DNA of 64,000 nt from Kaistia defluvii (GTDB lineage: Bacteria; Pseudomonadota; Alphaproteobacteria; Rhizobiales; Kaistiaceae), in the NCBI RefSeq assembly GCF_026343955.1, contig NZ_JAPKNI010000004.1, positions 496,001 through 560,000 of the forward strand. The letters are read 5' to 3'. The position numbers and the translations under genes were made by a program. The notes beneath the pieces were generated by a model. That model was not told the DNA's origin. It made no database searches and worked only from the letters and a program-made list of their open reading frames with translations. Of this stretch, positions 1 to 64,000 are shown one piece after another. Positions within the stretch are counted from its first letter, which is position 1, and each line of letters begins with the position of its first letter.

Positions 1-2
1 CG

Positions 3-413
3 GCCAGCCTGACGCTCGGCATCCTGGTGCTCGCGACTTGGCTCGGCGCTCGAATCGCCAGGATGTCCGGCCTGCTCGCCCGCGAGTGGACGCCGCTCTG
101 GACGATCGTGCTGCCGCAGCCGGCAGCGCTTTTCTTCGGCCTCGCCTTCGTCGTCAGCCTGCTGCCCGGCGTGCCCGGCCAGATTGCCGGCGCCGTCGCC
201 GGCGCCATGGGCTTCGCCTTCGCGCTGACCGGCTTCGGTCTGCTGCATGCGCTGCTCCTCGGCAAGGCGGCTCGGCCGCTGCTGCTTTTCCTTGTCTATG
301 CCGTCAGCTTCATCTTCCTGCTGCCGCTCGGCATCATGGCCGTGGTCGGACTTGCCGACACGGCCCTTCAATTCCGGGCCCGCCGCTTCGCGGCACGGCC
401 CGGCATCTCGTAA
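3..413 (+). CDS. DUF2232 membrane protein, C-terminal part (truncated by window edge)
   Basis: The reading frame is open from the first bases of the window to a TAA at 411, so the real start lies upstream. The visible ~136 residues are strongly hydrophobic and form about three membrane segments (around LALVVSLLPG-type, FALTGFGLLHALLLG and LLFLVYAVSFIFLLPLG stretches), followed by a short basic tail. In alphaproteobacteria an integral membrane protein of the DUF2232 (YybS-like) family commonly sits between rpsR and rplI. The position directly upstream of rplI (36 bp gap) is the main reason for this call. Its biochemical function is unknown. Confidence 0.6.
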   Translation, partial: ASLTLGILVLATWLGARIARMSGLLAREWTPLWTIVLPQPAALFFGLAFVVSLLPGVPGQIAGAVAGAMGFAFALTGFGLLHALLLGKAARPLLLFLVYAVSFIFLLPLGIMAVVGLADTALQFRARRFAARPGIS

Positions 414-449
414 CTCATTGACAGAACGATAGAACGAAGGAGTCATACC

Positions 450-1013
450 ATGGACGTCATTCTGCTGGAGCGCGTCGCGAAGCTCGGCCAGATGGGCGAA
501 GTCGTGCACGTCAAGGACGGCTACGCCCGCAACTTCCTGCTGCCGCAGGGCAAGGCGCTGCGCGCCAACGAAGCCAACAAGAAGCGCTTCGAGGCCGAGA
601 AGGTTCACCTCGAAGCCCGCAACCTCGAGCGCAAGTCCGACGCCGAGAAGGTCGCCGAGGCACTCAACGGCCAGTCCTTCATCGTCGTCCGCCAGGCCGG
701 CGAGACCGGCCAGCTCTACGGTTCGGTTTCGAGCCGCGACGTTGCCGAGCTCGTCACCGAGGCCGGCTTCTCGGTCGGCCGCAGCCAGGTCGTCCTCGAA
801 GTTCCGATCAAGACCATCGGCCTGCACGACGTCGTGGTCGCGCTGCATCCGGAAGTGGAAGCAACCGTCACGATCAACGTCGCCCGCAGCGTCGACGAAG
901 CCGCCCGCCAGTCGAAGGGTGAAGACCTCTCGGCCGTCCAGGACGACTTCGAGCTCGAGCCGCTTCCGGAAGGCGAAGGCTTCGCCGGCGTCGACGACGA
1001 AGAAGAGATCTGA
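450..1013 (+). CDS. rplI: 50S ribosomal protein L9
   Basis: Binds 23S rRNA in the large ribosomal subunit and projects from the L1 stalk region. The first residues [21 protein letters not shown] match the L9 N-terminal RNA-binding domain, including the [20 protein letters not shown] signature. The protein has 187 residues, longer than the ~149 of E. coli. The extra length is an acidic tail ([18 protein letters not shown]) of the kind common in alphaproteobacterial L9. A good ribosome binding site AAGGAG lies at 437-442, 7 bases before ATG. A strong intrinsic terminator follows 38 bp after the stop. Confidence 0.97.
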
Positions 1014-1050
1014 TCGGGTCCCTTCACCTGAAGGGAGCCTTATTTTCGAG

Positions 1051-1086
1051 AGAGCGCCGCGGTTTCCGCGGCGCTCTTTTTATTTT
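1051..1086 (+). terminator. Intrinsic terminator after rplI
   Basis: Perfect 12-bp stem (1051-1062 pairs with 1066-1077), a TTT loop, then a T-rich run TTTTATTTT. It closes the ribosomal protein transcript. Confidence 0.93.
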
Positions 1087-1236
1087 GAAGACGCTACGTA
1101 ATCGGCTTAACGCGTACCCGCTTGAAATTGCGGCGAAATCAGGGCTACCATCGATCGACGGCCGGATGTCGCCGACCGCCTTGTCGCAACCTGCCTTGGT
1201 CAACCAAGACATTCAGGAGGGGGGCAGCGGATCACC

Positions 1237-2499
1237 ATGAACCGGTTGCTCATCAACTATCTGTCAGGCGTCCTGAAGCGTGGATCGCTTGAAATCATCG
1301 ACGCCAGGGGAAGGCTCCACCGCTTCGGCGATGGCAGCGGCGTCCCGGTCCGTGTCCGCTTCACTTCGGCGGCCGCCGAGCGCGCGGTCATCCTGAATCC
1401 CGAGCTGAAGCTCGGCGAGACCTTCATGGATGGCGGCTTCGTGGTCGAGCAGGGCTCGATCTACGATTTCCTGGAAGTGGTCCTGCAGAATACCGGTGGC
1501 GGCGGCCGCTCCTGGTGGATGCGCGCGGTGTACCAGATGCGCGTCTGGACCCGGCGCTTCCGGCAGTGGAACACGCCGTTCCGCGCGCGCCAGAACGTCG
1601 CCCACCACTACGATCTCGACGGGCGGCTCTATTCGCTGTTCCTCGACAGCGACCAGCAATATTCCTGCGCCTATTTCGAGACGCCGGATACCGGCCTCGA
1701 AGAAGCGCAGATCGCGAAGAAGCGGCACCTCGCGGCCAAGCTGGCGCTGGCGCCGGGTCAGAAGGTGCTGGATATCGGCTCCGGCTGGGGTGGACTCGGC
1801 CTCTACCTTGCCAGCCATGCCGATGTCGACGTGACCGGCGTGACGCTGTCGGAGGAGCAGCACAAGGTCTCGAACGCCCGCGCCGCATCGATGAACCTCG
1901 CCGACCGCGCCGCGTTCAAGCTGCAGGACTACCGGTCGCTGAAGACGCAGTTCGACCGCATCGTCTCGGTTGGCATGTTCGAGCATGTCGGCGTCGGTCA
2001 TTTCCGCGAATATTTCGAGCAGGCCCGACGGCTCCTGACCGAAGACGGCGTGATGGTGCTGCATGCGATCGGGCGCTTCGATTCGCCCGGCGAGACCAAT
2101 TCCTGGATCCAGAAATACATCTTCCCGGGCGGCTATATCCCGTCGCTCTCGGAAGTGTTCCCGGCGATCGAGAAGGCCGGGCTGAAGGTCACGGATGTCG
2201 AGATTCTCCGGCTGCATTATGCCGAGACGCTGAAGGCCTGGCGCGAACGCTTCCTGGCCCGGCGAGACGAGGCTGTCGCGCTCTATGACGAGGCCTTCTG
2301 CCGGATGTGGGAGTTCTACCTCGCCGCCTCGGAGACCGCCTTCCGCTATCAGGACATGATGATCTTCCAGATCCAGATCGTCCGCGACCAGAACGCGCTG
2401 CCGCTGACGCGCGACTATATCTGGCAGGCCGAGGAAGCCCTGCGCCTCCGCGACCATGCCGGCCAGCGACCTTCCCTCAAAATCGCCGGAAACGGCTAG
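1237..2499 (+). CDS. cfa: Cyclopropane-fatty-acyl-phospholipid synthase family methyltransferase
   Basis: Predicted to transfer a methylene group from S-adenosylmethionine to the double bond of unsaturated acyl chains in membrane phospholipids. The 420-residue length is typical. The N-terminal ~130 residues form the lipid-handling domain. The SAM-binding motif VLDIGSGWGGLGLYLA lies near residue 180, with SVGMFEHVGVGHF further on, and a C-terminal region rich in aromatic residues (FRYQDMMIFQIQI) as in CFA synthases. A purine-rich AGGAGGGGGG (1215-1224) precedes ATG 1237. The gene appears monocistronic: a terminator lies upstream and 184 bp separate it from dnaB. Mycolic-acid methyltransferase-like relatives share the fold, so the exact lipid product is inferred. 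Confidence 0.88.
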   Translation: MNRLLINYLSGVLKRGSLEIIDARGRLHRFGDGSGVPVRVRFTSAAAERAVILNPELKLGETFMDGGFVVEQGSIYDFLEVVLQNTGGGGRSWWMRAVYQMRVWTRRFRQWNTPFRARQNVAHHYDLDGRLYSLFLDSDQQYSCAYFETPDTGLEEAQIAKKRHLAAKLALAPGQKVLDIGSGWGGLGLYLASHADVDVTGVTLSEEQHKVSNARAASMNLADRAAFKLQDYRSLKTQFDRIVSVGMFEHVGVGHFREYFEQARRLLTEDGVMVLHAIGRFDSPGETNSWIQKYIFPGGYIPSLSEVFPAIEKAGLKVTDVEILRLHYAETLKAWRERFLARRDEAVALYDEAFCRMWEFYLAASETAFRYQDMMIFQIQIVRDQNALPLTRDYIWQAEEALRLRDHAGQRPSLKIAGNG

Positions 2500-2587
2500 C
2501 GGGAGGGCCGAATCGGTCGCCTTCACCGAACTGTCACCGAAACGCTTCGCGCAAGCGGCAAGTGCCCTTGTCGCGGAGTCTTCGGTG

Positions 2588-2652
2588 TTAACCTATGGAT
2601 AACGGGTACGAAGGAAGCGAACGTTAGGCGGTCGGCCCATCCTGCGCCTAAC
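2588..2652. promoter_or_regulatory. CtrA-like half-match and inverted repeat upstream of dnaB
   Basis: TTAA-N7-ATAA at 2588-2602 resembles the alphaproteobacterial CtrA box TTAA-N7-TTAA with one mismatch. A perfect 8-bp inverted repeat GTTAGGCG (2623-2630) / CGCCTAAC (2645-2652), with a 14-base spacer, lies 31 bp before the dnaB start. Seen in sequence; any binding factor is speculative. Confidence 0.3.
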
Positions 2653-2683
2653 TAGGGCTCAGGGATCTGAGAGCCAATCGACC

Positions 2684-4171
2684 ATGAACGTTCCAGCGCG
2701 AGCCGCACCGCCGCAGCAAGCCGAATTCTATCGGCAGCCGCCGCATAACATCGAAGCCGAGCAGGCGCTTCTCGGCGCCATCCTCGTCAACAATGAGGCG
2801 TTCTATCGCGTCTCGGACTTTCTCGAGCCGCTGCATTTCTTCGAGCCGGTGCACAAGACCGTCTACGAGATCACCTCGCAGCTCATCCGCCAGAACAAGA
2901 TCGCCAACCCGGTCACGCTGAAGAACTTCCTGCCCGCCGACCTCGCCATCGGCGAGCTCAACCCGGCGCAGTACCTGGCCCGACTCGCGGCCGAAGCGAC
3001 CACCATCATCAATGCCGAGGATTACGGCCGCTCGATCTACGACCTGGCGCTGAGACGCTCGCTGATCGGCATCGGCGAGGACGTGGTCAACATCGCCTTC
3101 GACGCGCCGATCGACATGCCGCCCAAGGCGCAGATCGAGGACGCCGAGCGCCGCCTGTTCGCGCTGGCGGAAACCGGCCGCTATGACGGCGGCTTCCACT
3201 CGTTCGAGGACGCGCTCAAGACCGCCATCGACATGGCCAGCGCCGCCTATCAGCGCGACGGCCACCTCTCCGGCATCGCCACCGGCCTCGACGATCTCGA
3301 CCGCCAGATGGGCGGCCTGCAAGCCTCCGATCTGATCGTGCTGGCCGGTCGTCCCGCCATGGGCAAGACCTCGCTCGTCACCAACATCGCCTTCAACATC
3401 GCCAAGGCCTATCGCGGCGAATTGCAGCCTGACGGCTCGATGAAGACCGTCAATGGCGGCATCGTCGGCTTCTTCTCACTGGAAATGTCGGCAGAGCAGC
3501 TCGCGACGCGTGTCGTCGCCGAGCAGTCGGGCGTGTCGTCCTCGCATATCCGCCGTGGCTCGATCGACGAGAACCAGTTCGCCCGCGTCGTCGAGGCGTC
3601 GCGCGAAATGGCGCGCATTCCGCTCTATATCGACCAGACCGGCGGCCTCTCGATCGCCCAGCTGACCGCCCGCGCCCGCCGCCTCAAGCGCCAGCGCGGC
3701 CTCGATGTGCTGATGATCGACTACCTCCAGCTGCTGCAGGGCTCCGGCAAGGGCCAGGCCAACCGCGTGCAGGAAATCACCGAGATCACCACCGGCCTGA
3801 AGGCTCTGGCCAAGGAACTGGCCGTTCCGGTGATCGCGCTGTCGCAGCTCTCGCGTCAGGTCGAGGCGCGCGAAGACAAGCGGCCGCAGCTCTCGGATCT
3901 GCGCGAATCGGGCTCGATCGAGCAGGACGCCGACGTCGTGATGTTCGTCTATCGCGACGAGTACTACCTGAAGGGCAAGATGCCGAAGGAAGGCACCGAG
4001 GAGTTCTTCAAGTGGCAGGCGGAGATGGAGCAGGTCGCCGGCACGGCTGAAGTCATCATCGGCAAGCAGCGCCACGGCCCGACCGGCACGGTGCAGCTGC
4101 AGTTCGAGGCCGAGATCACCCGCTTCTCTAACCTCGCCAAGCGCGACCACCTGCCGGAATCGTTCGAATAG
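2684..4171 (+). CDS. dnaB: Replicative DNA helicase DnaB
   Basis: Hexameric 5'-3' helicase that unwinds DNA ahead of the replisome. The N-terminal primase-interacting domain carries NIEAEQALLGAILVNNEAF. The RecA-like C-terminal domain has Walker A GRPAMGKTS at about residues 222-230, Walker B VLMIDYLQLL, and the sensor region SQLSRQVEAREDKRPQLSDLRESG. It ends with the conserved KQRHGPTGTV segment. At 495 residues it is full length. No strong Shine-Dalgarno is visible before ATG 2684, but the next residues match the usual start region. It stands alone between cfa and alr, an order shared with other Rhizobiales (where rplI and alr flank dnaB). Confidence 0.97.
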   Translation: MNVPARAAPPQQAEFYRQPPHNIEAEQALLGAILVNNEAFYRVSDFLEPLHFFEPVHKTVYEITSQLIRQNKIANPVTLKNFLPADLAIGELNPAQYLARLAAEATTIINAEDYGRSIYDLALRRSLIGIGEDVVNIAFDAPIDMPPKAQIEDAERRLFALAETGRYDGGFHSFEDALKTAIDMASAAYQRDGHLSGIATGLDDLDRQMGGLQASDLIVLAGRPAMGKTSLVTNIAFNIAKAYRGELQPDGSMKTVNGGIVGFFSLEMSAEQLATRVVAEQSGVSSSHIRRGSIDENQFARVVEASREMARIPLYIDQTGGLSIAQLTARARRLKRQRGLDVLMIDYLQLLQGSGKGQANRVQEITEITTGLKALAKELAVPVIALSQLSRQVEAREDKRPQLSDLRESGSIEQDADVVMFVYRDEYYLKGKMPKEGTEEFFKWQAEMEQVAGTAEVIIGKQRHGPTGTVQLQFEAEITRFSNLAKRDHLPESFE

Positions 4172-4368
4172 GCGGCCGGACATCTCGGCTCCGGCGCAAT
4201 TCCGCGCCTCGGCTTCAAGGCGGAGCGAAAACCCGCTTCCATGCCGCCGCGGGGCAGAGCTGCATGCGAGCGCCTTGAGATCGCCGTGAAAATCGCCGAG
4301 ACCTCGGCCAGCAAGTTCCGGATCCACGCTCGCCGCGCTGGCAGCCAAGAATCGCGTACCCTCCCCTG

Positions 4369-5499
4369 ATGGAACAATCAGATCCCACCCCCAGCCAGGC
4401 GCCCGTCACAGCCGGCAACCGGCTGACGATCGACCTCACGGCGCTGTCGAGAAACTGGCAGTCGCTCGCCGCGCGGGCGGGCCGCGCGGAGACCGCCGCC
4501 GCCGTGAAGGGCAATGCCTATGGCATCGGCGTCGAACCCGCCGTACGGGCCCTTGCACGCGCCGGATGCCGTACCTTTTTCGTGGCGCTGCCGGACGAGG
4601 GACTGCGGGTCCGCGCCGCCATGCCGGATGCGACGATCTATGTGCTGAACGGTCTCGCCACCGACCTCGCCTCGGTGCATGCCGAGGCGACGCTGCGTCC
4701 CGTGATCGGCTCGAGCGGCGAGTTGGACGAATGGGCCGCCTATCGCGCCGCGGGCGGCAGCGGCAACGCCGCGCTGCATGTCGATACCGGCATGAACCGC
4801 CTCGGCGTCACCTTTGCCGAGGCGCAGGAACTGGCCGCCGATGCCGGTCTGGTCGATCGGCTCGGACTGAGCCTGGTGATGAGCCATCTCGCCTGCGCCG
4901 ACACGCCCGCCCATCCGCTCAATGCCAGCCAGTTGGCCACGATGCAGGACGTCAAGGCGCTGTTCCCCGGCCTGCCGGTGTCGCTTGCCAACACGGCCGG
5001 CATCGTGCTCGGCCCCGATTATCACTTCGACCTCGTCCGCCCCGGCATCGGCCTCTATGGCGGCCCCTTCGTCGAGGGCATGGCGCCGCTCGAGACCGTC
5101 GTCACCGCCGAGGCGCGCATCGTGCAGATCCGTGACGTGCCGGCGGGCCAGACGGTGGGCTATGGCGCGGCGCAGACGCTGGCGCGGCCGAGCCGGATCG
5201 CCATCCTCTCGACCGGCTATGCCGATGGCTATCACCGCGGCGCAAGCTCGACCGACCGCCGGCCCGGCGCCGCGACCTTCCTGCATGGCAGCGTGGCGCC
5301 GCTGGTCGGCCGCGTCTCGATGGACCTGATGGCGATCGACGTCACCGACATCCCGGAAGCCGGACGCGGCGACTGGGTCGAGCTGTTCGGCCCCAACATG
5401 CCCGTTGCCGACGTCGCGGCGGCGGCCGGCACGATCAGCTATGAATTCCTGACCAGCCTCGGCGCCCGCTATGCGCGGCACTACCTCGGAGACGCCTGA
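4369..5499 (+). CDS. alr: Alanine racemase
   Basis: PLP-dependent interconversion of L- and D-alanine for peptidoglycan synthesis. The PLP lysine lies in AAAVKGNAYGIG (near residue 46) at the start of the TIM barrel. The C-terminal beta domain has LSTGYADGYHR with the catalytic tyrosine context, then LVGRVSMDLMAIDVT and DWVELFG. At 376 residues it is full length. No clear ribosome binding site precedes the chosen ATG, and the start could also be a few codons downstream near the conserved LTIDLTALSRNW. The stop codon overlaps the radA start as TGATG, so the two genes are translationally coupled. Confidence 0.95.
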   Translation: MEQSDPTPSQAPVTAGNRLTIDLTALSRNWQSLAARAGRAETAAAVKGNAYGIGVEPAVRALARAGCRTFFVALPDEGLRVRAAMPDATIYVLNGLATDLASVHAEATLRPVIGSSGELDEWAAYRAAGGSGNAALHVDTGMNRLGVTFAEAQELAADAGLVDRLGLSLVMSHLACADTPAHPLNASQLATMQDVKALFPGLPVSLANTAGIVLGPDYHFDLVRPGIGLYGGPFVEGMAPLETVVTAEARIVQIRDVPAGQTVGYGAAQTLARPSRIAILSTGYADGYHRGASSTDRRPGAATFLHGSVAPLVGRVSMDLMAIDVTDIPEAGRGDWVELFGPNMPVADVAAAAGTISYEFLTSLGARYARHYLGDA

Positions 5500-6953
5500 T
5501 GGCGCGGGCCAAGATCCAGTACATCTGCCAGAACTGCGGCGCGGTCAGCCCGCGCTGGCAGGGCCGCTGCGAAGCCTGCGGCGAATGGAACACGATGGTC
5601 GAGGAAAGCGCCTCGGGCGGCATTGGCGGCGGCCCCGCCAAGGGCCCGGCCAAGCGCGGCCGCATCGTCGAGCTGCAGGCGCTCTCCGGCGGCAGCAACG
5701 AGACGCCGCGCATCCCTTCCGGCATCGCCGAACTGGACCGCGTCACCGGCGGCGGCTTCGTCCGCGGCTCGGCGCTGCTGGTCGGCGGTGATCCCGGCAT
5801 CGGCAAGTCGACCCTGCTGCTGCAGGCCTCCGCCGCGCTGGCCGCCAAGGGCGAGCGCGTCGTCTACATTTCCGGCGAGGAAGCGATCGCGCAGGTGCGG
5901 CTGCGGGCCGAGCGCATGGGCGTCGCCCACACGCCCGTGGCGCTCGCCGCCGAGACCAGCGTCGAGGACATCCTCGCCACCCTGCAGGCAGGCCCCGTCC
6001 CTGCCCTCGTCATCCTCGACTCGATCCAGACGCTCTGGACCGAAACGGCCGAATCGGCGCCGGGCACAGTGACGCAGGTGCGCGCCTCGGCCCAGGCGAT
6101 GATCCGCTACGCCAAGCACTCCGGCGCGACCCTGGTGCTGGTCGGCCATGTCACCAAGGACGGCCAGATCGCCGGCCCGCGCGTCGTCGAGCACATGGTC
6201 GACGCCGTGCTCTATTTCGAAGGCGAAGGCGGCAAGCAGTTCCGCATCCTGCGCGCGGTCAAGAACCGTTTCGGCGCCACCGACGAGATCGGCGTGTTCG
6301 AGATGACCGGCAGCGGATTGCGCGAAGTGCCCAATCCGTCGGAGCTTTTCCTCGGCGAGCGCAACGCCGCCTCGCCCGGAGCGGCGGTGTTCGCCGGGAT
6401 GGAGGGATCGCGCCCCGTCCTGGTCGAGATCCAGGCGCTTGTCGCCCCGTCCCTGCTCGGCACGCCACGGCGCGCCGTCGTCGGCTGGGACTCCGGCCGC
6501 CTCGCCATGGTGATCGCCGTGCTCGAATCGCATTGCGGCGTGAAGCTCGGATCGAACGATGTCTATCTGGCAGTCGCCGGCGGCCTGAAAATTACCGAGC
6601 CGGCTGCGGATCTCGCGGTTGCTTCCGCGCTGGTCTCCTCGCTCTCCGGTATTGCTCTGCCGGCGGATTGCGTCTATTTCGGCGAGGTCAGTCTGTCGGG
6701 AGCCGTCCGACCCGTCGTCCATGCTGCGCAGCGCCTGAAAGAGGCGCAGAAGCTTGGTTTTGGCAGGGCGGTGCTGCCGGCAGCCTCGATCGACAAGGAG
6801 GCCAACCTCGGTCCCGGATTGCAGGGGATCGACCAGTTGGCCGGACTTGTTGCGATGATCGCGGCCTCGGGGACGCGGCCAGAGCAACGCGCCGTCCCGG
6901 ATCCGGCGGCAAGACGGCGGTCCAGTGTGGCCGATGAGGCCTTGGATTCATGA
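5499..6953 (+). CDS. radA: DNA repair ATPase RadA
   Basis: RecA-like, DnaB-type branch-migration helicase in homologous recombination. The N-terminal zinc ribbon has cysteines at 10, 13, 24 and 27. Walker A GGDPGIGKST spans residues 96-105. The RadA-specific KNRFG motif is present (VKNRFGATDE), and the C-terminus is a Lon-protease-like domain (ending around SIDKEANLGPGLQGIDQL). At 484 residues it is slightly longer than E. coli RadA (460) because of an ~30-residue charged tail. It starts inside the alr stop codon. Confidence 0.97.
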   Translation: MARAKIQYICQNCGAVSPRWQGRCEACGEWNTMVEESASGGIGGGPAKGPAKRGRIVELQALSGGSNETPRIPSGIAELDRVTGGGFVRGSALLVGGDPGIGKSTLLLQASAALAAKGERVVYISGEEAIAQVRLRAERMGVAHTPVALAAETSVEDILATLQAGPVPALVILDSIQTLWTETAESAPGTVTQVRASAQAMIRYAKHSGATLVLVGHVTKDGQIAGPRVVEHMVDAVLYFEGEGGKQFRILRAVKNRFGATDEIGVFEMTGSGLREVPNPSELFLGERNAASPGAAVFAGMEGSRPVLVEIQALVAPSLLGTPRRAVVGWDSGRLAMVIAVLESHCGVKLGSNDVYLAVAGGLKITEPAADLAVASALVSSLSGIALPADCVYFGEVSLSGAVRPVVHAAQRLKEAQKLGFGRAVLPAASIDKEANLGPGLQGIDQLAGLVAMIAASGTRPEQRAVPDPAARRRSSVADEALDS

Positions 6954-7009
6954 AGGCGACGGGCTAAAGCGCAACCTTCTGCAGCGCGGGTCGAGGGGAC
7001 ATCGTAGGA

Positions 7010-7714
7010 ATGCCGGTCACGATTCTTGACGGTGTGGTCTTTGTCGTCATTCTCATCTCGGCGATGCTGGCCATGGTGCGCGGCTTTGTCCGCGAAGTTC
7101 TGTCGGTTGCCTCCTGGGCGCTCGCCGCCGCTGCCGCCTTCTTCTTCTACAAGTCGCTGCTTCCCTTCGTGGAGCCCTACATCGCCAACAAGAACGTGGC
7201 GATCATCGCGACCGCCGCCGGCATCTTCTTCGTCGCGCTCATCATCGCCAGCTACATCGCGATGAAGATCTCGGATTTCGTGATCGACAGTCGCGTCGGC
7301 CTGCTCGATCGCATTCTCGGCTTCTGCTTCGGCCTGGCGCGCGGCCTGCTGCTGGTCGTCATCGCCTTCGCCTTCCTGTCCTGGATCCTGTCGGACCGGC
7401 AGCCGGCATGGGTTGCGAACGCGCAAAGCGCGCCTATCTTGAAGTCACTCGCGGACAAGCTCGTCGCGGCGCTGCCGGAAGACATCGAGAAGACCATTCA
7501 GGACCGGCTGCACGGCAAGGGCGAGGAAGCAACGCCGCCGACCGATGCGCCTGCCGACGACGCGCCGGACGCGACGCCCAATGCGGCCCCGGCCCAGCCG
7601 ACTCAGCCGAATCCGGGCTACGGCACGCAGGAACGACAAGGTCTCGACAACCTGTTCGACAATAGCGGCGACCCACCGGCCGAAGAGCCGGACCAGACGC
7701 CGGCGCCGGACTAA
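7010..7714 (+). CDS. cvpA: CvpA family membrane protein
   Basis: Four hydrophobic segments fill residues 1-130 (for instance ILDGVVFVVILISAMLAMV, VAIIATAAGIFFVALIIASY and GLARGLLLVVIAFAFLSWIL). The conserved CvpA signature MVRGFVREVLSVASWALA follows the first segment. The last ~70 residues are a Pro/Ala/Asp-rich soluble tail. In E. coli cvpA is needed for colicin V export and lies upstream of purF. The same neighbour is kept here (68 bp gap), so co-transcription is likely. Molecular role unresolved in the family. Confidence 0.9.
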   Translation: MPVTILDGVVFVVILISAMLAMVRGFVREVLSVASWALAAAAAFFFYKSLLPFVEPYIANKNVAIIATAAGIFFVALIIASYIAMKISDFVIDSRVGLLDRILGFCFGLARGLLLVVIAFAFLSWILSDRQPAWVANAQSAPILKSLADKLVAALPEDIEKTIQDRLHGKGEEATPPTDAPADDAPDATPNAAPAQPTQPNPGYGTQERQGLDNLFDNSGDPPAEEPDQTPAPD

Positions 7715-7782
7715 CCCGGGGAAGCACCAATCCCTGACGCGATCGCCGCCCCCGATCGCCCGTCAGGCTAAAAGGACCGCAT

Positions 7783-9249
7783 ATGGACGATTTTTCCATG
7801 CTGCCAGCTCCCGCTGACGATGATCACTTCCACGAGGAGTGCGGCGTGTTCGGCGTGTTCGGACACGACGACGCGGCCGCGCTCACCGCGCTCGGCCTGC
7901 ACGCCCTCCAGCATCGCGGCCAGGAGGCCGCCGGCATCGCCGCCCATGACGGCCGCCAGTTCTCGATCGAGCGCCACATGGGCCTCGTCGGCGACAACTT
8001 CACCCGCAAGACGGTGATCGACCGGCTGCCCGGCCGACGCGCCATCGGTCACAACCGCTACGCCACCACCGGCGGCGTCGGCCTGCGCAACGTCCAGCCT
8101 ATGTTCGCCGAATTCGCCGGCGGCGGCTTCGCCGTCGCCCATAACGGCAACCTGACCAATGCGATGACGCTGAAGCGCGAACTGCAGCGCCGCGGCTCGC
8201 TGTTCCAGTCGACCTCCGACACCGAGACGATCATCCACCTGATCGCCACCTCGATCCACGGCCAGTTGCTCGACCGCTTCATCGACGCGATCCGCCGCAT
8301 CGAGGGCGCCTATTCGCTCGTCGCTCTGTCTGAAAAGAAGATGATGGGCTGCCGCGATCCGCTCGGCGTTCGCCCGCTCGTGCTCGGCAAGCTCGAAAAC
8401 GCGCACATCCTCGCCTCCGAGACCTGCGCGCTCGACATCATCGGCGCCGACTATGTGCGCGACATCGCTCCCGGCGAGGTCGTCATCATCACCGATGAGG
8501 GCATTGAGAGCTTCTTCCCGTTCGAACGCCAGCCCTCGCGCTTCTGCATGTTCGAATATGTCTATTTCGCCCGGCCGGACTCTTCCGTCGATGGACGCGG
8601 CGTCTATCACGTCCGCAAGCGCATCGGCGCGGAACTGGCGCTGGAAAGCGGCATCGATGCGGACGTCATCGTGCCCGTGCCGGATTCCGGCGTCCCCGCC
8701 GCGATCGGCTATGCCGAGGCTGCCCGCATCCCGTTCGATCTCGGCATCATCCGCAACCACTATGTCGGCCGCACCTTCATCGAACCGACCGACGCCATCC
8801 GCCATATGGGCGTCAAGCTGAAGCACAACGCCAATATGCGCGTGCTCGAAGGCAAGCGCGTCGTGCTGGTCGACGATTCGATCGTGCGCGGCACCACCTC
8901 GATGAAGATCGTGCAGATGGTCCGCGACGCCGGCGCCGCCGAGGTGCACATGCGCATCGCCAGCCCGCCGACCAAGGATTCCTGCTTCTACGGCGTCAAC
9001 ACGCCGGAGAAGTCGAAGCTGATCGCCTCGCATATGTCGGTCCAGGAAATCGCCGATTTCATCAAGGCCGACAGCCTCGCCTTCCTCTCGATCGACGGGC
9101 TCTACCGGGCCGTCGGCGAGGCGCAGCGCAATGGCGACGCGCCGCAGTTCTGCGATGCCTGCTTCACCGGCGATTACCCGACCCGGCTGGCCGATTTCGA
9201 AGATCGCGGCAAGGTTCAGCCGCTGAAGCGACTGGCCGAAGCGAGCTGA
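7783..9249 (+). CDS. purF: Amidophosphoribosyltransferase (PurF)
   Basis: First committed step of purine synthesis: PRPP plus glutamine to phosphoribosylamine. The N-terminal nucleophile glutaminase domain starts at Cys20 (HEECGVFGVFG), so a 19-residue propeptide must be removed. The conserved GHNRYATTGG and AHNGNLTN follow. The C-terminal PRTase domain has the PRPP loop VVLVDDSIVRGTTS near residues 360-373. The cysteines in SPPTKDSCFYGVNTP and QFCDACFTGDYP suggest the metal-containing, Bacillus-like type. At 488 residues it is full length. A compound hairpin follows the stop. Confidence 0.97.
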   Translation: MDDFSMLPAPADDDHFHEECGVFGVFGHDDAAALTALGLHALQHRGQEAAGIAAHDGRQFSIERHMGLVGDNFTRKTVIDRLPGRRAIGHNRYATTGGVGLRNVQPMFAEFAGGGFAVAHNGNLTNAMTLKRELQRRGSLFQSTSDTETIIHLIATSIHGQLLDRFIDAIRRIEGAYSLVALSEKKMMGCRDPLGVRPLVLGKLENAHILASETCALDIIGADYVRDIAPGEVVIITDEGIESFFPFERQPSRFCMFEYVYFARPDSSVDGRGVYHVRKRIGAELALESGIDADVIVPVPDSGVPAAIGYAEAARIPFDLGIIRNHYVGRTFIEPTDAIRHMGVKLKHNANMRVLEGKRVVLVDDSIVRGTTSMKIVQMVRDAGAAEVHMRIASPPTKDSCFYGVNTPEKSKLIASHMSVQEIADFIKADSLAFLSIDGLYRAVGEAQRNGDAPQFCDACFTGDYPTRLADFEDRGKVQPLKRLAEAS

Positions 9250-9283
9250 TAGCCCGCTCGCCACCCCTTTCTCCTTCCCGTCT

Positions 9284-9322
9284 GCCCGGGACAGGCGGCG
9301 CCTCCGGCGCCCCGCCCCGGGC
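9284..9322 (+). terminator. Compound hairpin after purF
   Basis: GCCCGGG (9284-9290) pairs with CCCGGGC (9316-9322). Inside it GGCGCC (9297-9302) pairs with GGCGCC (9306-9311). There is no T-run, so it may be a 3'-end stabiliser rather than an intrinsic terminator. Confidence 0.5.
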
Positions 9323-9350
9323 GAACCCAGAACTTGATTGGACGTCTTCC

Positions 9351-10088
9351 GTGACCACTCCCGACCTTTCCGGCCGCATCGTCGTCGTCACTGGCGCCTC
9401 GCGCGGCATCGGCTGGAACGCGGCGCTCGCGGTCGCGGAAGCCGGCGCGCATGTGATCGCCATCGCCCGCACGGTCGGCGCGCTCGAGGAGTTGGACGAC
9501 ACGATCCAGGCCAAGGGCGGCACGGCGACGCTCGTGCCGCTCGATCTGCGCGACCTCGACGCGATCGACCGGCTCGGGCTCTCGATCTACGAGCGCTGGG
9601 GCAAGCTGGACGGCCTTGTCGGCAATGCCGGCCAACTCGGCATCATCACCCCCGTCGCCCATCTCGACCAGAAGATCTGGGACGAGGTGATGACGGTCAA
9701 CGTCACCGCCAATTACCGCCTGATCCGCTCGCTCGATCCGCTGCTGCGCCAGTCCGACGCGGGCCGCGCACTGTTCCTGAGCTCCGGCGCGGTGGTCAAC
9801 TGCAGCCCCTATTGGGGCGTCTATTCGGCCTCCAAGGCGGCGCTCGAAGTGCTGGTGCGCACCTATGCGGCGGAGATCGATTCCAGCACGGTGCGTGCGA
9901 ATCTGTTCGATCCCGGCCGCCTGCGCACGCAGATGCGCGCCAAGGCCAAGCCCGGCGAGGATCCCGAGACGCTAAACCATCCGCGCGTCGTCGCGGCCGA
10001 CATCGTCCGCATGATCGCGCCCGGTTTCACCGACAACGGCACCCGCTTCGAATTCCCGACCGGCAACGTCACGCGTTTCCTGGCGTAG
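9351..10088 (+). CDS. Short-chain dehydrogenase/reductase (SDR)
   Basis: NAD(P)-dependent oxidoreductase of unknown substrate. The Rossmann glycine motif VVVTGASRGIG is at residues 11-21, LVGNAGQLG matches the NNAG motif, and the catalytic Ser and YxxxK are in FLSSGAVVNCSPYWGVYSASK. At 245 residues this is a classical-type SDR. The start is GTG at 9351, chosen because it gives the usual N-terminus directly before the Rossmann strand. The same SDR follows purF in many Rhizobiales, but I know of no proven role in purine metabolism. Confidence 0.88.
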   Translation: MTTPDLSGRIVVVTGASRGIGWNAALAVAEAGAHVIAIARTVGALEELDDTIQAKGGTATLVPLDLRDLDAIDRLGLSIYERWGKLDGLVGNAGQLGIITPVAHLDQKIWDEVMTVNVTANYRLIRSLDPLLRQSDAGRALFLSSGAVVNCSPYWGVYSASKAALEVLVRTYAAEIDSSTVRANLFDPGRLRTQMRAKAKPGEDPETLNHPRVVAADIVRMIAPGFTDNGTRFEFPTGNVTRFLA

Positions 10089-10164
10089 GCATTCTTCTTT
10101 TCACATGTCCGTCGCCTCGCCTGATGGCGCGGTCCTCCCGTACAGGCATCTGGTAAAGCCGCCA

Positions 10165-10269
10165 CCCTCACCCGCAAGCGGGCCTGGGAGCGGACGGTGC
10201 AGGCTGACATACCCATGACTGGCTCGCCGGAAAGCCCTCGCCGGCCTGCGGGAGAGGGTTGGGTGAGGG
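10165..10269. repeat. Intergenic palindromic repeat (CCCTCACCC/GGGTGAGGG type)
   Basis: CCCTCACCC at 10165-10173 and its exact reverse complement at 10261-10269 bracket a GC-rich, internally palindromic stretch (CCCGCAAGCGGG at 10171-10182). It lies between the convergent SDR and dehydrogenase genes. The same motif recurs near 11430-11470, marking a dispersed family. Confidence 0.65.
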
Positions 10270-10348
10270 TCTTGCTTTCCAGGCCGCGCCTCCCCTCCGG
10301 GGCGCTGGGCCGTGCCCGAAAGCTGGCGCGCACGCCAGCCCGGCTCCG

Positions 10349-11356
10349 CTAAAGCAGCGAAACACCCTTCAGCTTCGGCAGCACGGCGCGATTGACGACG
10401 CGGTCGACGATCACCTCGTGCCCGACGAACCAGTTCACGACGTTCTCCGCCCCCATCAACGCGATGCGCTCCATCGTCGCCGCCGTCTCGGCTGCGATAT
10501 GCGGGGTGATGATGGTATTGGGCGCGGTCAGCAGCGGGTTGTCGGGCTTTGGCGGCTCGGCCGCCAACGTGTCCAGCGCCGCCCCGCCCAGACGGCCGGA
10601 GGCCAGCGCCTCGGCGACATCCGCCTCGTCCAGCAATCCGCCACGCGCCGTATTGACCAGCAAGGCGCCCGGCTTCATCCGCGCGATCGCCTCCCGGTTG
10701 AAGAAGCCGCGATTGGACGCATCCATCGGGCAGTGCAGGCTGACAATGTCGCTCTCGGCCAGGAGTTGCTCCAGCGGCACGGTCGAGGTTCCAGCGGCGG
10801 CCGAGGCGGCGGCACCTGGCCTGCCGGAGGCGATGACGCGCATGCCGAGCGCCCGCGCCATCTCGCCGACGCGCCGGCCGATGCGGCCGAAGCCGACAAT
10901 GCCGAGCGTCTGGCCGCGCAGCTCGGTCGCAGTGTAGCGGCCGCGATCCCAAAGGCCGGCCTTCAGCCGCGCATCGAGCCGCACGACGTCGCGCCGGATC
11001 GCCAGGATCAGCGCGACCGCCATTTCGGCGGTGGCATCGGCATTGGCGTCGCCGGCCGTCATCACGGGGATGGAGCGCGCGGTGGCTGCGGCGAGATCGA
11101 CGCTGTCGACGCCGGCCCCCATCTTGGAGATCAGTCGCAGCGAGGGCCCGGCGGCATCGAGCACGGCGGCGCCGAGCGGCGGGTTGGCCCGCACCAGGAT
11201 GGCATCGAACGGTTTGGCCGAGAGCGTCGCGATCATGCGCGCCGGGTCGATCGGACCGCTCATCGTCTCGATGGCAGCGCCGATTGGATCAAGGATGCGC
11301 GACGCCGGCTCCAGCAGGTCATCGCCCGTCATCAGGACGCGGATGGGCGATGGCAT
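10349..11356 (-). CDS. D-isomer-specific 2-hydroxyacid dehydrogenase family protein
   Basis: Predicted NAD(P)H-dependent reduction of a 2-keto acid, or the reverse. The nucleotide-binding motif LGIVGFGRIGRRVG lies around residues 151-164. The catalytic triad of the family is present: Arg238 (NTARGG), Glu267 (AAEPP) and His286 (ITPHIA). The frame is open upstream to 11416, but the ATG at 11356 is preceded by GAGGAG 8 bases away and gives the expected N-terminus (MPSPIRVLMTGDDLL), so that start was chosen (335 residues). Substrate cannot be told; relatives include phosphoglycerate and hydroxypyruvate reductases. Repeat elements flank both ends. Confidence 0.87.
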   Translation of the reverse strand: MPSPIRVLMTGDDLLEPASRILDPIGAAIETMSGPIDPARMIATLSAKPFDAILVRANPPLGAAVLDAAGPSLRLISKMGAGVDSVDLAAATARSIPVMTAGDANADATAEMAVALILAIRRDVVRLDARLKAGLWDRGRYTATELRGQTLGIVGFGRIGRRVGEMARALGMRVIASGRPGAAASAAAGTSTVPLEQLLAESDIVSLHCPMDASNRGFFNREAIARMKPGALLVNTARGGLLDEADVAEALASGRLGGAALDTLAAEPPKPDNPLLTAPNTIITPHIAAETAATMERIALMGAENVVNWFVGHEVIVDRVVNRAVLPKLKGVSLL

Positions 11357-11387
11357 GGCGCGGGCTCCTCGAGTGGGGCTGCTCTCC

Positions 11388-11507
11388 ACCTCTCCCTGAG
11401 GGAGAGGTCGACGCACGAAGTGCGGCGGGTGAGGGTTCAGGGAACCATCCGGAGAGGCCGTAAACCCTCACTAGAGCTCCGCTCCGACCTCTCCTTGAGG
11501 GAGAGGT
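11388..11507. repeat. Paired palindromic repeats (CCTCTCCCTGAGGGAGAGG type)
   Basis: A perfect 21-base palindrome ACCTCTCCCTGAGGGAGAGGT lies at 11388-11408, and a one-mismatch copy at 11487-11507. Between them GGTGAGGGTT (11428-11437) and AACCCTCAC (11463-11471) form a second inverted pair. The copy at 25577-25597 is identical to the first. Confidence 0.75.
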
Positions 11508-11534
11508 GAAGAACGGGCTCCAGGTTGAAAAACC

Positions 11535-12950
11535 CTAGCGCTTCTTCGCCTTGTTTTCGAACGGGTTTTCGCCCTTGCGCAATTGCAGCCGCAGTGGCAC
11601 GGCGGCGAGCTTGAAGGTCTCGCGGATGCCGTTCAGCAGATAGCGCGTATAGGCGTCCGGCAGCGCTTCGGGGCGCGAGCAGAAGGCGACGAAGGTCGGC
11701 GGACGCGCCTTGGGCTGGGTCATGTAGCGCAGCTTGACGCGGCGGCCCGAGACGGCCGGCGGCGGATGGTGCTCCAGAACGCTCGCCAGCCAGCGGTTCA
11801 GCGCCGCGGTGGGGATGCGGCGGTTCCAGGTCGCGTAGACCTTCAGCAGTTCGCTCATCAGCTTGTCGATGCCAGCCCCGGTCAGGCCGGAAAGCGGCAC
11901 GAGCGGCACGCCGCGCACCTGCGGCAGCAGGCGCTCGGCCATCTCGCGAAGCTCGGCCATCTTGGCCTGGCGATCCTCGACCAGATCCCACTTGTTGAAG
12001 GCGATGACGAGCGCGCGGCCCTCGCGGGCGACCAGATCGGCGATCTGCAGATCCTGCTTCTCGAAGGGAATGGTCACGTCGAGCATCAGCACGACGACTT
12101 CGGCGAAGCGGATGGCGCGCAGCGAATCGCCGACCGAGAGCCGCTCCAGCTTGTGCTCGATGACGCGGGACTTCTTGCGCATGCCGGCCGTGTCGAACAG
12201 CTTGATGCGGCGGTCGTTCCAGGTCCAGTCGACGGAGATCGAATCGCGCGTAATGCCGGCCTCTGGGCCGACCAGCAGGCGATCCTCGCCGAGCATGGTG
12301 TTGATCAGCGTCGACTTGCCGGCGTTCGGGCGGCCGACGATGGCAACCTTGATCGGCCGGTTGAGGTCGAGCGGGGCCTCCACTTCTTCGCCGGTTTCCG
12401 GATCGATCGGCAGCGGCGCGTCGAAATCGTCTTCCTCGTCGGAGAGCTCGTCTTCCTCGCGCTCGAACGGCAGCAGGGCCGCGAACAGGTCCGCCATGCC
12501 CTCGCCGTGCTCGGCCGAGATCGCCACCGGCTCGCCGAGGCCGAGCGAATAGGCCTCCAGCACGCCGCTCTCGCCGACCTTGCCCTCGGCCTTGTTGGCG
12601 ACCAGCACCACCGGCTTGCCGACGCGGCGCAGCAGTTCCGCGAAATGCTCGTCGACCGGCGTCACGCCGACACGGGCGTCGATCAGGAACAGCGAGACAT
12701 CCGCCTCCTCGATCGCCATCTCGGTCTGGGCGCGCATGCGGCCTTCCAGCGTCTCGGGATCGGCATCTTCGAGGCCGGCCGTATCGATGATCGTGAAATA
12801 GAGATCGCCGATGCGGGCCTCGCCGGGACGGCGGTCGCGCGTCACGCCCGGCGTGTCGTCGACGATCGCGATCTTCTGGCCGACGAGGCGGTTGAAGAGG
12901 GTCGACTTGCCGACATTGGGGCGGCCGATGATGGCGACGGTGAAGGTCAT
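11535..12950 (-). CDS. der: Ribosome biogenesis GTPase Der (EngA)
   Basis: Essential double GTPase acting in 50S subunit assembly. Tandem G domains are visible: the first P-loop GRPNVGKST at residues 9-17 and the second GRPNAGKST near residue 210, each with DTAG ([18 protein letters not shown]) and NKxD-type motifs ([17 protein letters not shown]). The C-terminal KH-like domain holds LKYMTQ-type sequence ([19 protein letters not shown]). A long acidic linker ([14 protein letters not shown]) separates the G domains. At 471 residues it is typical. No clear Shine-Dalgarno is seen. The TPR protein gene lies upstream, as in other bacteria. Confidence 0.97.
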
Positions 12951-13090
12951 GATAGATACGGCCTCAAATGGCGTCGGGAAGCCGCGGCGTCCGCGACTTC
13001 CCGAAATACTGCCACGTCGAGGTTCCGGCTAATACGCCCCGCGTGGCCCCGGAACGACGAAAAACGATTGGTTCGGCGCCCGACCGGGCG

Positions 13091-13768
13091 TCAGCTCTTG
13101 GCGGGTGCCGGTGCGGCGCCGATCTTGGAGCGGATCAGGTCGAGCATCAGCTGCGTCCGGCTCTGCATCGACTGCGGCGTTTCCGGATCGTCGGCGATCG
13201 ACTGGAAATAGCCGCGCGCCGCTTCGAGATCGCCGACGCGCCAAGCGGTCATGCCGAGCAGTTCGCGGGCGCTGTGGCGCCACGGACCGCCAACTGCCGC
13301 GAGATCGCCGACGCGGGCCTGCATGGCCGCGAGATCCGCCGTATCGACGACGAGCAGCGCCGCGCGCAGGCGCGCCATCGCCTTCAGCAGCGCCGGCGTG
13401 TCGGACTTGGCCGCGATGGCGTCGAACGCCTTCACGGCGTCATCGGTCTTCTTGGTCGCGGCCAGCTCCGACGCGGCGCGGAAGCTTGCGAGAACCGGGT
13501 AGCCGCCGCTGCCGGTTGCTGCGATCGCGTCGAGCGCCTGGATGGCTTCGTCGTGCTTGTTCTCGTTCGCCAGGTTCAGCGCCGCGACGAAACGATCGCC
13601 CTCGGCGGCCGCCTGCTGCTCACGCCAATATTGCCAGCCGCGCCAGCCGCCAACGGCGACGACGATCAGAACCGCTGCCAGAAGAACGTAAGGTCCGAAG
13701 CGGGTCCAGAGACGCTTCGCCTGTTCGCGGCGCAGGTCCTCTTCGACTTCGTGAAAAATGTCAGTCAT
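13091..13768 (-). CDS. Membrane-anchored TPR-like protein (YfgM/DUF2133-like)
   Basis: A 225-residue protein with a short cytoplasmic N-terminus (MTDIFHEVEEDLRREQAKRLW), one transmembrane helix at about residues 27-47 (GPYVLLAAVLIVVAVGGW), and a helical Ala-rich periplasmic part with TPR-like spacing. In E. coli the topologically similar YfgM associates with the SecYEG translocon and PpiD, and it also lies just upstream of der (yfgM-bamB-der). Here no bamB separates them. The Shine-Dalgarno AAGAAGAG precedes ATG. The role as a translocon-associated chaperone partner is inferred from topology and gene order. Confidence 0.7.
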   Translation of the reverse strand: MTDIFHEVEEDLRREQAKRLWTRFGPYVLLAAVLIVVAVGGWRGWQYWREQQAAAEGDRFVAALNLANENKHDEAIQALDAIAATGSGGYPVLASFRAASELAATKKTDDAVKAFDAIAAKSDTPALLKAMARLRAALLVVDTADLAAMQARVGDLAAVGGPWRHSARELLGMTAWRVGDLEAARGYFQSIADDPETPQSMQSRTQLMLDLIRSKIGAAPAPAKS

Positions 13769-13989
13769 GCTCTTCTTTCCGGCTCCGGTCAGCGGCGCGC
13801 ACCATAACGAAGCGCCCCTGCGCTGGCAAATCGGCGATGGCGGTTCTCAGCCGCGAAACAAGAGGATTCGCCACAGCGTCATGCCAGAGGCGGATCCGGC
13901 CGAAATCGCGCAGGAGTCCGGGCCGTTTCCGGGCTCCCGCCGCGCCGTTCCCATCCGCGCAAGGGAGCATGGCGCGATCCCGTCGAGAA

Positions 13990-14844
13990 TCAGCCCTTCG
14001 GCTTCGCGCCGGCATCGGTCGCTGCCGGCGGCTTCAGCGTGTAGACGTTTTCCGGGGCGGGGAAGGTCCGCGCCTTCACTTCCTCGGCATAGGACGAGAT
14101 GGCCTCGCCGATCAGGCCGCCGAGATTGCCGAACTTCTTGACGAATTTCGGCACGCGGGAGGACAGGCCGAGCATGTCCTCCAGGACGAGGATCTGGCCG
14201 TCGCAATCCGGCGACGCGCCGATGCCGATGGTGGGGATCGCCACAGACCGGGTGATCTCGCGCGCCACAGGCTCGATCACGCCCTCGACCACGAGGGCGA
14301 AGGCGCCCGCATCGGCGATCGCCCTGGCATCCGCCAGGACAGCCGCGACGCTCGCCTCGGTCTTCCCCTGCACCTTGAAGCCGCCCATCGTGTTGAACGA
14401 CTGCGGAGTCAGGCCGATATGGCCCATGACCGGGATGCCGCGCTGGGTCAGGAAGCGCACGGTTTCCGCCATGTGCACCCCGCCCTCCATCTTCACGGCG
14501 CCACAGCCGGTTTCCTTCATGATCCGTGCCGCCGAGCGGAAAGCAGCCTGCGGACTTTCCTCATACGAGCCGAACGGCATGTCGACCACGACGAGCGCCC
14601 GCTTCGACCCGCGCATGACCGCAAGACCCTGCAGGATCATCATGTCGAGCGTGACCGGAATCGTACTCTCCAGGCCGTGCATCACCATGCCGAGCGAATC
14701 GCCGACCAGGATGAAGTCGACATGCGGATCCATGATCGCCGCGGTATGCGCGTGATAGGAGGTCAGCGACACGATCGGCGTGCCGCCCTTTCGGCTCAGG
14801 ATATCGATCGCGTTCAGGCGGCGGATCTGCGGCTCGACGGACAT
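13990..14844 (-). CDS. panB: 3-methyl-2-oxobutanoate hydroxymethyltransferase
   Basis: Converts 3-methyl-2-oxobutanoate plus methylene-tetrahydrofolate to ketopantoate in pantothenate synthesis. The TIM-barrel signature [26 protein letters not shown] is recognisable (residues ~20-45), as are GSYEESP, KMEGG and [10 protein letters not shown]. The start at 14844 has AAAGGAG 7 bases upstream and gives [15 protein letters not shown]; the frame is open further upstream but that part looks non-coding. The 284-residue length is normal. panC is not adjacent. Confidence 0.95.
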
Positions 14845-15129
14845 GAGAGGTCTCCTTTGGCGCGGAAGCCATATGTCTTCTGATTGAGGCGCTCGACAAA
14901 CGCATTGCGACCGCCCCCCCGACGCCCGGATCGTTCCGTTGGCGCCCGGCGGAGACTTGCTAGCATGCTTCCTGCCGGCGTTCGACCACCGCGCGCGCAG
15001 ACCTGCCAGTTGCAATTGAGACGGCTCCTGCCTTTACGTAAGAGTTTCGGCATCCAGATTACCGGTTGTTCAGTCTTTGCTTGCTACCATGAGGAAATGA
15101 AACGCGACCTTTTCGGGGAGAAGACTTCG

Positions 15130-15573
15130 ATGCGCCGTTCTCTTGCCGCTCTCGGCCTGTCCTTGACGATCGGGCTCGCCGCCCTCCTGGGCGCCGCGCC
15201 AGGAACCGCGCGGGCCGATGTCGTCGCCCGCATCAATCTGAGTTCGCAGCAGATGGTCGTCTATGTGGATGGTCGAGCCCGCTATGGCTGGGACGTCTCG
15301 ACGGCGCGTCGCGGCTATACCACGCCGGTCGGCAGCTACCGCCCGACCCGCATGCACCGGATGTGGTATTCGCGCAAATACGACATGGCGCCGATGCCGA
15401 ACTCCGTCTTCTTCCGCGGTGGCTACGCCATCCACGGTACGCCGCATGTGCGCTCGCTCGGCCGTCCGGCGTCGCATGGATGCGTGCGGCTCGCGCCTGA
15501 AAATGCGCGCACGCTCTACCAGTTGATCGCCGAGCGCGGCATGAAGAATGCGCGCGTCGTGATCACACGCTGA
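15130..15573 (+). CDS. Small secreted L,D-transpeptidase (YkuD domain), copy 1
   Basis: Predicted periplasmic L,D-transpeptidase that makes 3-3 peptidoglycan cross-links or attaches proteins to peptidoglycan. MRRSLAALGLSLTIGLAALLG is a signal peptide with probable cleavage after ARA (residue 29). The YkuD active-site motif SHGCVRL places His116 and Cys118, with IHGTPHVRSLGRPA just before. ATG 15130 follows GGGGAG by 9 bases; an in-frame ATG at 15097 is an alternative that would add 11 charged residues before the signal peptide. The minimal domain (147 residues) lacks any peptidoglycan-binding module. A paralogue lies 138 bp downstream. Confidence 0.85.
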   Translation: MRRSLAALGLSLTIGLAALLGAAPGTARADVVARINLSSQQMVVYVDGRARYGWDVSTARRGYTTPVGSYRPTRMHRMWYSRKYDMAPMPNSVFFRGGYAIHGTPHVRSLGRPASHGCVRLAPENARTLYQLIAERGMKNARVVITR

Positions 15574-15711
15574 GAAAATCGTGTGGCCGGCGGCCATGGC
15601 GTGACGAAGGTCACTGACGGAACGGTTGTGGCCCGCTAGAACAGCATCATGAGCGGGCGGCAATCACCAGCCGCCCCGACCCTCGAATTGACCCCGCCCG
15701 GAACCGCCGCC

Positions 15712-16179
15712 ATGCTCGCCCGCCTGCTTGCTCCCCTCGCCATCGCCACGATCGCGCTGACCGCGGCGCCGCAATTCGCCTCGGCCAATTCGCTGTTCCC
15801 GGGGCCTGCCGGCGTGTTCGCGAAGGTCAATCTCGCCAAGCAGCAGATGGACGTCGTCGTCAATCGCGGCAATGGCGTCAAGGAAACCTACAGCTGGAAG
15901 GTTTCGACCGGCCGCAAGGGCTTCGAGACGCCGCCCGGCAAGTTCCGCCCGGACTATCTCGACGAGATGCACCATTCGACGAAGTATGAAAACGCGCCGA
16001 TGCCCTATTCGGTGTTCTTCAATGACGGCATCGCCGTGCACGCGACGACCGAAACGAAGAATCTCGGCCGCCCCGCCTCGCATGGCTGCGTCCGCCTCGA
16101 CAAGGCGAATGCCGAAGTGTTCTTCAAGGCCGTGAACGAGATCGGCATGATGCGCACGGCGATCATCGTCGAGAAGTAA
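15712..16179 (+). CDS. Small secreted L,D-transpeptidase (YkuD domain), copy 2
   Basis: Same predicted activity as the preceding gene. The motif NLGRPASHGCVRLD gives His124 and Cys126 of the active site. The N-terminus MLARLLAPLAIATIALTAAP is a signal peptide, probable cleavage near ASA-N (residue 26). The two proteins align over the whole catalytic part (for example K/R-QQM-VVV near the start, YEN/DMAPMP, GRPASHGCVRL), so they are tandem paralogues. No clear Shine-Dalgarno is seen; ATG 15712 was chosen because the hydrophobic signal begins there, but the frame is open back to ATG 15649. Confidence 0.82.
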   Translation: MLARLLAPLAIATIALTAAPQFASANSLFPGPAGVFAKVNLAKQQMDVVVNRGNGVKETYSWKVSTGRKGFETPPGKFRPDYLDEMHHSTKYENAPMPYSVFFNDGIAVHATTETKNLGRPASHGCVRLDKANAEVFFKAVNEIGMMRTAIIVEK

Positions 16180-16218
16180 GCGCCCGCCCCCCGCCTTCCT
16201 GATTTCCTGACCCGAAAG

Positions 16219-16245
16219 CGCCGCCGCACCCCTCGGCGGCGTTTT
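16219..16245 (+). terminator. Intrinsic terminator after the L,D-transpeptidase pair
   Basis: Stem CGCCGCCG (16219-16226) / CGGCGGCG (16234-16241), 7-base loop, then TTTT. Confidence 0.85.
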
Positions 16246-16274
16246 CGTCTGGAGCATTTTCCAGCGAAGTGGGG

Positions 16275-16727
16275 TCAGTGGGTCGTCGGCGGGGTCATGA
16301 AGACATAGGGGCGCGCCTCCATCAGCCGCCAGGCGCCGCCCTTCTTCTGCGCGAGCAGGGCCACGTGCAATTCCATCGCGCGGCCGCCGCCGGCGCTCGA
16401 GCCGGTGACTTCATGGGTGGCGTCGATGAAGACGGCATCGCCAAGCTGGCGCACCGCTTCGACGGTGAAGCGGCTGTGCGAACCCTTGAGGATCGCCGCC
16501 ATGTCGGCGGCCAGGACCTTCAGCACGCCGGCCCTGCCCGTGCCGCGCAGCCCCATCGGGCTGATGACGGTGGCGTCCTCGGTGAACAGCTTTGCCGCTT
16601 CCGCCGCGTCGCCGCGATCCATGCACGCCGCGACCTCGTCCATCAGCGGCTGGATCTCGTCGGCGAGCTTGCGGCTCATCGGGTTCATCGCGGCATGCGG
16701 GTGCGATGGATGTTGCTGCGTTGCCAT
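16275..16727 (-). CDS. SnoaL/DUF4440-like (NTF2 fold) protein
   Basis: A 150-residue protein of the NTF2-like superfamily: an N-terminal helix pair (LADEIQPLMDEVAACMDRGDAAEAAKLFTEDATVISP) followed by beta strands ending in GAWRLMEARPYVFM. The pattern 'helix - LFTEDATVISPMG - strands - W-RL - R' is typical of SnoaL_2/DUF4440 ketosteroid-isomerase-like proteins, whose roles vary widely. The N-terminus is His/Pro rich. ATG 16727 has GGAGGA 7 bases upstream, which decides the start. Function unknown; not part of an obvious operon. Confidence 0.7.
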   Translation of the reverse strand: MATQQHPSHPHAAMNPMSRKLADEIQPLMDEVAACMDRGDAAEAAKLFTEDATVISPMGLRGTGRAGVLKVLAADMAAILKGSHSRFTVEAVRQLGDAVFIDATHEVTGSSAGGGRAMELHVALLAQKKGGAWRLMEARPYVFMTPPTTH

Positions 16728-16830
16728 GGGAAATTCCTCCAATCCACGGACCGTCCCGATCCGGGCGACGGAGCATAGACCCATCCAAATCGCGAGCCGT
16801 GCACGTCTGCGCGAGCAAGAGAGGGCGCCG

Positions 16831-17967
16831 TCAGCAGACGCGCTGGCCCTCGCGCCAGACGCTGCGCACGACCGGCACGCCCTCGCCGGCCCGCACGCGG
16901 ACGAGATCGGCCCGCAGGCCCGGCCGGATCGCGCCCCGATCGGCTAGGCCCACTGCCTCGGCCGGCGCGCGCGTGACCAGCCGCACCGCTTCCGGCAGCC
17001 CGATCGACGGCACCAGCTCCGGCAGGGCGAACACCGCGATCATCAGGCTGAACGGCACGTAGTCCGACGAGAGAATGTCGAGTTGCCCGGCCTCGGCCAG
17101 CACGGCGGCCGAGACATTGCCGGAATGCGAGCCGCCACGAACGAGGTTGGGCGCGCCCATCAGAACGCGGATATCCGCGGCGCGCGACGCGGCGGCGGCC
17201 TCCATCGTGGTCGGGAACTCGGCGATCGAGACGCCATCCGACGCCGCCTCGTCGACATGGGCCGCCGTCGCGTCGTCATGGCTCGCCACCGCGATGCCGC
17301 GCGGGTGGCAGAGATCGACGATCTCGCGGCGATGGCGGGCGGAAAACTGATCCGCCTGGGCGATGCGCTTGGCGGCGAACGCCTCATAGGCGGCGTCCGA
17401 CATGCCCATCTTGCCCTGGTAGAAGGCGCGATAGCTGTCGAGGCTGGCAAACTGGCGCTGGCCGGGAGAGTGATCCATCAGCGAAACCAGCTTGACCGGC
17501 AGCACGTCGAGAAAGCCGGCGAGCCCGTCGAGCACGTCCGGCGCGGAGACCTCGCAGCGCAGGTGGAGCCTGTGGTCGGCGCGCAGCCGGTCCTCGCGCT
17601 TGGCCGTCTCGATCGCGTCAGCGAGCCTCTGCATTTCGGAGGTCGAGGTGCGGGCATCCTCATCCATGCCGACGCGCAGCGCATCGAACACGGTGGTGAT
17701 ACCGGCGCCGGCCACCTGCGCGTCATGCGCCTGCACGGCGGCGACCGGGTCCCAGCGAACGCCGGGGCGCGGCGCATAGTGGCTTTCGAGATGGTCGGTG
17801 TGTAGCTCGACGAAGCCCGGCACCAGGAAATCGCCATGGAGATCCTCGCCATGGCGCGAGGCGCCATGATCGAAATCGGCGATCCGCCCGTCGCGGACGA
17901 GCAGGCTGCCCTCGACAATCTCGTCCTCGAGCACGATCCGGGCATGGGAGAAGATCTGTTCGGCCAT
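16831..17967 (-). CDS. phnM: Alpha-D-ribose 1-methylphosphonate 5-triphosphate diphosphatase (PhnM)
   Basis: Amidohydrolase-superfamily enzyme of the C-P lyase pathway that releases pyrophosphate from ribose 1-methylphosphonate 5-triphosphate. Metal ligands are visible in VPGFVELHTDHLESHY, the carboxylated-lysine/Lys region VKLVSLMDHSPGQ, and IAVASHDDATAAHV. The C-terminal APAEAVGLADRGAIRPGLRADLV is typical of amidohydrolases. At 378 residues it is full length. ATG 17967 overlaps the TGA of the upstream DUF1045 gene (TGATG); a GTG one codon earlier is possible. The core C-P lyase genes phnGHIJKL are not in this window, so the pair is detached or the rest lies elsewhere. Confidence 0.9.
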   Translation of the reverse strand: MAEQIFSHARIVLEDEIVEGSLLVRDGRIADFDHGASRHGEDLHGDFLVPGFVELHTDHLESHYAPRPGVRWDPVAAVQAHDAQVAGAGITTVFDALRVGMDEDARTSTSEMQRLADAIETAKREDRLRADHRLHLRCEVSAPDVLDGLAGFLDVLPVKLVSLMDHSPGQRQFASLDSYRAFYQGKMGMSDAAYEAFAAKRIAQADQFSARHRREIVDLCHPRGIAVASHDDATAAHVDEAASDGVSIAEFPTTMEAAAASRAADIRVLMGAPNLVRGGSHSGNVSAAVLAEAGQLDILSSDYVPFSLMIAVFALPELVPSIGLPEAVRLVTRAPAEAVGLADRGAIRPGLRADLVRVRAGEGVPVVRSVWREGQRVC

Positions 17968-18659
17968 CACTCGGCTCCCGCCAGCATGGCGACGTGATGG
18001 ACGCGGAACGGGGCGCCCCGCTCCGGCTCGATGAACAGGCCGAGCCGGTCGATCGCGAACGGTTTGCCGTCGAACTCCGCGAAACGCTGCTTCAACTCGG
18101 TCGCCATGGCCTCGGCATCGTCCTTCGGCACGCGCCCCGTCAGGGACATATGGAAACGGAACGCGTCGAAGACATAGGGATAGCCCCAGCGGATCAGATT
18201 GGTCTCCTCATCCAGCGTCAGCCCGGCGACGCGGCGGCGCGCGATATCGGCCTCCGAAAGCGGCGCGCGGAAGGGCTCGAATTCGGCCACGATCCGGCCG
18301 GCGAGATCGTCCAGCTCCGGCACCCGCTCGTTCGGCACCAGGGCGAAGAAGCGGCCAAGGCGCCGGATGACGAGTTCCGGAACGAGGACGGCGGCGGTCT
18401 GGCCCGCGAACGCCTCGAGGGTCGCGACCAGGTCCGCTTCACTCTGCCCTTCGGCCAGGGTGAAGGGCGCCTTCAGCGTCGCGTGGAAACCATAGCGCGC
18501 CGGATCCGCCAGATAGGCCTCGATCGTGCCGCCGGAAAAACCCTGGATCGGCGGCAGGGGGTGATCCTCGCCCGTGAACGCATCGCGTCCGAGCCAGCGG
18601 GCGGCGGTCATCGCGAGGGGATGGTCGGCGGGCGGCGTGGCGTAGATGGCGTATCGCAA
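17967..18659 (-). CDS. DUF1045 family 2H-type phosphoesterase-like protein (phosphonate-associated)
   Basis: A 230-residue protein starting RYAIYATPPADHPL. Two HxT/S motifs, YGFHATLKAPF (near residue 58) and FRFHMSLTGRV (near residue 171), are the hallmark of 2H phosphoesterases, to which DUF1045 belongs. Members are typically encoded in phosphonate utilisation clusters, and here the gene is translationally coupled to phnM. The start appears to be TTG (18657-18659), chosen because it gives the conserved N-terminus; no Shine-Dalgarno is evident. A role acting on a cyclic ribose phosphate intermediate is inference. Confidence 0.82.
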   Translation of the reverse strand: MRYAIYATPPADHPLAMTAARWLGRDAFTGEDHPLPPIQGFSGGTIEAYLADPARYGFHATLKAPFTLAEGQSEADLVATLEAFAGQTAAVLVPELVIRRLGRFFALVPNERVPELDDLAGRIVAEFEPFRAPLSEADIARRRVAGLTLDEETNLIRWGYPYVFDAFRFHMSLTGRVPKDDAEAMATELKQRFAEFDGKPFAIDRLGLFIEPERGAPFRVHHVAMLAGAE

Positions 18660-18870
18660 GGAGAATCTCGACAGTTAGCGTCCGAATCGCGGACGAACAG
18701 TGTAACCCGAGGCGCATGGCGGAACGGAGACATTGAGCCGGCGCATGACGGATCGAGAAAAGCACGCGCCGGGCCGCGTTGCTGAAACTTGGAGCGTTGT
18801 ATTTCACGGTTCCACAACGATATCCGTCTATAAGAACAGCCTGCAGTCGAACGATCGAATGAGGATCCCT

Positions 18871-19188
18871 ATGAGCCTGTCCAAATCCGCCCTCGGCCTC
18901 GCGCTGGCACTCCTGGCCGCACCGATGCTGCTTTCGGCATCGCCCGCCTCGGCCACCAGTGCCAACGACTTCTCCACGAGCGGCATCGATTCCGGGCCGA
19001 TCCCGGACTGGAAGGTGTTCGGCTTCGATCTCTCCAGCGTGCCGAACGACACCGCGTCGCTCGCCGCCTTCAAGGCTTCGCTGTCGCCGCAGATGCAACT
19101 GGCGATCTCCAACCGCTGCCGCTACAACATCGCGATCAACCCGTTCCAGTATTCGCCCAAGGTCCGCGATTTCTGCTGGGCGCGCTGA
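18871..19188 (+). CDS. Small secreted protein of unknown function
   Basis: A 105-residue protein with a clear signal peptide (MSLSKSALGLALALLAAPMLL, cleavage after ASA near residue 29). The mature part is short and contains two cysteines (NRCRYNIA and RDFCWAR) that could form a disulfide. GAGGA lies 5 bases before ATG 18871, which decides the start over an upstream ATG at 18859. No family is recognised. It is divergent from the DUF1045 gene and precedes recO convergently. Confidence 0.72.
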   Translation: MSLSKSALGLALALLAAPMLLSASPASATSANDFSTSGIDSGPIPDWKVFGFDLSSVPNDTASLAAFKASLSPQMQLAISNRCRYNIAINPFQYSPKVRDFCWAR

Positions 19189-19240
19189 CCGCCTCTTTTT
19201 CGCGATCTGACGGACGTGGGTGGCGCGAGCGCCGCCCGCG

Positions 19241-19990
19241 TCAGCCGTGCTGAACCACCAGGCGATCGATCTGGGTGAGGAATTCCGTTCGCGCCACCGG
19301 CTCGCGCAGGCCGCGCGGGCCATAGACATGGCGCGCCAGGAAATGGCCGGTCAGCCGGAAGGCGTCGCGCAGTTCCTGCGGACCACCATTGCTCGGGCCG
19401 CCGGTCATGAAGGGCGCGAGCCGCAACAGCCGGTCCTCATAGCCGATCGCCCCGGTGCGGCTGACGGCTCGGCCGGTCTTCGGCGAGACATAATGCAGTT
19501 CGTCGCGCCCGCCCGTCGCGGCGCAGACCGACAGGTCGAGGCCGTAGCCAAGCTCTTCGAGCAGCGCCAGCTCGAACCGGGCGATGAACGCCCCGAAATC
19601 CAGCAATTCCGGACGATCCGCTGCCGCGAAGGCATCGAGCGCCGCCTCGACCGCGCCATGCAGCGCGGGATGCGGCTCGCGCTCGGCCAGCAGGCGGAGA
19701 TGGCCGGTCAAGGTCTGCAGGGCGAAGATCGTGCCGGGATCGGTCATCAGCCGCCCTGCCCGGCTCACCAGCGGCTCGACCGTAAAGATGCCCAGATGGT
19801 CGTCAAGCCGCGCCCGCCAGACGACCTGCACGGTGTTGCCGGGCTGGAGCACGGGGGAAAGACGACGCGACCGGCCGCCGCGCACGAGACCCAGATGCCT
19901 TCCGCGCGCAGCCGTCATCAGTTCGAGAACGACGCTCGCCTCGCCCTGTTGCCGGACGCCGAGTACCAGGCCCTGATCGGTCCATTCCAT
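19241..19990 (-). CDS. recO: DNA repair protein RecO
   Basis: RecF-pathway mediator that helps load RecA on SSB-coated single-stranded DNA. The N-terminal OB fold starts MEWTDQGLVLGVRQQGEASVVLELMT and continues LGLVRGGRS. The downstream helical domain has FEALLEELGYGLDL-type sequence (ALLEELGYGLDLSVCAATG), then LRLAPFMTGG. At 249 residues it is typical. Zinc-binding cysteines of some RecO proteins are not evident; only one (SVCAATG) is seen. It commonly sits near era/rnc in Rhizobiales, but not here. Confidence 0.93.
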   Translation of the reverse strand: MEWTDQGLVLGVRQQGEASVVLELMTAARGRHLGLVRGGRSRRLSPVLQPGNTVQVVWRARLDDHLGIFTVEPLVSRAGRLMTDPGTIFALQTLTGHLRLLAEREPHPALHGAVEAALDAFAAADRPELLDFGAFIARFELALLEELGYGLDLSVCAATGGRDELHYVSPKTGRAVSRTGAIGYEDRLLRLAPFMTGGPSNGGPQELRDAFRLTGHFLARHVYGPRGLREPVARTEFLTQIDRLVVQHG

Positions 19991-19992
19991 GC

Positions 19993-20100
19993 GCGCATTC
20001 TAGAGCCTTTCACCGTTTCCCTGAAACGGCGCAACGCTCTATCTCACTGCGGGGTCGCGTTTTCTCCACGCGAACCGGTACCCACTTCGCTCGAAAACGC
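19993..20100. repeat. Rhizobiales-type dispersed palindromic repeat, copy 1
   Basis: GCGTTTTC at 20057-20064 and GAAAACGC at 20093-20100 bracket a GCGAACCGGTACCCACTTCGC core. The upstream half (19993-20037) has its own dyad, AGAGC ... GCTCT with CGTTTCCCTGAAACG inside. A related copy lies at 24085-24129. Such sequences are common intergenic repeats in Rhizobiales as I remember them. Confidence 0.7.
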
Positions 20101-20175
20101 TTTCGGGAGTGCCGGCGGCCAAAGCCACGTCCCGCGACGCGATCGTCAATCCGGCAGCGCCGGAATCCAGACAAC

Positions 20176-20205
20176 AAAAAAGCCCGGCTGATTGCTCAGC
20201 CGGGC
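20176..20205 (-). terminator. Intrinsic terminator of the porin gene
   Basis: Read on the minus strand: GCCCGGCTG stem (20197-20205 with 20182-20190), 6-base loop, followed by TTTTTT (20181-20176). It lies 25 bp past the porin stop. Confidence 0.92.
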
Positions 20206-20230
20206 CTTCGATAACTGACCTTAGGTCAGA

Positions 20231-21523
20231 TTACCAGGAGCGCTTCAGGAAGAGGTTGAAGGTCCATGCGTCGCCGTCGACCACGTCAATGCCGTTGGTC
20301 TGATCGTCAACCTTGACGTTCGTGTAGAACACGTCGCCAACCAGGTCGAGACCCTTGACCGGGGTGTAGGCGGTGGTGAAGCCAACGCGCCATGCATCGA
20401 CGTTCGCATCGTACTGACCGACGCTACCAATGCCGAGACCGGTACGGGTGTAGTCGGTGCCGTCAAAGTTGGCGTAACCGCCCGAGAGCGACGACCAGAG
20501 CTGCGGGGTCCAAACGTGCTTGTACGAAGCCAGGGCCGACCAGCTGGTGCCCGGCAGGACAGCAACCGCGTTGTTCAGGTACGGGCCGACGAAGCCAGCA
20601 ACCGACGTACCGCCGGAGATGCCGGTGTAGGAGTTGGCGTTGTCGCCATAGGCAGCCGAGATGAAGAAGCGATCGCCAGCCGAGAAGCTGTCGAGAGCGA
20701 TCTCGAGACCGCCGCCGATTGCCCAGCCCGAGTCACCCTCGAACGTGTCGTTGTTATAGTTGTACGACACCGACTGGTTCGTGTAGGCAGCAGCGACCTT
20801 GGCGCTGAAGATACCCGAAGCGTAGGTGATCGCGCCGACGACGTCCGGAACGTTGTCCTGATTGACTTCCGAGTAGGGGATCGGATTGCCAGCGTCATAG
20901 AGGAAGCCGTTGGCGAGCGTGCCACGATCACGGCCGTCTTCAACCGACAGAGCCAGACCGAAGCCGTTGACGGCATAGGTCAGCTGGATGTGGTCGACGG
21001 TCGAGTCCGAACCGAACATGCCGGTGTCGTTGTAGCCGCGGCCGAAGTCGAACAGCGAGGTGAAGTAACCAGCCTTGAGCGGTCCGAGCTCGAGGTAGGC
21101 GCTGTCGACGTAAGCGGAGTTCGTCGAAGCGTTGATGTAGTCGGACAGCGTCTCGTCCGAGCCCGACGAGTTGCCGGTCTTGGCGCGCATGTCGATGAAG
21201 CCGGTCAGGTTACCGTATTCGGTGACCGACGAAGCCGTCGCCTGGATCGAAACTTCCGTGTAGAAGTTGCCCCAGTTGCTGTCCGGATAGGCGCCGTTGA
21301 AGGTGCCCAGATCGGAATTGTTGCCGAACGAGGTACCGAACTTGACGTAGCCGCCGATCTTGATGCACGTGTCCGTGCCCGGCGAGTAGAAGAAGCCGGC
21401 GCCGAAAGCGTCGCAGACCTTCACGTAGTCAACCGGCTCGGCGACCGTGAGATCCGCCGCCTGAGCGCCACCAGCCATCAGCATGGCTGCTGCAGAGCCG
21501 AGGAGAAGGGTCTTAAAGTTCAT
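20231..21523 (-). CDS. Alphaproteobacterial porin (Omp2b/porin_2 family)
   Basis: Outer-membrane trimeric diffusion channel. The signal peptide MNFKTLLLGSAAAMLMAGGAQA is cleaved before ADLTVAEPVDYVKVCDAFGAGFFYSPGTD, which is the typical start of the porin_2 family with its conserved Cys-Cys pair (VKVCDAFG, TDTCIKIGGYVKFG). Many alternating beta strands rich in Tyr, Asn and Gly follow. The C-terminus ends in NLFLKRSW, an aromatic last residue as needed for BAM recognition. At 430 residues it fits a 16-stranded barrel. GGAGG lies 8 bases before ATG. Codon use here looks more uniform than the neighbours, as expected for a highly expressed gene. Confidence 0.95.
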   Translation of the reverse strand: MNFKTLLLGSAAAMLMAGGAQAADLTVAEPVDYVKVCDAFGAGFFYSPGTDTCIKIGGYVKFGTSFGNNSDLGTFNGAYPDSNWGNFYTEVSIQATASSVTEYGNLTGFIDMRAKTGNSSGSDETLSDYINASTNSAYVDSAYLELGPLKAGYFTSLFDFGRGYNDTGMFGSDSTVDHIQLTYAVNGFGLALSVEDGRDRGTLANGFLYDAGNPIPYSEVNQDNVPDVVGAITYASGIFSAKVAAAYTNQSVSYNYNNDTFEGDSGWAIGGGLEIALDSFSAGDRFFISAAYGDNANSYTGISGGTSVAGFVGPYLNNAVAVLPGTSWSALASYKHVWTPQLWSSLSGGYANFDGTDYTRTGLGIGSVGQYDANVDAWRVGFTTAYTPVKGLDLVGDVFYTNVKVDDQTNGIDVVDGDAWTFNLFLKRSW

Positions 21524-21962
21524 ATCCTGACCTCCAAAAAGGTAAAACCAGGAGACTATGTCATTCTTCTCGTCGCCTCAGAGTAGACCCCGCAGGATCA
21601 CCCCTTCTCTTCAGCTCGTACGAAGTCAGTCCTAATCCCCGTTCAGCTGCATCCGCTTTTTATTGACCCCCACCCCAGGGTGGCCGGCAGATGCAACCGG
21701 AATCTCATCTCGTGATTCCGTAAAACTGATCATAGCGAAAGCGCGTTCACGCGCTATGACAGAAATGCAACACCAAGCCCCTTCCGTACTGCGTCCGCCG
21801 TTAACCTCCGGCTAAGAACGATTAACGGCCGTTAACCTTATAACTACCGGGCATTTCTTGAAAAATCCCGGTTTCGCCCGCGCCGCAGGCTAACGCTTGA
21901 TCCCGCCCCGCGCGGCGCTAATGTCCCTCCCCTCATTCCAACCACAGGGAAGACCGTCCGCC
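21524..21962. other. Intergenic regulatory region between porin and mrp
   Basis: This 439-bp stretch is visibly richer in A/T than its surroundings and codes for nothing convincing. It holds an 8-bp inverted repeat TCATAGCG/CGCTATGA with a 14-base spacer (21730-21759), a perfect 14-bp palindrome TTAACGGCCGTTAA (21822-21835), and a CtrA-like TTAA-N7-CTAA (21801-21815). It probably carries a long porin 5' leader and regulator sites plus the mrp promoter. Confidence 0.5.
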
Positions 21963-23129
21963 ATGACCGCTCTCGACCAACATGCGATTCTCGAGCGGCT
22001 GCGCTCCGTCGAAGGCCCGGATGGCAAGGGCGACATCGTCAGCCTCGGCCTGGTCTCCGATATCCTGATCAACGGGGGCAAGGTGATGTTCTCGATCACC
22101 GTCGACGCGGCGCGCGCCAACGAGCTGGAGCCGCTGCGCGAAAAGGCGGCCGCCGCCGTGCGGGCGATGGACGGCGTCGAGAGCACGCTGGTGATCCTGA
22201 CGGCCGAGCGCCGGGGCAACACCCTCGAGACCCGCAGCCCGCCGCCGCGCCCCGCGCCCACGGCCTCGTCGCCGGCCGCGCATCCGCCGCGCCCGGCCGC
22301 CGCCCGGCCGTCGGCCTCGGGCAAGCCCGGCATTCCGGGCGTCACCGCGATCATCGCCGTCGCCTCGGGCAAGGGCGGCGTCGGCAAGTCGACCACCGCC
22401 GTCAACATCGCGCTCGGGCTTGCCGCCAACGGGCTGAAAGTCGGCCTGCTCGACGCCGATATCTATGGACCGTCGGTGCCGCGCCTGCTCGGGCTTTCCG
22501 GCCGGCCGGAGACGATCGACGGGCGCACGCTGAAGCCGATGGAGGCGTTCGGCATCAAGGCGATGTCGATGGGCTTCCTTGTCGAGGAAGAGACGCCGAT
22601 GATCTGGCGCGGGCCGATGGTGATGTCGGCGATCACGCAGATGCTGCGCGAGGTCGCCTGGGCACCGCTCGACATTCTCGTGGTCGACATGCCGCCCGGC
22701 ACGGGCGACGCGCAATTGACCATGGCGCAGCAGGTGCCGCTCGCCGGCGCGGTCATCGTCTCGACGCCGCAGGATCTTGCTTTGATCGATGCGCGCAAGG
22801 GTCTCGCCATGTTCCGCAAGGTGGACGTGCCGCTGCTCGGCATCGTCGAGAACATGAGCTATTTCATCGCGCCCGATACCGGCGCCCGCTACGACATCTT
22901 CGGCCATGGCGGCGCCAAGCGCGAGGCGGAGCGGCTCGACGTGCCGTTCCTGGGGGAAGTGCCGCTGGAAATGGTCATCCGCGAGACCTCGGACAGCGGC
23001 AAGCCGATCACGGCGAGCCAGCCCGACAGCCCGCATGCCCGCGTCTACAAGGAGATTGCCGCCAAGATCTGGGCAGCGGTATCCGGCGGCGCCGGCGCAA
23101 GGCAGGCCCCAAACATCGTGATCGAGTGA
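21963..23129 (+). CDS. mrp: Mrp/NBP35-type iron-sulfur cluster carrier protein
   Basis: P-loop ATPase thought to assemble and transfer Fe-S clusters. The N-terminal ~90 residues are a MIP18/DUF59 domain (GDIVSLGLVSDILINGGKVMFSI). An Ala/Pro-rich linker follows, then the deviant Walker A GKGGVGKST at 136-144, LLDADIYGPSVPRLLG, and VVDMPPGTGDAQLT. The position normally holding the bridging CxxC reads NMSYFIAPDTGARYDIFG, with Ala303 and Thr306 in place of the cysteines. ATG 21963 has AGGGAAGA upstream; the frame is open further upstream but lacks domain support. A strong hairpin follows the gene. Confidence 0.9.
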   Translation: MTALDQHAILERLRSVEGPDGKGDIVSLGLVSDILINGGKVMFSITVDAARANELEPLREKAAAAVRAMDGVESTLVILTAERRGNTLETRSPPPRPAPTASSPAAHPPRPAAARPSASGKPGIPGVTAIIAVASGKGGVGKSTTAVNIALGLAANGLKVGLLDADIYGPSVPRLLGLSGRPETIDGRTLKPMEAFGIKAMSMGFLVEEETPMIWRGPMVMSAITQMLREVAWAPLDILVVDMPPGTGDAQLTMAQQVPLAGAVIVSTPQDLALIDARKGLAMFRKVDVPLLGIVENMSYFIAPDTGARYDIFGHGGAKREAERLDVPFLGEVPLEMVIRETSDSGKPITASQPDSPHARVYKEIAAKIWAAVSGGAGARQAPNIVIE

Positions 23130-23140
23130 ACACGCCGATG

Positions 23141-23175
23141 ACCCTTCACCTCTCCCGGCGGGAGAGGTGAAGGGT
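23141..23175. terminator. Palindromic hairpin after mrp
   Basis: A perfect 16-bp stem, 23141-23156 with 23160-23175, and a 3-base loop. It shares the ACCTCTCCC/GGGAGAGGT core with the repeats at 11388, 11487 and 25577, so it is both a member of that family and a plausible transcript end. Confidence 0.65.
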
Positions 23176-23360
23176 GGCGGATCGTCTCGCCGTGCTCTCC
23201 AGCAAAAACGCCGCCTGGACCGCTCCGGGCGGCTTCTGATTCGGATTTACGCCGACGGTGAAGCGCTTGCGGATGGGCTTGCGGCTCTCGGCTTCGTCGA
23301 GGATCGCCACCGCCGTATCGGTCCAGGGCTCCAGGCGCGAGGCGGAAGGCGAGCGCTGAT
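23146..23360 (-). other. Possible remnant or overlapping open frame downstream of the Nudix gene
   Basis: On the minus strand one frame stays open from inside the Nudix gene down to a TGA at 23148-23146 and reads like protein (EPWTDTAVAILDEAESRKP, then KRFTVGVNPNQKPPGAVQ). It has no convincing start codon or ribosome binding site, and I recognise no family. It could be a decayed gene fragment or chance. Confidence 0.25.
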
Positions 23361-23951
23361 TCAGGGCTTGAGCAGGCGCTTCAGCGCGGCGTGCTGGATC
23401 AGCAGGATCGTCTTGGCGTCACAGATGCGGCCGTCATCGATCATCGCCAGCGCCTCGGCGAAGGGAAGCTCCAGCACCTCGATGTCCTCGCCCTCATTCT
23501 CGTGGCCGCCGCCATCGCCGGTGCGGTCGCGCGGCGAGTAGCGGGCGACGAAGAGGTGCAACTGCTCGACGACGCTGCCGGGCGACATGAACGGAATCAT
23601 CACGCGCACCGGTGCCTCGAGCGTGACGCCAAGCTCCTCCTCGGCCTCCTTCTTGATGCAGGTGAAGGGATCGTCGGCGTCGAGCAGGCCGGCGCAGACC
23701 TCGACCAGCGGCTCGTGATGGCCGCGCACCCAGGCCGGATAGCGGAACTGGCGGATCAGCAGCACGGTGCCGCGATCGGGATCATAGGGCAGCACGGCGG
23801 CGCCATCGCCGCGATCATAGGTCTCGCGCGTCTGGGTCTGCCAGCTTCCGTCCGAGCGGCGATAGTCGAAGATGTTCTTGTAGAGCCTGCCCCAGCTATC
23901 CGAGAGCAGGATGCGCTCGCGCTCGCGAACCCGGTCATTCCAATCCGTCAT
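23361..23951 (-). CDS. Nudix hydrolase, NudK/GDP-mannose pyrophosphatase-like
   Basis: Predicted hydrolysis of a nucleoside diphosphate linked to another group, with GDP-mannose or ADP-ribose the usual substrates of this subgroup. The Nudix box is AGLLDADDPFTCIKKEAEEELG; the catalytic glutamates are kept (KEAEEELG), while the first conserved Glu of GX5E is Asp. Other NudK-type features are TQTRETYDRGDGAAVLPYD and LLIRQFRYP. At 196 residues it fits. AAGGAAA lies 6 bases before ATG. Confidence 0.85.
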   Translation of the reverse strand: MTDWNDRVRERERILLSDSWGRLYKNIFDYRRSDGSWQTQTRETYDRGDGAAVLPYDPDRGTVLLIRQFRYPAWVRGHHEPLVEVCAGLLDADDPFTCIKKEAEEELGVTLEAPVRVMIPFMSPGSVVEQLHLFVARYSPRDRTGDGGGHENEGEDIEVLELPFAEALAMIDDGRICDAKTILLIQHAALKRLLKP

Positions 23952-24084
23952 GCGATTTCCTTGCCGTCCGTCCCAGCCAAACGAAGCCGTTGCGCCATGG
24001 CGCCTGGCTTCCGCGTCGACCCTAGTTCAGCACGAAACGCCTTATCAAAGCTGAAATCGCCGGCGCCCGCGCCTCTGCTTGATC

Positions 24085-24129
24085 GCGTTGTCTTCGCGCG
24101 AAGCCGGTGCCCGGTTCGCTCGAAAACGC
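24085..24129. repeat. Rhizobiales-type dispersed palindromic repeat, copy 2
   Basis: GCGTTGTC (24085-24092) ... GAAAACGC (24122-24129), with a GCGAAGCCGGTGCCCGGTTCGC core, closely matches the copy at 20057-20100. It ends on the first base of the LysR stop codon. Confidence 0.68.
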
Positions 24130-25010
24130 TAGGGCGAGATCGCCATCTGGTCCAACAGCCAGGTGCGGAACAGGCGGACCTTGCGGATGCGTGCCTTCGC
24201 CTCCGTCGTCACGAACCAATAGGCGAGATCGGTCATCGCCTCCTGCGAGAAAGGCCGGATCAGCCGGCCGGCGGCCAGCGCGTCGGCGACCACCATCTGC
24301 CAGGCCAGCATCACCCCCTGCCCCGCCAGGGCCGCCTCCAGCGCCAGCACCGGATCGGTATAGGACGGCCCCGTCAACTTGACCGGCGCCGATCCCGTAG
24401 CCAGGAACCAGGCATCCCAATCCACCAGCGCACCCTCGTCGGCGATCACGGGGACGTCGGCCAGGTCGGCGGGCCGGCGCAGCCTGTCGCGCCATTGCGG
24501 CGCGCAGACCGGGAAGAAGGGCTGCGCCGTCAGCGGTTCGGCCACCACGCCCGGCCAGGCGCCCCGCCCGAGCCGTATCGCGCAATCGACGTCGCTGCGC
24601 GCGAGATCGATGACATCGGTCGTCGCCACGAAGCGGATCTCGATCTCGGGGTGGGCGCGGGTGAAATGGCCCAGCCGCTGCACCAGCCAGCGCGCCGCGA
24701 AGGTCGGGGCCGTGGTGATCGTCAGCATACCGCGCTGGTCGCCATCGATGATCGCGAGCGCCTCGGCAAGCGAGCGGAAACCTGCCTGCAGCGGCGGCAG
24801 GGCGGCTTCCAGCGCCGGCGTCGCGACCAGACCTCGCGGCGTGCGCTCGAAAAGATGAACGCCGAGTCGCGCCTCGGCGCGCTTAATATGCTGGCTGACA
24901 GCGCCGGGCGTGACGCCCAGTTCCGCCGCGGCGGTGGCAAGGGTTCCCGAACGGGCGACGATTTCTATAGCCCTGAGCGCGTTGAGCGGGACTTTGAAAG
25001 CTTCGGTCAT
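24129..25010 (-). CDS. LysR family transcriptional regulator (GcvA-like)
   Basis: A 293-residue LysR regulator. The N-terminal winged helix is LNALRAIEIVARSGTLATAAAELGVTPGAVSQHIKRAEARLGVHLFERTPRGL (residues ~10-62). The effector-binding domain follows (MLTITTAPTFAARWLVQRLGHF, then VDCAIRLGRG), the layout of the GcvA group. It is divergent from two tiny genes at 25100-25497 with 89 bp between the starts, the classic LysR regulator-target arrangement. Effector unknown. A repeat element abuts its stop codon. Confidence 0.92.
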   Translation of the reverse strand: MTEAFKVPLNALRAIEIVARSGTLATAAAELGVTPGAVSQHIKRAEARLGVHLFERTPRGLVATPALEAALPPLQAGFRSLAEALAIIDGDQRGMLTITTAPTFAARWLVQRLGHFTRAHPEIEIRFVATTDVIDLARSDVDCAIRLGRGAWPGVVAEPLTAQPFFPVCAPQWRDRLRRPADLADVPVIADEGALVDWDAWFLATGSAPVKLTGPSYTDPVLALEAALAGQGVMLAWQMVVADALAAGRLIRPFSQEAMTDLAYWFVTTEAKARIRKVRLFRTWLLDQMAISP

Positions 25011-25099
25011 ATAGTTTTTCTAAAGTGTGACCGAGATCATGTCGATGGTGCCGCGAAGGATTTAGGACCATCTTGCCTCAGCGTCAGCCGAGGAGATCG

Positions 25100-25285
25100 A
25101 TGATGACGATCCATGGACTCTTTCGCACCCTTATCGAATGGGCGGTCGCGCCGGAGCCCGTCGCCCACAATGCGAACGCAGTTTGGGATTTGACTGTCCG
25201 CGAGTTGGCCGATCTGCCGATCGGTCCGGAGGCGGTCGAGGCCCCGCAGGCGTTTCAACCGCAACCAGACAGTCGCTGTGCGTAA
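25100..25285 (+). CDS. Small protein, possible DUF1127-like
   Basis: A 61-codon ORF beginning MMTIHGLFRTLIEWAV. AGGAG at 25091-25095 precedes two adjacent ATGs (25100 and 25103); the second has better spacing. The central part WDLTVRELADLPIGPEAVE loosely resembles the 'LSDREL-DIGL' core of DUF1127 proteins, but the Arg-rich start of that family is absent. In Brucella and Agrobacterium the GcvA-like LysR regulator VtlR/LsrB controls small DUF1127 genes, which makes the divergent arrangement here suggestive. The family call is inference. Confidence 0.55.
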   Translation: MMTIHGLFRTLIEWAVAPEPVAHNANAVWDLTVRELADLPIGPEAVEAPQAFQPQPDSRCA

Positions 25286-25311
25286 TGCAGCGGCTGGGAG
25301 AGGAGTAGAGA

Positions 25312-25497
25312 ATGCCCAGACAGCAAGCGACCCTCGCGACCCAGACCGGCCCGCGCGAGGAAAATCTGCAGAGCCACTACAAGGCTCTGAACCCGTGCCT
25401 GGCGGCCGCCGTGCTGCATGCGCGGCCTTCCGAGAAGAAGCTGCCGCAGACGACGATGGCGCTTTCGGGAGAGGATCGCGACCAGCAACTGGAATAG
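25312..25497 (+). CDS. Small hypothetical protein
   Basis: 61 residues, hydrophilic, beginning MPRQQATLATQTGPREENL and ending GEDRDQQLE. GAGAGGAG at 25298-25305 lies 6 bases before ATG. The gap to the preceding small ORF is 26 bp, so both are probably one transcript divergent from the LysR gene. No family recognised. Confidence 0.5.
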   Translation: MPRQQATLATQTGPREENLQSHYKALNPCLAAAVLHARPSEKKLPQTTMALSGEDRDQQLE

Positions 25498-25576
25498 CCG
25501 CGCTGCCTGACCGGCAAACGGCCCTCCCCTCCCGTGGGAGACGAGGGCGCGCCCGATGACGTGGTCACCATTTTTA

Positions 25577-25597
25577 ACCTCTCCCTGAGGGAGAGGT
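25577..25597. repeat. Palindromic repeat, identical to 11388-11408
   Basis: ACCTCTCCCTGAGGGAGAGGT: a 10-bp stem around a single central base, placed between the small ORFs and the converging fusion gene. Continues GAAGAGCGGG, much like the 11487 copy (GAAGAACGGG). Confidence 0.75.
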
Positions 25598-25623
25598 GAA
25601 GAGCGGGTCATCACCAGTCTGTG

Positions 25624-27651
25624 CTAACCGCGATCGAGCCAGGCCACCTGCTCCGGCGTCAAGTGGATGTCGAGCGCGGAAAGGCTGTCTTCCAGTTCCG
25701 CCAGCGTGCGCGGTCCGATCAGCGGCACCACCGGGAAGGGCTGCGCCAGCACATAGGCGAGCGCGATGTGGATCGGCTCGCGGCCGAGCTTCCCGGCAAG
25801 CTCGATCGCGCGGTCGCGGCGCTCGAAGTTCTTCTCCGAATACCAGACGCGGACGATTTCCTCGTCGTCGCGCTTGTCGCGACCGGCGCGGTCGGTGAAG
25901 AAGCCACGCCCCTGGCTCGACCAGGCGAAGTTCGGGATCTGGCGCTGGGTAAGCCAGGCTTTCCATTCGTCATCCGAGGCCGCGACGCAGCCGGCCCAGA
26001 TCGGGTCGAGCATCTCGGCGAGCGAGAAATTGTTGGAAAGCGCGCCGGGCTTCTGCTTGCCAGTCTTTTCGGCATAGGCGATCGCCGCGTCCATGCGCTC
26101 GCGCGTCCAGTTGGAGCCGCCGAACGGACCGCGAATGCGGCCGGCCTTCACCTCCGCATCCATCGCGTCGACGAATTCCGAGACCGGCACGTCCGGGTTG
26201 TCGCGATGCATGAAATAGATGTCGACATGGTCGGTCTGCAGCCGGTCGAGCGATTCCGTCAGTTGCTTGCCGATCACGTCGGGATAGACGAGCGGCGAAT
26301 GCGCGCCCTTGCCGATGACGACCGATTCCTTGCGGACGCCCCGGCTGGTCAGCCAGTCGCCCAGGATCTTCTCGGTCTTGCCGCCGGCATAGATGTAGGC
26401 GGTGTCGAACAGATTGCCGCCGGCCTCGTGGAAGGCGTCGAGCAGCACCGAGGCGCTGGCGAAATCCGGGAAGAATTCGAAACCAAGCGCCGCGACCGAG
26501 GTCGGCTGGCTGACGCCCGCCAAATGGCGCTTGGGGATCGACTTCGGGCCGCGCGAAAGCTTGGCGCCCTTGATCGTGGTGGTCTTGTGCGACGCCTTCT
26601 CGATGTCGAAGACGAGGCCGACCGAGGCGCGCCACTTGTCGAGCGTGCGCAGGTTACCGAGCGTATCGGCCCAGCTCATGCCGGGAGAATCCAGCTGCTG
26701 CTTGCCGGCGCGGATCGCCTCGCCAGCCGCATCGACCTCGAACGAATAGAGCCAGCCCGGCTCGACGACCTCGACAACCTCGACACTGGCGTCCGGCCGG
26801 ACGATGCGGATCGTGCCGGTGCCGCCTTCCTTGCCGGAGGCGAACCAGAAATCGGAAACCTCGATGCGGCCCTTGGTGCCGAGGATGCGCAGCACATTGT
26901 CCTGCGCCACCGACACGCTGCAGGAGACCTCGGCGAGGATGTCATTCGGGAAGGTCAGGATCGCCGCCGCCCATTCGTCGACGCCGGACTTTCCAAGATG
27001 GGCCGAACCCTGGACCTGGACCGGGTCGAGGAACGGCTTGCCGGACGCCGCCCCGGCGATCAGACGGGTCATCGACACCGGATAGCAGCCGACATCGAGA
27101 ATGCCGCCGCCGGCGAGATCGTTGGCATAGAGGCGATGGTCGGGATCGAATTTCGGCATGGCGAAGCCGAAGCTCGACTTGATGGCGCGGACTTCGCCAA
27201 TGGCGCCGCCGGCGACGAGATCATAGAGCCGCTTCGTCTGCGGATGCAGGCGGTACATGAAGGCCTCGGCGGCGAAGGTACCGGCCTTCTTGTGCGCGTG
27301 AAAGATCGCCTCCGCCTCGTAGGCGGTCAGGCCGAGCGGCTTCTCGACCAGCACATGCTTGCCGGCTTCGGCGGCCTTGATCGCCCATTCGGCATGGCCG
27401 GGATGCGGCGTCGCGATATAGACGGCATCGACCTCGGCATCGTCGAGCAGCGCCTGATAGCCATCATGGATGCGGGCGCCGGGAAAGTCGTCGGCAAGGC
27501 CCGGCCTGGCGGGATTGCGGCTGCCGATCGCCACCAGCTGGCCGGTCTGCGAATGCGTCAGGCCATCGCGAAACGCCTTGGCGATGCTGCCGGGTCCGAT
27601 GATGCCCCAGCGAACGGGGGTACGGCTTGGCGAAGCTTGGCTCGTGGCCAT
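25624..27651 (-). CDS. Gfo/Idh/MocA oxidoreductase fused to an aldo/keto reductase
   Basis: One 675-residue chain holds two complete redox enzymes. Residues ~13-345 are Gfo/Idh/MocA: Rossmann motif WGIIGPGSIA (15-24), the EKP motif at 103-105, and the substrate-domain segment GGGILDVGCYPVSM. After a short linker (~350-380), residues ~385-675 are an aldo/keto reductase with an intact catalytic tetrad: Asp416, Tyr421 (FDTAYIYAGG), Lys448 (VIGKGAHS) and His482 (YFMHRDNPD). SQGRGFF and VVPLIGPRT complete it. The ribosome binding site AAGGAA precedes ATG 27651. The two domains could act on the same sugar or polyol in sequence, but the substrate is unknown. No frameshift: the frame is continuous across the linker. 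Confidence 0.88.
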   Translation of the reverse strand: MATSQASPSRTPVRWGIIGPGSIAKAFRDGLTHSQTGQLVAIGSRNPARPGLADDFPGARIHDGYQALLDDAEVDAVYIATPHPGHAEWAIKAAEAGKHVLVEKPLGLTAYEAEAIFHAHKKAGTFAAEAFMYRLHPQTKRLYDLVAGGAIGEVRAIKSSFGFAMPKFDPDHRLYANDLAGGGILDVGCYPVSMTRLIAGAASGKPFLDPVQVQGSAHLGKSGVDEWAAAILTFPNDILAEVSCSVSVAQDNVLRILGTKGRIEVSDFWFASGKEGGTGTIRIVRPDASVEVVEVVEPGWLYSFEVDAAGEAIRAGKQQLDSPGMSWADTLGNLRTLDKWRASVGLVFDIEKASHKTTTIKGAKLSRGPKSIPKRHLAGVSQPTSVAALGFEFFPDFASASVLLDAFHEAGGNLFDTAYIYAGGKTEKILGDWLTSRGVRKESVVIGKGAHSPLVYPDVIGKQLTESLDRLQTDHVDIYFMHRDNPDVPVSEFVDAMDAEVKAGRIRGPFGGSNWTRERMDAAIAYAEKTGKQKPGALSNNFSLAEMLDPIWAGCVAASDDEWKAWLTQRQIPNFAWSSQGRGFFTDRAGRDKRDDEEIVRVWYSEKNFERRDRAIELAGKLGREPIHIALAYVLAQPFPVVPLIGPRTLAELEDSLSALDIHLTPEQVAWLDRG

Positions 27652-27925
27652 GGGGGATTCCTTCTTCCTGCGAAGTCTGCTGTCAGCGAAAAGCGGAAAA
27701 TCAGCGCGAGGCGACAGGCCGCTCGCGCGGTGCGCGGGAAGGGAATTCGAGTCTTTGGGTCATCCAGTCCTCCCGGCGGGACGCGCCGGTCCGCCCGGTC
27801 GATCGGAGCGGCCTCCCCCGCTTTTCCCCAATCCCCGAACGGCCGGAATTCACGGCCCTCACCGGCATGATTAGTTCGGGACTCGGCAATTCTGTCAATC
27901 CGCCGCCGAGCCCCATGCCCCGCTT

Positions 27926-28525
27926 TCAGGCACCAGGCCATTGCCCGTGAAAGGCGAAGTCCGAGACCGCCAGCCGCTCGCGCCCGCCCAATTCGCGCAG
28001 CCGGTCGCGCTCGGGCAGCATGTCCGGATCGCCGGGAAATCCGATGCCGATACCCGTGCAGGGCTCGAAACCTTCCGGGACATTGGCGGCGGCGATCACC
28101 TTGTCGCTGTCGAAGCCGCCGAACGGATGCACGGCGAGTCCATTGGCGGTCGCCTGGAGCAGCAGATAGCCGAGCGCAATGCCGGTATCGTGCCGGTTGT
28201 GCCAGAGCGAGCGGCCGCTGTCGGAGTGAAGTTTCGCGACCGCATAGGCGAGCACCGAGACACTGCGGACCCAGGGCTGGTTGCCCTCGGCCGCGCAATC
28301 GACCAGCGCATCGAAGAACGGCTCGCCGCGAAAGGCATAGACGAAGCGCCAGGGCTGCGTGTTGCTGGAGGACGGCGCCCAGCGGGCGGCCTCGAACAAC
28401 GGCTTCAGATCGGCCTCGGTCAGCGTCTTCTCGGGATCGAAGGCACGTGGGCTCCAGCGCTCGGCAATCACGGGCAGGATCGGCACGGCGGTATCGGCAG
28501 GCTTCCGCATTCTCAGGCTCTCCAT
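27926..28525 (-). CDS. Nitroreductase family protein
   Basis: FMN-dependent NAD(P)H oxidoreductase fold. Residues ERWSPRAFDPEKTLTEADLKPLFEAARWAPSSSNTQPWRFVYA contain the typical FMN-binding RS-R-F and W-PS-N-QPW motifs. LWHNRHDTGIALGYLLLQATANGLAVHPFGGFD matches the mid-protein region. At 199 residues it is normal for the family. Substrate unknown. 274 bp of apparently non-coding sequence separate it from the fusion gene downstream. Confidence 0.88.
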   Translation of the reverse strand: MESLRMRKPADTAVPILPVIAERWSPRAFDPEKTLTEADLKPLFEAARWAPSSSNTQPWRFVYAFRGEPFFDALVDCAAEGNQPWVRSVSVLAYAVAKLHSDSGRSLWHNRHDTGIALGYLLLQATANGLAVHPFGGFDSDKVIAAANVPEGFEPCTGIGIGFPGDPDMLPERDRLRELGGRERLAVSDFAFHGQWPGA

Positions 28526-28669
28526 GGCGGCGCCTCATCCCGAAGCACCCGCGGCGATCCTAAAGCCCCGTCCTGCGCGCGTAATCCCCCGGCTTGAGAA
28601 TTCGCGGCCATGATGTTTGATCAACGCCCGTGAAGGCGAAGCAGATTCGCCCTGGGAGGAGCAGCATCG

Positions 28670-29314
28670 ATGAAGAACGTTCTCGCCTATGGCGATTCCA
28701 ACACCTGGGGCGCCGCCACCGTCCCCCGCCCCGACGAACGCTACGCGCGGGAAGAGCGCTGGACCGGCGTCGCGCAGGCGGAACTCGGCCCGGACTGGCA
28801 TGTGATCGAGGAAGGCCTGCCCGGACGCTCGACCGTTCATTCCGACCCGGTCGAGGGCGAATACATGAACGGCAAGACCTATCTCCTGCCCTGCCTCCGG
28901 AGCCACCGGCCGCTCGACGTCGTCGTCATCATGCTGGGCACCAACGACCTCAAGGCGCGCTTCCACGTGCCGGCCGAGGATATCGCCAAGGGCATCGGCG
29001 AACTGATCAAGGTCATCAAGCAGGCCGAAGCCGGCAATGACGCGGGCGTGCCAAAGATCCTGGTGGTCGCGCCGCCGCCGATGCTCGACCACACCGGCCA
29101 GAAGCCGGAATACACGCCGATGCTGGAAGGCGGCTACGCCAAATCGCTGAAATTCGCCACACTCTACGCGGCGATCGCCAAGGAGCATGGCGTGGCGTTC
29201 CTCGATGCCGGCCAGCACATCCGCTCCAGCGCCTTTGACGGCATCCATCTGGATCCGGCCGACCAGGCCGCGCTGGGCAAGGCCATCGCCGCCGCCGTCA
29301 GGACGCTCGCCTGA
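28670..29314 (+). CDS. SGNH/GDSL-type esterase
   Basis: Cytoplasmic serine hydrolase (no signal peptide) of 214 residues. Block I is LAYGDSNTWG with nucleophile Ser10, block III is IMLGTNDLK, and block V is DGIHLDPADQ with the catalytic Asp and His. The family includes arylesterases and carbohydrate acetylesterases; the substrate is not evident. GGGAGGAG ends 9 bases before ATG 28670. It is divergent from the nitroreductase gene and converges on a GGDEF/EAL gene across a strong hairpin. Confidence 0.9.
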   Translation: MKNVLAYGDSNTWGAATVPRPDERYAREERWTGVAQAELGPDWHVIEEGLPGRSTVHSDPVEGEYMNGKTYLLPCLRSHRPLDVVVIMLGTNDLKARFHVPAEDIAKGIGELIKVIKQAEAGNDAGVPKILVVAPPPMLDHTGQKPEYTPMLEGGYAKSLKFATLYAAIAKEHGVAFLDAGQHIRSSAFDGIHLDPADQAALGKAIAAAVRTLA

Positions 29315-29350
29315 TCCGCCCGCTCAGCGATCCGGTCGCCGCGCGGCCGA

Positions 29351-29380
29351 TCGGGGATGCGCCTGCCGGCGCATCCCCGA
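29351..29380. terminator. Strong hairpin between convergent genes
   Basis: Perfect 13-bp stem 29351-29363 / 29368-29380 with a TGCC loop, lying between the SGNH stop (29314) and the GGDEF/EAL stop (29384). No T-run, but it can serve both directions. Confidence 0.65.
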
Positions 29381-29383
29381 ACT

Positions 29384-31564
29384 TCAGGCCATCCGCAAGG
29401 CATGGCCGGTATCGGCCGCGCGGTCGCTCTCGTTCAGCAGTTCACTGATCGCCGCCGCCGGCATCGGCCGGGCAAAGGCGAAGCCCTGCAGGTAGGAACA
29501 GCCCGCCTGCCGCATGATCTCGGCATCGGCCTCGGTTTCGATGCCTTCCGCGGTGACCTCGAGGTTGAGTGCGCGGCCCAGCCCGATGGTCGCCTCGCAC
29601 AGGCGCCGGGTCTCCAGGTCGACCGAGACGCCATGCACCAGCGACCGGTCGATCTTCAGCTTGTCGAACGAGAACCGGCGCAGATAGCCGATCGAGGAGT
29701 AGCCCGTCCCGAAATCGTCCAGCGCCACGCTGACGCCCAGCACCCGCAGCGAGGCGACGATGTGCTGCGCGCGGTCAGGGAAGGTGACGAGATGCGTCTC
29801 CGTCATCTCGATTTCGAGACGCCCCGCCGGAAACCCCGTTTCCTGCAGGATACCGGCGAGATTGCAATCGAAGCCGGGATTGCGGAACTGGACCGGCGAC
29901 ACGTTGATCGCCAGCCGGATTTCCGGCCATTGCAGCGCGTCGCGGCAGGCGTTGCGCAGCACCCAGTTGCCGACCGCGTCCATCAGGCCGTTTTCCTCGG
30001 CGACGGAAATGAAGAGATCCGGCGGAATGACGCCCTGCTGCGGATGGTGCCAGCGCAGCAGGGCCTCGACCAGGGCGGGCCGCATCGTCTGCGCGTCATA
30101 GATGGGCTGATAGACGACATGCAGCGCATCGGCGGCGACCGCGTCGCGCAATTCGCCGGCCAGCCGCTTGCGATCGGTCTTCTCGGCATCGATCGACCAG
30201 TCGTAGAGCGCGACGCGGCTGCGGCCGAGTTCCTTGGCCTGGTACATCGCGACATCGGCGCGACGCAACAATTCGTCGGCCGTGACGGATTCGCCATCGA
30301 CAACGGCGACACCGACGCTCGTGCCGATGGCGATCACCCGGTCATCCAGCAGGATCGGACCGTTCAGATAGCGAACGAGCCGACTGCCAATCTCCTCCGC
30401 CGACGCGACCGCCTCCCGATTGTCGAGCACCAGCGCGAATTCATCGCCACCCACCCGTGCCAGCAATCCCCGCCGCATGCAGATCGCCTCGAAGCCACGG
30501 GCGACCCGCCGCAACAGGCGATCCCCCATCTCGTGGCCATAGGAGTCGTTGACCTCCTTGAAGCCGTCGAGATCGAGAAACAACACGGCGACCGGCTGCA
30601 CCGGCCGGCGGCTCACCGCCACCTCCAGCGCCCGGGTCAGCGCCACGCGATTGGGCAGGCCGGTCAGGCTGTCATGGTTGGCGTCGTAGACGGCCTGGCG
30701 CTCCCGCCGCCGCACCGCGACAAGATTGGCATAGCCGATCCCCAGCAGAAACAGGATCGTCAGGCCGATAATGCCCAGGGTCAGATAGGCCATCGGCGCC
30801 ACGCGCGAGAAGGCCTCGCTGCCGCGGCTGCGTGGCAGCCAGGTCAGCGAACCCAGCGGCTTTCCGGTCGGATCGAACAGCCTTACGCCACGGGCGGCAA
30901 TCGATGGATCGAAGCTGAGGGACATGCCGTCGATCACGAAATCCTCGGACATCTGCCGGATCGAAAGATCGTCGAGGGCATGCGACAGCACCAGCATGCG
31001 CGGTCGCCCGGCCGGCGGCGGCACCGCGGGGGACAGGGGGAAGACAGACCCGACCGCGACGACCGCGATCCCGCCCGAGCGATCCTTCATCAGGCCGACC
31101 TTGGCATCGAAGGCGGCATACTGGCCGGCGAGGCTCGTGATCAGGGTCTGGAGCGGCGAGCCGAACTCCTCCAGCGCGCTGCGCGGCGCCACGCCGCCCC
31201 GCCGAAAGGAGAAAACGGTCTGTCCCCTTTCATCGAGCAGGTAGGCCGCGTCGAAGAAGACTCCGGTGCGGGTCGCATCCTTGAAGTTCGTGGTGGCGAA
31301 TTCCCTGTCGATTTCGCCATACAGCTTGATCGCCGCGTCGTCCCAGACGGAGTAGTCGCCGTGGATCTCGCGCATGCGCTTCTGGAAAGCCCGAAGCGAC
31401 GCCTCGGCCGCGCGCTCGGTTGCAATGTCGTCGATCCGGTCGACCTCGCCCGCCATCTCGTTCAGCGCGAAAAGCATGAACATGATCGACCCGACCAGCA
31501 CGAACAGAACTGGCAGAGCGACGCGCAGGCCGAACCGAAACGTGGATCGCTGGAGAAAACTCAT
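29384..31564 (-). CDS. CHASE4-GGDEF-EAL membrane protein (c-di-GMP turnover), copy 1
   Basis: 726 residues. Transmembrane helix ~15-35, a periplasmic CHASE4-type sensor (HGDYSVWDDA at 68-77), a second helix ~258-282, GGDEF domain with intact RVGGDEF (372-376), and EAL domain with EALLRW (500-505), NVSPVQF and DDFGTGYSS (616-624). Both catalytic signatures are complete, so it may make and degrade c-di-GMP. No RxxD inhibitory site is seen upstream of GGDEF. A second protein with the same architecture lies 1.4 kb away, same strand. The signal is unknown. Confidence 0.92.
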   Translation of the reverse strand: MSFLQRSTFRFGLRVALPVLFVLVGSIMFMLFALNEMAGEVDRIDDIATERAAEASLRAFQKRMREIHGDYSVWDDAAIKLYGEIDREFATTNFKDATRTGVFFDAAYLLDERGQTVFSFRRGGVAPRSALEEFGSPLQTLITSLAGQYAAFDAKVGLMKDRSGGIAVVAVGSVFPLSPAVPPPAGRPRMLVLSHALDDLSIRQMSEDFVIDGMSLSFDPSIAARGVRLFDPTGKPLGSLTWLPRSRGSEAFSRVAPMAYLTLGIIGLTILFLLGIGYANLVAVRRRERQAVYDANHDSLTGLPNRVALTRALEVAVSRRPVQPVAVLFLDLDGFKEVNDSYGHEMGDRLLRRVARGFEAICMRRGLLARVGGDEFALVLDNREAVASAEEIGSRLVRYLNGPILLDDRVIAIGTSVGVAVVDGESVTADELLRRADVAMYQAKELGRSRVALYDWSIDAEKTDRKRLAGELRDAVAADALHVVYQPIYDAQTMRPALVEALLRWHHPQQGVIPPDLFISVAEENGLMDAVGNWVLRNACRDALQWPEIRLAINVSPVQFRNPGFDCNLAGILQETGFPAGRLEIEMTETHLVTFPDRAQHIVASLRVLGVSVALDDFGTGYSSIGYLRRFSFDKLKIDRSLVHGVSVDLETRRLCEATIGLGRALNLEVTAEGIETEADAEIMRQAGCSYLQGFAFARPMPAAAISELLNESDRAADTGHALRMA

Positions 31565-31645
31565 GACACCGAGACAAGAACATGTTGCGAAACATCATTC
31601 AAACGCCATGCAAAACGTACCGCATAATCCTTGGAAGTTGCTTAA

Positions 31646-32869
31646 TCACCCCCCCTGATCGATGTACTTCCCAAGCAAACCGACAAGGGGGCTGCCTGCC
31701 TCTAGAACAATGTCGGACAGGTCCAACCAAGCCGCCAGATGCCGCAACTCCCCGGCCAGCGCCGCCAGCATGGGCTCCGGCTTGCGCAGGCTTGCCTCGG
31801 CAAAGACACCGAGGACGCGCAGGCGGCCCGCGGCGCGATCCGCCTTCAGATCGACGCGGGCTTCGAGCCGGCCGCGATGCAGGAACGGCATGACGAAATA
31901 GCCGAAGATGCGCTTCGGGCCCGGGGTGTAGAACTCGAGCCGGTAATGGAAATCGAAGATCCGCTCCGTGCGGGGGCGATGCCAGACAAGCGGATCGAAC
32001 GGCGACAGCAGCGCGGTCGGCGTCGCCCGCGCGGGGATCACGGCACCCTCGACCAGGTAGGCCCGCTGCTGCCAGCCCTCGACCCGCACCGGACGCAGCG
32101 CCCCCGCCTCGACCAGCTCGCCCACCGCCACCCGGGCTTCCGCCACGGGCAGGCGGAAATAATCGCGGATGTCGGTCTCGGTCGCCACCCCATGCGCCTT
32201 CGCGCCGGCCAGCGCCAGCGCGCGGATGGCGTCGGCCTCGCCCGGCGTCGCGATCGCGCCGACCTCGCCCGGAATGACCCGTTCGGTCAGATCATAGACC
32301 CGCTCGAAGGCGCCCCGCCTGTGGCCGGTCGTGACCTCGCCTGCCCAGAACAGGAATTCAAGCGCGGTCTTGCCCTTGTGCCAGCCCCACCATGGCCCGC
32401 TTCGGGTTCCCGGATCGTCCAGTTCGCTCGCCGCGAGCGGCCCGCGCCGGCGGATCTCGTCCACGACGGCGCGCACATAGTCGCGGTTCTCGGCGGCGAA
32501 GCGTGCGATGCCGGAATAGATGCCGATTCCCGCAGCAGCGCGCTGCATGCGCCAGCGCATCAAGGGATGCAGATCGAGCGGCAGCAGCGAGGCTTCATGC
32601 GCCCAATACTCGAACAGGGCGCGCTTCTTGCCGCCGGCAAAGGCGCGCGCGTCGAGCGCAGCGCGATCATAGGCACCGATGCGGCTGTAGGTCGGCAGAT
32701 AGTGCGAACGGACCAGCACATTGACCGAATCGAGCTGCAGCAGCCCCATCTGGCCGATGACCGGCGCCATCTGCCGCCATGATGACAGCGTCGCCTGACG
32801 GCGGCCGCCAAATCCCTGGGCGGCGAGAGCCACGCGCCTCGCTTCGTCTGCTGTCAGCCCGTCCGTCAC
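31646..32869 (-). CDS. AlkX/YcaQ-type DNA glycosylase (HTH_42 family)
   Basis: Winged-helix protein of the AlkZ/AlkX family, which excises bulky or interstrand-crosslinked alkylated bases. The catalytic QxD motif of the YcaQ subgroup is in MGLLQLDSVNVLVRSHYLP (Gln45, Asp47). The conserved FEYWAHEASLLP and the C-terminal LSPFDPLVWHRPRTERIFDF also match. The length is 407 residues with GTG 32869 as start, preceded by GGGGGA; a TTG two codons earlier is possible. It lies between two c-di-GMP genes on the same strand with gaps of about 80 bp on each side, so co-transcription with them is possible. Confidence 0.87.
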   Translation of the reverse strand: MTDGLTADEARRVALAAQGFGGRRQATLSSWRQMAPVIGQMGLLQLDSVNVLVRSHYLPTYSRIGAYDRAALDARAFAGGKKRALFEYWAHEASLLPLDLHPLMRWRMQRAAAGIGIYSGIARFAAENRDYVRAVVDEIRRRGPLAASELDDPGTRSGPWWGWHKGKTALEFLFWAGEVTTGHRRGAFERVYDLTERVIPGEVGAIATPGEADAIRALALAGAKAHGVATETDIRDYFRLPVAEARVAVGELVEAGALRPVRVEGWQQRAYLVEGAVIPARATPTALLSPFDPLVWHRPRTERIFDFHYRLEFYTPGPKRIFGYFVMPFLHRGRLEARVDLKADRAAGRLRVLGVFAEASLRKPEPMLAALAGELRHLAAWLDLSDIVLEAGSPLVGLLGKYIDQGG

Positions 32870-32949
32870 TGGCAATCCCCCGCCTCACCCGCCGTTTATG
32901 GCAAAGGGCGGAGGCGGAAGCTATACCCGCGCCGGCCGACCGAGGCGGG

Positions 32950-35160
32950 TCAGGATTGCAGGTTCAGGGCCGAGCGGCCCGGCTCGAAGCTGGGCAGTTC
33001 CAATTCCGGCAGGATGCGCCGGCTTTCGCCCAGCCGGGCCAGCAGGGCGGTGATCTCCTCGGCCGGCATCGGCTTGGCCAGATAATAGCCCTGCACATAT
33101 TCGCACTGCAGAAGGCGAAGGAGCTGCAACTGCTCGACCGTCTCGATTCCCTCGGCGACCACGGCAATGTCCATCGCGTCGCCAAGCGCGATCATCGACT
33201 GGATCAGCGCGTTGGCGGTGGGATTGGCGCCGAGTTCGGAAATGAAGGACTTGTCGATCTTGAGCCAGTCGAACGGGAACTGGCGCAGATAGCCGATCGA
33301 CGAGAACCCTGTGCCGAAATCGTCGAGCGACAGGCCGAAACCCATCGACTTCAGGCGGGCCAGCTTGCGCTTGGCGATCGTCGGGTTGCGAACCAGGAGG
33401 CCCTCGGTCAGTTCGAGCTTGAAGCGGTTCGGGACGACATCGTGCCGGCGCGCTATGGCGCCGAGATCGTTGGCGAAGCTCGGATCGCGCAACTGGGCCG
33501 GCGAAACGTTGATCGAGATCCGCAGACCCGGCCAGTCGACCATGTCCTGACAGGCGCGCTGGAACACGAACTTGCCGATATCGTGGATGGCGCCGGTCTC
33601 TTCGGCGACGGGAATGAACTCGGCCGGCGAGACGCGACCAAACTCCTTCGAGTCCCAGCGCACCAGCGCCTCGAGCGAAACGACGGCGAGGTCGCTGGCC
33701 CGCACGATCGGCTGGTAGACGACCGACATCTCGTTGGCTTCGATGGAACCGCGCAGCGCCATGCCGAGCCGCTTGCGATGCAGCGCCCCGGTCTCGAGGC
33801 CGGAGTGATACGGCACCGCGTCGCGCTCGGCGGCATTCTTGGCCTGATACATGGCGAGGTCGGCGCGGCGAAGCAATTCTTCCGGCGACACGTCGATCCC
33901 GTCGGAGACCGCATAACCGACCGCAGCCGTGACCTGAAACTGGAAGCCGGTGACGGTAAAGGGCTGGTCGAGCGCATGCACCATGGCGGAGGCGACCCCG
34001 GCGACGGCGTCGAGGGCCGGCCGGCCGGTCAGCGCCACGGCGAATTCGTCGCCGCCGACGCGGGCAAAGCGCGCATCCGACGGCAGGATCATCGAAAGCC
34101 TTTCGGCCAGCATGCCGACCAGCACGTCGCCGCCCTGGTGTCCGATCGAGTCATTGACCGATTTGAAGCCGTTGATGTCGAGATAGATGATCGCCGCCTC
34201 GCCCCGGGCGCAGGCCTCCTCGAAAGCGGCGCTGGCGCTCAGCTCGTTGAAGCCGAAGCGGTTGGTGAGGCCGGTCAGGCTGTCGGTGCGGGCGGCCTCG
34301 ATGGCCTGCTGCTCGCTCAGCGCCTGCGACAGCGCCAGGCGGCGGGCGCGCAGCACGGTCCACATCGCGATCAGGCAGAAGATCAGCAATCCGCCGGCGA
34401 TCGGCGCCACCACGTTGCGCAGCACGGCGAATCCCGGCGTCGGCGGCGTCCAGACGAGGCGTCCGATCACCTTGCCGAAGATATCGCGAATCTCCGGAAA
34501 CTCATGCGTCGTCTCGTTCGCCTTCACGGGCTCCAGGCTCAGATCGTTGATGAGGAAGCTGCGCCCCAGCTCGGAAAGGCGCTGGTTGTTGAGATAGAAG
34601 CCCATGGCCAGAACCGGCAGGGTCGACGGATCGACCGAGCTGGCATTCGAGACGGGCGCGATGCGGGACACGGCGAAAAGCAGGGTGCCGGCAGGCGTCT
34701 CGACATAGCTGGAGCGGGCCGCATTGTTCTCGACCGGTGCGGTGCGGATCAGGTCCTCGATCTTGCCGATCAGCGCCGGCGACATGACGGAGGCGGTGTT
34801 CGGCGCCTCCGGCGGCGTCCACCAGCCATATTTGACCTGGTGATCGGGCGACAGGATGACCAGAAAATCGGCGATCTGGGTGTCGACGATACCCGTCCCG
34901 ATATTGGCCTCGATCCAGGCTGCGTCGCCGCGCTGGTAGGCGTCATAGGCCTCCTCCCACCACGAATAATCGTTGGCGAGCCCCTGGACGCGCGTGTGCA
35001 TGGCGTCGATGCCACCCATGACCATGGTGCGGGTCTGCGCGGCAGCCTGGTCATTCTGGCGATACGCCATCCAGACCACGCCGGCGATGACGGTCACGAC
35101 CGTCACCAGGATTCCGGCGACCAGGTTGAATGTTATGCGCCCGGCGATCGGGTGAGACAT
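32950..35160 (-). CDS. CHASE4-GGDEF-EAL membrane protein (c-di-GMP turnover), copy 2
   Basis: 736 residues with the same domain order as the gene at 29384-31564. N-terminal helix ~11-32, CHASE4-type sensor with NDYSWWEEAYDA (63-74), second helix ~247-270, GGDEF intact (ARVGGDEF, 369-373), EALVRW (497-502), and DDFGTGFSS (613-621). The ending GYYLAKPMPAEEI is typical of EAL domains. No RxxD I-site. The two sensors differ clearly, so the paralogues likely read different ligands. Confidence 0.92.
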   Translation of the reverse strand: MSHPIAGRITFNLVAGILVTVVTVIAGVVWMAYRQNDQAAAQTRTMVMGGIDAMHTRVQGLANDYSWWEEAYDAYQRGDAAWIEANIGTGIVDTQIADFLVILSPDHQVKYGWWTPPEAPNTASVMSPALIGKIEDLIRTAPVENNAARSSYVETPAGTLLFAVSRIAPVSNASSVDPSTLPVLAMGFYLNNQRLSELGRSFLINDLSLEPVKANETTHEFPEIRDIFGKVIGRLVWTPPTPGFAVLRNVVAPIAGGLLIFCLIAMWTVLRARRLALSQALSEQQAIEAARTDSLTGLTNRFGFNELSASAAFEEACARGEAAIIYLDINGFKSVNDSIGHQGGDVLVGMLAERLSMILPSDARFARVGGDEFAVALTGRPALDAVAGVASAMVHALDQPFTVTGFQFQVTAAVGYAVSDGIDVSPEELLRRADLAMYQAKNAAERDAVPYHSGLETGALHRKRLGMALRGSIEANEMSVVYQPIVRASDLAVVSLEALVRWDSKEFGRVSPAEFIPVAEETGAIHDIGKFVFQRACQDMVDWPGLRISINVSPAQLRDPSFANDLGAIARRHDVVPNRFKLELTEGLLVRNPTIAKRKLARLKSMGFGLSLDDFGTGFSSIGYLRQFPFDWLKIDKSFISELGANPTANALIQSMIALGDAMDIAVVAEGIETVEQLQLLRLLQCEYVQGYYLAKPMPAEEITALLARLGESRRILPELELPSFEPGRSALNLQS

Positions 35161-35461
35161 GTCGTGTCCATCTCAATTGGCGACATGCAAACTTACGCAG
35201 CAGCCCTTTTATGCCGATTTAACTCTATGCGGGGCATTTTAGATAAATACCGGTCGCGAAGCCAGTTGACGGCCCTTCCGGCTGCCGATGTCGCGCGTTC
35301 GAACCGAATTCCGATTCTGATTCCGTACTTTCCGGCATGGGGTAAGCTTGTGAAAGAGTTCAGTAAATTTGAATATAATATGGTTGACAAATCGTCGAGA
35401 TTGTCGCCAATTTCACTACAAAACTGTAGATATCAAGTCTGGGCTATGTTGCGGGGGCAAT
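35161..35461. other. AT-rich divergent promoter region
   Basis: This 301-bp gap between divergent genes is far richer in A/T than anything around it, most of all 35340-35430. It contains a perfect -10-like TATAAT (35374-35379) and TTGACA (35384-35389), the latter within an imperfect dyad GACAA-N10-TTGTC (35386-35405). The two do not form one well-spaced promoter, so the real start sites are unclear. No coding potential. Confidence 0.45.
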
Positions 35462-36397
35462 ATGAACTTCCCACCGGATGAGGATTCGGCTGGGATGGCG
35501 TCGTCTGCCGCCGGCTGCCCCTTTCACACTGCCGCGAAGGCGCCGTCGGACAGTGAATTCGAAGATTGGCTTCAGACGGATCTGCGCTGCTCCGCGGGGA
35601 AACGCGAGTTTCAGCTCGGCCGATACACGGTTGCGCATGTCCGCAACGGCTATCAATTCCTCCAAGCCTTGAACACATTCCGGCTGGATGTGGAAGATTA
35701 CCGCAAGACCGGTTTCCTGGCGATCGTCCCATCCTGCGAGACCTTCGACAATTCGGTCGATGAGCTTCGCACGCTCGGCCAGGTCATGGTGGATGCCGGC
35801 CTCGCCGAAAGCGCCGGCGCGCTGATCAACAGCCAGACGGTCGCGATCCCGTTCGACGTCGTCTGTCCTGTGACGGGCATTCCGACCGTCTACGAGTTCT
35901 TCCCGGTCGCCTTCTGCCCCCATGCCCGCTCGCTGGCCGATCCGCTCTACGATCCGGCGCTGAGCACGCCCTTCCTCGCCATCAACACGACGTCCGATGC
36001 GTTCGCCTTCGGCATGCTGGTGCGCGACCTCAGCCTGCGCCACTTTCGCGTTCCGCCACACGAGATCCGCGACCGGAGCGAACTGGAGCGGCTGCTGCAC
36101 AAATGCGCCGTCGTCTGGCAGAATATGTCCGCCAATACGATCACCGGCTACAACAAGGTTTCCGAGATTCCGGCGCGCGCGGTGCATCTCTCCGCCGACC
36201 GGCAGACCTGGACCGCGCCGCACAACGACCCGGTGTTTGCCGAGATGGTGAAGGAGCCGCACGATCACGAAATGCCGGCGCTCTATGCCAATCGCCTGTG
36301 CGAGCGCTGGATCGCCGCCTTATTTGACGGGAAAGCCCTCGAGGCCGCCCGGGATGGACAGTCTGGCGGCACGCCCGCCTTCGATTTCAGGAAGTGA
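35462..36397 (+). CDS. Protein of unknown function, first gene of SET/MFS operon
   Basis: 311 residues with no signal peptide or membrane segment. I do not recognise a family. Seven cysteines are at 19, 43, 92, 135, 152, 215 and 280; two are CP pairs in the best-conserved-looking stretch (VVCPVTGIPTVYEFFPVAFC, 133-152). Histidines cluster at 267-269 (PHDHE). A metal or Fe-S site is possible but unproven. ATG 35462 follows a weak GGGGG stretch; an ATG 11 codons later is an alternative. The next gene starts 4 bp after its stop, and the third overlaps the second, so the three are surely co-expressed. It could be an enzyme, or the substrate or partner of the SET protein. Confidence 0.75.
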   Translation: MNFPPDEDSAGMASSAAGCPFHTAAKAPSDSEFEDWLQTDLRCSAGKREFQLGRYTVAHVRNGYQFLQALNTFRLDVEDYRKTGFLAIVPSCETFDNSVDELRTLGQVMVDAGLAESAGALINSQTVAIPFDVVCPVTGIPTVYEFFPVAFCPHARSLADPLYDPALSTPFLAINTTSDAFAFGMLVRDLSLRHFRVPPHEIRDRSELERLLHKCAVVWQNMSANTITGYNKVSEIPARAVHLSADRQTWTAPHNDPVFAEMVKEPHDHEMPALYANRLCERWIAALFDGKALEAARDGQSGGTPAFDFRK

Positions 36398-36401
36398 TCC
36401 G

Positions 36402-36815
36402 ATGAGCTACACCAACGAAGACGTCATCGAGGTTCGCTCGATCAGCGACGATCACCAGACGATCCATGCCAAGACCACCGTGCCGAAGGACACCCTGCTC
36501 GGCTTCTTCGACGGCAAGGCGATGCTGATCGACCTCGACAAGCAGGACGAGCTCGACGACTACTGGTGGCGGCAATCGGTCCATCTGAAGCTGATCGGCC
36601 GCAAGCTGCTGTGCCTGCTGCCGATGGAAGAACCGGCCGGCATCGATTTCCTCAATCACTCCTGCCATCCCAATACGCGCGTCGAGGACCAGCTCTACGT
36701 CTTCGCCGATCGCGAGATCGCGGCGGGCGAGGAACTGACCGCCGATTACCGGACCTTCGACCTGGTGCCGCAGGGCATCAAGTGCTGGTGCCCCGAGCCC
36801 AACTGCGAGATCTGA
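36402..36815 (+). CDS. SET-domain protein (predicted protein-lysine methyltransferase)
   Basis: 137 residues, almost only a SET domain. It has LNHSCHPNTRV (84-94), the SAM-binding NHSC-PN motif, GEELTADY (109-116) with the catalytic Tyr, and a post-SET zinc-type cluster Cys128, Cys130, Cys135 (KCWCPEPNC). SET proteins usually transfer methyl groups from SAM to lysine side chains of proteins. The N-terminal part is very short, so substrate recognition may come from a partner. AGGAAG lies 7 bases before ATG, within the end of the preceding gene. The stop overlaps the next start as TGATG. Bacterial SET proteins are uncommon and rarely have known targets. Confidence 0.85.
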   Translation: MSYTNEDVIEVRSISDDHQTIHAKTTVPKDTLLGFFDGKAMLIDLDKQDELDDYWWRQSVHLKLIGRKLLCLLPMEEPAGIDFLNHSCHPNTRVEDQLYVFADREIAAGEELTADYRTFDLVPQGIKCWCPEPNCEI

Positions 36816-38011
36816 TGCCCATCCCCGACAAGACGAAGTCCGCCGCGCGCACCCGCTACTGGCGCGTCGCGGGCGTCCTCGTGCTGATCGGCATCGAGGC
36901 GCTGCTGTTTGGCTATTCCTATCCGTTCTTCTCGCTCGCGCTGGAGAAGAAGGGCATCGCCACCTGGCTGATCGGCCTCAACGCGTCGATCGCCGGCGCC
37001 GGCATCCTGATCTTCGGGCCGTTCGTGCCCTGGCTGATCGACCGCATGGGCCTGCGCCTGCTGGTCGCCGCCCAGTTCGCGCTGTCGCTGGCCTCGTTCG
37101 CCGCCATCTTCGCCTTCGACAACATCGCCGTCTGGTTCATCGCCCGCTTCGTCATGGGCACCTGCTTCTCGGCGCTCTGGACCACCACCGAAATCTGGCT
37201 GAACGGCGTGGTCGACGACCGCAATCGCGGCCGCATCGTCGGTGCCTCCGGCACGCTCTATGCCGCCTGCCAGTTCATGGGCCCGCTGCTGCTCTCCGGC
37301 ACGGGCTCGACCGGCAGCCTCCCCCTCATCGCCGCCATGGTGCCGCTGGCGATCGGCGTCGCGGTGGCGCTGTCGATCCGCTCGGCGGTAGGCGAGGTCG
37401 AGGACGAGGAAGAGAGCGGCGACGTCCATACGCTGCGCATGTCGCTGACGCTGGCCGGCAGCCTGATCGCCGCCGCCTTCCTGACCGGCATCGGCGAAAC
37501 CGCGATGCAGAGCCTTCTGCCGCTCTACGGTCTCGCGCATGGCCTGAACGACGCCGGCGCCTCGCGCCTGGTCGCGGTGTTCAGCCTTGGCGAAGCCGTG
37601 CTGATCGTCGCGCTCGGCTGGTTCGCCGACCGGCATGGCCGCCGGCTGACGCTGATCGGCACGGCCGGCCTCGCCGTCGTCAGCACGCTCGCCTTCCCCT
37701 TTGTCATGGACAAGACCTTCCTGCTCGAACCGGTGGTGTTCATCGCCGGCGGCACGGTCTCGGGCCTCTACACGCTGGGCATCGTGCTGATCGGCCAGGA
37801 TTTTCGCGGCCAGCGCCTGGCGGTGGTCTCGACCGGCTTCGCCATGGCCTATTCGGCAGGCTCCGTCATCGGCTCGACGCCGATCGGCTTCCTCATGGAC
37901 CTCTTCGGCGCCGAGGCCCTGCCCGTCACCGTGGCGGTCGGCTTCGTCGCGCTGCTGATCTTCCTGGTGAGGCCGGGCCAGAAGAAGGCGGTGGAAGTGT
38001 CGGTGGAGTGA
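36815..38011 (+). CDS. MFS transporter
   Basis: 398 residues with about 12 transmembrane segments and the MFS motif A-like loop VPWLIDRMGLRLL after helix 2, plus GWFADRHGRRLTLIG in the second half. A charged central loop (GEVEDEEESGDVHT) splits the two six-helix bundles. It resembles YcaD-type/drug-efflux MFS proteins. The start ATG lies in the SET gene's stop codon, so it is translationally coupled. Substrate unknown; the coupling suggests export or uptake of something tied to the first two genes. Confidence 0.87.
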   Translation: MPIPDKTKSAARTRYWRVAGVLVLIGIEALLFGYSYPFFSLALEKKGIATWLIGLNASIAGAGILIFGPFVPWLIDRMGLRLLVAAQFALSLASFAAIFAFDNIAVWFIARFVMGTCFSALWTTTEIWLNGVVDDRNRGRIVGASGTLYAACQFMGPLLLSGTGSTGSLPLIAAMVPLAIGVAVALSIRSAVGEVEDEEESGDVHTLRMSLTLAGSLIAAAFLTGIGETAMQSLLPLYGLAHGLNDAGASRLVAVFSLGEAVLIVALGWFADRHGRRLTLIGTAGLAVVSTLAFPFVMDKTFLLEPVVFIAGGTVSGLYTLGIVLIGQDFRGQRLAVVSTGFAMAYSAGSVIGSTPIGFLMDLFGAEALPVTVAVGFVALLIFLVRPGQKKAVEVSVE

Positions 38012-38067
38012 GGAGGCGGTGCGGACCTGTTACGCGTACGATTCGCCAGGAAGCCCGCCTAGATAAG

Positions 38068-38096
38068 GTCCACTGCCGACCCATTTCGGACGTTTG
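38068..38096 (+). repeat. Decayed direct repeat, left of serine hydrolase gene
   Basis: GTCCACTGCCGACCCATTTC and the next nine bases align with 39247-39276 with six mismatches and one gap, same orientation. From memory it resembles short dispersed repeats in other Hyphomicrobiales (reverse strand reading 'SEMGxxxTL'). Confidence 0.5.
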
Positions 38097-38137
38097 GGGT
38101 GCTTTCGCCTCCGCCCGGGGGCGAGAGAGGAGACAGA

Positions 38138-39145
38138 ATGAAGATTCGATGGCTCGCCTTTCTGCTCGTCCTCTGCATCCTTGCTGCAGGACATGCCCAT
38201 GCCCAAGCCTGGGAAGACGTCAATCCGGCAGCGGCGGGCTGGTCCGTTGAAAAGCTGGAGGCGGCCCGGCAGGAATCCCGATCGCTTAAGCCGACAGCGC
38301 TCATGATCGTTCAGGACGGACATGTGATCGCCCAATGGGGTGACGTTTCCCGTAAGGTGGAGATGGCATCCGTTCGCAAGAGCTTGCTCAGCGCACTCTA
38401 CGGCAGCGCCGTAGCAGAGAGGCGTATCGATCTTTCAGCCAGCCTCGCCGAACTTGGTATCGACGATAAAGCTCCTCGTCTGACGAACGAAGAGAAAACC
38501 GCCACGGTTCGGGATCTACTGACATCGCGCTCGGGCGTCTATCATCCGGCGGCCCACGAGACAGCTGACATCAAGCGCAAGCGGCCTGCACGCGGGAGTC
38601 ACCCGGCAGGATCGTTCTGGTTTTACAACAACTGGGACTTCAATGCTCTGGGCACGATCTACCGGCAGCAGACCGGGGAAGACATCTTCGCGAGCTTCGA
38701 ACGCCGCATTGCGGCACCGATAGGCATGGAAGACTTCTCGGCCAGAGACGGCCGCTATGCGGTGGAGAAACTCTCCGAGCACCCCGCGTATCCGTTCCGG
38801 CTCAGCGCCCGCGACGCTGCCCGTTTCGGCCAGCTTTTTCTGAACGAAGGCAAGTGGGGCGACAAGCAGGTCATCCCAGCGTCGTGGATCAGGGAGTCTA
38901 CGGCTGCGTACTCGTGGGCGAAGCGGATACGGCAGGGCTATGGCTACATGTGGTGGACATTGCCTGAGGAAACATGGGGACCCGATGCCTTTTACGCTTC
39001 CGGCTACGGGGGGCAAATAATCGCTGTCGTGCCGTCGAAGCGGCTCGTCGTCGTGCAGACGGTGGACCTGAAACAGAACCCAAAAGGGGTACGAACGAGC
39101 GCATTCCTTGACCTGATGAAAGAGATCGCTGTCGCTTCACCGTGA
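38138..39145 (+). CDS. Secreted serine hydrolase, beta-lactamase/PBP4-like (class C type)
   Basis: 335 residues, exported: MKIRWLAFLLVLCILAAGHAHA is a signal peptide. The active-site tetrad starts with SxxK at Ser78-Lys81 (MASVRKSLLSAL); the second motif is Tyr-x-Asn in FWFYNNWDFNALG, and GYGGQ takes the place of KTG. The family (PF00144) covers esterases, D-aminopeptidases and lactamases; the degenerate third motif argues against a true beta-lactamase. GAGAGGAGA lies 6 bases before ATG. Its codons show more A/T in third positions than the neighbours, and imperfect direct repeats lie on both sides, suggesting acquisition. Confidence 0.85.
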   Translation: MKIRWLAFLLVLCILAAGHAHAQAWEDVNPAAAGWSVEKLEAARQESRSLKPTALMIVQDGHVIAQWGDVSRKVEMASVRKSLLSALYGSAVAERRIDLSASLAELGIDDKAPRLTNEEKTATVRDLLTSRSGVYHPAAHETADIKRKRPARGSHPAGSFWFYNNWDFNALGTIYRQQTGEDIFASFERRIAAPIGMEDFSARDGRYAVEKLSEHPAYPFRLSARDAARFGQLFLNEGKWGDKQVIPASWIRESTAAYSWAKRIRQGYGYMWWTLPEETWGPDAFYASGYGGQIIAVVPSKRLVVVQTVDLKQNPKGVRTSAFLDLMKEIAVASP

Positions 39146-39246
39146 GAGCCAGGTACCGTATCTCTCACGGGCGCAACGCCGCCGGCTTCAGGTAGCTTAA
39201 GCGCCGGCACGTCCGTAAGCGGCCCAATCTCGGCCACCAGCCGAAA

Positions 39247-39276
39247 GTCCGCTGCCCACCCCATCTCAGACATTCG
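39247..39276 (+). repeat. Decayed direct repeat, right of serine hydrolase gene
   Basis: Partner of the repeat at 38068-38096. Sequence just before it (39205-39240) looks like a further diverged unit of the same kind. Confidence 0.5.
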
Positions 39277-39311
39277 CACTGCCAAGCGCCGCGCTTTCAA
39301 CTACCCAATAG

Positions 39312-39347
39312 AAAAGGCCGCCCGAGAGAGCTCGTGGCGGCCTTTTT
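39312..39347. terminator. Bidirectional intrinsic terminator
   Basis: AAAAGGCCGCC ... GGCGGCCTTTTT: 7-bp GC stem (39316-39322 / 39336-39342) extended by A/T pairs, T-runs on both strands. It sits between the convergent serine hydrolase and kup genes. Confidence 0.9.
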
Positions 39348-39387
39348 GTTCTTAGCTATCCGGCGTCGGCGCGACGCCCAGCCCCGA

Positions 39388-41358
39388 TCAGATCGACATT
39401 TGCGTCCCGATCTCGACGACGCGGCCGGTCGGGATGTGGAAATATTCCGTCGCGTCGCTGGCGTTGATCGCCAGCTTGATGAACAGCTTGTCCTGGATGC
39501 GCGAGAACAAATGGCGCCCCGCCGGCTTGATCGAGCGGCGCGACAGGAAGAAGGACGTCGACATGATGTCGTATTTCCAGCCCTGCTTGCGGCAGAGGCT
39601 GAGCGCCTTCGGCACGTTCGGCGTCTCCATGTAGCCGAAACTCATGAACACCCGCGTGAAGCTGTCGTTGATCGGCTCGATCCGAACGCGATCGGCATCG
39701 TCGATGCGCGGCGTATTGCTGGTGACGACCGTCAGCAGCACGTTCTTCTGGTGCAGCACGCGATAGTGCTTGAGGCTGTGCAGCAGCGAGGATGGCGCCG
39801 TCTCGGGATCGCTCGTCAGGAACACGGCGGTGCCGGGAACGCGAACCACGCTGCTCTTCTCGAGATTCTTCACCAACTCGTTCAGCGGCACGTCGTTGCG
39901 ACGGCTCTTGTCGAACAGGATGCGCGTGCCGCGCACCCAGCAGCGCATGATGAACATGATCGTGAAGGCGAAGGCCAGCGGAAGCCAGCCGCCCTCGGTG
40001 ACCTTGATCAGATTGGCGCCGAAGAAGACGAGATCGATGAGCAGGAACGGCGCGATCAGGAGGGCCGAAACCCAGAGCGGCCAGCGCCAGAAACGCCAGA
40101 TGACGATGAAGGCGAGGCAGGCGGTGATGACCATTTCGGCGGTGACCGAGATGCCATACGCCGTGGCGAGCTTGCTCGACGAGCCGAAGGTGATGACCAG
40201 AATCAGCACCGCCACCATCAGCAGCGTGTTCACCTGCGGCATATAGATCTGGCCGACATGGGTCTCGGAGGTGTGCTCGATTTCCATCCGCGGCAGCAGT
40301 TTGAGCTGGATGGCCTGGCGCGTCATCGAGAAGGCGCCGGTGATCACGGCCTGGGAAGCGATGACGGTCGCCATGGTCGCCAGCAGCACGACCGGCAGCA
40401 GCGCCCATTCCGGGAACAGCAGGTAAAACGGGTTGCTGATAGCGGCCGGATTGGCCAGCACCAGCGCGCCCTGCCCCAGATAATTGGCGGCCAGCGCCGG
40501 GAAGACGAACGCAAGCCACGCGGCCTGGATCGGCTTGCGGCCGAAATGGCCGAGATCGGCATAAAGCGCCTCGGCGCCCGTCACCGACAGGAAGGCGGCG
40601 CCGATGACCAGCAGGCTGGTGTGCCCATGCGTCGTGACATAGCGCACGGCGTGATAGGGGTTCAGCGCGGCGAAGATGCCGGGATCGTCGGCAATGTGCA
40701 GGAAACCGCCAATCGTCATGACGATGAACCACGCCGCGGTGATCGGCCCGAACCAGGCGGCGACCTTGGCCGTGCCATAGCGCTGGACCATGAACAGCGC
40801 CGCGATGATGGCGATGGTGATCGGGATGACGTAGCCGTCGAAGGCCGGTGTCACCAGCGTCAGGCCCTCCACGGCGGAGAGCACCGAAATCGCCGGGGTG
40901 ATGACCGCGTCGCCATAAAACAGCGCCGCGCCGGCCACGCCGAGCACGAAGACGATGGGCGCCGATTTGCCGACGGTGCGGGTGGCCAGCGCCATCAGAG
41001 ACAGCGTGCCGCCCTCGCCATTATTGTCGGCGCGCAACAGAATGACGACATATTTCAGCGTGACGATGATCGTCAGCGTCCAGATGATCAAGGAGATGAC
41101 GCTGATCACGTCTTCCCGAACGAGTTCGCCATGGGCGCGGTTGGCGGCATGCAGGGCTTCTCGCAGCGCATAGATGACGCTGGTGCCGATATCGCCATAA
41201 ACGACACCCACCGAGCCAAGCGCCAGCGTGAAGAAGCCCGCATGAGCCACAGGGCTGCCGACGCCACCATTGTCGTCGGAAGCGGCTCCGGTCGGCACAT
41301 CGCTGGCCGAAACCGAAGGTTGGGTTCCGGTGTCGGTCCCCTGCGCATTCAGAGCCAT
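39388..41358 (-). CDS. kup: Potassium transporter Kup
   Basis: Proton-coupled potassium uptake permease of the inner membrane. The first helix has the family signature [24 protein letters not shown], followed by about 12 hydrophobic segments (for instance [24 protein letters not shown], the other strongly conserved stretch). The C-terminal ~200 residues are the soluble domain ([10 protein letters not shown] onward). A 40-residue Gly/Ser/Asp-rich N-terminal tail precedes the first helix. At 656 residues it is full length. Rhizobial genomes often carry several kup copies. Confidence 0.95.
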
Positions 41359-41449
41359 GAACTGGTCATCTCGTTCACCGCACGTACCGGCGGCCGCGCG
41401 TGCTTATAGCAGAACACGTGCGGTGCACAACGCGCGGCGGTTGCCGCCC

Positions 41450-41875
41450 CTACTGCGCGGGCACATCCCGCGGCTTCGGCACAGGGGCCTTGGGTTTCGA
41501 ATTCCGGGTCTGGACCGGCGCTGATGCAACGGCTGGAGCCGCCACTGGTTGCGCGAAACAGCTGATCGAGCCGATCTGGTTCGCGCCATACTGAACATAC
41601 GGCGAATTCGGCGTCTGCGCGTGCTCGGCCGAAATCGGCATGTAGAGATAGCAGATCGACCCATCGACAGGATCTCGCCAGCGCTGGATCACCGTGTCCA
41701 TCAGCGGGCCGCGATAGAAGGCCTCCAGTTTCATCAGCGGCAGGCTGTCCCAACGCGGCCCCTGCTGCTGTTGCGCCGCCGGCGGCTGGGCCTGCTGCGC
41801 CGCGGCGCTTCCGGTCAGAAACCATGCCGCCAGCAGCCCCGCACACGCCCCGCCGGACAGATTCCTCAGTCGCAT
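41450..41875 (-). CDS. Small secreted protein of unknown function
   Basis: 141 residues. The signal peptide MRLRNLSGGACAGLLAAWFLTGSAAA is cleaved before QQAQPPAAQQQQ. The mature part has a conserved-looking core with two cysteines (DGSICYLYMPIS, IGSISCFAQP) and a Pro/Lys-rich tail (NSKPKAPVPKPRDVPAQ). GGAGGAG lies 7 bases before ATG 41875, which decides the start over a longer upstream frame. Resembles uncharacterised Rhizobiales periplasmic proteins; I cannot name a family. Confidence 0.7.
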   Translation of the reverse strand: MRLRNLSGGACAGLLAAWFLTGSAAAQQAQPPAAQQQQGPRWDSLPLMKLEAFYRGPLMDTVIQRWRDPVDGSICYLYMPISAEHAQTPNSPYVQYGANQIGSISCFAQPVAAPAVASAPVQTRNSKPKAPVPKPRDVPAQ

Positions 41876-42035
41876 CGAATCACTCCTCCAAGATGGGTCG
41901 CAAGGGGCTCGTCGCCCAGGGGCCAGGGGGCCGATCGCTTCAGGCCAGGGGGCCTTCGCCTGGCCGGGATTGTACCGTGTCTTCTCCACGCGCGCCCGCC
42001 ACGATTCGCGCCGCTGGGTCTCGCTGGAAAGACTC

Positions 42036-42072
42036 GAGCCTGCCAGCGCTCCCGAGAGGCGCTGACAGGCTC
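42036..42072. terminator. Hairpin after the autotransporter gene
   Basis: 14-bp stem with one mismatch: 42036-42049 / 42059-42072. A T-rich run follows on the plus side (TTTCTTTTA) and a weaker one on the minus side, where the transcript to be ended comes from. Confidence 0.55.
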
Positions 42073-42132
42073 CGTTTCTTTTATCCGATCGCCGTCTCAC
42101 GAGACGACCCGGATCCGGTTAGCCGGGAAGGG

Positions 42133-43935
42133 CTAGAACTCGAAGGCTAGGCCCAGCCTGGCAACATGGGCATCGCCGCCGCCATTGCTGTAGCCGGCAT
42201 GAACCATGACCGGCGTCGAGAAATCGAGGCGGTGCGCCAGACTGACGCCGAAGCCGACCTCGCTCTTGAACATGCCGACGCTGCCATTGACGGTGGTCTT
42301 GCCGGGCGCCGAAGGCATCAGCGGACTGCTGAGCGCCACCGCGGCGGCAATGCCGCGCCGGGCCTCGTTCTGGACCGAGCCGATCTGGTTCGACAGATCG
42401 CCATAAGCCTGGTTCAACTGGCTGACATTGACCGCATCGGTCGGCGCGATGCCGGCCGCGACATTGGTGATGCGACGCTCGGCTCCGACATCGCCCACCG
42501 AGACGGTGTTGTTCTGGCTGGCGACAGAGCCCTGGCCGATCGCCACGGAGTTCTGGCCCGTGACCGTGGCGCCGGCACCGACCGCCACCGAACCGGCCGT
42601 GCTGACATTCGATCCATAGCCCATCGCGACCGCGCCGCTGGCGCCAGCCCCGACCGTCGCGCCCGAGCCATAGGCCACGGCGTTGCTCGCGCCCGCCCCG
42701 ACGGTTGCCTGATATCCGAACGCATTGGAATAGTTGGCGCTGGCGCCGACGCTCGCCCCGAAACCGAAGGCATTCGAGTATTGCGTGTTGCCGGCGACAC
42801 TCGCCGAAGCGCCATAGGCGTTGGAGTAGGACGAATTGTCGCCGACCGAGGCCGAGGATCCAACGGCCGAGGCGTCGCTGGAGCCCTCGCCGACCGAGGC
42901 GTTGTGGCCGGAAGCAAGGGCGCGCTCGGATTCATTGCCGACGCTCGCCAGCGTGCCAACCGCCGTCGAATCCGTCGCATCGTCACCGACGCTGGCGCTG
43001 CGGCCGATGGCGTTGGCGCTCTCGGAGCCGTTGCCGACGGAGGCCTGAACGCCTACCGCGCTGGATGCGCCGGAGCCGTCGCCAACCGTCGCGCCGGCTC
43101 CCACAGCCTGGGCCGCGCCTGAGTTTTCGCCGACCGATGCGCCTGCGCCGACGGCCGACGCATCGCTGGAATCCTCGCCGACCGAGGCATTGTGGCCAGA
43201 GGCCAAAGCGCGCTCCGAACCGGCGCCGACGCTGGCAAGCGTGCCGATCGCGGTGGAATCCGTCGCATTGTCGCCCACGCTGGCGCTGCGCCCGATCGCA
43301 TTGGCCGACTGCGCCCCGTCGCCGACCGTGGCGCCCACGCCGATGGCGCTCGCGGCCGCGGATCCGTCCCCAACTGATGCGCCGGCACCGATCGCGGAGG
43401 CGCTGTTGGACAGATTGCCCACCGTCGCGCCATAGCCCACCGCCGTCGCGGAGGAGGAGTTGTCGCCGACCGCTGCGTTGCGTCCCGACGCCAGCGCGCC
43501 AACCGAACTATCGCCGACGCTCGAACCCGTACCGACGACGGTCGAATCGTTGGAGTTGTCGCCGATGGTCGAAGAACGACCGAAGACATTGGCGCTATTG
43601 GAGTTCGTCCCGATCGACGACTGGGTGCCGACAACCGTCGATGCCGAGGAATCCGCACCGATCGTGCTGCCAAAGCCGAGGACGTTCGAGAAATTCGCGC
43701 CGGCGGCGATCGTGGTCTGGCCGCCTATGGCGATCGAATAACTCGTGTTGTTGGTGGCGGCGGGATCCCCGACCCCGGAAATGGCGATGCTGCTCGAATT
43801 GCCCGCATTGCCGTCATTGCCCGTCCCGGCCTGGAACGCCTGTGCCGCCGAGAACGGCAGCGAACAACCCGCCAGAATCAGTGTCGTCGACAGCAGGCGC
43901 GCCCGGACGGCCGCCCCCTTGCCCGTTTTCTTCAT
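42133..43935 (-). CDS. Trimeric autotransporter adhesin (YadA-like) with 16-residue head repeats
   Basis: 600 residues. Signal peptide 1-33 (ends AAQA). Residues 74-441 are 23 consecutive 16-residue repeats of the type ASVGDxSxxAxAxGxx; two 14-residue repeats of classical YadA-head type follow (442-469). Then come the neck/stalk motif [24 protein letters not shown] (~484-507), a short coiled coil, and a ~70-residue YadA anchor barrel ending in LGLAFEF with C-terminal Phe. Such trimers sit in the outer membrane and bind host or surface ligands. The stalk is very short, so the head lies close to the membrane. GGGGAG precedes ATG 43935; an LAGC string in the signal is probably not a lipobox. Confidence 0.9.
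42613..43716 (-). repeat. 48-bp coding repeats arranged in 288-bp super-repeats
   Basis: 23 tandem units of 48 bp inside the adhesin gene. Every sixth unit matches best, giving three 288-bp super-repeats at 43333-43620, 43045-43332 and 42757-43044 (the last two units of the third have diverged). The unit endings repeat in order: GRS, GT(G/L), SG(R/H)N, and so on. Confidence 0.85.
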
Positions 43936-44082
43936 GTTGCTCCCCTGAACATGCGATGACGCAAAGTCACTCGCGGCAGGATTGCAAACGCGCCCCGCAC
44001 ATGACAAGACGGATATTAAGAATTCCGCAACAATTTCGTGGCTTGACGCTCATTTGACACAGGAAATAGGGATCCTCGCCGG

Positions 44083-47000
44083 TTAGCCGTCGCCCATCGC
44101 CATCAACGAGGCATTGCCGCCCGCCGCCGCCGTATTGACCGAGATGACCTGCTCCTCGGCGAAACGAAGGAGGTAGTTCGGGCCCCCGGCCTTCGGGCCG
44201 GTGCCGGAGAGGCCGGAGCCGCCGAAGGGCTGCGTGCCGACCACGGCGCCAATGACATTGCGGTTCACATAGACATTGCCGACCGCGAGCTTCGCGACGA
44301 TCGCCTCGACCGTCTCGTCGATGCGGCTGTGGATGCCGAGCGTCAGGCCATAGCCGGTCGCGGCGACCTGTTCGATCACCCTGTCCAGATCGCCCGCCCT
44401 CCAGCGCACGACATGCAGGATCGGCCCGAACACCTCGCGGTCGAGCGTACGGGCCTCGCGGAGCTCGATGATCACGGGCGCGACATAGCTGCCGGCGTTC
44501 GGCGCCCTGCCCTCGAAGCGCACGGTCTCGCTCTTCCGCATCAAGGCGATGTGGCGGTCGAGATTGGCCTTGGCCTCGGAATCGATCACGGGCCCGAGGT
44601 CGGTCGCGGGCTGGCGCGGATCGCCGACGGTGAGTTCCGCCGCTGCGCCCTCGATCATCTCCAGCATCCGGTCGGCGACATCCTCCTGCAGATAGAGGAT
44701 GCGCAGCGCCGAGCAGCGCTGGCCGGCCGAGCGGAAGGCCGAGGCGACGACATCGTCCGTCACCTGCTCCGGCAGCGCCGTCGCATCGACGATCATGGCG
44801 TTCAGGCCCCCCGTTTCGGCGATCAGCGGGACGATCGGCCCGTCCTTCGCGGCCAGCGCGCGGTTGATTGACCACGCCGTCTCGGTCGAGCCGGTGAAAG
44901 CGACACCCGCGGTTAACGGATGGCTAACAAGAGCGGCGCCGATCTTGCCGTCGCCGGTCGCCAATTGGCATGCGCCAACCGGCACGCCGGCCTGGTGCAG
45001 CAGCCGTACCGCCTCGAAGGCGATGATCGGCGTTTGCTCGGCTGGCTTCGCCACGACCGTGTTGCCCGCGGCCAGCGCCGCCGTCACCTGGCCGAGGAAG
45101 ATCGCCAGAGGGAAGTTCCAGGGCGAGATCGCGACAAAGACGCCCCGGCCACGATATTGAAGCTCGTTGCGCTCGCCGGTCGGGCCCGGCATCCGGATCG
45201 GCGCGGCAAAGTGACGGCGCGCCTCGGCGGCGTAGTAACGGCAGAAATCCGTCGCCTCGCGCACCTCCGAAAGCCCATCGGCCAGCGTCTTGCCCGCCTC
45301 GTGGGCGAGCAGGCTCATCAGCCGCTCACGGTTCTGTTCCAGCAAATCCGCCATTTTGTCGAGCATTTGGGCGCGATCCTCGGCCGGCGTCGCCGACCAG
45401 CCGCGAAACGCCGCCTGCCCCGCTTTCATGACATTGTCGACGGCATCGACGGAGAGGGAGGCAACCGAACCGACCACCGTCCGGCCGTCGATCGGGCTCA
45501 GGACCGGCGTCGGCTTCGCGTCGTCGATGGCAACGGCGACGATCGGCTTGGCCACCAGCGCCGTGCCGTCATGCGCCTTCATGCCGTCGAGCAGCGCGCC
45601 GAGCACGGCTTCGGAACCGAATTCGAGGCCGGCCGAGTTCTTGCGGACCTCTCCATAGAGATCGGCCGGCAGCGGCAGGTGACGATGACGGGCCCGGGCG
45701 CCGCCCTCCAGCGTCGTGTCGGGTCGGACCAGCAGGCTGGCGATCGGAACCGAACGGTCGCCGACCACGGCGACAAACGACGAGTTCGCGCCATTTTCGA
45801 GCAATCGGCGGACCAGATAGGCGAGGAGATCGCGATGGCCGCCGACCGGCGCATAGATGCGGGTCGAGACCGTTGGCACGCTGTCATGCACCGCCTTGTG
45901 CAGCGCCTCGCCCATGCCATGCAGGCGCTGCAGCTCGAAGCCGGTCGCTTCGCCGGCCATTTCCAGGATGGTGGCAACGGTCAGCGCATTGTGGGTGGCG
46001 AATTGCGGAAAGATGCGCGGCCGCAGGTCGAGCAGCTTCCGCGCGCAGAAGAGATAGTTCTGGTCGGTCGCTGCCTTGCGGGTGAATACCGGATAGCCGT
46101 CGAGGCCGCGCTCCTGCGCCCGCTTCACCTCGGTGTCCCAATAGGCGCCCTTGACCAGGCGGACCATCATCCTGCGATCCAGCCTCGAGGCGAGTTCGCC
46201 AACCCAGTCAATCACCGCCCCGGCGCGCTTCTGATAGGCCTGGATGGCGAGGCCGAAGCCGTCCCAGCCGGCAAGCGACGGATCGGCGAACGCCGCCGCG
46301 ATCACGTCGAGCGACAGTTCCAGCCGGTCGGCCTCTTCGGCATCGACGGTGAAGTTCAGGTCATAGCTCTTGGCCTGCGCCGCCAGTTTGATCAGTTGCG
46401 GCACCAGCTCGGCCATCACCCGCGCGTGGTTGACCGCCTCGAAGCGGGGATGCAGTGCCGAGAGCTTGACCGAGATACCCGGCCGGTCCGGCAGCGCCTT
46501 CTTGCCGGCGGCCTTGCCGATGGCGTCGATCGCCATGGCGTAGCTGTCGAAGTAGCGCTGCGCGTCCTCTGCGGTGCGGGCGCCCTCGCCCAGCATGTCG
46601 TAGGAGTAGCGAAAGCCCTGCTTTTCCAGCGTCCTGGCGCGCTTCAGACCGTCCTGGATGGTCTGGCCCAGTACGAAATGGTAGCCGAGGAAGCGCATCG
46701 CCTGGCGCGTCGCCGTGCGAACGGTCGGGGTACCGACGCGCTTCACCAGGCCGGCGATGATGCCGTCGGCGCTGTCGGTCGGCGTCACGATGCGCGCCGA
46801 GAGCCCCAGCGCCCAGGTCGAGGCCGAGACGAACCAGCCTTCCGCCCGGCCGCTATGCTCGCTCCAATCGGCGCCACCGAGCTTGTCCTCGATCAGCCGG
46901 TCCTGCGTCGCCGAATCCGGCACGCGCAGCAGCGCCTCGGCCAGCACCATCAGCGCCAGCCCTTCGCGCGTCGAAAGCCCGAACTCCCGCAAGAAGTCCT

Positions 47001-47178
47001 CGATGCCGCCGACCGCGCCGGACTGGCCGCGGATCGCCTCGATGAAGGCTGTGGCGCGGCGATCCGTGCGCGCTTCGGCGCTCGCATCCAGCATCGCGCC
47101 GCGGATCGCCTGGCGCATCAGCGTGGCATCGTCGCCGGCGTAGGGAGCACGAAAGGGTTCGATGGCGGCGGTCGGCAT
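44083..47178 (-). CDS. putA: Bifunctional proline dehydrogenase / P5C dehydrogenase (PutA)
   Basis: Oxidises proline to glutamate in two steps with FAD and NAD. The N-terminal half is the proline dehydrogenase barrel (GISVKLSALHPRFEAVNH, LVKGAYWDTEVKRAQERG, FATHNALTVATI). The C-terminal half is an aldehyde dehydrogenase (WNFPLAIFLGQVTAALAAGN, ETGGLNAMIVD, catalytic Cys in SAGQRCSALRI). At 1031 residues it lacks the N-terminal ribbon-helix-helix DNA-binding domain of enterobacterial PutA and matches the short type known from Bradyrhizobium. ATG 47178 follows GGAG by 9 bases; the frame is open far upstream but only as an antisense shadow of the next gene. Confidence 0.95.
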   Translation of the reverse strand: MPTAAIEPFRAPYAGDDATLMRQAIRGAMLDASAEARTDRRATAFIEAIRGQSGAVGGIEDFLREFGLSTREGLALMVLAEALLRVPDSATQDRLIEDKLGGADWSEHSGRAEGWFVSASTWALGLSARIVTPTDSADGIIAGLVKRVGTPTVRTATRQAMRFLGYHFVLGQTIQDGLKRARTLEKQGFRYSYDMLGEGARTAEDAQRYFDSYAMAIDAIGKAAGKKALPDRPGISVKLSALHPRFEAVNHARVMAELVPQLIKLAAQAKSYDLNFTVDAEEADRLELSLDVIAAAFADPSLAGWDGFGLAIQAYQKRAGAVIDWVGELASRLDRRMMVRLVKGAYWDTEVKRAQERGLDGYPVFTRKAATDQNYLFCARKLLDLRPRIFPQFATHNALTVATILEMAGEATGFELQRLHGMGEALHKAVHDSVPTVSTRIYAPVGGHRDLLAYLVRRLLENGANSSFVAVVGDRSVPIASLLVRPDTTLEGGARARHRHLPLPADLYGEVRKNSAGLEFGSEAVLGALLDGMKAHDGTALVAKPIVAVAIDDAKPTPVLSPIDGRTVVGSVASLSVDAVDNVMKAGQAAFRGWSATPAEDRAQMLDKMADLLEQNRERLMSLLAHEAGKTLADGLSEVREATDFCRYYAAEARRHFAAPIRMPGPTGERNELQYRGRGVFVAISPWNFPLAIFLGQVTAALAAGNTVVAKPAEQTPIIAFEAVRLLHQAGVPVGACQLATGDGKIGAALVSHPLTAGVAFTGSTETAWSINRALAAKDGPIVPLIAETGGLNAMIVDATALPEQVTDDVVASAFRSAGQRCSALRILYLQEDVADRMLEMIEGAAAELTVGDPRQPATDLGPVIDSEAKANLDRHIALMRKSETVRFEGRAPNAGSYVAPVIIELREARTLDREVFGPILHVVRWRAGDLDRVIEQVAATGYGLTLGIHSRIDETVEAIVAKLAVGNVYVNRNVIGAVVGTQPFGGSGLSGTGPKAGGPNYLLRFAEEQVISVNTAAAGGNASLMAMGDG

Positions 47179-47340
47179 GCGGGCACTCCGGATTGCGAAG
47201 TCCGCAGCATATCGCCTATTCCGTCGAGGCTTTGGGGTTTGATGCCAGTTCAATCCGTGAGATTCACGGTCGATTGGCATTTTTCCGCGAATGTCTCTAC
47301 CGTCCACGGATCTACCTTCGAAGCCGGAGAGCGACATACC

Positions 47341-48168
47341 GTGGACTTCAGCGACGATGATCTCCGCCAGTTCGACGAGAACGGCGCGCCGCCCCTGCCC
47401 GCCGCCAGTGAGAACTTCACAGTGGAGACCAACGGCGCCCGCATCTGGGCCGCCAGCTTCGGGACCGGACCGGCGGTCGTCCTGCTGCATGGCGGTCTCG
47501 GCAATGCCGGCAATTGGGGCCATCAGGTACCGGTGCTCGTGGCGGCAGGCTTCCGCGCGATCGTCATGGACAGCCGGGGCCATGGCCGCAGCAGCCGGGA
47601 CGCACAACCCTTCTCCTATGGGTTGATGTCATCCGACGTGCTGGCCGTGCTGGATCATCTGCAGATCGCCACCGCCGCGATCATCGGCTGGAGCGACGGC
47701 GCCTGCACCGGTCTGGTGCTGGCCCGCCGCCATCCCGAACGCGTCACAGGCGTGTTCTTCTTCGCCTGCAACATGGACCCGAGCGGCGCCAAGCCCTTCG
47801 TGCCGAGCTCCGTCATCGACCACTGCTTCGCGCGCCATGTGAAGGATTATGCGGCTCTCTCCCCGACGCCGGACGATTTTGGTTCGTTTTCCGCGGCCGT
47901 GTCGTTGATGCAGCAGACGCAGCCGGACTATTCGGTGGCCGACCTGGCCGGGATCACGGTGCCGGTGGCGATCGTCCAGAGCAAGAGCGACGAGTTCATC
48001 CATGCCGAGCACGCTCGCTATCTGGTCCGAAGCATTCCCGGCGCGACGCTGACGCTGCTCGACGGCGTCAGCCATTTCGCACCACTGCAGCGGCCGCGCC
48101 TGTTCAACGAGGCGATGCTCGCCTTCCTCGCCAGCCTCGACCTGCGCCGCCACCATTCTCCCACCTGA
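47341..48168 (+). CDS. Alpha/beta hydrolase
   Basis: 275 residues. The oxyanion region is VVLLHGGLGNAGNWG, the nucleophile elbow is GWSDGACTG, and the catalytic His is in LDGVSHFAPL, with an Asp in VQSKSDEFI. The GTG at 47341 (reading VDFSDDDLRQFDENGAPPLP) has CGGAGAG 9 bases upstream and matches the usual start of Rhizobiales relatives; an in-frame ATG at 47242 is possible. The substrate is unknown; 3-oxoadipate-enol-lactonase-like and non-haem peroxidase-like members share this fold. Divergent from putA, 20 bp upstream of an Lrp-type regulator. Confidence 0.85.
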   Translation: MDFSDDDLRQFDENGAPPLPAASENFTVETNGARIWAASFGTGPAVVLLHGGLGNAGNWGHQVPVLVAAGFRAIVMDSRGHGRSSRDAQPFSYGLMSSDVLAVLDHLQIATAAIIGWSDGACTGLVLARRHPERVTGVFFFACNMDPSGAKPFVPSSVIDHCFARHVKDYAALSPTPDDFGSFSAAVSLMQQTQPDYSVADLAGITVPVAIVQSKSDEFIHAEHARYLVRSIPGATLTLLDGVSHFAPLQRPRLFNEAMLAFLASLDLRRHHSPT

Positions 48169-48188
48169 TCCAGAGAAGTCGAACCGAC

Positions 48189-48641
48189 ATGGACCGCACC
48201 GACCGCGCCATCCTGAAGGCGCTCCAGGCCGATGGCCGCATCACGACGCTGGATCTGGCGGCGAGGGTCAACCTGTCGCCGACCGCGACGGCCGACCGGG
48301 TCAGGCGCCTGACGCGAGAGGGCTATATCGAGGGCTATCACGCCCGGCTTTCGGCGGAAAAGCTCGATCTCGGGTTGCTGGTCTTCGTCGAGGTCAAGCT
48401 CGACAGGACGACACCGGATGTATTCGAGCATTTCGCGATCGCCGTGCGCCGCGCCTCCGAGGTGATGGAGTGCCACATGGTGGCCGGCGGGTTCGATTAT
48501 CTGATCAAGGCCCGCGTCAGCGACATGAACGCCTATCGCGCCTTCCTGTCGGACAGCCTGCTGTCGCTGCCCGGCGTGCGCGAAACCCACACCTACGCCG
48601 TGATGGAAGAGGTCAAGAACACGGATCTGCTGCCGCTATAG
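48189..48641 (+). CDS. Lrp/AsnC family regulator, possible PutR
   Basis: 150 residues. The N-terminal helix-turn-helix is DRAILKALQADGRITTLDLAARVNLSPTATADRVRRLTREGYIEGY, followed by the RAM effector domain (LLVFVEVKL ... VMECHMVAGGFDYLIKARVSDM). In Agrobacterium and Rhodobacter an Lrp-type activator, PutR, lies beside putA and switches it on with proline. The neighbourhood here fits that role except that a hydrolase gene lies between. Starts 20 bp after the hydrolase stop, probably co-transcribed. Confidence 0.88.
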   Translation: MDRTDRAILKALQADGRITTLDLAARVNLSPTATADRVRRLTREGYIEGYHARLSAEKLDLGLLVFVEVKLDRTTPDVFEHFAIAVRRASEVMECHMVAGGFDYLIKARVSDMNAYRAFLSDSLLSLPGVRETHTYAVMEEVKNTDLLPL

Positions 48642-48760
48642 GGCGCTGGGGGCCACGGTATCAACAGACGAGCCTCCGGCGTCATTCCTCCTCTACCCCG
48701 CGAACCGGGATCCACGCGGCCGAGGTTTCCGGCGTTTCCGATCCTGCCATCCCGGCTGAA

Positions 48761-48790
48761 TGGATCCCGGGTCAAGCCCGGGATGACAGC
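48761..48790. repeat. Dispersed hairpin repeat (ATCCCGGG-TCAAG-CCCGGGAT)
   Basis: Perfect 8-bp arms at 48764-48771 and 48777-48784 around TCAAG, with the flanking TGG and GACAGC typical of a repeat I remember as widespread in alphaproteobacterial intergenic regions. Confidence 0.65.
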
Positions 48791-48836
48791 GAGCTGGGGG
48801 ACCGGCCCGCGCCCAACGCATCGTCCCCCCCCAAAC

Positions 48837-48870
48837 AAAAAACCCTCCCCCGCGCGCGGCGGGAGAGGGT
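48837..48870 (-). terminator. Intrinsic terminator of the sugar ABC operon
   Basis: Read on the minus strand: CCCTCTCCCGCC ... GGGGGAGGG stem, then TTTTTT. It lies 22 bp past the substrate-binding protein stop and also shares the GGGAGAGG repeat core. Confidence 0.85.
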
Positions 48871-48891
48871 CAGGACGTTCAGACGGGCCGA

Positions 48892-49836
48892 TTAGAACGG
48901 CGAGTCGGGGTAGTAGAAGTCCTTGGCGTTGTCCTTCGTCACCAGCGTGGCGTCGAGGATGTAGCTGCCACGGACCGGCAGGTGGTCGTAGAGACCGGCA
49001 GCCGTCAGATCCATCGCGACGGCGACCATCGCCGGCGGATACAGGATGTCGACCGGGATCATCTTGTCGCCGTCCATGACCTTCTTGATCATGTCCTTCA
49101 TGCCAGCGCCGGCGACGACGAACTGGATGTCCTCGCGGTTGGCCTGCTTGATGGCCTCGAGCACGCCGACGGCCATGTCGTCGTCCTGGGTCCAGACCGC
49201 GTCGATCTGCGGATACTTGGACAGGTAGTCCTGCATTACCTTGAACGCGTCATCGCGGCTCCAATTGCCGAACTGGCGATCGAGAACCTTAATGTCGCTG
49301 CCGGCGATGCCCTCGTCGAAGCCCTTGTTGCGCTCTTCGTCGATGACGATCGGCAGGCCGCGGATGACGACGACGTTACCCTTGCCGTTCAGCTTTTCCT
49401 TGATGTACTCGCCGGCGACGCGGCCGAGAGCCGGATTGTTGCCGGCGACGTAGAGGTCGGCCACGGCGTTGTCGGTGAGCGCGCGGTCGACGACGGTGAT
49501 GAAGACGCCCTTTTCCTTGACCTGACGGATCGGGTCGGTCAGCTCATCGGAATTGTGCGGCAGCGTGACCAGGGCGTCGATGCCCTGGGTGGTCAGGTCT
49601 TCCAGGGCATTCGCCTGCGACGCGCCATCCGGCGACGTCTTGACGATGACCTTGAGGCCGGGATAGCGGGCCTCGAGGCGCTTGGCCTGTTCCTGGGCGT
49701 GGTAGACGACGCCGCCCGTCCAGCCATGGTCAGCCGCCGGAATGGAAACGGCGATCGTCTTGGTTTCCTGCGCCTGTGCGACGCCGGCGACGAGCATCAG
49801 GCCCGCCGCGACCGATCCAAGTAGAAACTTCCGCAT
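48892..49836 (-). CDS. Sugar ABC transporter substrate-binding protein
   Basis: 314 residues, periplasmic. Signal peptide MRKFLLGSVAAGLMLVAGVAQA, cleaved before QETKTIAVSIPAADHGWTGGV. The type-I periplasmic binding fold of the RbsB/MglB class is recognisable (GIDALVTLPHNSDELTDPIRQVKEKGVFITVVDR; IDAVWTQDDDMAVGVLEAIKQ). It binds the sugar and delivers it to the permease encoded upstream. Last gene of the operon before the terminator. The ligand is not deducible. Confidence 0.92.
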   Translation of the reverse strand: MRKFLLGSVAAGLMLVAGVAQAQETKTIAVSIPAADHGWTGGVVYHAQEQAKRLEARYPGLKVIVKTSPDGASQANALEDLTTQGIDALVTLPHNSDELTDPIRQVKEKGVFITVVDRALTDNAVADLYVAGNNPALGRVAGEYIKEKLNGKGNVVVIRGLPIVIDEERNKGFDEGIAGSDIKVLDRQFGNWSRDDAFKVMQDYLSKYPQIDAVWTQDDDMAVGVLEAIKQANREDIQFVVAGAGMKDMIKKVMDGDKMIPVDILYPPAMVAVAMDLTAAGLYDHLPVRGSYILDATLVTKDNAKDFYYPDSPF

Positions 49837-49890
49837 TTCTCTCTCCCAAATTAGCCCAATGCAATGCGGAGTTGATCTCCGCTCTTCCCC

Positions 49891-50895
49891 TCATCGCCGC
49901 CGGACGAGCGAGCGCTGGACCAGCATCGCAATGATGATGATGGCGCCCTGTACGGCTCCGATGAGGTATTCGCTGACGAAGTTGGACAGCACCATGATGT
50001 TGCCGACCACTTCGAGAATGAGGGCGCCGCATATGGTGCCCCAGATCCGGCCGACGCCGCCCTTGAGGGCCGTGCCGCCGATGACCACCGCGGTGATGGC
50101 CTGCAATTCCCACAGCAGGCCGGTCGTCGGCGTGGCGGCTCCCAGGCGCGGCACGTAGACGAGAACCGCGATGGCGACACAGACACCCTGGATGACATAG
50201 GTCAGCGTCCGGACCCGGTTGACCGGAATGCCCGAGTAGCGCGCCACGTCCTCGTTGGACCCGACGGCGATGACATGGCGTCCGAAGGCAGTCCGATACA
50301 GCAGGAACGCGCCGACCAGCGCGACGGCCAGGATGACGAGCACCGGGATCGGCACGCCGAAGACATTGCCGAAATAGACCGGCCGGTAGGCCGCGCGAAG
50401 ATCCGGCGCCTTCATGGCGATCGAGCCGCCCTCGGCCAGGTAGATGGTGAGCGCCCGGAAGATCCCCATCGTGCCCAGCGTCACGATGAAGGGCTCGATC
50501 CGCCCCTGTGTCGTGATCACGCCGTTCGCAAGGCCGCAAAGCGCGCCGACACCGATCGCCAGGAGCATGGCAACCGCCAGCATCGGGATTTCGCCGGAGA
50601 CGACGCCGGTATTGAGGAACAGGATCATCACGCCCGCGACGAAGGCCGACATGGCGCCGACCGACAGATCCAGTCCGCCGGCCGAGATGACGAAGGTGGC
50701 GCCGACCGCGATGATCGCGATGAAGGCGCTGCGCGTCAGCACGTTGAGAAGGTTGTCGACCCCGAGGAAGTTGGGGTTCACCAGCGCGCCCAGCACCAGC
50801 AGCACGGCGAGCGCGACAAAGGGCGCCACGGCGCGGAGGTCGATGTCGCCGAGCGAGCGGCGGGCGGGGTTCTTGTTGGCGGTGGTGTCGGTCAT
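49891..50895 (-). CDS. Sugar ABC transporter permease (RbsC-like)
   Basis: 334 residues, 8-10 membrane segments. The family signatures are visible: VGATFVISAGGLDLSVGAMSAF near residue 60 and LLWELQAITAVVIGGTALKGGVGRIWG near 265. Its ATG overlaps the ATPase stop by 4 bases (ATGA), so it is translationally coupled. A single permease gene implies a homodimer. Confidence 0.93.
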   Translation of the reverse strand: MTDTTANKNPARRSLGDIDLRAVAPFVALAVLLVLGALVNPNFLGVDNLLNVLTRSAFIAIIAVGATFVISAGGLDLSVGAMSAFVAGVMILFLNTGVVSGEIPMLAVAMLLAIGVGALCGLANGVITTQGRIEPFIVTLGTMGIFRALTIYLAEGGSIAMKAPDLRAAYRPVYFGNVFGVPIPVLVILAVALVGAFLLYRTAFGRHVIAVGSNEDVARYSGIPVNRVRTLTYVIQGVCVAIAVLVYVPRLGAATPTTGLLWELQAITAVVIGGTALKGGVGRIWGTICGALILEVVGNIMVLSNFVSEYLIGAVQGAIIIIAMLVQRSLVRRR

Positions 50896-52448
50896 GCCTG
50901 CTCCGCCATCGAGGCGGCCTCCCTCGATGTAACGCCCGTCGCGAGAACGACGATCTCGTCTTCGGTCATGCGGTTGCCGCTCACCTCGCCCACGATGCGC
51001 CCGTTGCGCATGACGAGGATGCGGTCGCAGATGCCGATCACTTCCTGCATCTCGGACGAGATGACGATGACCGACTTTCCGCTTTCCGCCAGTTCGGCGA
51101 TGAACTTGTAGATCTGTTCCTTGGTGCCGATGTCGATGCCGCGCGTTGGCTCGTCGATGATGACGATCTGCGGGTTCAGCAGCATCATCTTGGCGAGCAG
51201 CAGCTTCTGCTGGTTGCCGCCCGAAAGCTGCCCGGCGAGCAGGTCCTTGTTGCGGGTGCGGATGTCGAACTCGGAGATCGAACTGTCGAGCGCCTTGGCC
51301 TCCCGGCCGCGGTCGATCAGCAGCCCGCGCACGAACTGGCCGAGCGCGGCCAGAGTCAGGTTGATGCCGAGATTCTGGGCCAGCAGCAGGCCTTTGCCCT
51401 TCCGGTCCTCGCTCAGATAAACGATGCCGGCGCGCATGCTGTCGCGGACGGTGACGAAATTGACCGGCCTGCCGTTCAGCTTGACCTTGCCATGCGACGG
51501 ACGCAGGCCGACCGCGCCTTCCAAAAGTTCCGTGCGACCGGCGCCGACAAGCCCGGCAAAGCCGAGGATCTCGCCCTTGCGCAGCTTGAACGAGGCGTCC
51601 TGCGCATAGCCCGGAACCGTCATGTCGTCCACTTCGAGCGCATAGTCGACGGCCTGGGTGGCGACCCGGTCGGGATAGAGCTTGGCGACGTCGCGGCCGA
51701 CCATCAGCCGCGCCATGTCGACCGCCTCCAGCCCCTCGGCCGAGCGCGTGGTGATCAGCTTGCCGTCGCGCAACACCGTCACGCGATCGGCGATCTCCTT
51801 CACCTCGGGCAGGCGATGCGAGATGTAGAGGACGGCGGCGCCCTTCTTCCGAATATCCAAGATCACGCGCAGCAGGGCGTCGGTCTCGGTGAGCGTCAGC
51901 GAGGCGGTCGGCTCGTCGAAGATGACGATGCGATGCGGCACCAGCAGCGCACGGGCGATCTGCACCAGCTGGCGCTGCGCGATCGAAAGCCTGCCGACGG
52001 TGGTGGTCGGATCGATGTCGATGCCAAGGGCGCGCACCGCTTCGGCCGCGCCCTTGTTCATCGCCTTGTCGTCCAGCGTCAGGCCCTTGCGGACCTCGCG
52101 GCCGAGATAGATGTTCTGCGCGACCGTCAGGTCGGGCGCCAGGAGGATTTCCTGGTGCACGAGCACGATGCCGCGATGCTCGGCATCGACGGGGCCGGTC
52201 ATGACGACCGGCTGCCCGTCGATCCGCAGTTCCCCCTTCGTCGGCATCAGATGGCCGGCGAGGATCTTCATCAGGGTGGATTTGCCCGCGCCGTTCTCGC
52301 CGATGATGGCGTGGACCTCGCCCGGCACGAGAGCCAGGTTGATGTCTCCCAGCACCTCGACGGGACCAAACGACTTGGAAATCCCTACCGCCTCCAGGAG
52401 AGGCGGCTGCGCACTCGTCCCCATCTCTCTCCCCTCGGCGATCGCCAT
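50892..52448 (-). CDS. Sugar ABC transporter ATP-binding protein (RbsA/MglA-like, two NBDs)
   Basis: 518 residues with two nucleotide-binding domains. NBD1 has Walker A GENGAGKST and signature LSIAQRQLVQIARALL, then VIFDEPTASLT. NBD2 has the degenerate P-loop GFAGLVGAGRTELLEG and signature LSGGNQQKLLLAKMMLLNPQ, then IIDEPTRGIDIGTK. Typical of monosaccharide ABC importers. The start at 52448 overlaps the dehydrogenase stop (TGATG); an internal ATG at 52424 right after GGGGAG is an alternative. Confidence 0.93.
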   Translation of the reverse strand: MAIAEGREMGTSAQPPLLEAVGISKSFGPVEVLGDINLALVPGEVHAIIGENGAGKSTLMKILAGHLMPTKGELRIDGQPVVMTGPVDAEHRGIVLVHQEILLAPDLTVAQNIYLGREVRKGLTLDDKAMNKGAAEAVRALGIDIDPTTTVGRLSIAQRQLVQIARALLVPHRIVIFDEPTASLTLTETDALLRVILDIRKKGAAVLYISHRLPEVKEIADRVTVLRDGKLITTRSAEGLEAVDMARLMVGRDVAKLYPDRVATQAVDYALEVDDMTVPGYAQDASFKLRKGEILGFAGLVGAGRTELLEGAVGLRPSHGKVKLNGRPVNFVTVRDSMRAGIVYLSEDRKGKGLLLAQNLGINLTLAALGQFVRGLLIDRGREAKALDSSISEFDIRTRNKDLLAGQLSGGNQQKLLLAKMMLLNPQIVIIDEPTRGIDIGTKEQIYKFIAELAESGKSVIVISSEMQEVIGICDRILVMRNGRIVGEVSGNRMTEDEIVVLATGVTSREAASMAEQA

Positions 52449-53626
52449 CAGCCTACCTTGGTCCAGACGTTGCCAGCCTTGGACGATGCCACGGCGGCCT
52501 CGATGAACTGCATGCCGACCAGGCCGTCCTCGACGGTCGGATAGGTCACGGCCGGATCGACCTTGCTGCCGTCGCGGGCGGCATGAATGGCCCGGGCCGC
52601 TTCGGTGTAGATATTGGCGAAGCCTTCCAGATAGCCTTCCGGATGGCCGCCCGGCACGCGGCTGACGCGGGCCGCTTCAGGCCAGGCGCCGGCGCCGGCG
52701 CGCGTCAGCAACTGCTTCGGCTCGCCGAACTTGGTGAACCAGAGATAGTTCGGGTCGGCCTGCGTCCATTCAAGACCGCCCTTGGTGCCGTAGACGCGGA
52801 GCTTCAGGCCGTTCTCGTTGCCGACGGCGACCTGGCTGGCCCAGAGCATGCCCTTGGCGCCGCCCTTCCACTTCAGAAGGATCTGCACGTCGTCGTCAAC
52901 CTGGCGGCCCTCGACGAAGGTCGAGAGCTGGGCCAGCACCTGGTCGATCTCCAGGCCGGTGACGAAGCAGGCGAGGTTGTAGGCATGCGTGCCGATGTCG
53001 CCGATGCAGCCGCCGGCGCCCGTGCGGGCCGGATCGGTGCGCCATTCAGCCTGCTTGTTGGTGCCGGTGGCTTCCGCCCGCTCCGTCAGCCAGTCCTGCG
53101 GATATTCGGCCTGAACCAGACGGATCTCACCGAGATCGCCATTGGCGATCATGGCGCGCGCCTGCCGGATCATGGGATAGCCGGTGTAGTTGTGCGTCAG
53201 CATGAAGATCTTGCCGGACGACTTCACCAGTTCGACGAGTTCCTTGGATTCCTCGACCGTCAGCGTCATCGGCTTGTCGCAGATGACGTGGATGCCGGCC
53301 TTCAGGAATGCCTTGGCCGCAGGGGCATGGACATGGTTCGGCGTGACGATCGACACGACCTCGATACCGTCCGGACGGGCGGCCTCGGCCTTGGCCATCT
53401 CCTCATAGGAGGTGTAGGCGCGATCCTCGGCGATGCCGAGATCGGCGGCCGACGCCTTGGCGCGGGCCGGATCCGACGACAACGCGCCGGCGACCAGGTC
53501 GTACTGGTCGTCCATGCGCGCCGCGATGCGGTGGACGGCGCCGATGAACGCGCCCTGCCCGCCGCCGACCATGCCGAGGCGGATGCGACGGCCGGCGGTT
53601 TCTTCCTTGCTGGCTCCGATTGCCAT
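52448..53626 (-). CDS. Gfo/Idh/MocA family oxidoreductase
   Basis: 392 residues. Rossmann motif [16 protein letters not shown] near residue 20, the EKP-equivalent CDKPMTLT near 125, and the substrate-domain motif [17 protein letters not shown] with the catalytic Asp/His pair. Such enzymes oxidise or reduce sugars and polyols (inositol, glucose, 3-keto sugars) with NAD(P). Together with the adjacent isomerase/epimerase this forms a common sugar-catabolic pair. GGAGAAAA lies before ATG 53626; upstream in-frame sequence is Ser/Pro-rich and looks non-coding. Confidence 0.92.
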
Positions 53627-53657
53627 TGTTTTCTCCGATCCGTGTGGTTGCCGAGGG

Positions 53658-54713
53658 TCAGGCGATGCCGAGAATGCGGCGGTTGGCCGCCTCGTCGGTG
53701 CCGGAACCGGCAAAGTCGTCAAAGGCGTGCTCGGTGACGCGGATGATGTGGTGCTTGATGAACTCGGCACCCTCGCGCGCGCCGTCCTCGGGATGCTTCA
53801 GCGCGCATTCCCATTCGAGCACCGCCCAGCTGTCGAAATCATAGGCCGTCAGCTTCGAGAAGATCGCGCCGAAATCGACCTGGCCGTCACCGAGCGAGCG
53901 GAAGCGGCCGGCGCGGTTGACCCAGCTCTGATAGCCGGAATAGACGCCCTGGCGGCCGGTCGGGTTGAACTCCGCGTCCTTGACGTGAAACGCCTTGATG
54001 CGCTCGTGATAGATGTCGATGTAGTCGAGATAATCCAGCTGCTGCAGCACGAAGTGCGAGGGATCGTAGAGCAGGTTCGCGCGGGGATGGTTCTTCACCT
54101 CCGCAAGGAACATCTCGTAGGTGATGCCGTCATGCAGGTCTTCGCCGGGATGGATCTCGTAGGCGACGTCGACGCCGTTCTCCTCGAACACATCGAGGAT
54201 CGGCGTCCAGCGGCGGCCGAGCTCGGCGAAGGCTTCCTCGACCAGACCGGCCGGGCGCTGCGGGAACGGATAGAGGAACGGCCAGGCGAGCGCGCCCGAA
54301 AACGTCGGATGCGCCTTGAGGCCGAGATTCTTCGAGGCGCGGGCGCAGCGCTTCAGATGGTCGACGGCCCATTCCTGGCGCGCCTTCGGGTTGCCGCGCA
54401 TCGCGGGAATCGTAAAGCCGTCCATCAGCTCGTCATAGACCGGATGCACCGCAACCAGCTGACCGATGATGTGCGAGGCGAGTTCCGTGATCTCCAGGCC
54501 ATGCTTGGCGGCGGTGCCGACCAGCTCGTCGCAATAGTCCTTGGAATCGGATGCCTTGTTGAGGTCGATCAGTCGGCTGTCCCAGGTCGGGATCTGCACG
54601 CCCTTGTAGCCGAGGGAGGCTGCCCAGCCACAGATCGCGTCGAACGAATTGAACGGGGCGGCGTCGCCCGCGAACTGCGCCAGGAAGATCGCCGGCCCCT
54701 TGATCGTCTTCAT
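53658..54713 (-). CDS. Sugar phosphate isomerase/epimerase (xylose isomerase-like TIM barrel)
   Basis: 351 residues, AP-endonuclease-2/xylose-isomerase-like fold. Metal-ligand motifs: VDVAYEIHPGEDLHD, NLLYDPSHFVLQQLD, IKAFHVKDAEFN and SWAVLEWECALKHPEDG. GAAGGAGGT 5 bases before ATG is a near-perfect ribosome binding site. Likely acts on the same sugar as the neighbouring dehydrogenase, for example as an IolE/IolI-type dehydratase, isomerase or 3-keto-sugar epimerase; not decidable from sequence. Confidence 0.88.
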   Translation of the reverse strand: MKTIKGPAIFLAQFAGDAAPFNSFDAICGWAASLGYKGVQIPTWDSRLIDLNKASDSKDYCDELVGTAAKHGLEITELASHIIGQLVAVHPVYDELMDGFTIPAMRGNPKARQEWAVDHLKRCARASKNLGLKAHPTFSGALAWPFLYPFPQRPAGLVEEAFAELGRRWTPILDVFEENGVDVAYEIHPGEDLHDGITYEMFLAEVKNHPRANLLYDPSHFVLQQLDYLDYIDIYHERIKAFHVKDAEFNPTGRQGVYSGYQSWVNRAGRFRSLGDGQVDFGAIFSKLTAYDFDSWAVLEWECALKHPEDGAREGAEFIKHHIIRVTEHAFDDFAGSGTDEAANRRILGIA

Positions 54714-54785
54714 CGAAAACCTCCTTCGGAAACTGCTTCCCGGACTTGCGCCCGGGGCGGATGAAAAATGAGAGAAAGCGCCCCG

Positions 54786-55811
54786 CTACGGCACATTGTC
54801 CCGGATGAAAATGTCGATCTTGATCCGCTCCTGACCGGGAACGATCTCCATATCCTCGCGCATCGCCAGCAGGATGCGCGCGGCGCTGCGGGCCATGTGG
54901 CCCGGATCCTGGTTGATGACGGCGTCGATGGAGCCGCGGATCAGGTTGCGGCGATTGATGGTGGTGAGTTCGTGCGCGATGAAGACGATGTCGCGGGTGT
55001 GCCCGGTCTTCTGCAGCGCGGTCACGACGCCGGTCGACCCGGCCCCGACATTGTAGATGCCGACGAGATCGTCATGCTCGGCCAGCAGTGCCTCGGCGAC
55101 GCCGCGCACGCGATCGTCCTCGTCGCGGCCCTCGCGAACCGGCAGCACTTCCAGATCGGGATATTCGCGCGCGACGACCTGCTCGAAGCCGTATTGGCGC
55201 TCGATATGGTCGCGCAGCGCGAGCGAGCCGGCGATCAGGCCGACCTTGCCCTTGCGCCCGCCGAGAAAGCGGCCGAGCAGGCTGGCGGCGGTGCGGCCGG
55301 CGGCGGAATTGTCGATGCCCACAAAATGCGTGCGCCGGGTGCCCGGCAGGTCCGACACCAGCGTGATGACCGGAATGCCCTGATCGGCCAAGGTGTTGAT
55401 CGCCTCGGCAACGGCCGGATGATCGAGCGCCACGACCGCAATGCCGTCGACATCGGCCGGCAGGCTCTCCAGCGCAACGGCCAGCGCCTCGCCGTCGAAC
55501 ACGTCGACCAGCGTGATGTTGAGGAGGACGCGCTCATGCACATAGCGCTCGGCCGTGGCCCGAAACTCGGCTTCGAGCATGCGCATGAATTCATTGGCGC
55601 CGATCGGCAGGATGACCTCGAAGCGATAATCACGGCCGCGCGCGAGGCGCGACGCCATCCGATCCGGCTGATAATTCAGCCGATCGACAGCGGTCTGCAC
55701 CTTCTCGACCGTTCGCGCATGGACGCCGGCTCTCCCGTTCAGCACGCGATCGACCGTCGCGAGACTGACGCCAGCCTCCCGGGCGACGTCTTGCAGCGTC
55801 GTCTTTCCCAC
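54786..55811 (-). CDS. LacI family transcriptional regulator
   Basis: 341 residues. N-terminal helix-turn-helix KTTLQDVAREAGVSLATVDRVLNGRAGVHARTVEKVQTAVDRL with the usual hinge helix after it (PDRMASRLARG), then a sugar-binding domain of the periplasmic-binding-protein type. GTG 55811 is the start: GGAGG lies 8 bases upstream. First gene of the sugar operon (72 bp before the isomerase). Likely represses it until the sugar binds. Candidate operators lie just upstream. Confidence 0.93.
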   Translation of the reverse strand: MGKTTLQDVAREAGVSLATVDRVLNGRAGVHARTVEKVQTAVDRLNYQPDRMASRLARGRDYRFEVILPIGANEFMRMLEAEFRATAERYVHERVLLNITLVDVFDGEALAVALESLPADVDGIAVVALDHPAVAEAINTLADQGIPVITLVSDLPGTRRTHFVGIDNSAAGRTAASLLGRFLGGRKGKVGLIAGSLALRDHIERQYGFEQVVAREYPDLEVLPVREGRDEDDRVRGVAEALLAEHDDLVGIYNVGAGSTGVVTALQKTGHTRDIVFIAHELTTINRRNLIRGSIDAVINQDPGHMARSAARILLAMREDMEIVPGQERIKIDIFIRDNVP

Positions 55812-55827
55812 GAGGTATCCTCCCTCG

Positions 55828-55905
55828 TGATGAAATAGCATCAGGAAATGAGGTAGGCAACTCAGAGATGAAACCTCGCCGCGCAACACGGTGGAAACCG
55901 TTGCG
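55828..55905. promoter_or_regulatory. Candidate LacI-family operators upstream of the regulator gene
   Basis: TGGAAACCGTTGCG at 55892-55905 fits the LacI/CcpA-type consensus TGNAANCGNTTNCA at all but two fixed positions and lies ~80 bp before the lacI start. A second dyad, TGATG-N6-CATCA (55828-55843), lies 17 bp before it. Either could mediate autoregulation of the sugar operon. Confidence 0.4.
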
Positions 55906-56074
55906 GCATGCCGCGGCCCCCAGGCCCGACGCATCGAACCCTTGGCGCCGGGACAATCCGGACTTTCGGGGGAATTCCGCCTTTGCCATAGCGACACCAG
56001 GCCGAAGCCCTTATCTTGCAGGCCTGTGAAACCGGTCCTCGCACAGCCGGTCACCACCGACGGGAGTATGCCTC

Positions 56075-58717
56075 ATGAAGACCGAAGCCGCGCCTTTCCG
56101 GCTCGAAGACTATCGCGCTCCCGCCTTCACCATCGATACGGTCGGACTGGATTTCCAGCTCGCGCCCTCCGCGACCCGGGTGGTCGCCACGATTGCGCTT
56201 CGGCCCAACACGGACGAGGCCCGCAACGGGCGCCTCGAACTGGTGGGCGACGAGATCGTCCTGAAAGGACTGAAACTCGACGGGGCGACGCTGCCCGAAA
56301 GCCGCTATACGGCCACCCCGACCCTGCTGACGCTGCATGACGCGCCGAACCGGCCGTTCACGCTCGAAATCGAGACCCTGGTCGATCCGGCCGCCAATAC
56401 CAAGCTGATGGGGCTCTACCGGACCAGCGGCACCTATTGCACCCAATGCGAGGCCGAGGGCTTCCGCCGCATCACCTATTTCCTCGATCGCCCGGACGTG
56501 CTGGCCGTCTACACGACGCGGATCGAAGCAGAGAAATCCGACGCGCCGATCCTGCTCGCCAACGGCAACCCGGTCGAGAGCGGCGACGTCCCCGGCACCG
56601 ATCGCCACTTCGCCGTCTGGCACGACCCCTTCCCCAAGCCGTCCTACCTGTTCGCGATGGTGGCCGGCGATCTCGGCGTCATCACCGACAGCTTCACCAC
56701 CTCGTCCGGGCGCGAGGTCGAGCTGCGCATCTATTGCGAGCATGGCAAGGAAGCGCGCTGCACCTATGCGATGGACGCGCTGAAGCGCTCGATGAAGTGG
56801 GACGAGGACGTGTTCGGCCTCGAATACGACCTCGACATCTTCATCATCGTCGCCGTGTCCGATTTCAACATGGGCGCGATGGAGAACAAGGGCCTCAACG
56901 TCTTTAACGACAAGTACGTCCTGGCCGACCCGGATACCGCGACCGATGCCGACTACGCCAATGTCGAGGGCGTCATCGCGCATGAGTATTTCCACAATTG
57001 GACCGGCAACCGCATCACCTGCCGCGACTGGTTCCAGCTCTGCCTGAAGGAAGGCCTGACGGTCTTCCGCGACCAGGAGTTCTCGTCCGACATGCGCTCG
57101 CGCGCCGTCAAGCGGATTGCAGACGTGCGCACGCTGCAGGCGCGACAGTTCCCGGAGGATGGCGGCCCGCTCGCCCATCCCGTCCGGCCCGAAATCTACC
57201 ACGAGATCAGCAACTTCTACACGCCAACCGTCTATGAGAAGGGTGCGGAGGTGGTGCGGATGCTGAAGAGCATCCTTGGCCCCGACGACTTCCGGAACGG
57301 CATGGACCTCTATGTCGAGCGGCATGACGGCGACGCGGCGACGATCGAGGATTTCCTGGCGAGTTTCGCCGATGCGACCGGCGCGGACCTGACCCAGTTC
57401 AAGCTCTGGTATTCGCAGGCCGGCACCCCGCAGATCATTGCCCGCGGCGCCTATGACGAAGCCGACCGTACTTACCGCCTGACCTTGAGCCAGAGCATTC
57501 CGGCGACGCCCGGCCAGAGCGACAAGCAACCGATGCACATGCCGATCCGCTTCGGCCTGATCGGGCCGAATGGCGAGGACATGGAGTTTGCGTCGGTCAG
57601 CGGCGGCCGCGTCGAGGGCGACATCATCCATCTGACGGAAGCCAGCCAGACGCTGGTGTTCGAGGGTGTCGGCGGGCGCCCGGTGCCGTCGCTGCTGCGT
57701 GGCTTCTCCGCGCCCGTCCGCCTGGCGATCGACATCTCGGCCGCGGACCTGCTGTTCCAGGTCCGCACCGATGCCGACCCCTTCAACCGCTGGCAGGCGG
57801 CCCAGACGCTGGCCATGCGCAATCTCGTCGCCAGCACGACCGAACAGATCGCCGGCCGCCCCGCCAAGGCCGAGCCGGCCCTGATCGACGCGCTCGGCAG
57901 CGTGCTGGACGACGAGACGCTGGAGCCGGCCTTCCGCGCCCAGGTGCTACAGCTTCCGAGCGAAGCCGACATCGCGCGCGAGCTTGGCCAGAATGTCGAT
58001 CCCGACGCGATTGCGGCGGCGCGGCGTGAGCTTCGCCTGGCGATCTCGACCGGTCTCGGCAACCGGATCGAGCGCCACTACGGCAGCCTGTCGGGGGCGG
58101 AATCCTTCCGCCCGGATGCCGCCAGCGCCGGAAAACGGGCGCTGCGCAACACCCTGCTCGATCTGCTGCTCGCTCGCCGTTCGCCCGAGGCGATCGCCGC
58201 TGCGCTCGCGCATTTCGAAACCGCGAACAACATGACGGATCGGCTGGCGGCGCTTTCCGCGATCACGCAGGCCGCCCTGCCCGAGCGCCGCGCGGTCCTC
58301 GACGCCTTCCACAAGCGCTACCAGGACGACGCGCTCGTGCTCGACAAGTGGCTGACGCTGGAGGCGACCGTGCCGGCCTCGGATACGCTGGACCGGGTGA
58401 AGGCGCTGCTGAAGCATCCCTCCTACTCGCCGAACAACCCCAACCGGGTGCGTGCGCTCGTCGGCAGCTTCGCAAGCGCAAACCAGACGCAGTTCAACCG
58501 GGTGGACGGCGCCGGCTACGATTTCCTCGCCGATTTCGCGCTGGAGCTGGACAAGCGCAACCCGCAGACGACGGCCAGGTTGCTGGTCAGTTTCCGCTCG
58601 TGGCGGGCGCTGGAGCCGGTTCGCCGGGCCCGCGCCGAGGCGGCGCTGCGCCGGATCGCCGCGGCGCCCGACCTCTCGCCGGACACGCTCGACATCGTCA
58701 CGCGGACGCTTGCCTGA
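56075..58717 (+). CDS. pepN: Aminopeptidase N
   Basis: Zinc metallopeptidase (M1 family) removing N-terminal amino acids from cytoplasmic peptides. Exopeptidase motif GAMENKG at residues 267-273; zinc motif HEYFH at 303-307 (VIAHEYFHNWTGNRITCRDW), with the third ligand Glu downstream. The substrate-binding region CTQCEAEGFRRITYFLDRPD is also typical. At 880 residues it is full length, of the gammaproteobacterial/alphaproteobacterial PepN type. No signal peptide. ATG 56075 follows GGGAG by 9 bases. Confidence 0.96.
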   Translation: MKTEAAPFRLEDYRAPAFTIDTVGLDFQLAPSATRVVATIALRPNTDEARNGRLELVGDEIVLKGLKLDGATLPESRYTATPTLLTLHDAPNRPFTLEIETLVDPAANTKLMGLYRTSGTYCTQCEAEGFRRITYFLDRPDVLAVYTTRIEAEKSDAPILLANGNPVESGDVPGTDRHFAVWHDPFPKPSYLFAMVAGDLGVITDSFTTSSGREVELRIYCEHGKEARCTYAMDALKRSMKWDEDVFGLEYDLDIFIIVAVSDFNMGAMENKGLNVFNDKYVLADPDTATDADYANVEGVIAHEYFHNWTGNRITCRDWFQLCLKEGLTVFRDQEFSSDMRSRAVKRIADVRTLQARQFPEDGGPLAHPVRPEIYHEISNFYTPTVYEKGAEVVRMLKSILGPDDFRNGMDLYVERHDGDAATIEDFLASFADATGADLTQFKLWYSQAGTPQIIARGAYDEADRTYRLTLSQSIPATPGQSDKQPMHMPIRFGLIGPNGEDMEFASVSGGRVEGDIIHLTEASQTLVFEGVGGRPVPSLLRGFSAPVRLAIDISAADLLFQVRTDADPFNRWQAAQTLAMRNLVASTTEQIAGRPAKAEPALIDALGSVLDDETLEPAFRAQVLQLPSEADIARELGQNVDPDAIAAARRELRLAISTGLGNRIERHYGSLSGAESFRPDAASAGKRALRNTLLDLLLARRSPEAIAAALAHFETANNMTDRLAALSAITQAALPERRAVLDAFHKRYQDDALVLDKWLTLEATVPASDTLDRVKALLKHPSYSPNNPNRVRALVGSFASANQTQFNRVDGAGYDFLADFALELDKRNPQTTARLLVSFRSWRALEPVRRARAEAALRRIAAAPDLSPDTLDIVTRTLA

Positions 58718-58756
58718 GCGTCACGCAGGCAAAAACGGCGCCATTCGGCGGCAGAC

Positions 58757-58783
58757 GAATCCGGGTGCGCCGAACCCGGATTC
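58757..58783 (+). terminator. Hairpin after pepN
   Basis: Perfect 10-bp stem GAATCCGGGT / ACCCGGATTC (58757-58766, 58774-58783) with a 7-base loop. No T-run follows. Confidence 0.5.
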
Positions 58784-58810
58784 CCCAAGGCCGGAGCCAG
58801 AAAATTATGC

Positions 58811-58825
58811 TTAACGAAACCCTAA
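58811..58825 (+). promoter_or_regulatory. CtrA-like box upstream of the histidine kinase gene
   Basis: TTAA-N7-CTAA followed by C, one mismatch from the CtrA consensus TTAA-N7-TTAA(C), ~95 bp before the kinase start. Suggestive because the kinase is of the PleC/DivJ type that feeds into CtrA. Confidence 0.35.
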
Positions 58826-58918
58826 CACACCTCTGGACAATGTGATTCGCGTCGATTCAAATGGGGGTGATTCGGGGCAAGGGACTGACCCGATGATAGC
58901 CGACATCGGGGGGCTGAG

Positions 58919-61321
58919 ATGGCGCGGGCAGATACAGCCAGTGCGTCTGCGAGCGAGCGCATGCCTATTGCAGGGGTACTGTTTCGACGCAAGCAGATGA
59001 TCAAAGGTCACGCTCGGCTTCTGGCCAAGCCGGCCTACGAAAAGCTCGTCTCGTCCGAGCCGATCCTGCGTCGCTGCATCCCCGTCCTCATCATCATCTT
59101 CCTGATGATCGTCGCGCTGGCGCGCTTCGTTCAGCTCTACGACCTGCGCATGGAGCGCGAGAACCAGGCGCGCGACCTGATGGGCATGGTCGCGTCCTAC
59201 CTCGCCCTCTCGCTCGACCAGGCGGAGCCGACGCTGTCGACCGATCGCTACCCGATGGCGGTCCAGAACACGCTCGACAATCTCGTGCCGCAAAGCGCCG
59301 CCGATGCCGGCCAGCGCATCTATGTCGCCGACGCAACCGGCCGCGTCATCGCCACCTCGCCGCGCTCCGCCACCGAGGAGAACCGCAGCTTCACCGAGAT
59401 CGTCAGCGGCGCCCAGCCCCTGGTGATCTTCGGCGACCGTGCCGGCGTGCTGAAGATCAACGTCGATGGCGACCAGCCGGCCTTCGCGACGCTGCGCCAC
59501 CTGAACGGACGGCTCGGCTTCGTCGCCGTCGCAACGCCCTTCCCGGCGATCTACCGAGACTGGCGCGCCGACGTCTCGCTCAACGTCTCGATCTTCGTCG
59601 GCACCAGCGGCATCCTGCTCGTCATCCTCTACGGCTATTTCTCGCAGTCCGCCCGCGCCCAGGAAGCCGACATCATCTACCAGGAGACCTATGACCGCTT
59701 CGACACGGCGCTGCGCCGGGGCCGCTGCGGACTCTGGGATTGGGACGTCGCGCGCGGACGCCTGTTCTGGTCGAAATCGATGTTCGAGCTGGTGGGACTC
59801 CCACCGCGGGACACGCTGCTCGGCTTCGGCGAGGTGAACGAGCTTGTCCATCCCGACGATGGCGACCTGATGAACCTGGTCGAGGCGCTCTATGAGGCCA
59901 ACGAGACGACGGTCGACCGCATGTTCCGCATGCGCAAGGCCGACGGCAGCTATGTCTGGCTCCGGATCCGCGTCGAGCTGGTGGATGCCGATGGCACAGA
60001 GCCGCACCTGATCGGCATTGCCGTCGACGTGACCGAGCAGATGCGCCTGGCCGAGAGCTCGCGCACCGCCGACATCCGCCTGCGCGACGCCATCGAGACG
60101 ATCTCCGAGGCCTTCGTGCTGTGGGACACCCAGAACCGCCTCGTCATGTGCAATTCGAAGTATCAGCAGCTGCACGGCATTCCGGATTCGGCGCTGGAAG
60201 CCGGCACCCCCTATGCCCAGGTGATCGCGGCCGGGCGCCAGCCCGTGGTGCAGGCGCAGATCCCGAACGAGGGCCGCGCCGAGGAAGGCGCGCGCTCCTT
60301 CGAGGCGCAGCTGAACGATGGACGCTGGCTGCAGATCAGCGAACGCCGCACCAAGGATGGCGGCTTCGTGTCGGTCGGCACCGACATCACCACCATCAAG
60401 CGCCACGAGGAAAAGCTGATCGACGGCGAACGTCGCCTGATGGCAACCATTGCGGACCTGCGCCAGTCGCGCCAGAAGCTGGAGCAGCAGGCACAGGAGA
60501 TGGTCGATCTCGCGGAGAAGTACTCCGAGCAGAAGGATCGCGCCGAGACCGCCAACCGGACCAAGTCCGAATTCCTCGCCAATATCAGCCATGAGCTGCG
60601 CACGCCGCTCAACGCGATCATCGGCTTCTCGGAGATCATGAAGTCCGGCCTGTTCGGCCCGCTCGGCTCGCCGAAGTACGGCGAGTATTGCCAGGACATC
60701 AATGCCAGCGGCAACTTCCTGCTCAACGTCATCAACGACGTGCTCGACATGGCCCGGATCGAGGCCGGCCGGATGACGCTCGACATGCAGCCGTTGATGC
60801 TCGACGAGATCGTCGACGAGGCCGCGCGCGTGATGTCGCCGGAAGCGTCGGCCCGCAAGGTGACGATCGAGGCGGACCTCGAAAGCTCGCTCGGCCTCCA
60901 TGCCGATCGTCGCGCGGTGAAGCAGATGGTGCTGAACCTGCTGTCGAATGCCGTGAAGTTCACGCCGGAAAACGGTCACATCAGCGTCCGCGCCCGCAAG
61001 ATCGGCGGCGCCGTGACGCTGACGATCGAGGACAACGGCATCGGCATTCCGAAGGAAGCGCTGAAGAAGCTCGGCCGGCCGTTCGAGCAGGTGCAGAACC
61101 AGTTCACCAAGAGCCACAAGGGTTCCGGCCTTGGCCTCGCCATCACCCGCTCGCTCGCGGAACTGCATGGGGGCGCGATGCGCATCCGCAGCCATGAGGG
61201 CAAGGGCACGATCGTCTCGATCCGCCTGCCGCTGCGGCCAACCGAACAGCTGGAGCCACCGACCGGCGCGTCGGCCGGCGTCGCGCTCAGGCTCGGGGCT
61301 TCCGCCGAACCGTCGCGATGA
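58919..61321 (+). CDS. PAS-domain sensor histidine kinase, PleC/DivJ/PdhS type
   Basis: 800 residues. Helix ~53-72, a periplasmic sensor segment, a second helix ~223-241, two PAS domains (GLWDWDVARGRLFWSKSMFELVG; SEAFVLWDTQNRLVMCNSKY), a coiled coil, and then the HisKA domain FLANISHELRTPLNAIIGFSEIM with phospho-His558, the H-box shared by PleC, DivJ, PdhS and CbrA. The ATPase boxes are LNLLSNAVKFTP, DNGIGIP and GSGLGLAITRSLAELHGG. No receiver domain. Position between pepN and glnE fits the PleC/CbrA-like kinase of Rhizobiales; which of these it is cannot be decided here. Confidence 0.87.
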   Translation: MARADTASASASERMPIAGVLFRRKQMIKGHARLLAKPAYEKLVSSEPILRRCIPVLIIIFLMIVALARFVQLYDLRMERENQARDLMGMVASYLALSLDQAEPTLSTDRYPMAVQNTLDNLVPQSAADAGQRIYVADATGRVIATSPRSATEENRSFTEIVSGAQPLVIFGDRAGVLKINVDGDQPAFATLRHLNGRLGFVAVATPFPAIYRDWRADVSLNVSIFVGTSGILLVILYGYFSQSARAQEADIIYQETYDRFDTALRRGRCGLWDWDVARGRLFWSKSMFELVGLPPRDTLLGFGEVNELVHPDDGDLMNLVEALYEANETTVDRMFRMRKADGSYVWLRIRVELVDADGTEPHLIGIAVDVTEQMRLAESSRTADIRLRDAIETISEAFVLWDTQNRLVMCNSKYQQLHGIPDSALEAGTPYAQVIAAGRQPVVQAQIPNEGRAEEGARSFEAQLNDGRWLQISERRTKDGGFVSVGTDITTIKRHEEKLIDGERRLMATIADLRQSRQKLEQQAQEMVDLAEKYSEQKDRAETANRTKSEFLANISHELRTPLNAIIGFSEIMKSGLFGPLGSPKYGEYCQDINASGNFLLNVINDVLDMARIEAGRMTLDMQPLMLDEIVDEAARVMSPEASARKVTIEADLESSLGLHADRRAVKQMVLNLLSNAVKFTPENGHISVRARKIGGAVTLTIEDNGIGIPKEALKKLGRPFEQVQNQFTKSHKGSGLGLAITRSLAELHGGAMRIRSHEGKGTIVSIRLPLRPTEQLEPPTGASAGVALRLGASAEPSR

Positions 61322-61351
61322 CCTCGGGCCTGGCGGAAAGCGAAAGCGACC

Positions 61352-64000
<2,649 letters not shown>

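Follow-up and report, generated by a model that had tools for sequence, protein, structure and literature searches.

The window (the whole stretch of 64,000 nucleotides of Kaistia defluvii DNA that was analysed) carries three closely packed genes, which encode a protein of no named family, referred to here as P1, a SET-domain methyltransferase and a transporter of the major facilitator superfamily (MFS), respectively (Table 1). An earlier note, made from the sequence alone, had described three tightly packed, co-directional genes behind an unusually AT-rich promoter region. The coordinates, the 4-bp gap between P1 and SET, and the 1-bp overlap at the SET-MFS junction (TGATG) have all been verified, and only 0.06% of the 301-bp windows in the stretch are as AT-rich as the region upstream of P1. 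Within this region, the element TATAATAyGGTTGAC (35374-35388) is conserved in all six upstream regions that were aligned, out of 25 loci. In a locus from a Rhizobium MAG (L053), where P1 and SET are divergent, the promoter between them (7800-7910) shows several ATGCAT/GCATGC palindromes by eye, which are perhaps operators.

Table 1. Genes and sequence features of the P1-SET-MFS locus, in window positions
Feature	Position	Strand	Remarks
AT-rich divergent intergenic region, likely promoter	35161..35461	+	GC 0.47, against 0.66 for the window
P1	35462..36397	+	311 aa; in no named family; tentatively proposed, from its model, as a distant heme-thiolate (YqcI/YcgG-like) enzyme
C43 codon of P1	35588..35590	+	invariant residue; candidate axial heme ligand
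C135 codon of P1	35864..35866	+	within invariant CPVT motif
SET-domain methyltransferase	36402..36815	+	137 aa; accessory gene; PF00856
MFS transporter	36815..38011	+	398 aa; PF07690; 1-bp overlap with SET stop codon

The transporter matches PF07690 with an E value of 1.6e-26 (93.5 bits against a cut-off of 33.4). It resembles PRK03633, whose model it matches at 3.5e-21, but with 75.7 of 361 bits it lies far under the NCBIfam cut-off of that model. The SET protein matches PF00856 at E 5e-12 (46.6 bits against a cut-off of 22.4) and is the single SET match in the host genome. Its NHSC, E-x3-D-Y and post-SET CxC...C motifs are present, and N85, H86, C88, D115, Y116, C128, C130 and C135 are invariant in the 10 rows of its alignment (A3). 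SET enzymes usually also carry an N-terminal GxG motif for S-adenosylmethionine (SAM); in the window protein this position reads HQT. The earlier description of complete SAM and post-SET motifs thus stands for the post-SET, NHSC and E-x3-D-Y motifs, while the SAM part is incomplete. The protein has only 137 residues, and so little room for substrate-recognition parts.

P1 contains the seven cysteines described earlier, and three CP motifs (at C19, C135 and C152) instead of the two that had been counted. It matches no Pfam family at E<=1, its best NCBIfam match is sub-threshold (E 0.12), and no credible relative was found for it by sequence in the PDB (best E 0.94, and 1.4 with a profile). The YqcI/YcgG family, PF08892, was matched by none of 14 P1 proteins at E<=5. 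The statement that P1 falls in no recognised family is borne out by the want of a credible Pfam, NCBIfam or PDB sequence match, and its homologues belong to no family of known unrelated function. Within the open-licence literature (titles and abstract starts, a sequence search of papers being impossible), no paper was found on the P1-SET-MFS unit, nor any joining Kaistia with a bacterial SET domain or FPCPxxA with heme.

Conservation in P1 was read from alignment A1, which contains the window P1, L020 and 12 of the other 18 loci from the near-host genome search, and from A2, comprising the window and 14 of 15 named-genome loci; the locus left out of the latter is L050, in whose genome the P1 frame holds a stop. 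A further alignment, A5, holds the window and 12 of the 15 named-genome loci. C43, which lies just before a helix in the structure model, and the CPVT motif at C135 are invariant in both A1 and A2. A CP motif in a terminal tail is found in all 25 P1 proteins, before the C43 position (N-terminal) in 21 and near the C-terminal end in 4; the P1 proteins of L035 and L037 have an additional CPY about 55 residues before the end. The CP-bearing tail of the window P1 is modelled with very low confidence.

Among 101 genomes close to the host that were searched, 19 carry P1: it occurs in all 14 listed genomes of the host's genus, in 4 of 14 listed genomes from other genera of the host's family (Kaistiaceae), and in G066, a carrier from another family of the same order. 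A scan of named genomes gave 15 P1 loci (Kaistia species, Prosthecomicrobium, Bauldia and others), of which 12 had already been counted and 3 were new. A class-wide draw of 385 genomes yielded P1 in four, the window's own and three Tistrella, and a phylum-wide draw of 398 in the window's own only; none was found in viral contigs. The P1 genome set examined therefore numbers 25 (19 + 3 + 3), and the family looks narrow and patchy in the sampled genomes. At one locus of the set (L036, in G016) the P1 frame is broken by a TGA stop, reflecting either decay or an assembly error, and the window SET is also without a match in that genome.

Examination of the neighbouring genes revealed that an MFS gene adjoins P1, or is separated from it only by SET, in all 25 P1 genomes (L026 being counted although its MFS gene is cut by the contig end), which supports the earlier reading of a linked unit with a transporter. 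At the host-family loci and at L051 and L052, the MFS gene lies downstream of P1 on the same strand; at L053, in the three Tistrella genomes and in G066, the two genes are divergent. The Tistrella and G066 transporters share only 26-30% identity with that of the window, and orthology there is therefore unproven. SET is present at 14 of the 25 loci: in 13 it separates P1 from MFS, and in L053 it accompanies the MFS gene, both being divergent from P1. Of the P1 homologues examined, on whose linkage the earlier note had made its reading depend, all are linked to MFS and a little over half to SET. When the window SET was searched in 17 of the 25 whole genomes, six matched, each at the P1 locus, and no match was obtained anywhere in the 11 genomes with SET-less P1 loci. 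SET is thus not an obligate partner of P1, as had been supposed, and has been rejected in that role.

A P1 tree covering 23 of the 25 genomes (with one of the three Tistrella) requires three changes of the SET label, a number as low as which was reached in none of 500 shuffles. When rooted on the SET-less Tistrella and G066 as outgroup, the simplest history comprises one gain and two losses, the latter in a six-genome clade of the host's genus and in G016. A single acquisition of SET, followed by its loss in some relatives, is probable. The conserved core of the unit is P1 with MFS, and SET is patchy and optional.

Two genes flanking the unit in the window were considered as members and rejected. 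A divergent CHASE4-GGDEF-EAL gene (32950-35160) adjoins P1, and its counterpart lies next to P1 in each of the other 17 host-family loci, as well as in L051 and L052; it is placed outside the unit because P1 occurs without this gene in L053, Tistrella and G066. Between MFS and a KUP transporter lies a beta-lactamase-family serine hydrolase (38138-39145), which is excluded because it was matched in the window alone among the 25 sources compared; it may be a recent insertion.

The SET protein was compared with known structures. A single-sequence PDB search gave an H3K36-type enzyme as the best match (E 7e-9), followed by BurB (8.7e-7), and in a profile search lysine enzymes of the H3K36/H3K4 type came first (E 3e-12) with BurB tenth (E 1e-7), so that the window SET is nearer to lysine methyltransferases than to BurB by profile. 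The match to histone-lysine SET methyltransferases (NSD, SETD2, KMT2) extends over the full length, including the post-SET cysteines; the window protein differs from them in its small size and its place in a bacterial operon. This full-length profile alignment and the tight packing of the genes are consistent with the first idea of the earlier note, here taken as regulation of the unit by SET through methylation of a lysine, in P1 or in some other protein of the cell. However, 11 of the 25 genomes keep P1 and MFS without a match to the window SET, SET has been lost twice on the simplest history, and in L053 it accompanies MFS on the side away from P1. As SET is missing from 11 of 25 P1 loci and its history reads as one gain and two losses, a core function in the methylation of P1 is unlikely, and regulation of the unit by protein methylation in general is considered improbable.

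BurB is described as a small bacterial SET protein, the methionine S-methyltransferase of the DMSP/malleicyprol pathway, and its methylation of methionine shows that small molecules can be substrates of SET domains (PMC12542666). The window SET is likewise small, stand-alone and bacterial, and by counting along the alignment its H86 and Y116 fall on His93 and Tyr124 of BurB. The BurB match covers only residues 78-136 of the window SET, and N-H-S-C in the latter stands against L-H-S-C in BurB.

The genomic surroundings of other SET genes also bear on the substrate. A SET match at E<=1e-10 was recorded in 10 of the 385 genomes of the class-wide draw, two of the nine non-window ones being close relatives, and in no plasmid at the same threshold; P1 is absent from both regions fetched around the close relatives (L092 and L093). 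In L092 (6351-12098), which holds the nearest SET relative without an adjoining P1, the gene stands among those for an Asp/Asn beta-hydroxylase, a DegT aminotransferase, an FAD (DAO family) oxidoreductase, a class IV aminotransferase and an EamA transporter, possibly a small amino-acid pathway. This context leans towards small-molecule substrates for SET. No comparable enzyme neighbours were seen by eye around SET in L093.

The AlphaFold model of P1, built from 15 sequences, has a mean pLDDT of 83. When it was compared with the PDB by Foldseek, the top four matches were AglA chains (E 0.009-0.018, probability 0.97-0.99), and nothing but AglA chains appeared at E<0.1, the fifth match having an E of 0.47. 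The superposition on AglA is poor (TM 0.31-0.43, rmsd 11-12 Å). Against a viral structure library, the best E value was 0.088. A second, poorer model was built from a 270-residue fragment of the L053 homologue, which is 43% identical (pLDDT 79, weak at residues 51-90); AglA is absent from the best 50 of its 329 matches.

AglA is presented as the structural prototype of the YqcI/YcgG heme enzymes, with a four-stranded sandwich and Cys44 as heme ligand (PMC12866846), and ChmN with its Cys47 changed is reported to lose heme (PMC10849742). The likeness of P1 to this family (AglA, ChmN, GntA, DcsA; PF08892) lies in an invariant cysteine that opens a helix and falls in the same register, and the pattern C-x2-G-x6-G is common to P1 (from C43) and AglA (from C44). 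Both also have a CP motif near one end, the PF08892 matches ending in CPF or PPF. The element order of P1 (helix, C43, helix, strand, helix, strand, helix, two strands and, later, a long helix) is roughly AglA-like as far as the latter is described; P1 has elements beyond those described for AglA, whose complete order is not in the description compared. The proteins differ in several respects. P1 has 311 residues against 274 for the AglA chain, and most PF08892 rows of alignment A4 read C-x-G-A, unlike the C-x2-G of P1. Where PF08892 has F-P-C, P1 has L-x-C, so that F-P is absent although C43 is invariant and in register. P1 also differs from the YqcI/YcgG proteins in its adjacent MFS gene, and in that its heme binding is putative.

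Profile comparisons were made with A4, comprising 11 of 15 PF08892 matches, to which four more from a later search were added; of the P1 rows, L051 and L052 were truncated where their stop codon lies. Alignment of P1 to PF08892 members by hhalign paired C43 with the FPC cysteine, at an E of only 0.05-0.08. In two sets of 150 trials each, 11 and 14 shuffled profiles scored as high, the reversed profile outscored the real one (22.2 against 19.0), and E was 0.29 for P1 against the SET alignment, where no relationship would be expected. In the HMM control, 6.9% and 4.7% of shuffles scored as high as the best real row, and for most rows the share was far larger. When the P1 and PF08892 profiles were compared in ungapped windows of 12 and 18 columns (57,428 and 54,530 pairs), after leaving out rows more than 80% identical to a kept row and columns less than half filled, C43 on the ligand cysteine ranked first; it ranked 10th and 235th with 25- and 50-column windows. 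The next independent diagonal places E145-F-F of P1 on A-F-F, collinear with the first at 102 versus 108 columns on. The top diagonal alone is not unusual, as shuffles reach it in 170/400 and 143/400 cases, and the collinear pair is borderline (35/400 and 20/400).

Owing to these sequence controls, the poor superposition and the unrepeated result of the second model, the chances that P1 is a distant relative of the YqcI/YcgG proteins are held to be about evenly balanced, and P1 is not filed as a member of PF08892. The weak or non-significant sequence controls and the failure of the second model to repeat the AglA match suit a P1 that is an enzyme of an unrelated fold, with the similarity to AglA arising by chance. 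With the better model, however, the four AglA chains alone reach E<0.1, and the ligand cysteine falls in register with C43; an unrelated fold is regarded as a real possibility of somewhat less than even probability.

PF08892 was matched in none of the 61 relatives searched. Two Tistrella genomes encode a YqcI/YcgG domain with an AMP-binding (adenylation) domain after it in the same frame (L089:1501-3627 and L090:1501-3627), within open frames of 6502 and 8199 codons, respectively. A heme N-oxygenase domain is here joined to what looks like a giant peptide synthetase.

The main rival to an oxygenase-exporter mechanism is a stress or detoxification cassette, in which P1 would inactivate or sense an electrophile or oxidant and MFS would pump it out, SET being a side addition. 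Such a cassette is favoured by homologous MarR regulators, each with a cysteine-rich tail, at two distant P1 loci: one lies next to P1 (L038:6458-7066) and the other beyond MFS (L053:5133-5741), and both end in a C-terminal CRLC...CP...CP cysteine cluster. Relatives of these regulators on plasmids (6 records examined out of 8) point the same way, being adjoined by haloalkane dehalogenase in three, DUF417 in two and arginase in one; one of the two with DUF417 also has a carboxymuconolactone decarboxylase. A search with the L053 regulator at E<=1e-8, however, matched only one of nine P1 genomes (G066), that of the window being among the eight without a match, and biosynthesis can likewise be under MarR gene control. 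The cassette is rated as rather unlikely, though distinctly less so than the regulation of the unit by protein methylation.

Taken together, the unit is tentatively interpreted as a core of P1 and an MFS exporter with SET as an optional tailoring enzyme, P1 being a divergent heme-thiolate oxygenase of the YqcI/YcgG type; this reading as a whole is credited with slightly less than an even chance. P1 would bind heme through C43 at the helix start and would oxidise, most likely N-oxygenate, a small amine or amino-acid-like substrate. No redox partner gene was recognised in the unit, and electrons might come from a general ferredoxin. Where present, SET may methylate the product or its precursor or substrate, and the MFS protein would export the resulting small molecule. 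The other suggestion of the earlier note, that a small molecule is made and exported by the unit, is the one favoured here. A bolder version, for which the probability is rather low, would make P1 the founder of a distinct heme-thiolate oxygenase branch that lies outside PF08892. Its pathway would be a minimal one of oxygenase, optional methyltransferase and exporter, with SET methylating an N-oxygenated small molecule and not a protein.

If P1 does bind heme via C43, thiolate-heme oxygenases would extend beyond the P450s and the annotated YqcI/YcgG family, and would include proteins missed by the profile libraries used. The natural presence and absence of SET beside a constant pair of genes further offers a clean comparison, by which the target of a bacterial SET protein becomes directly testable: strains that have SET are expected to yield a methylated form of the product that SET-less strains make without the methyl group.
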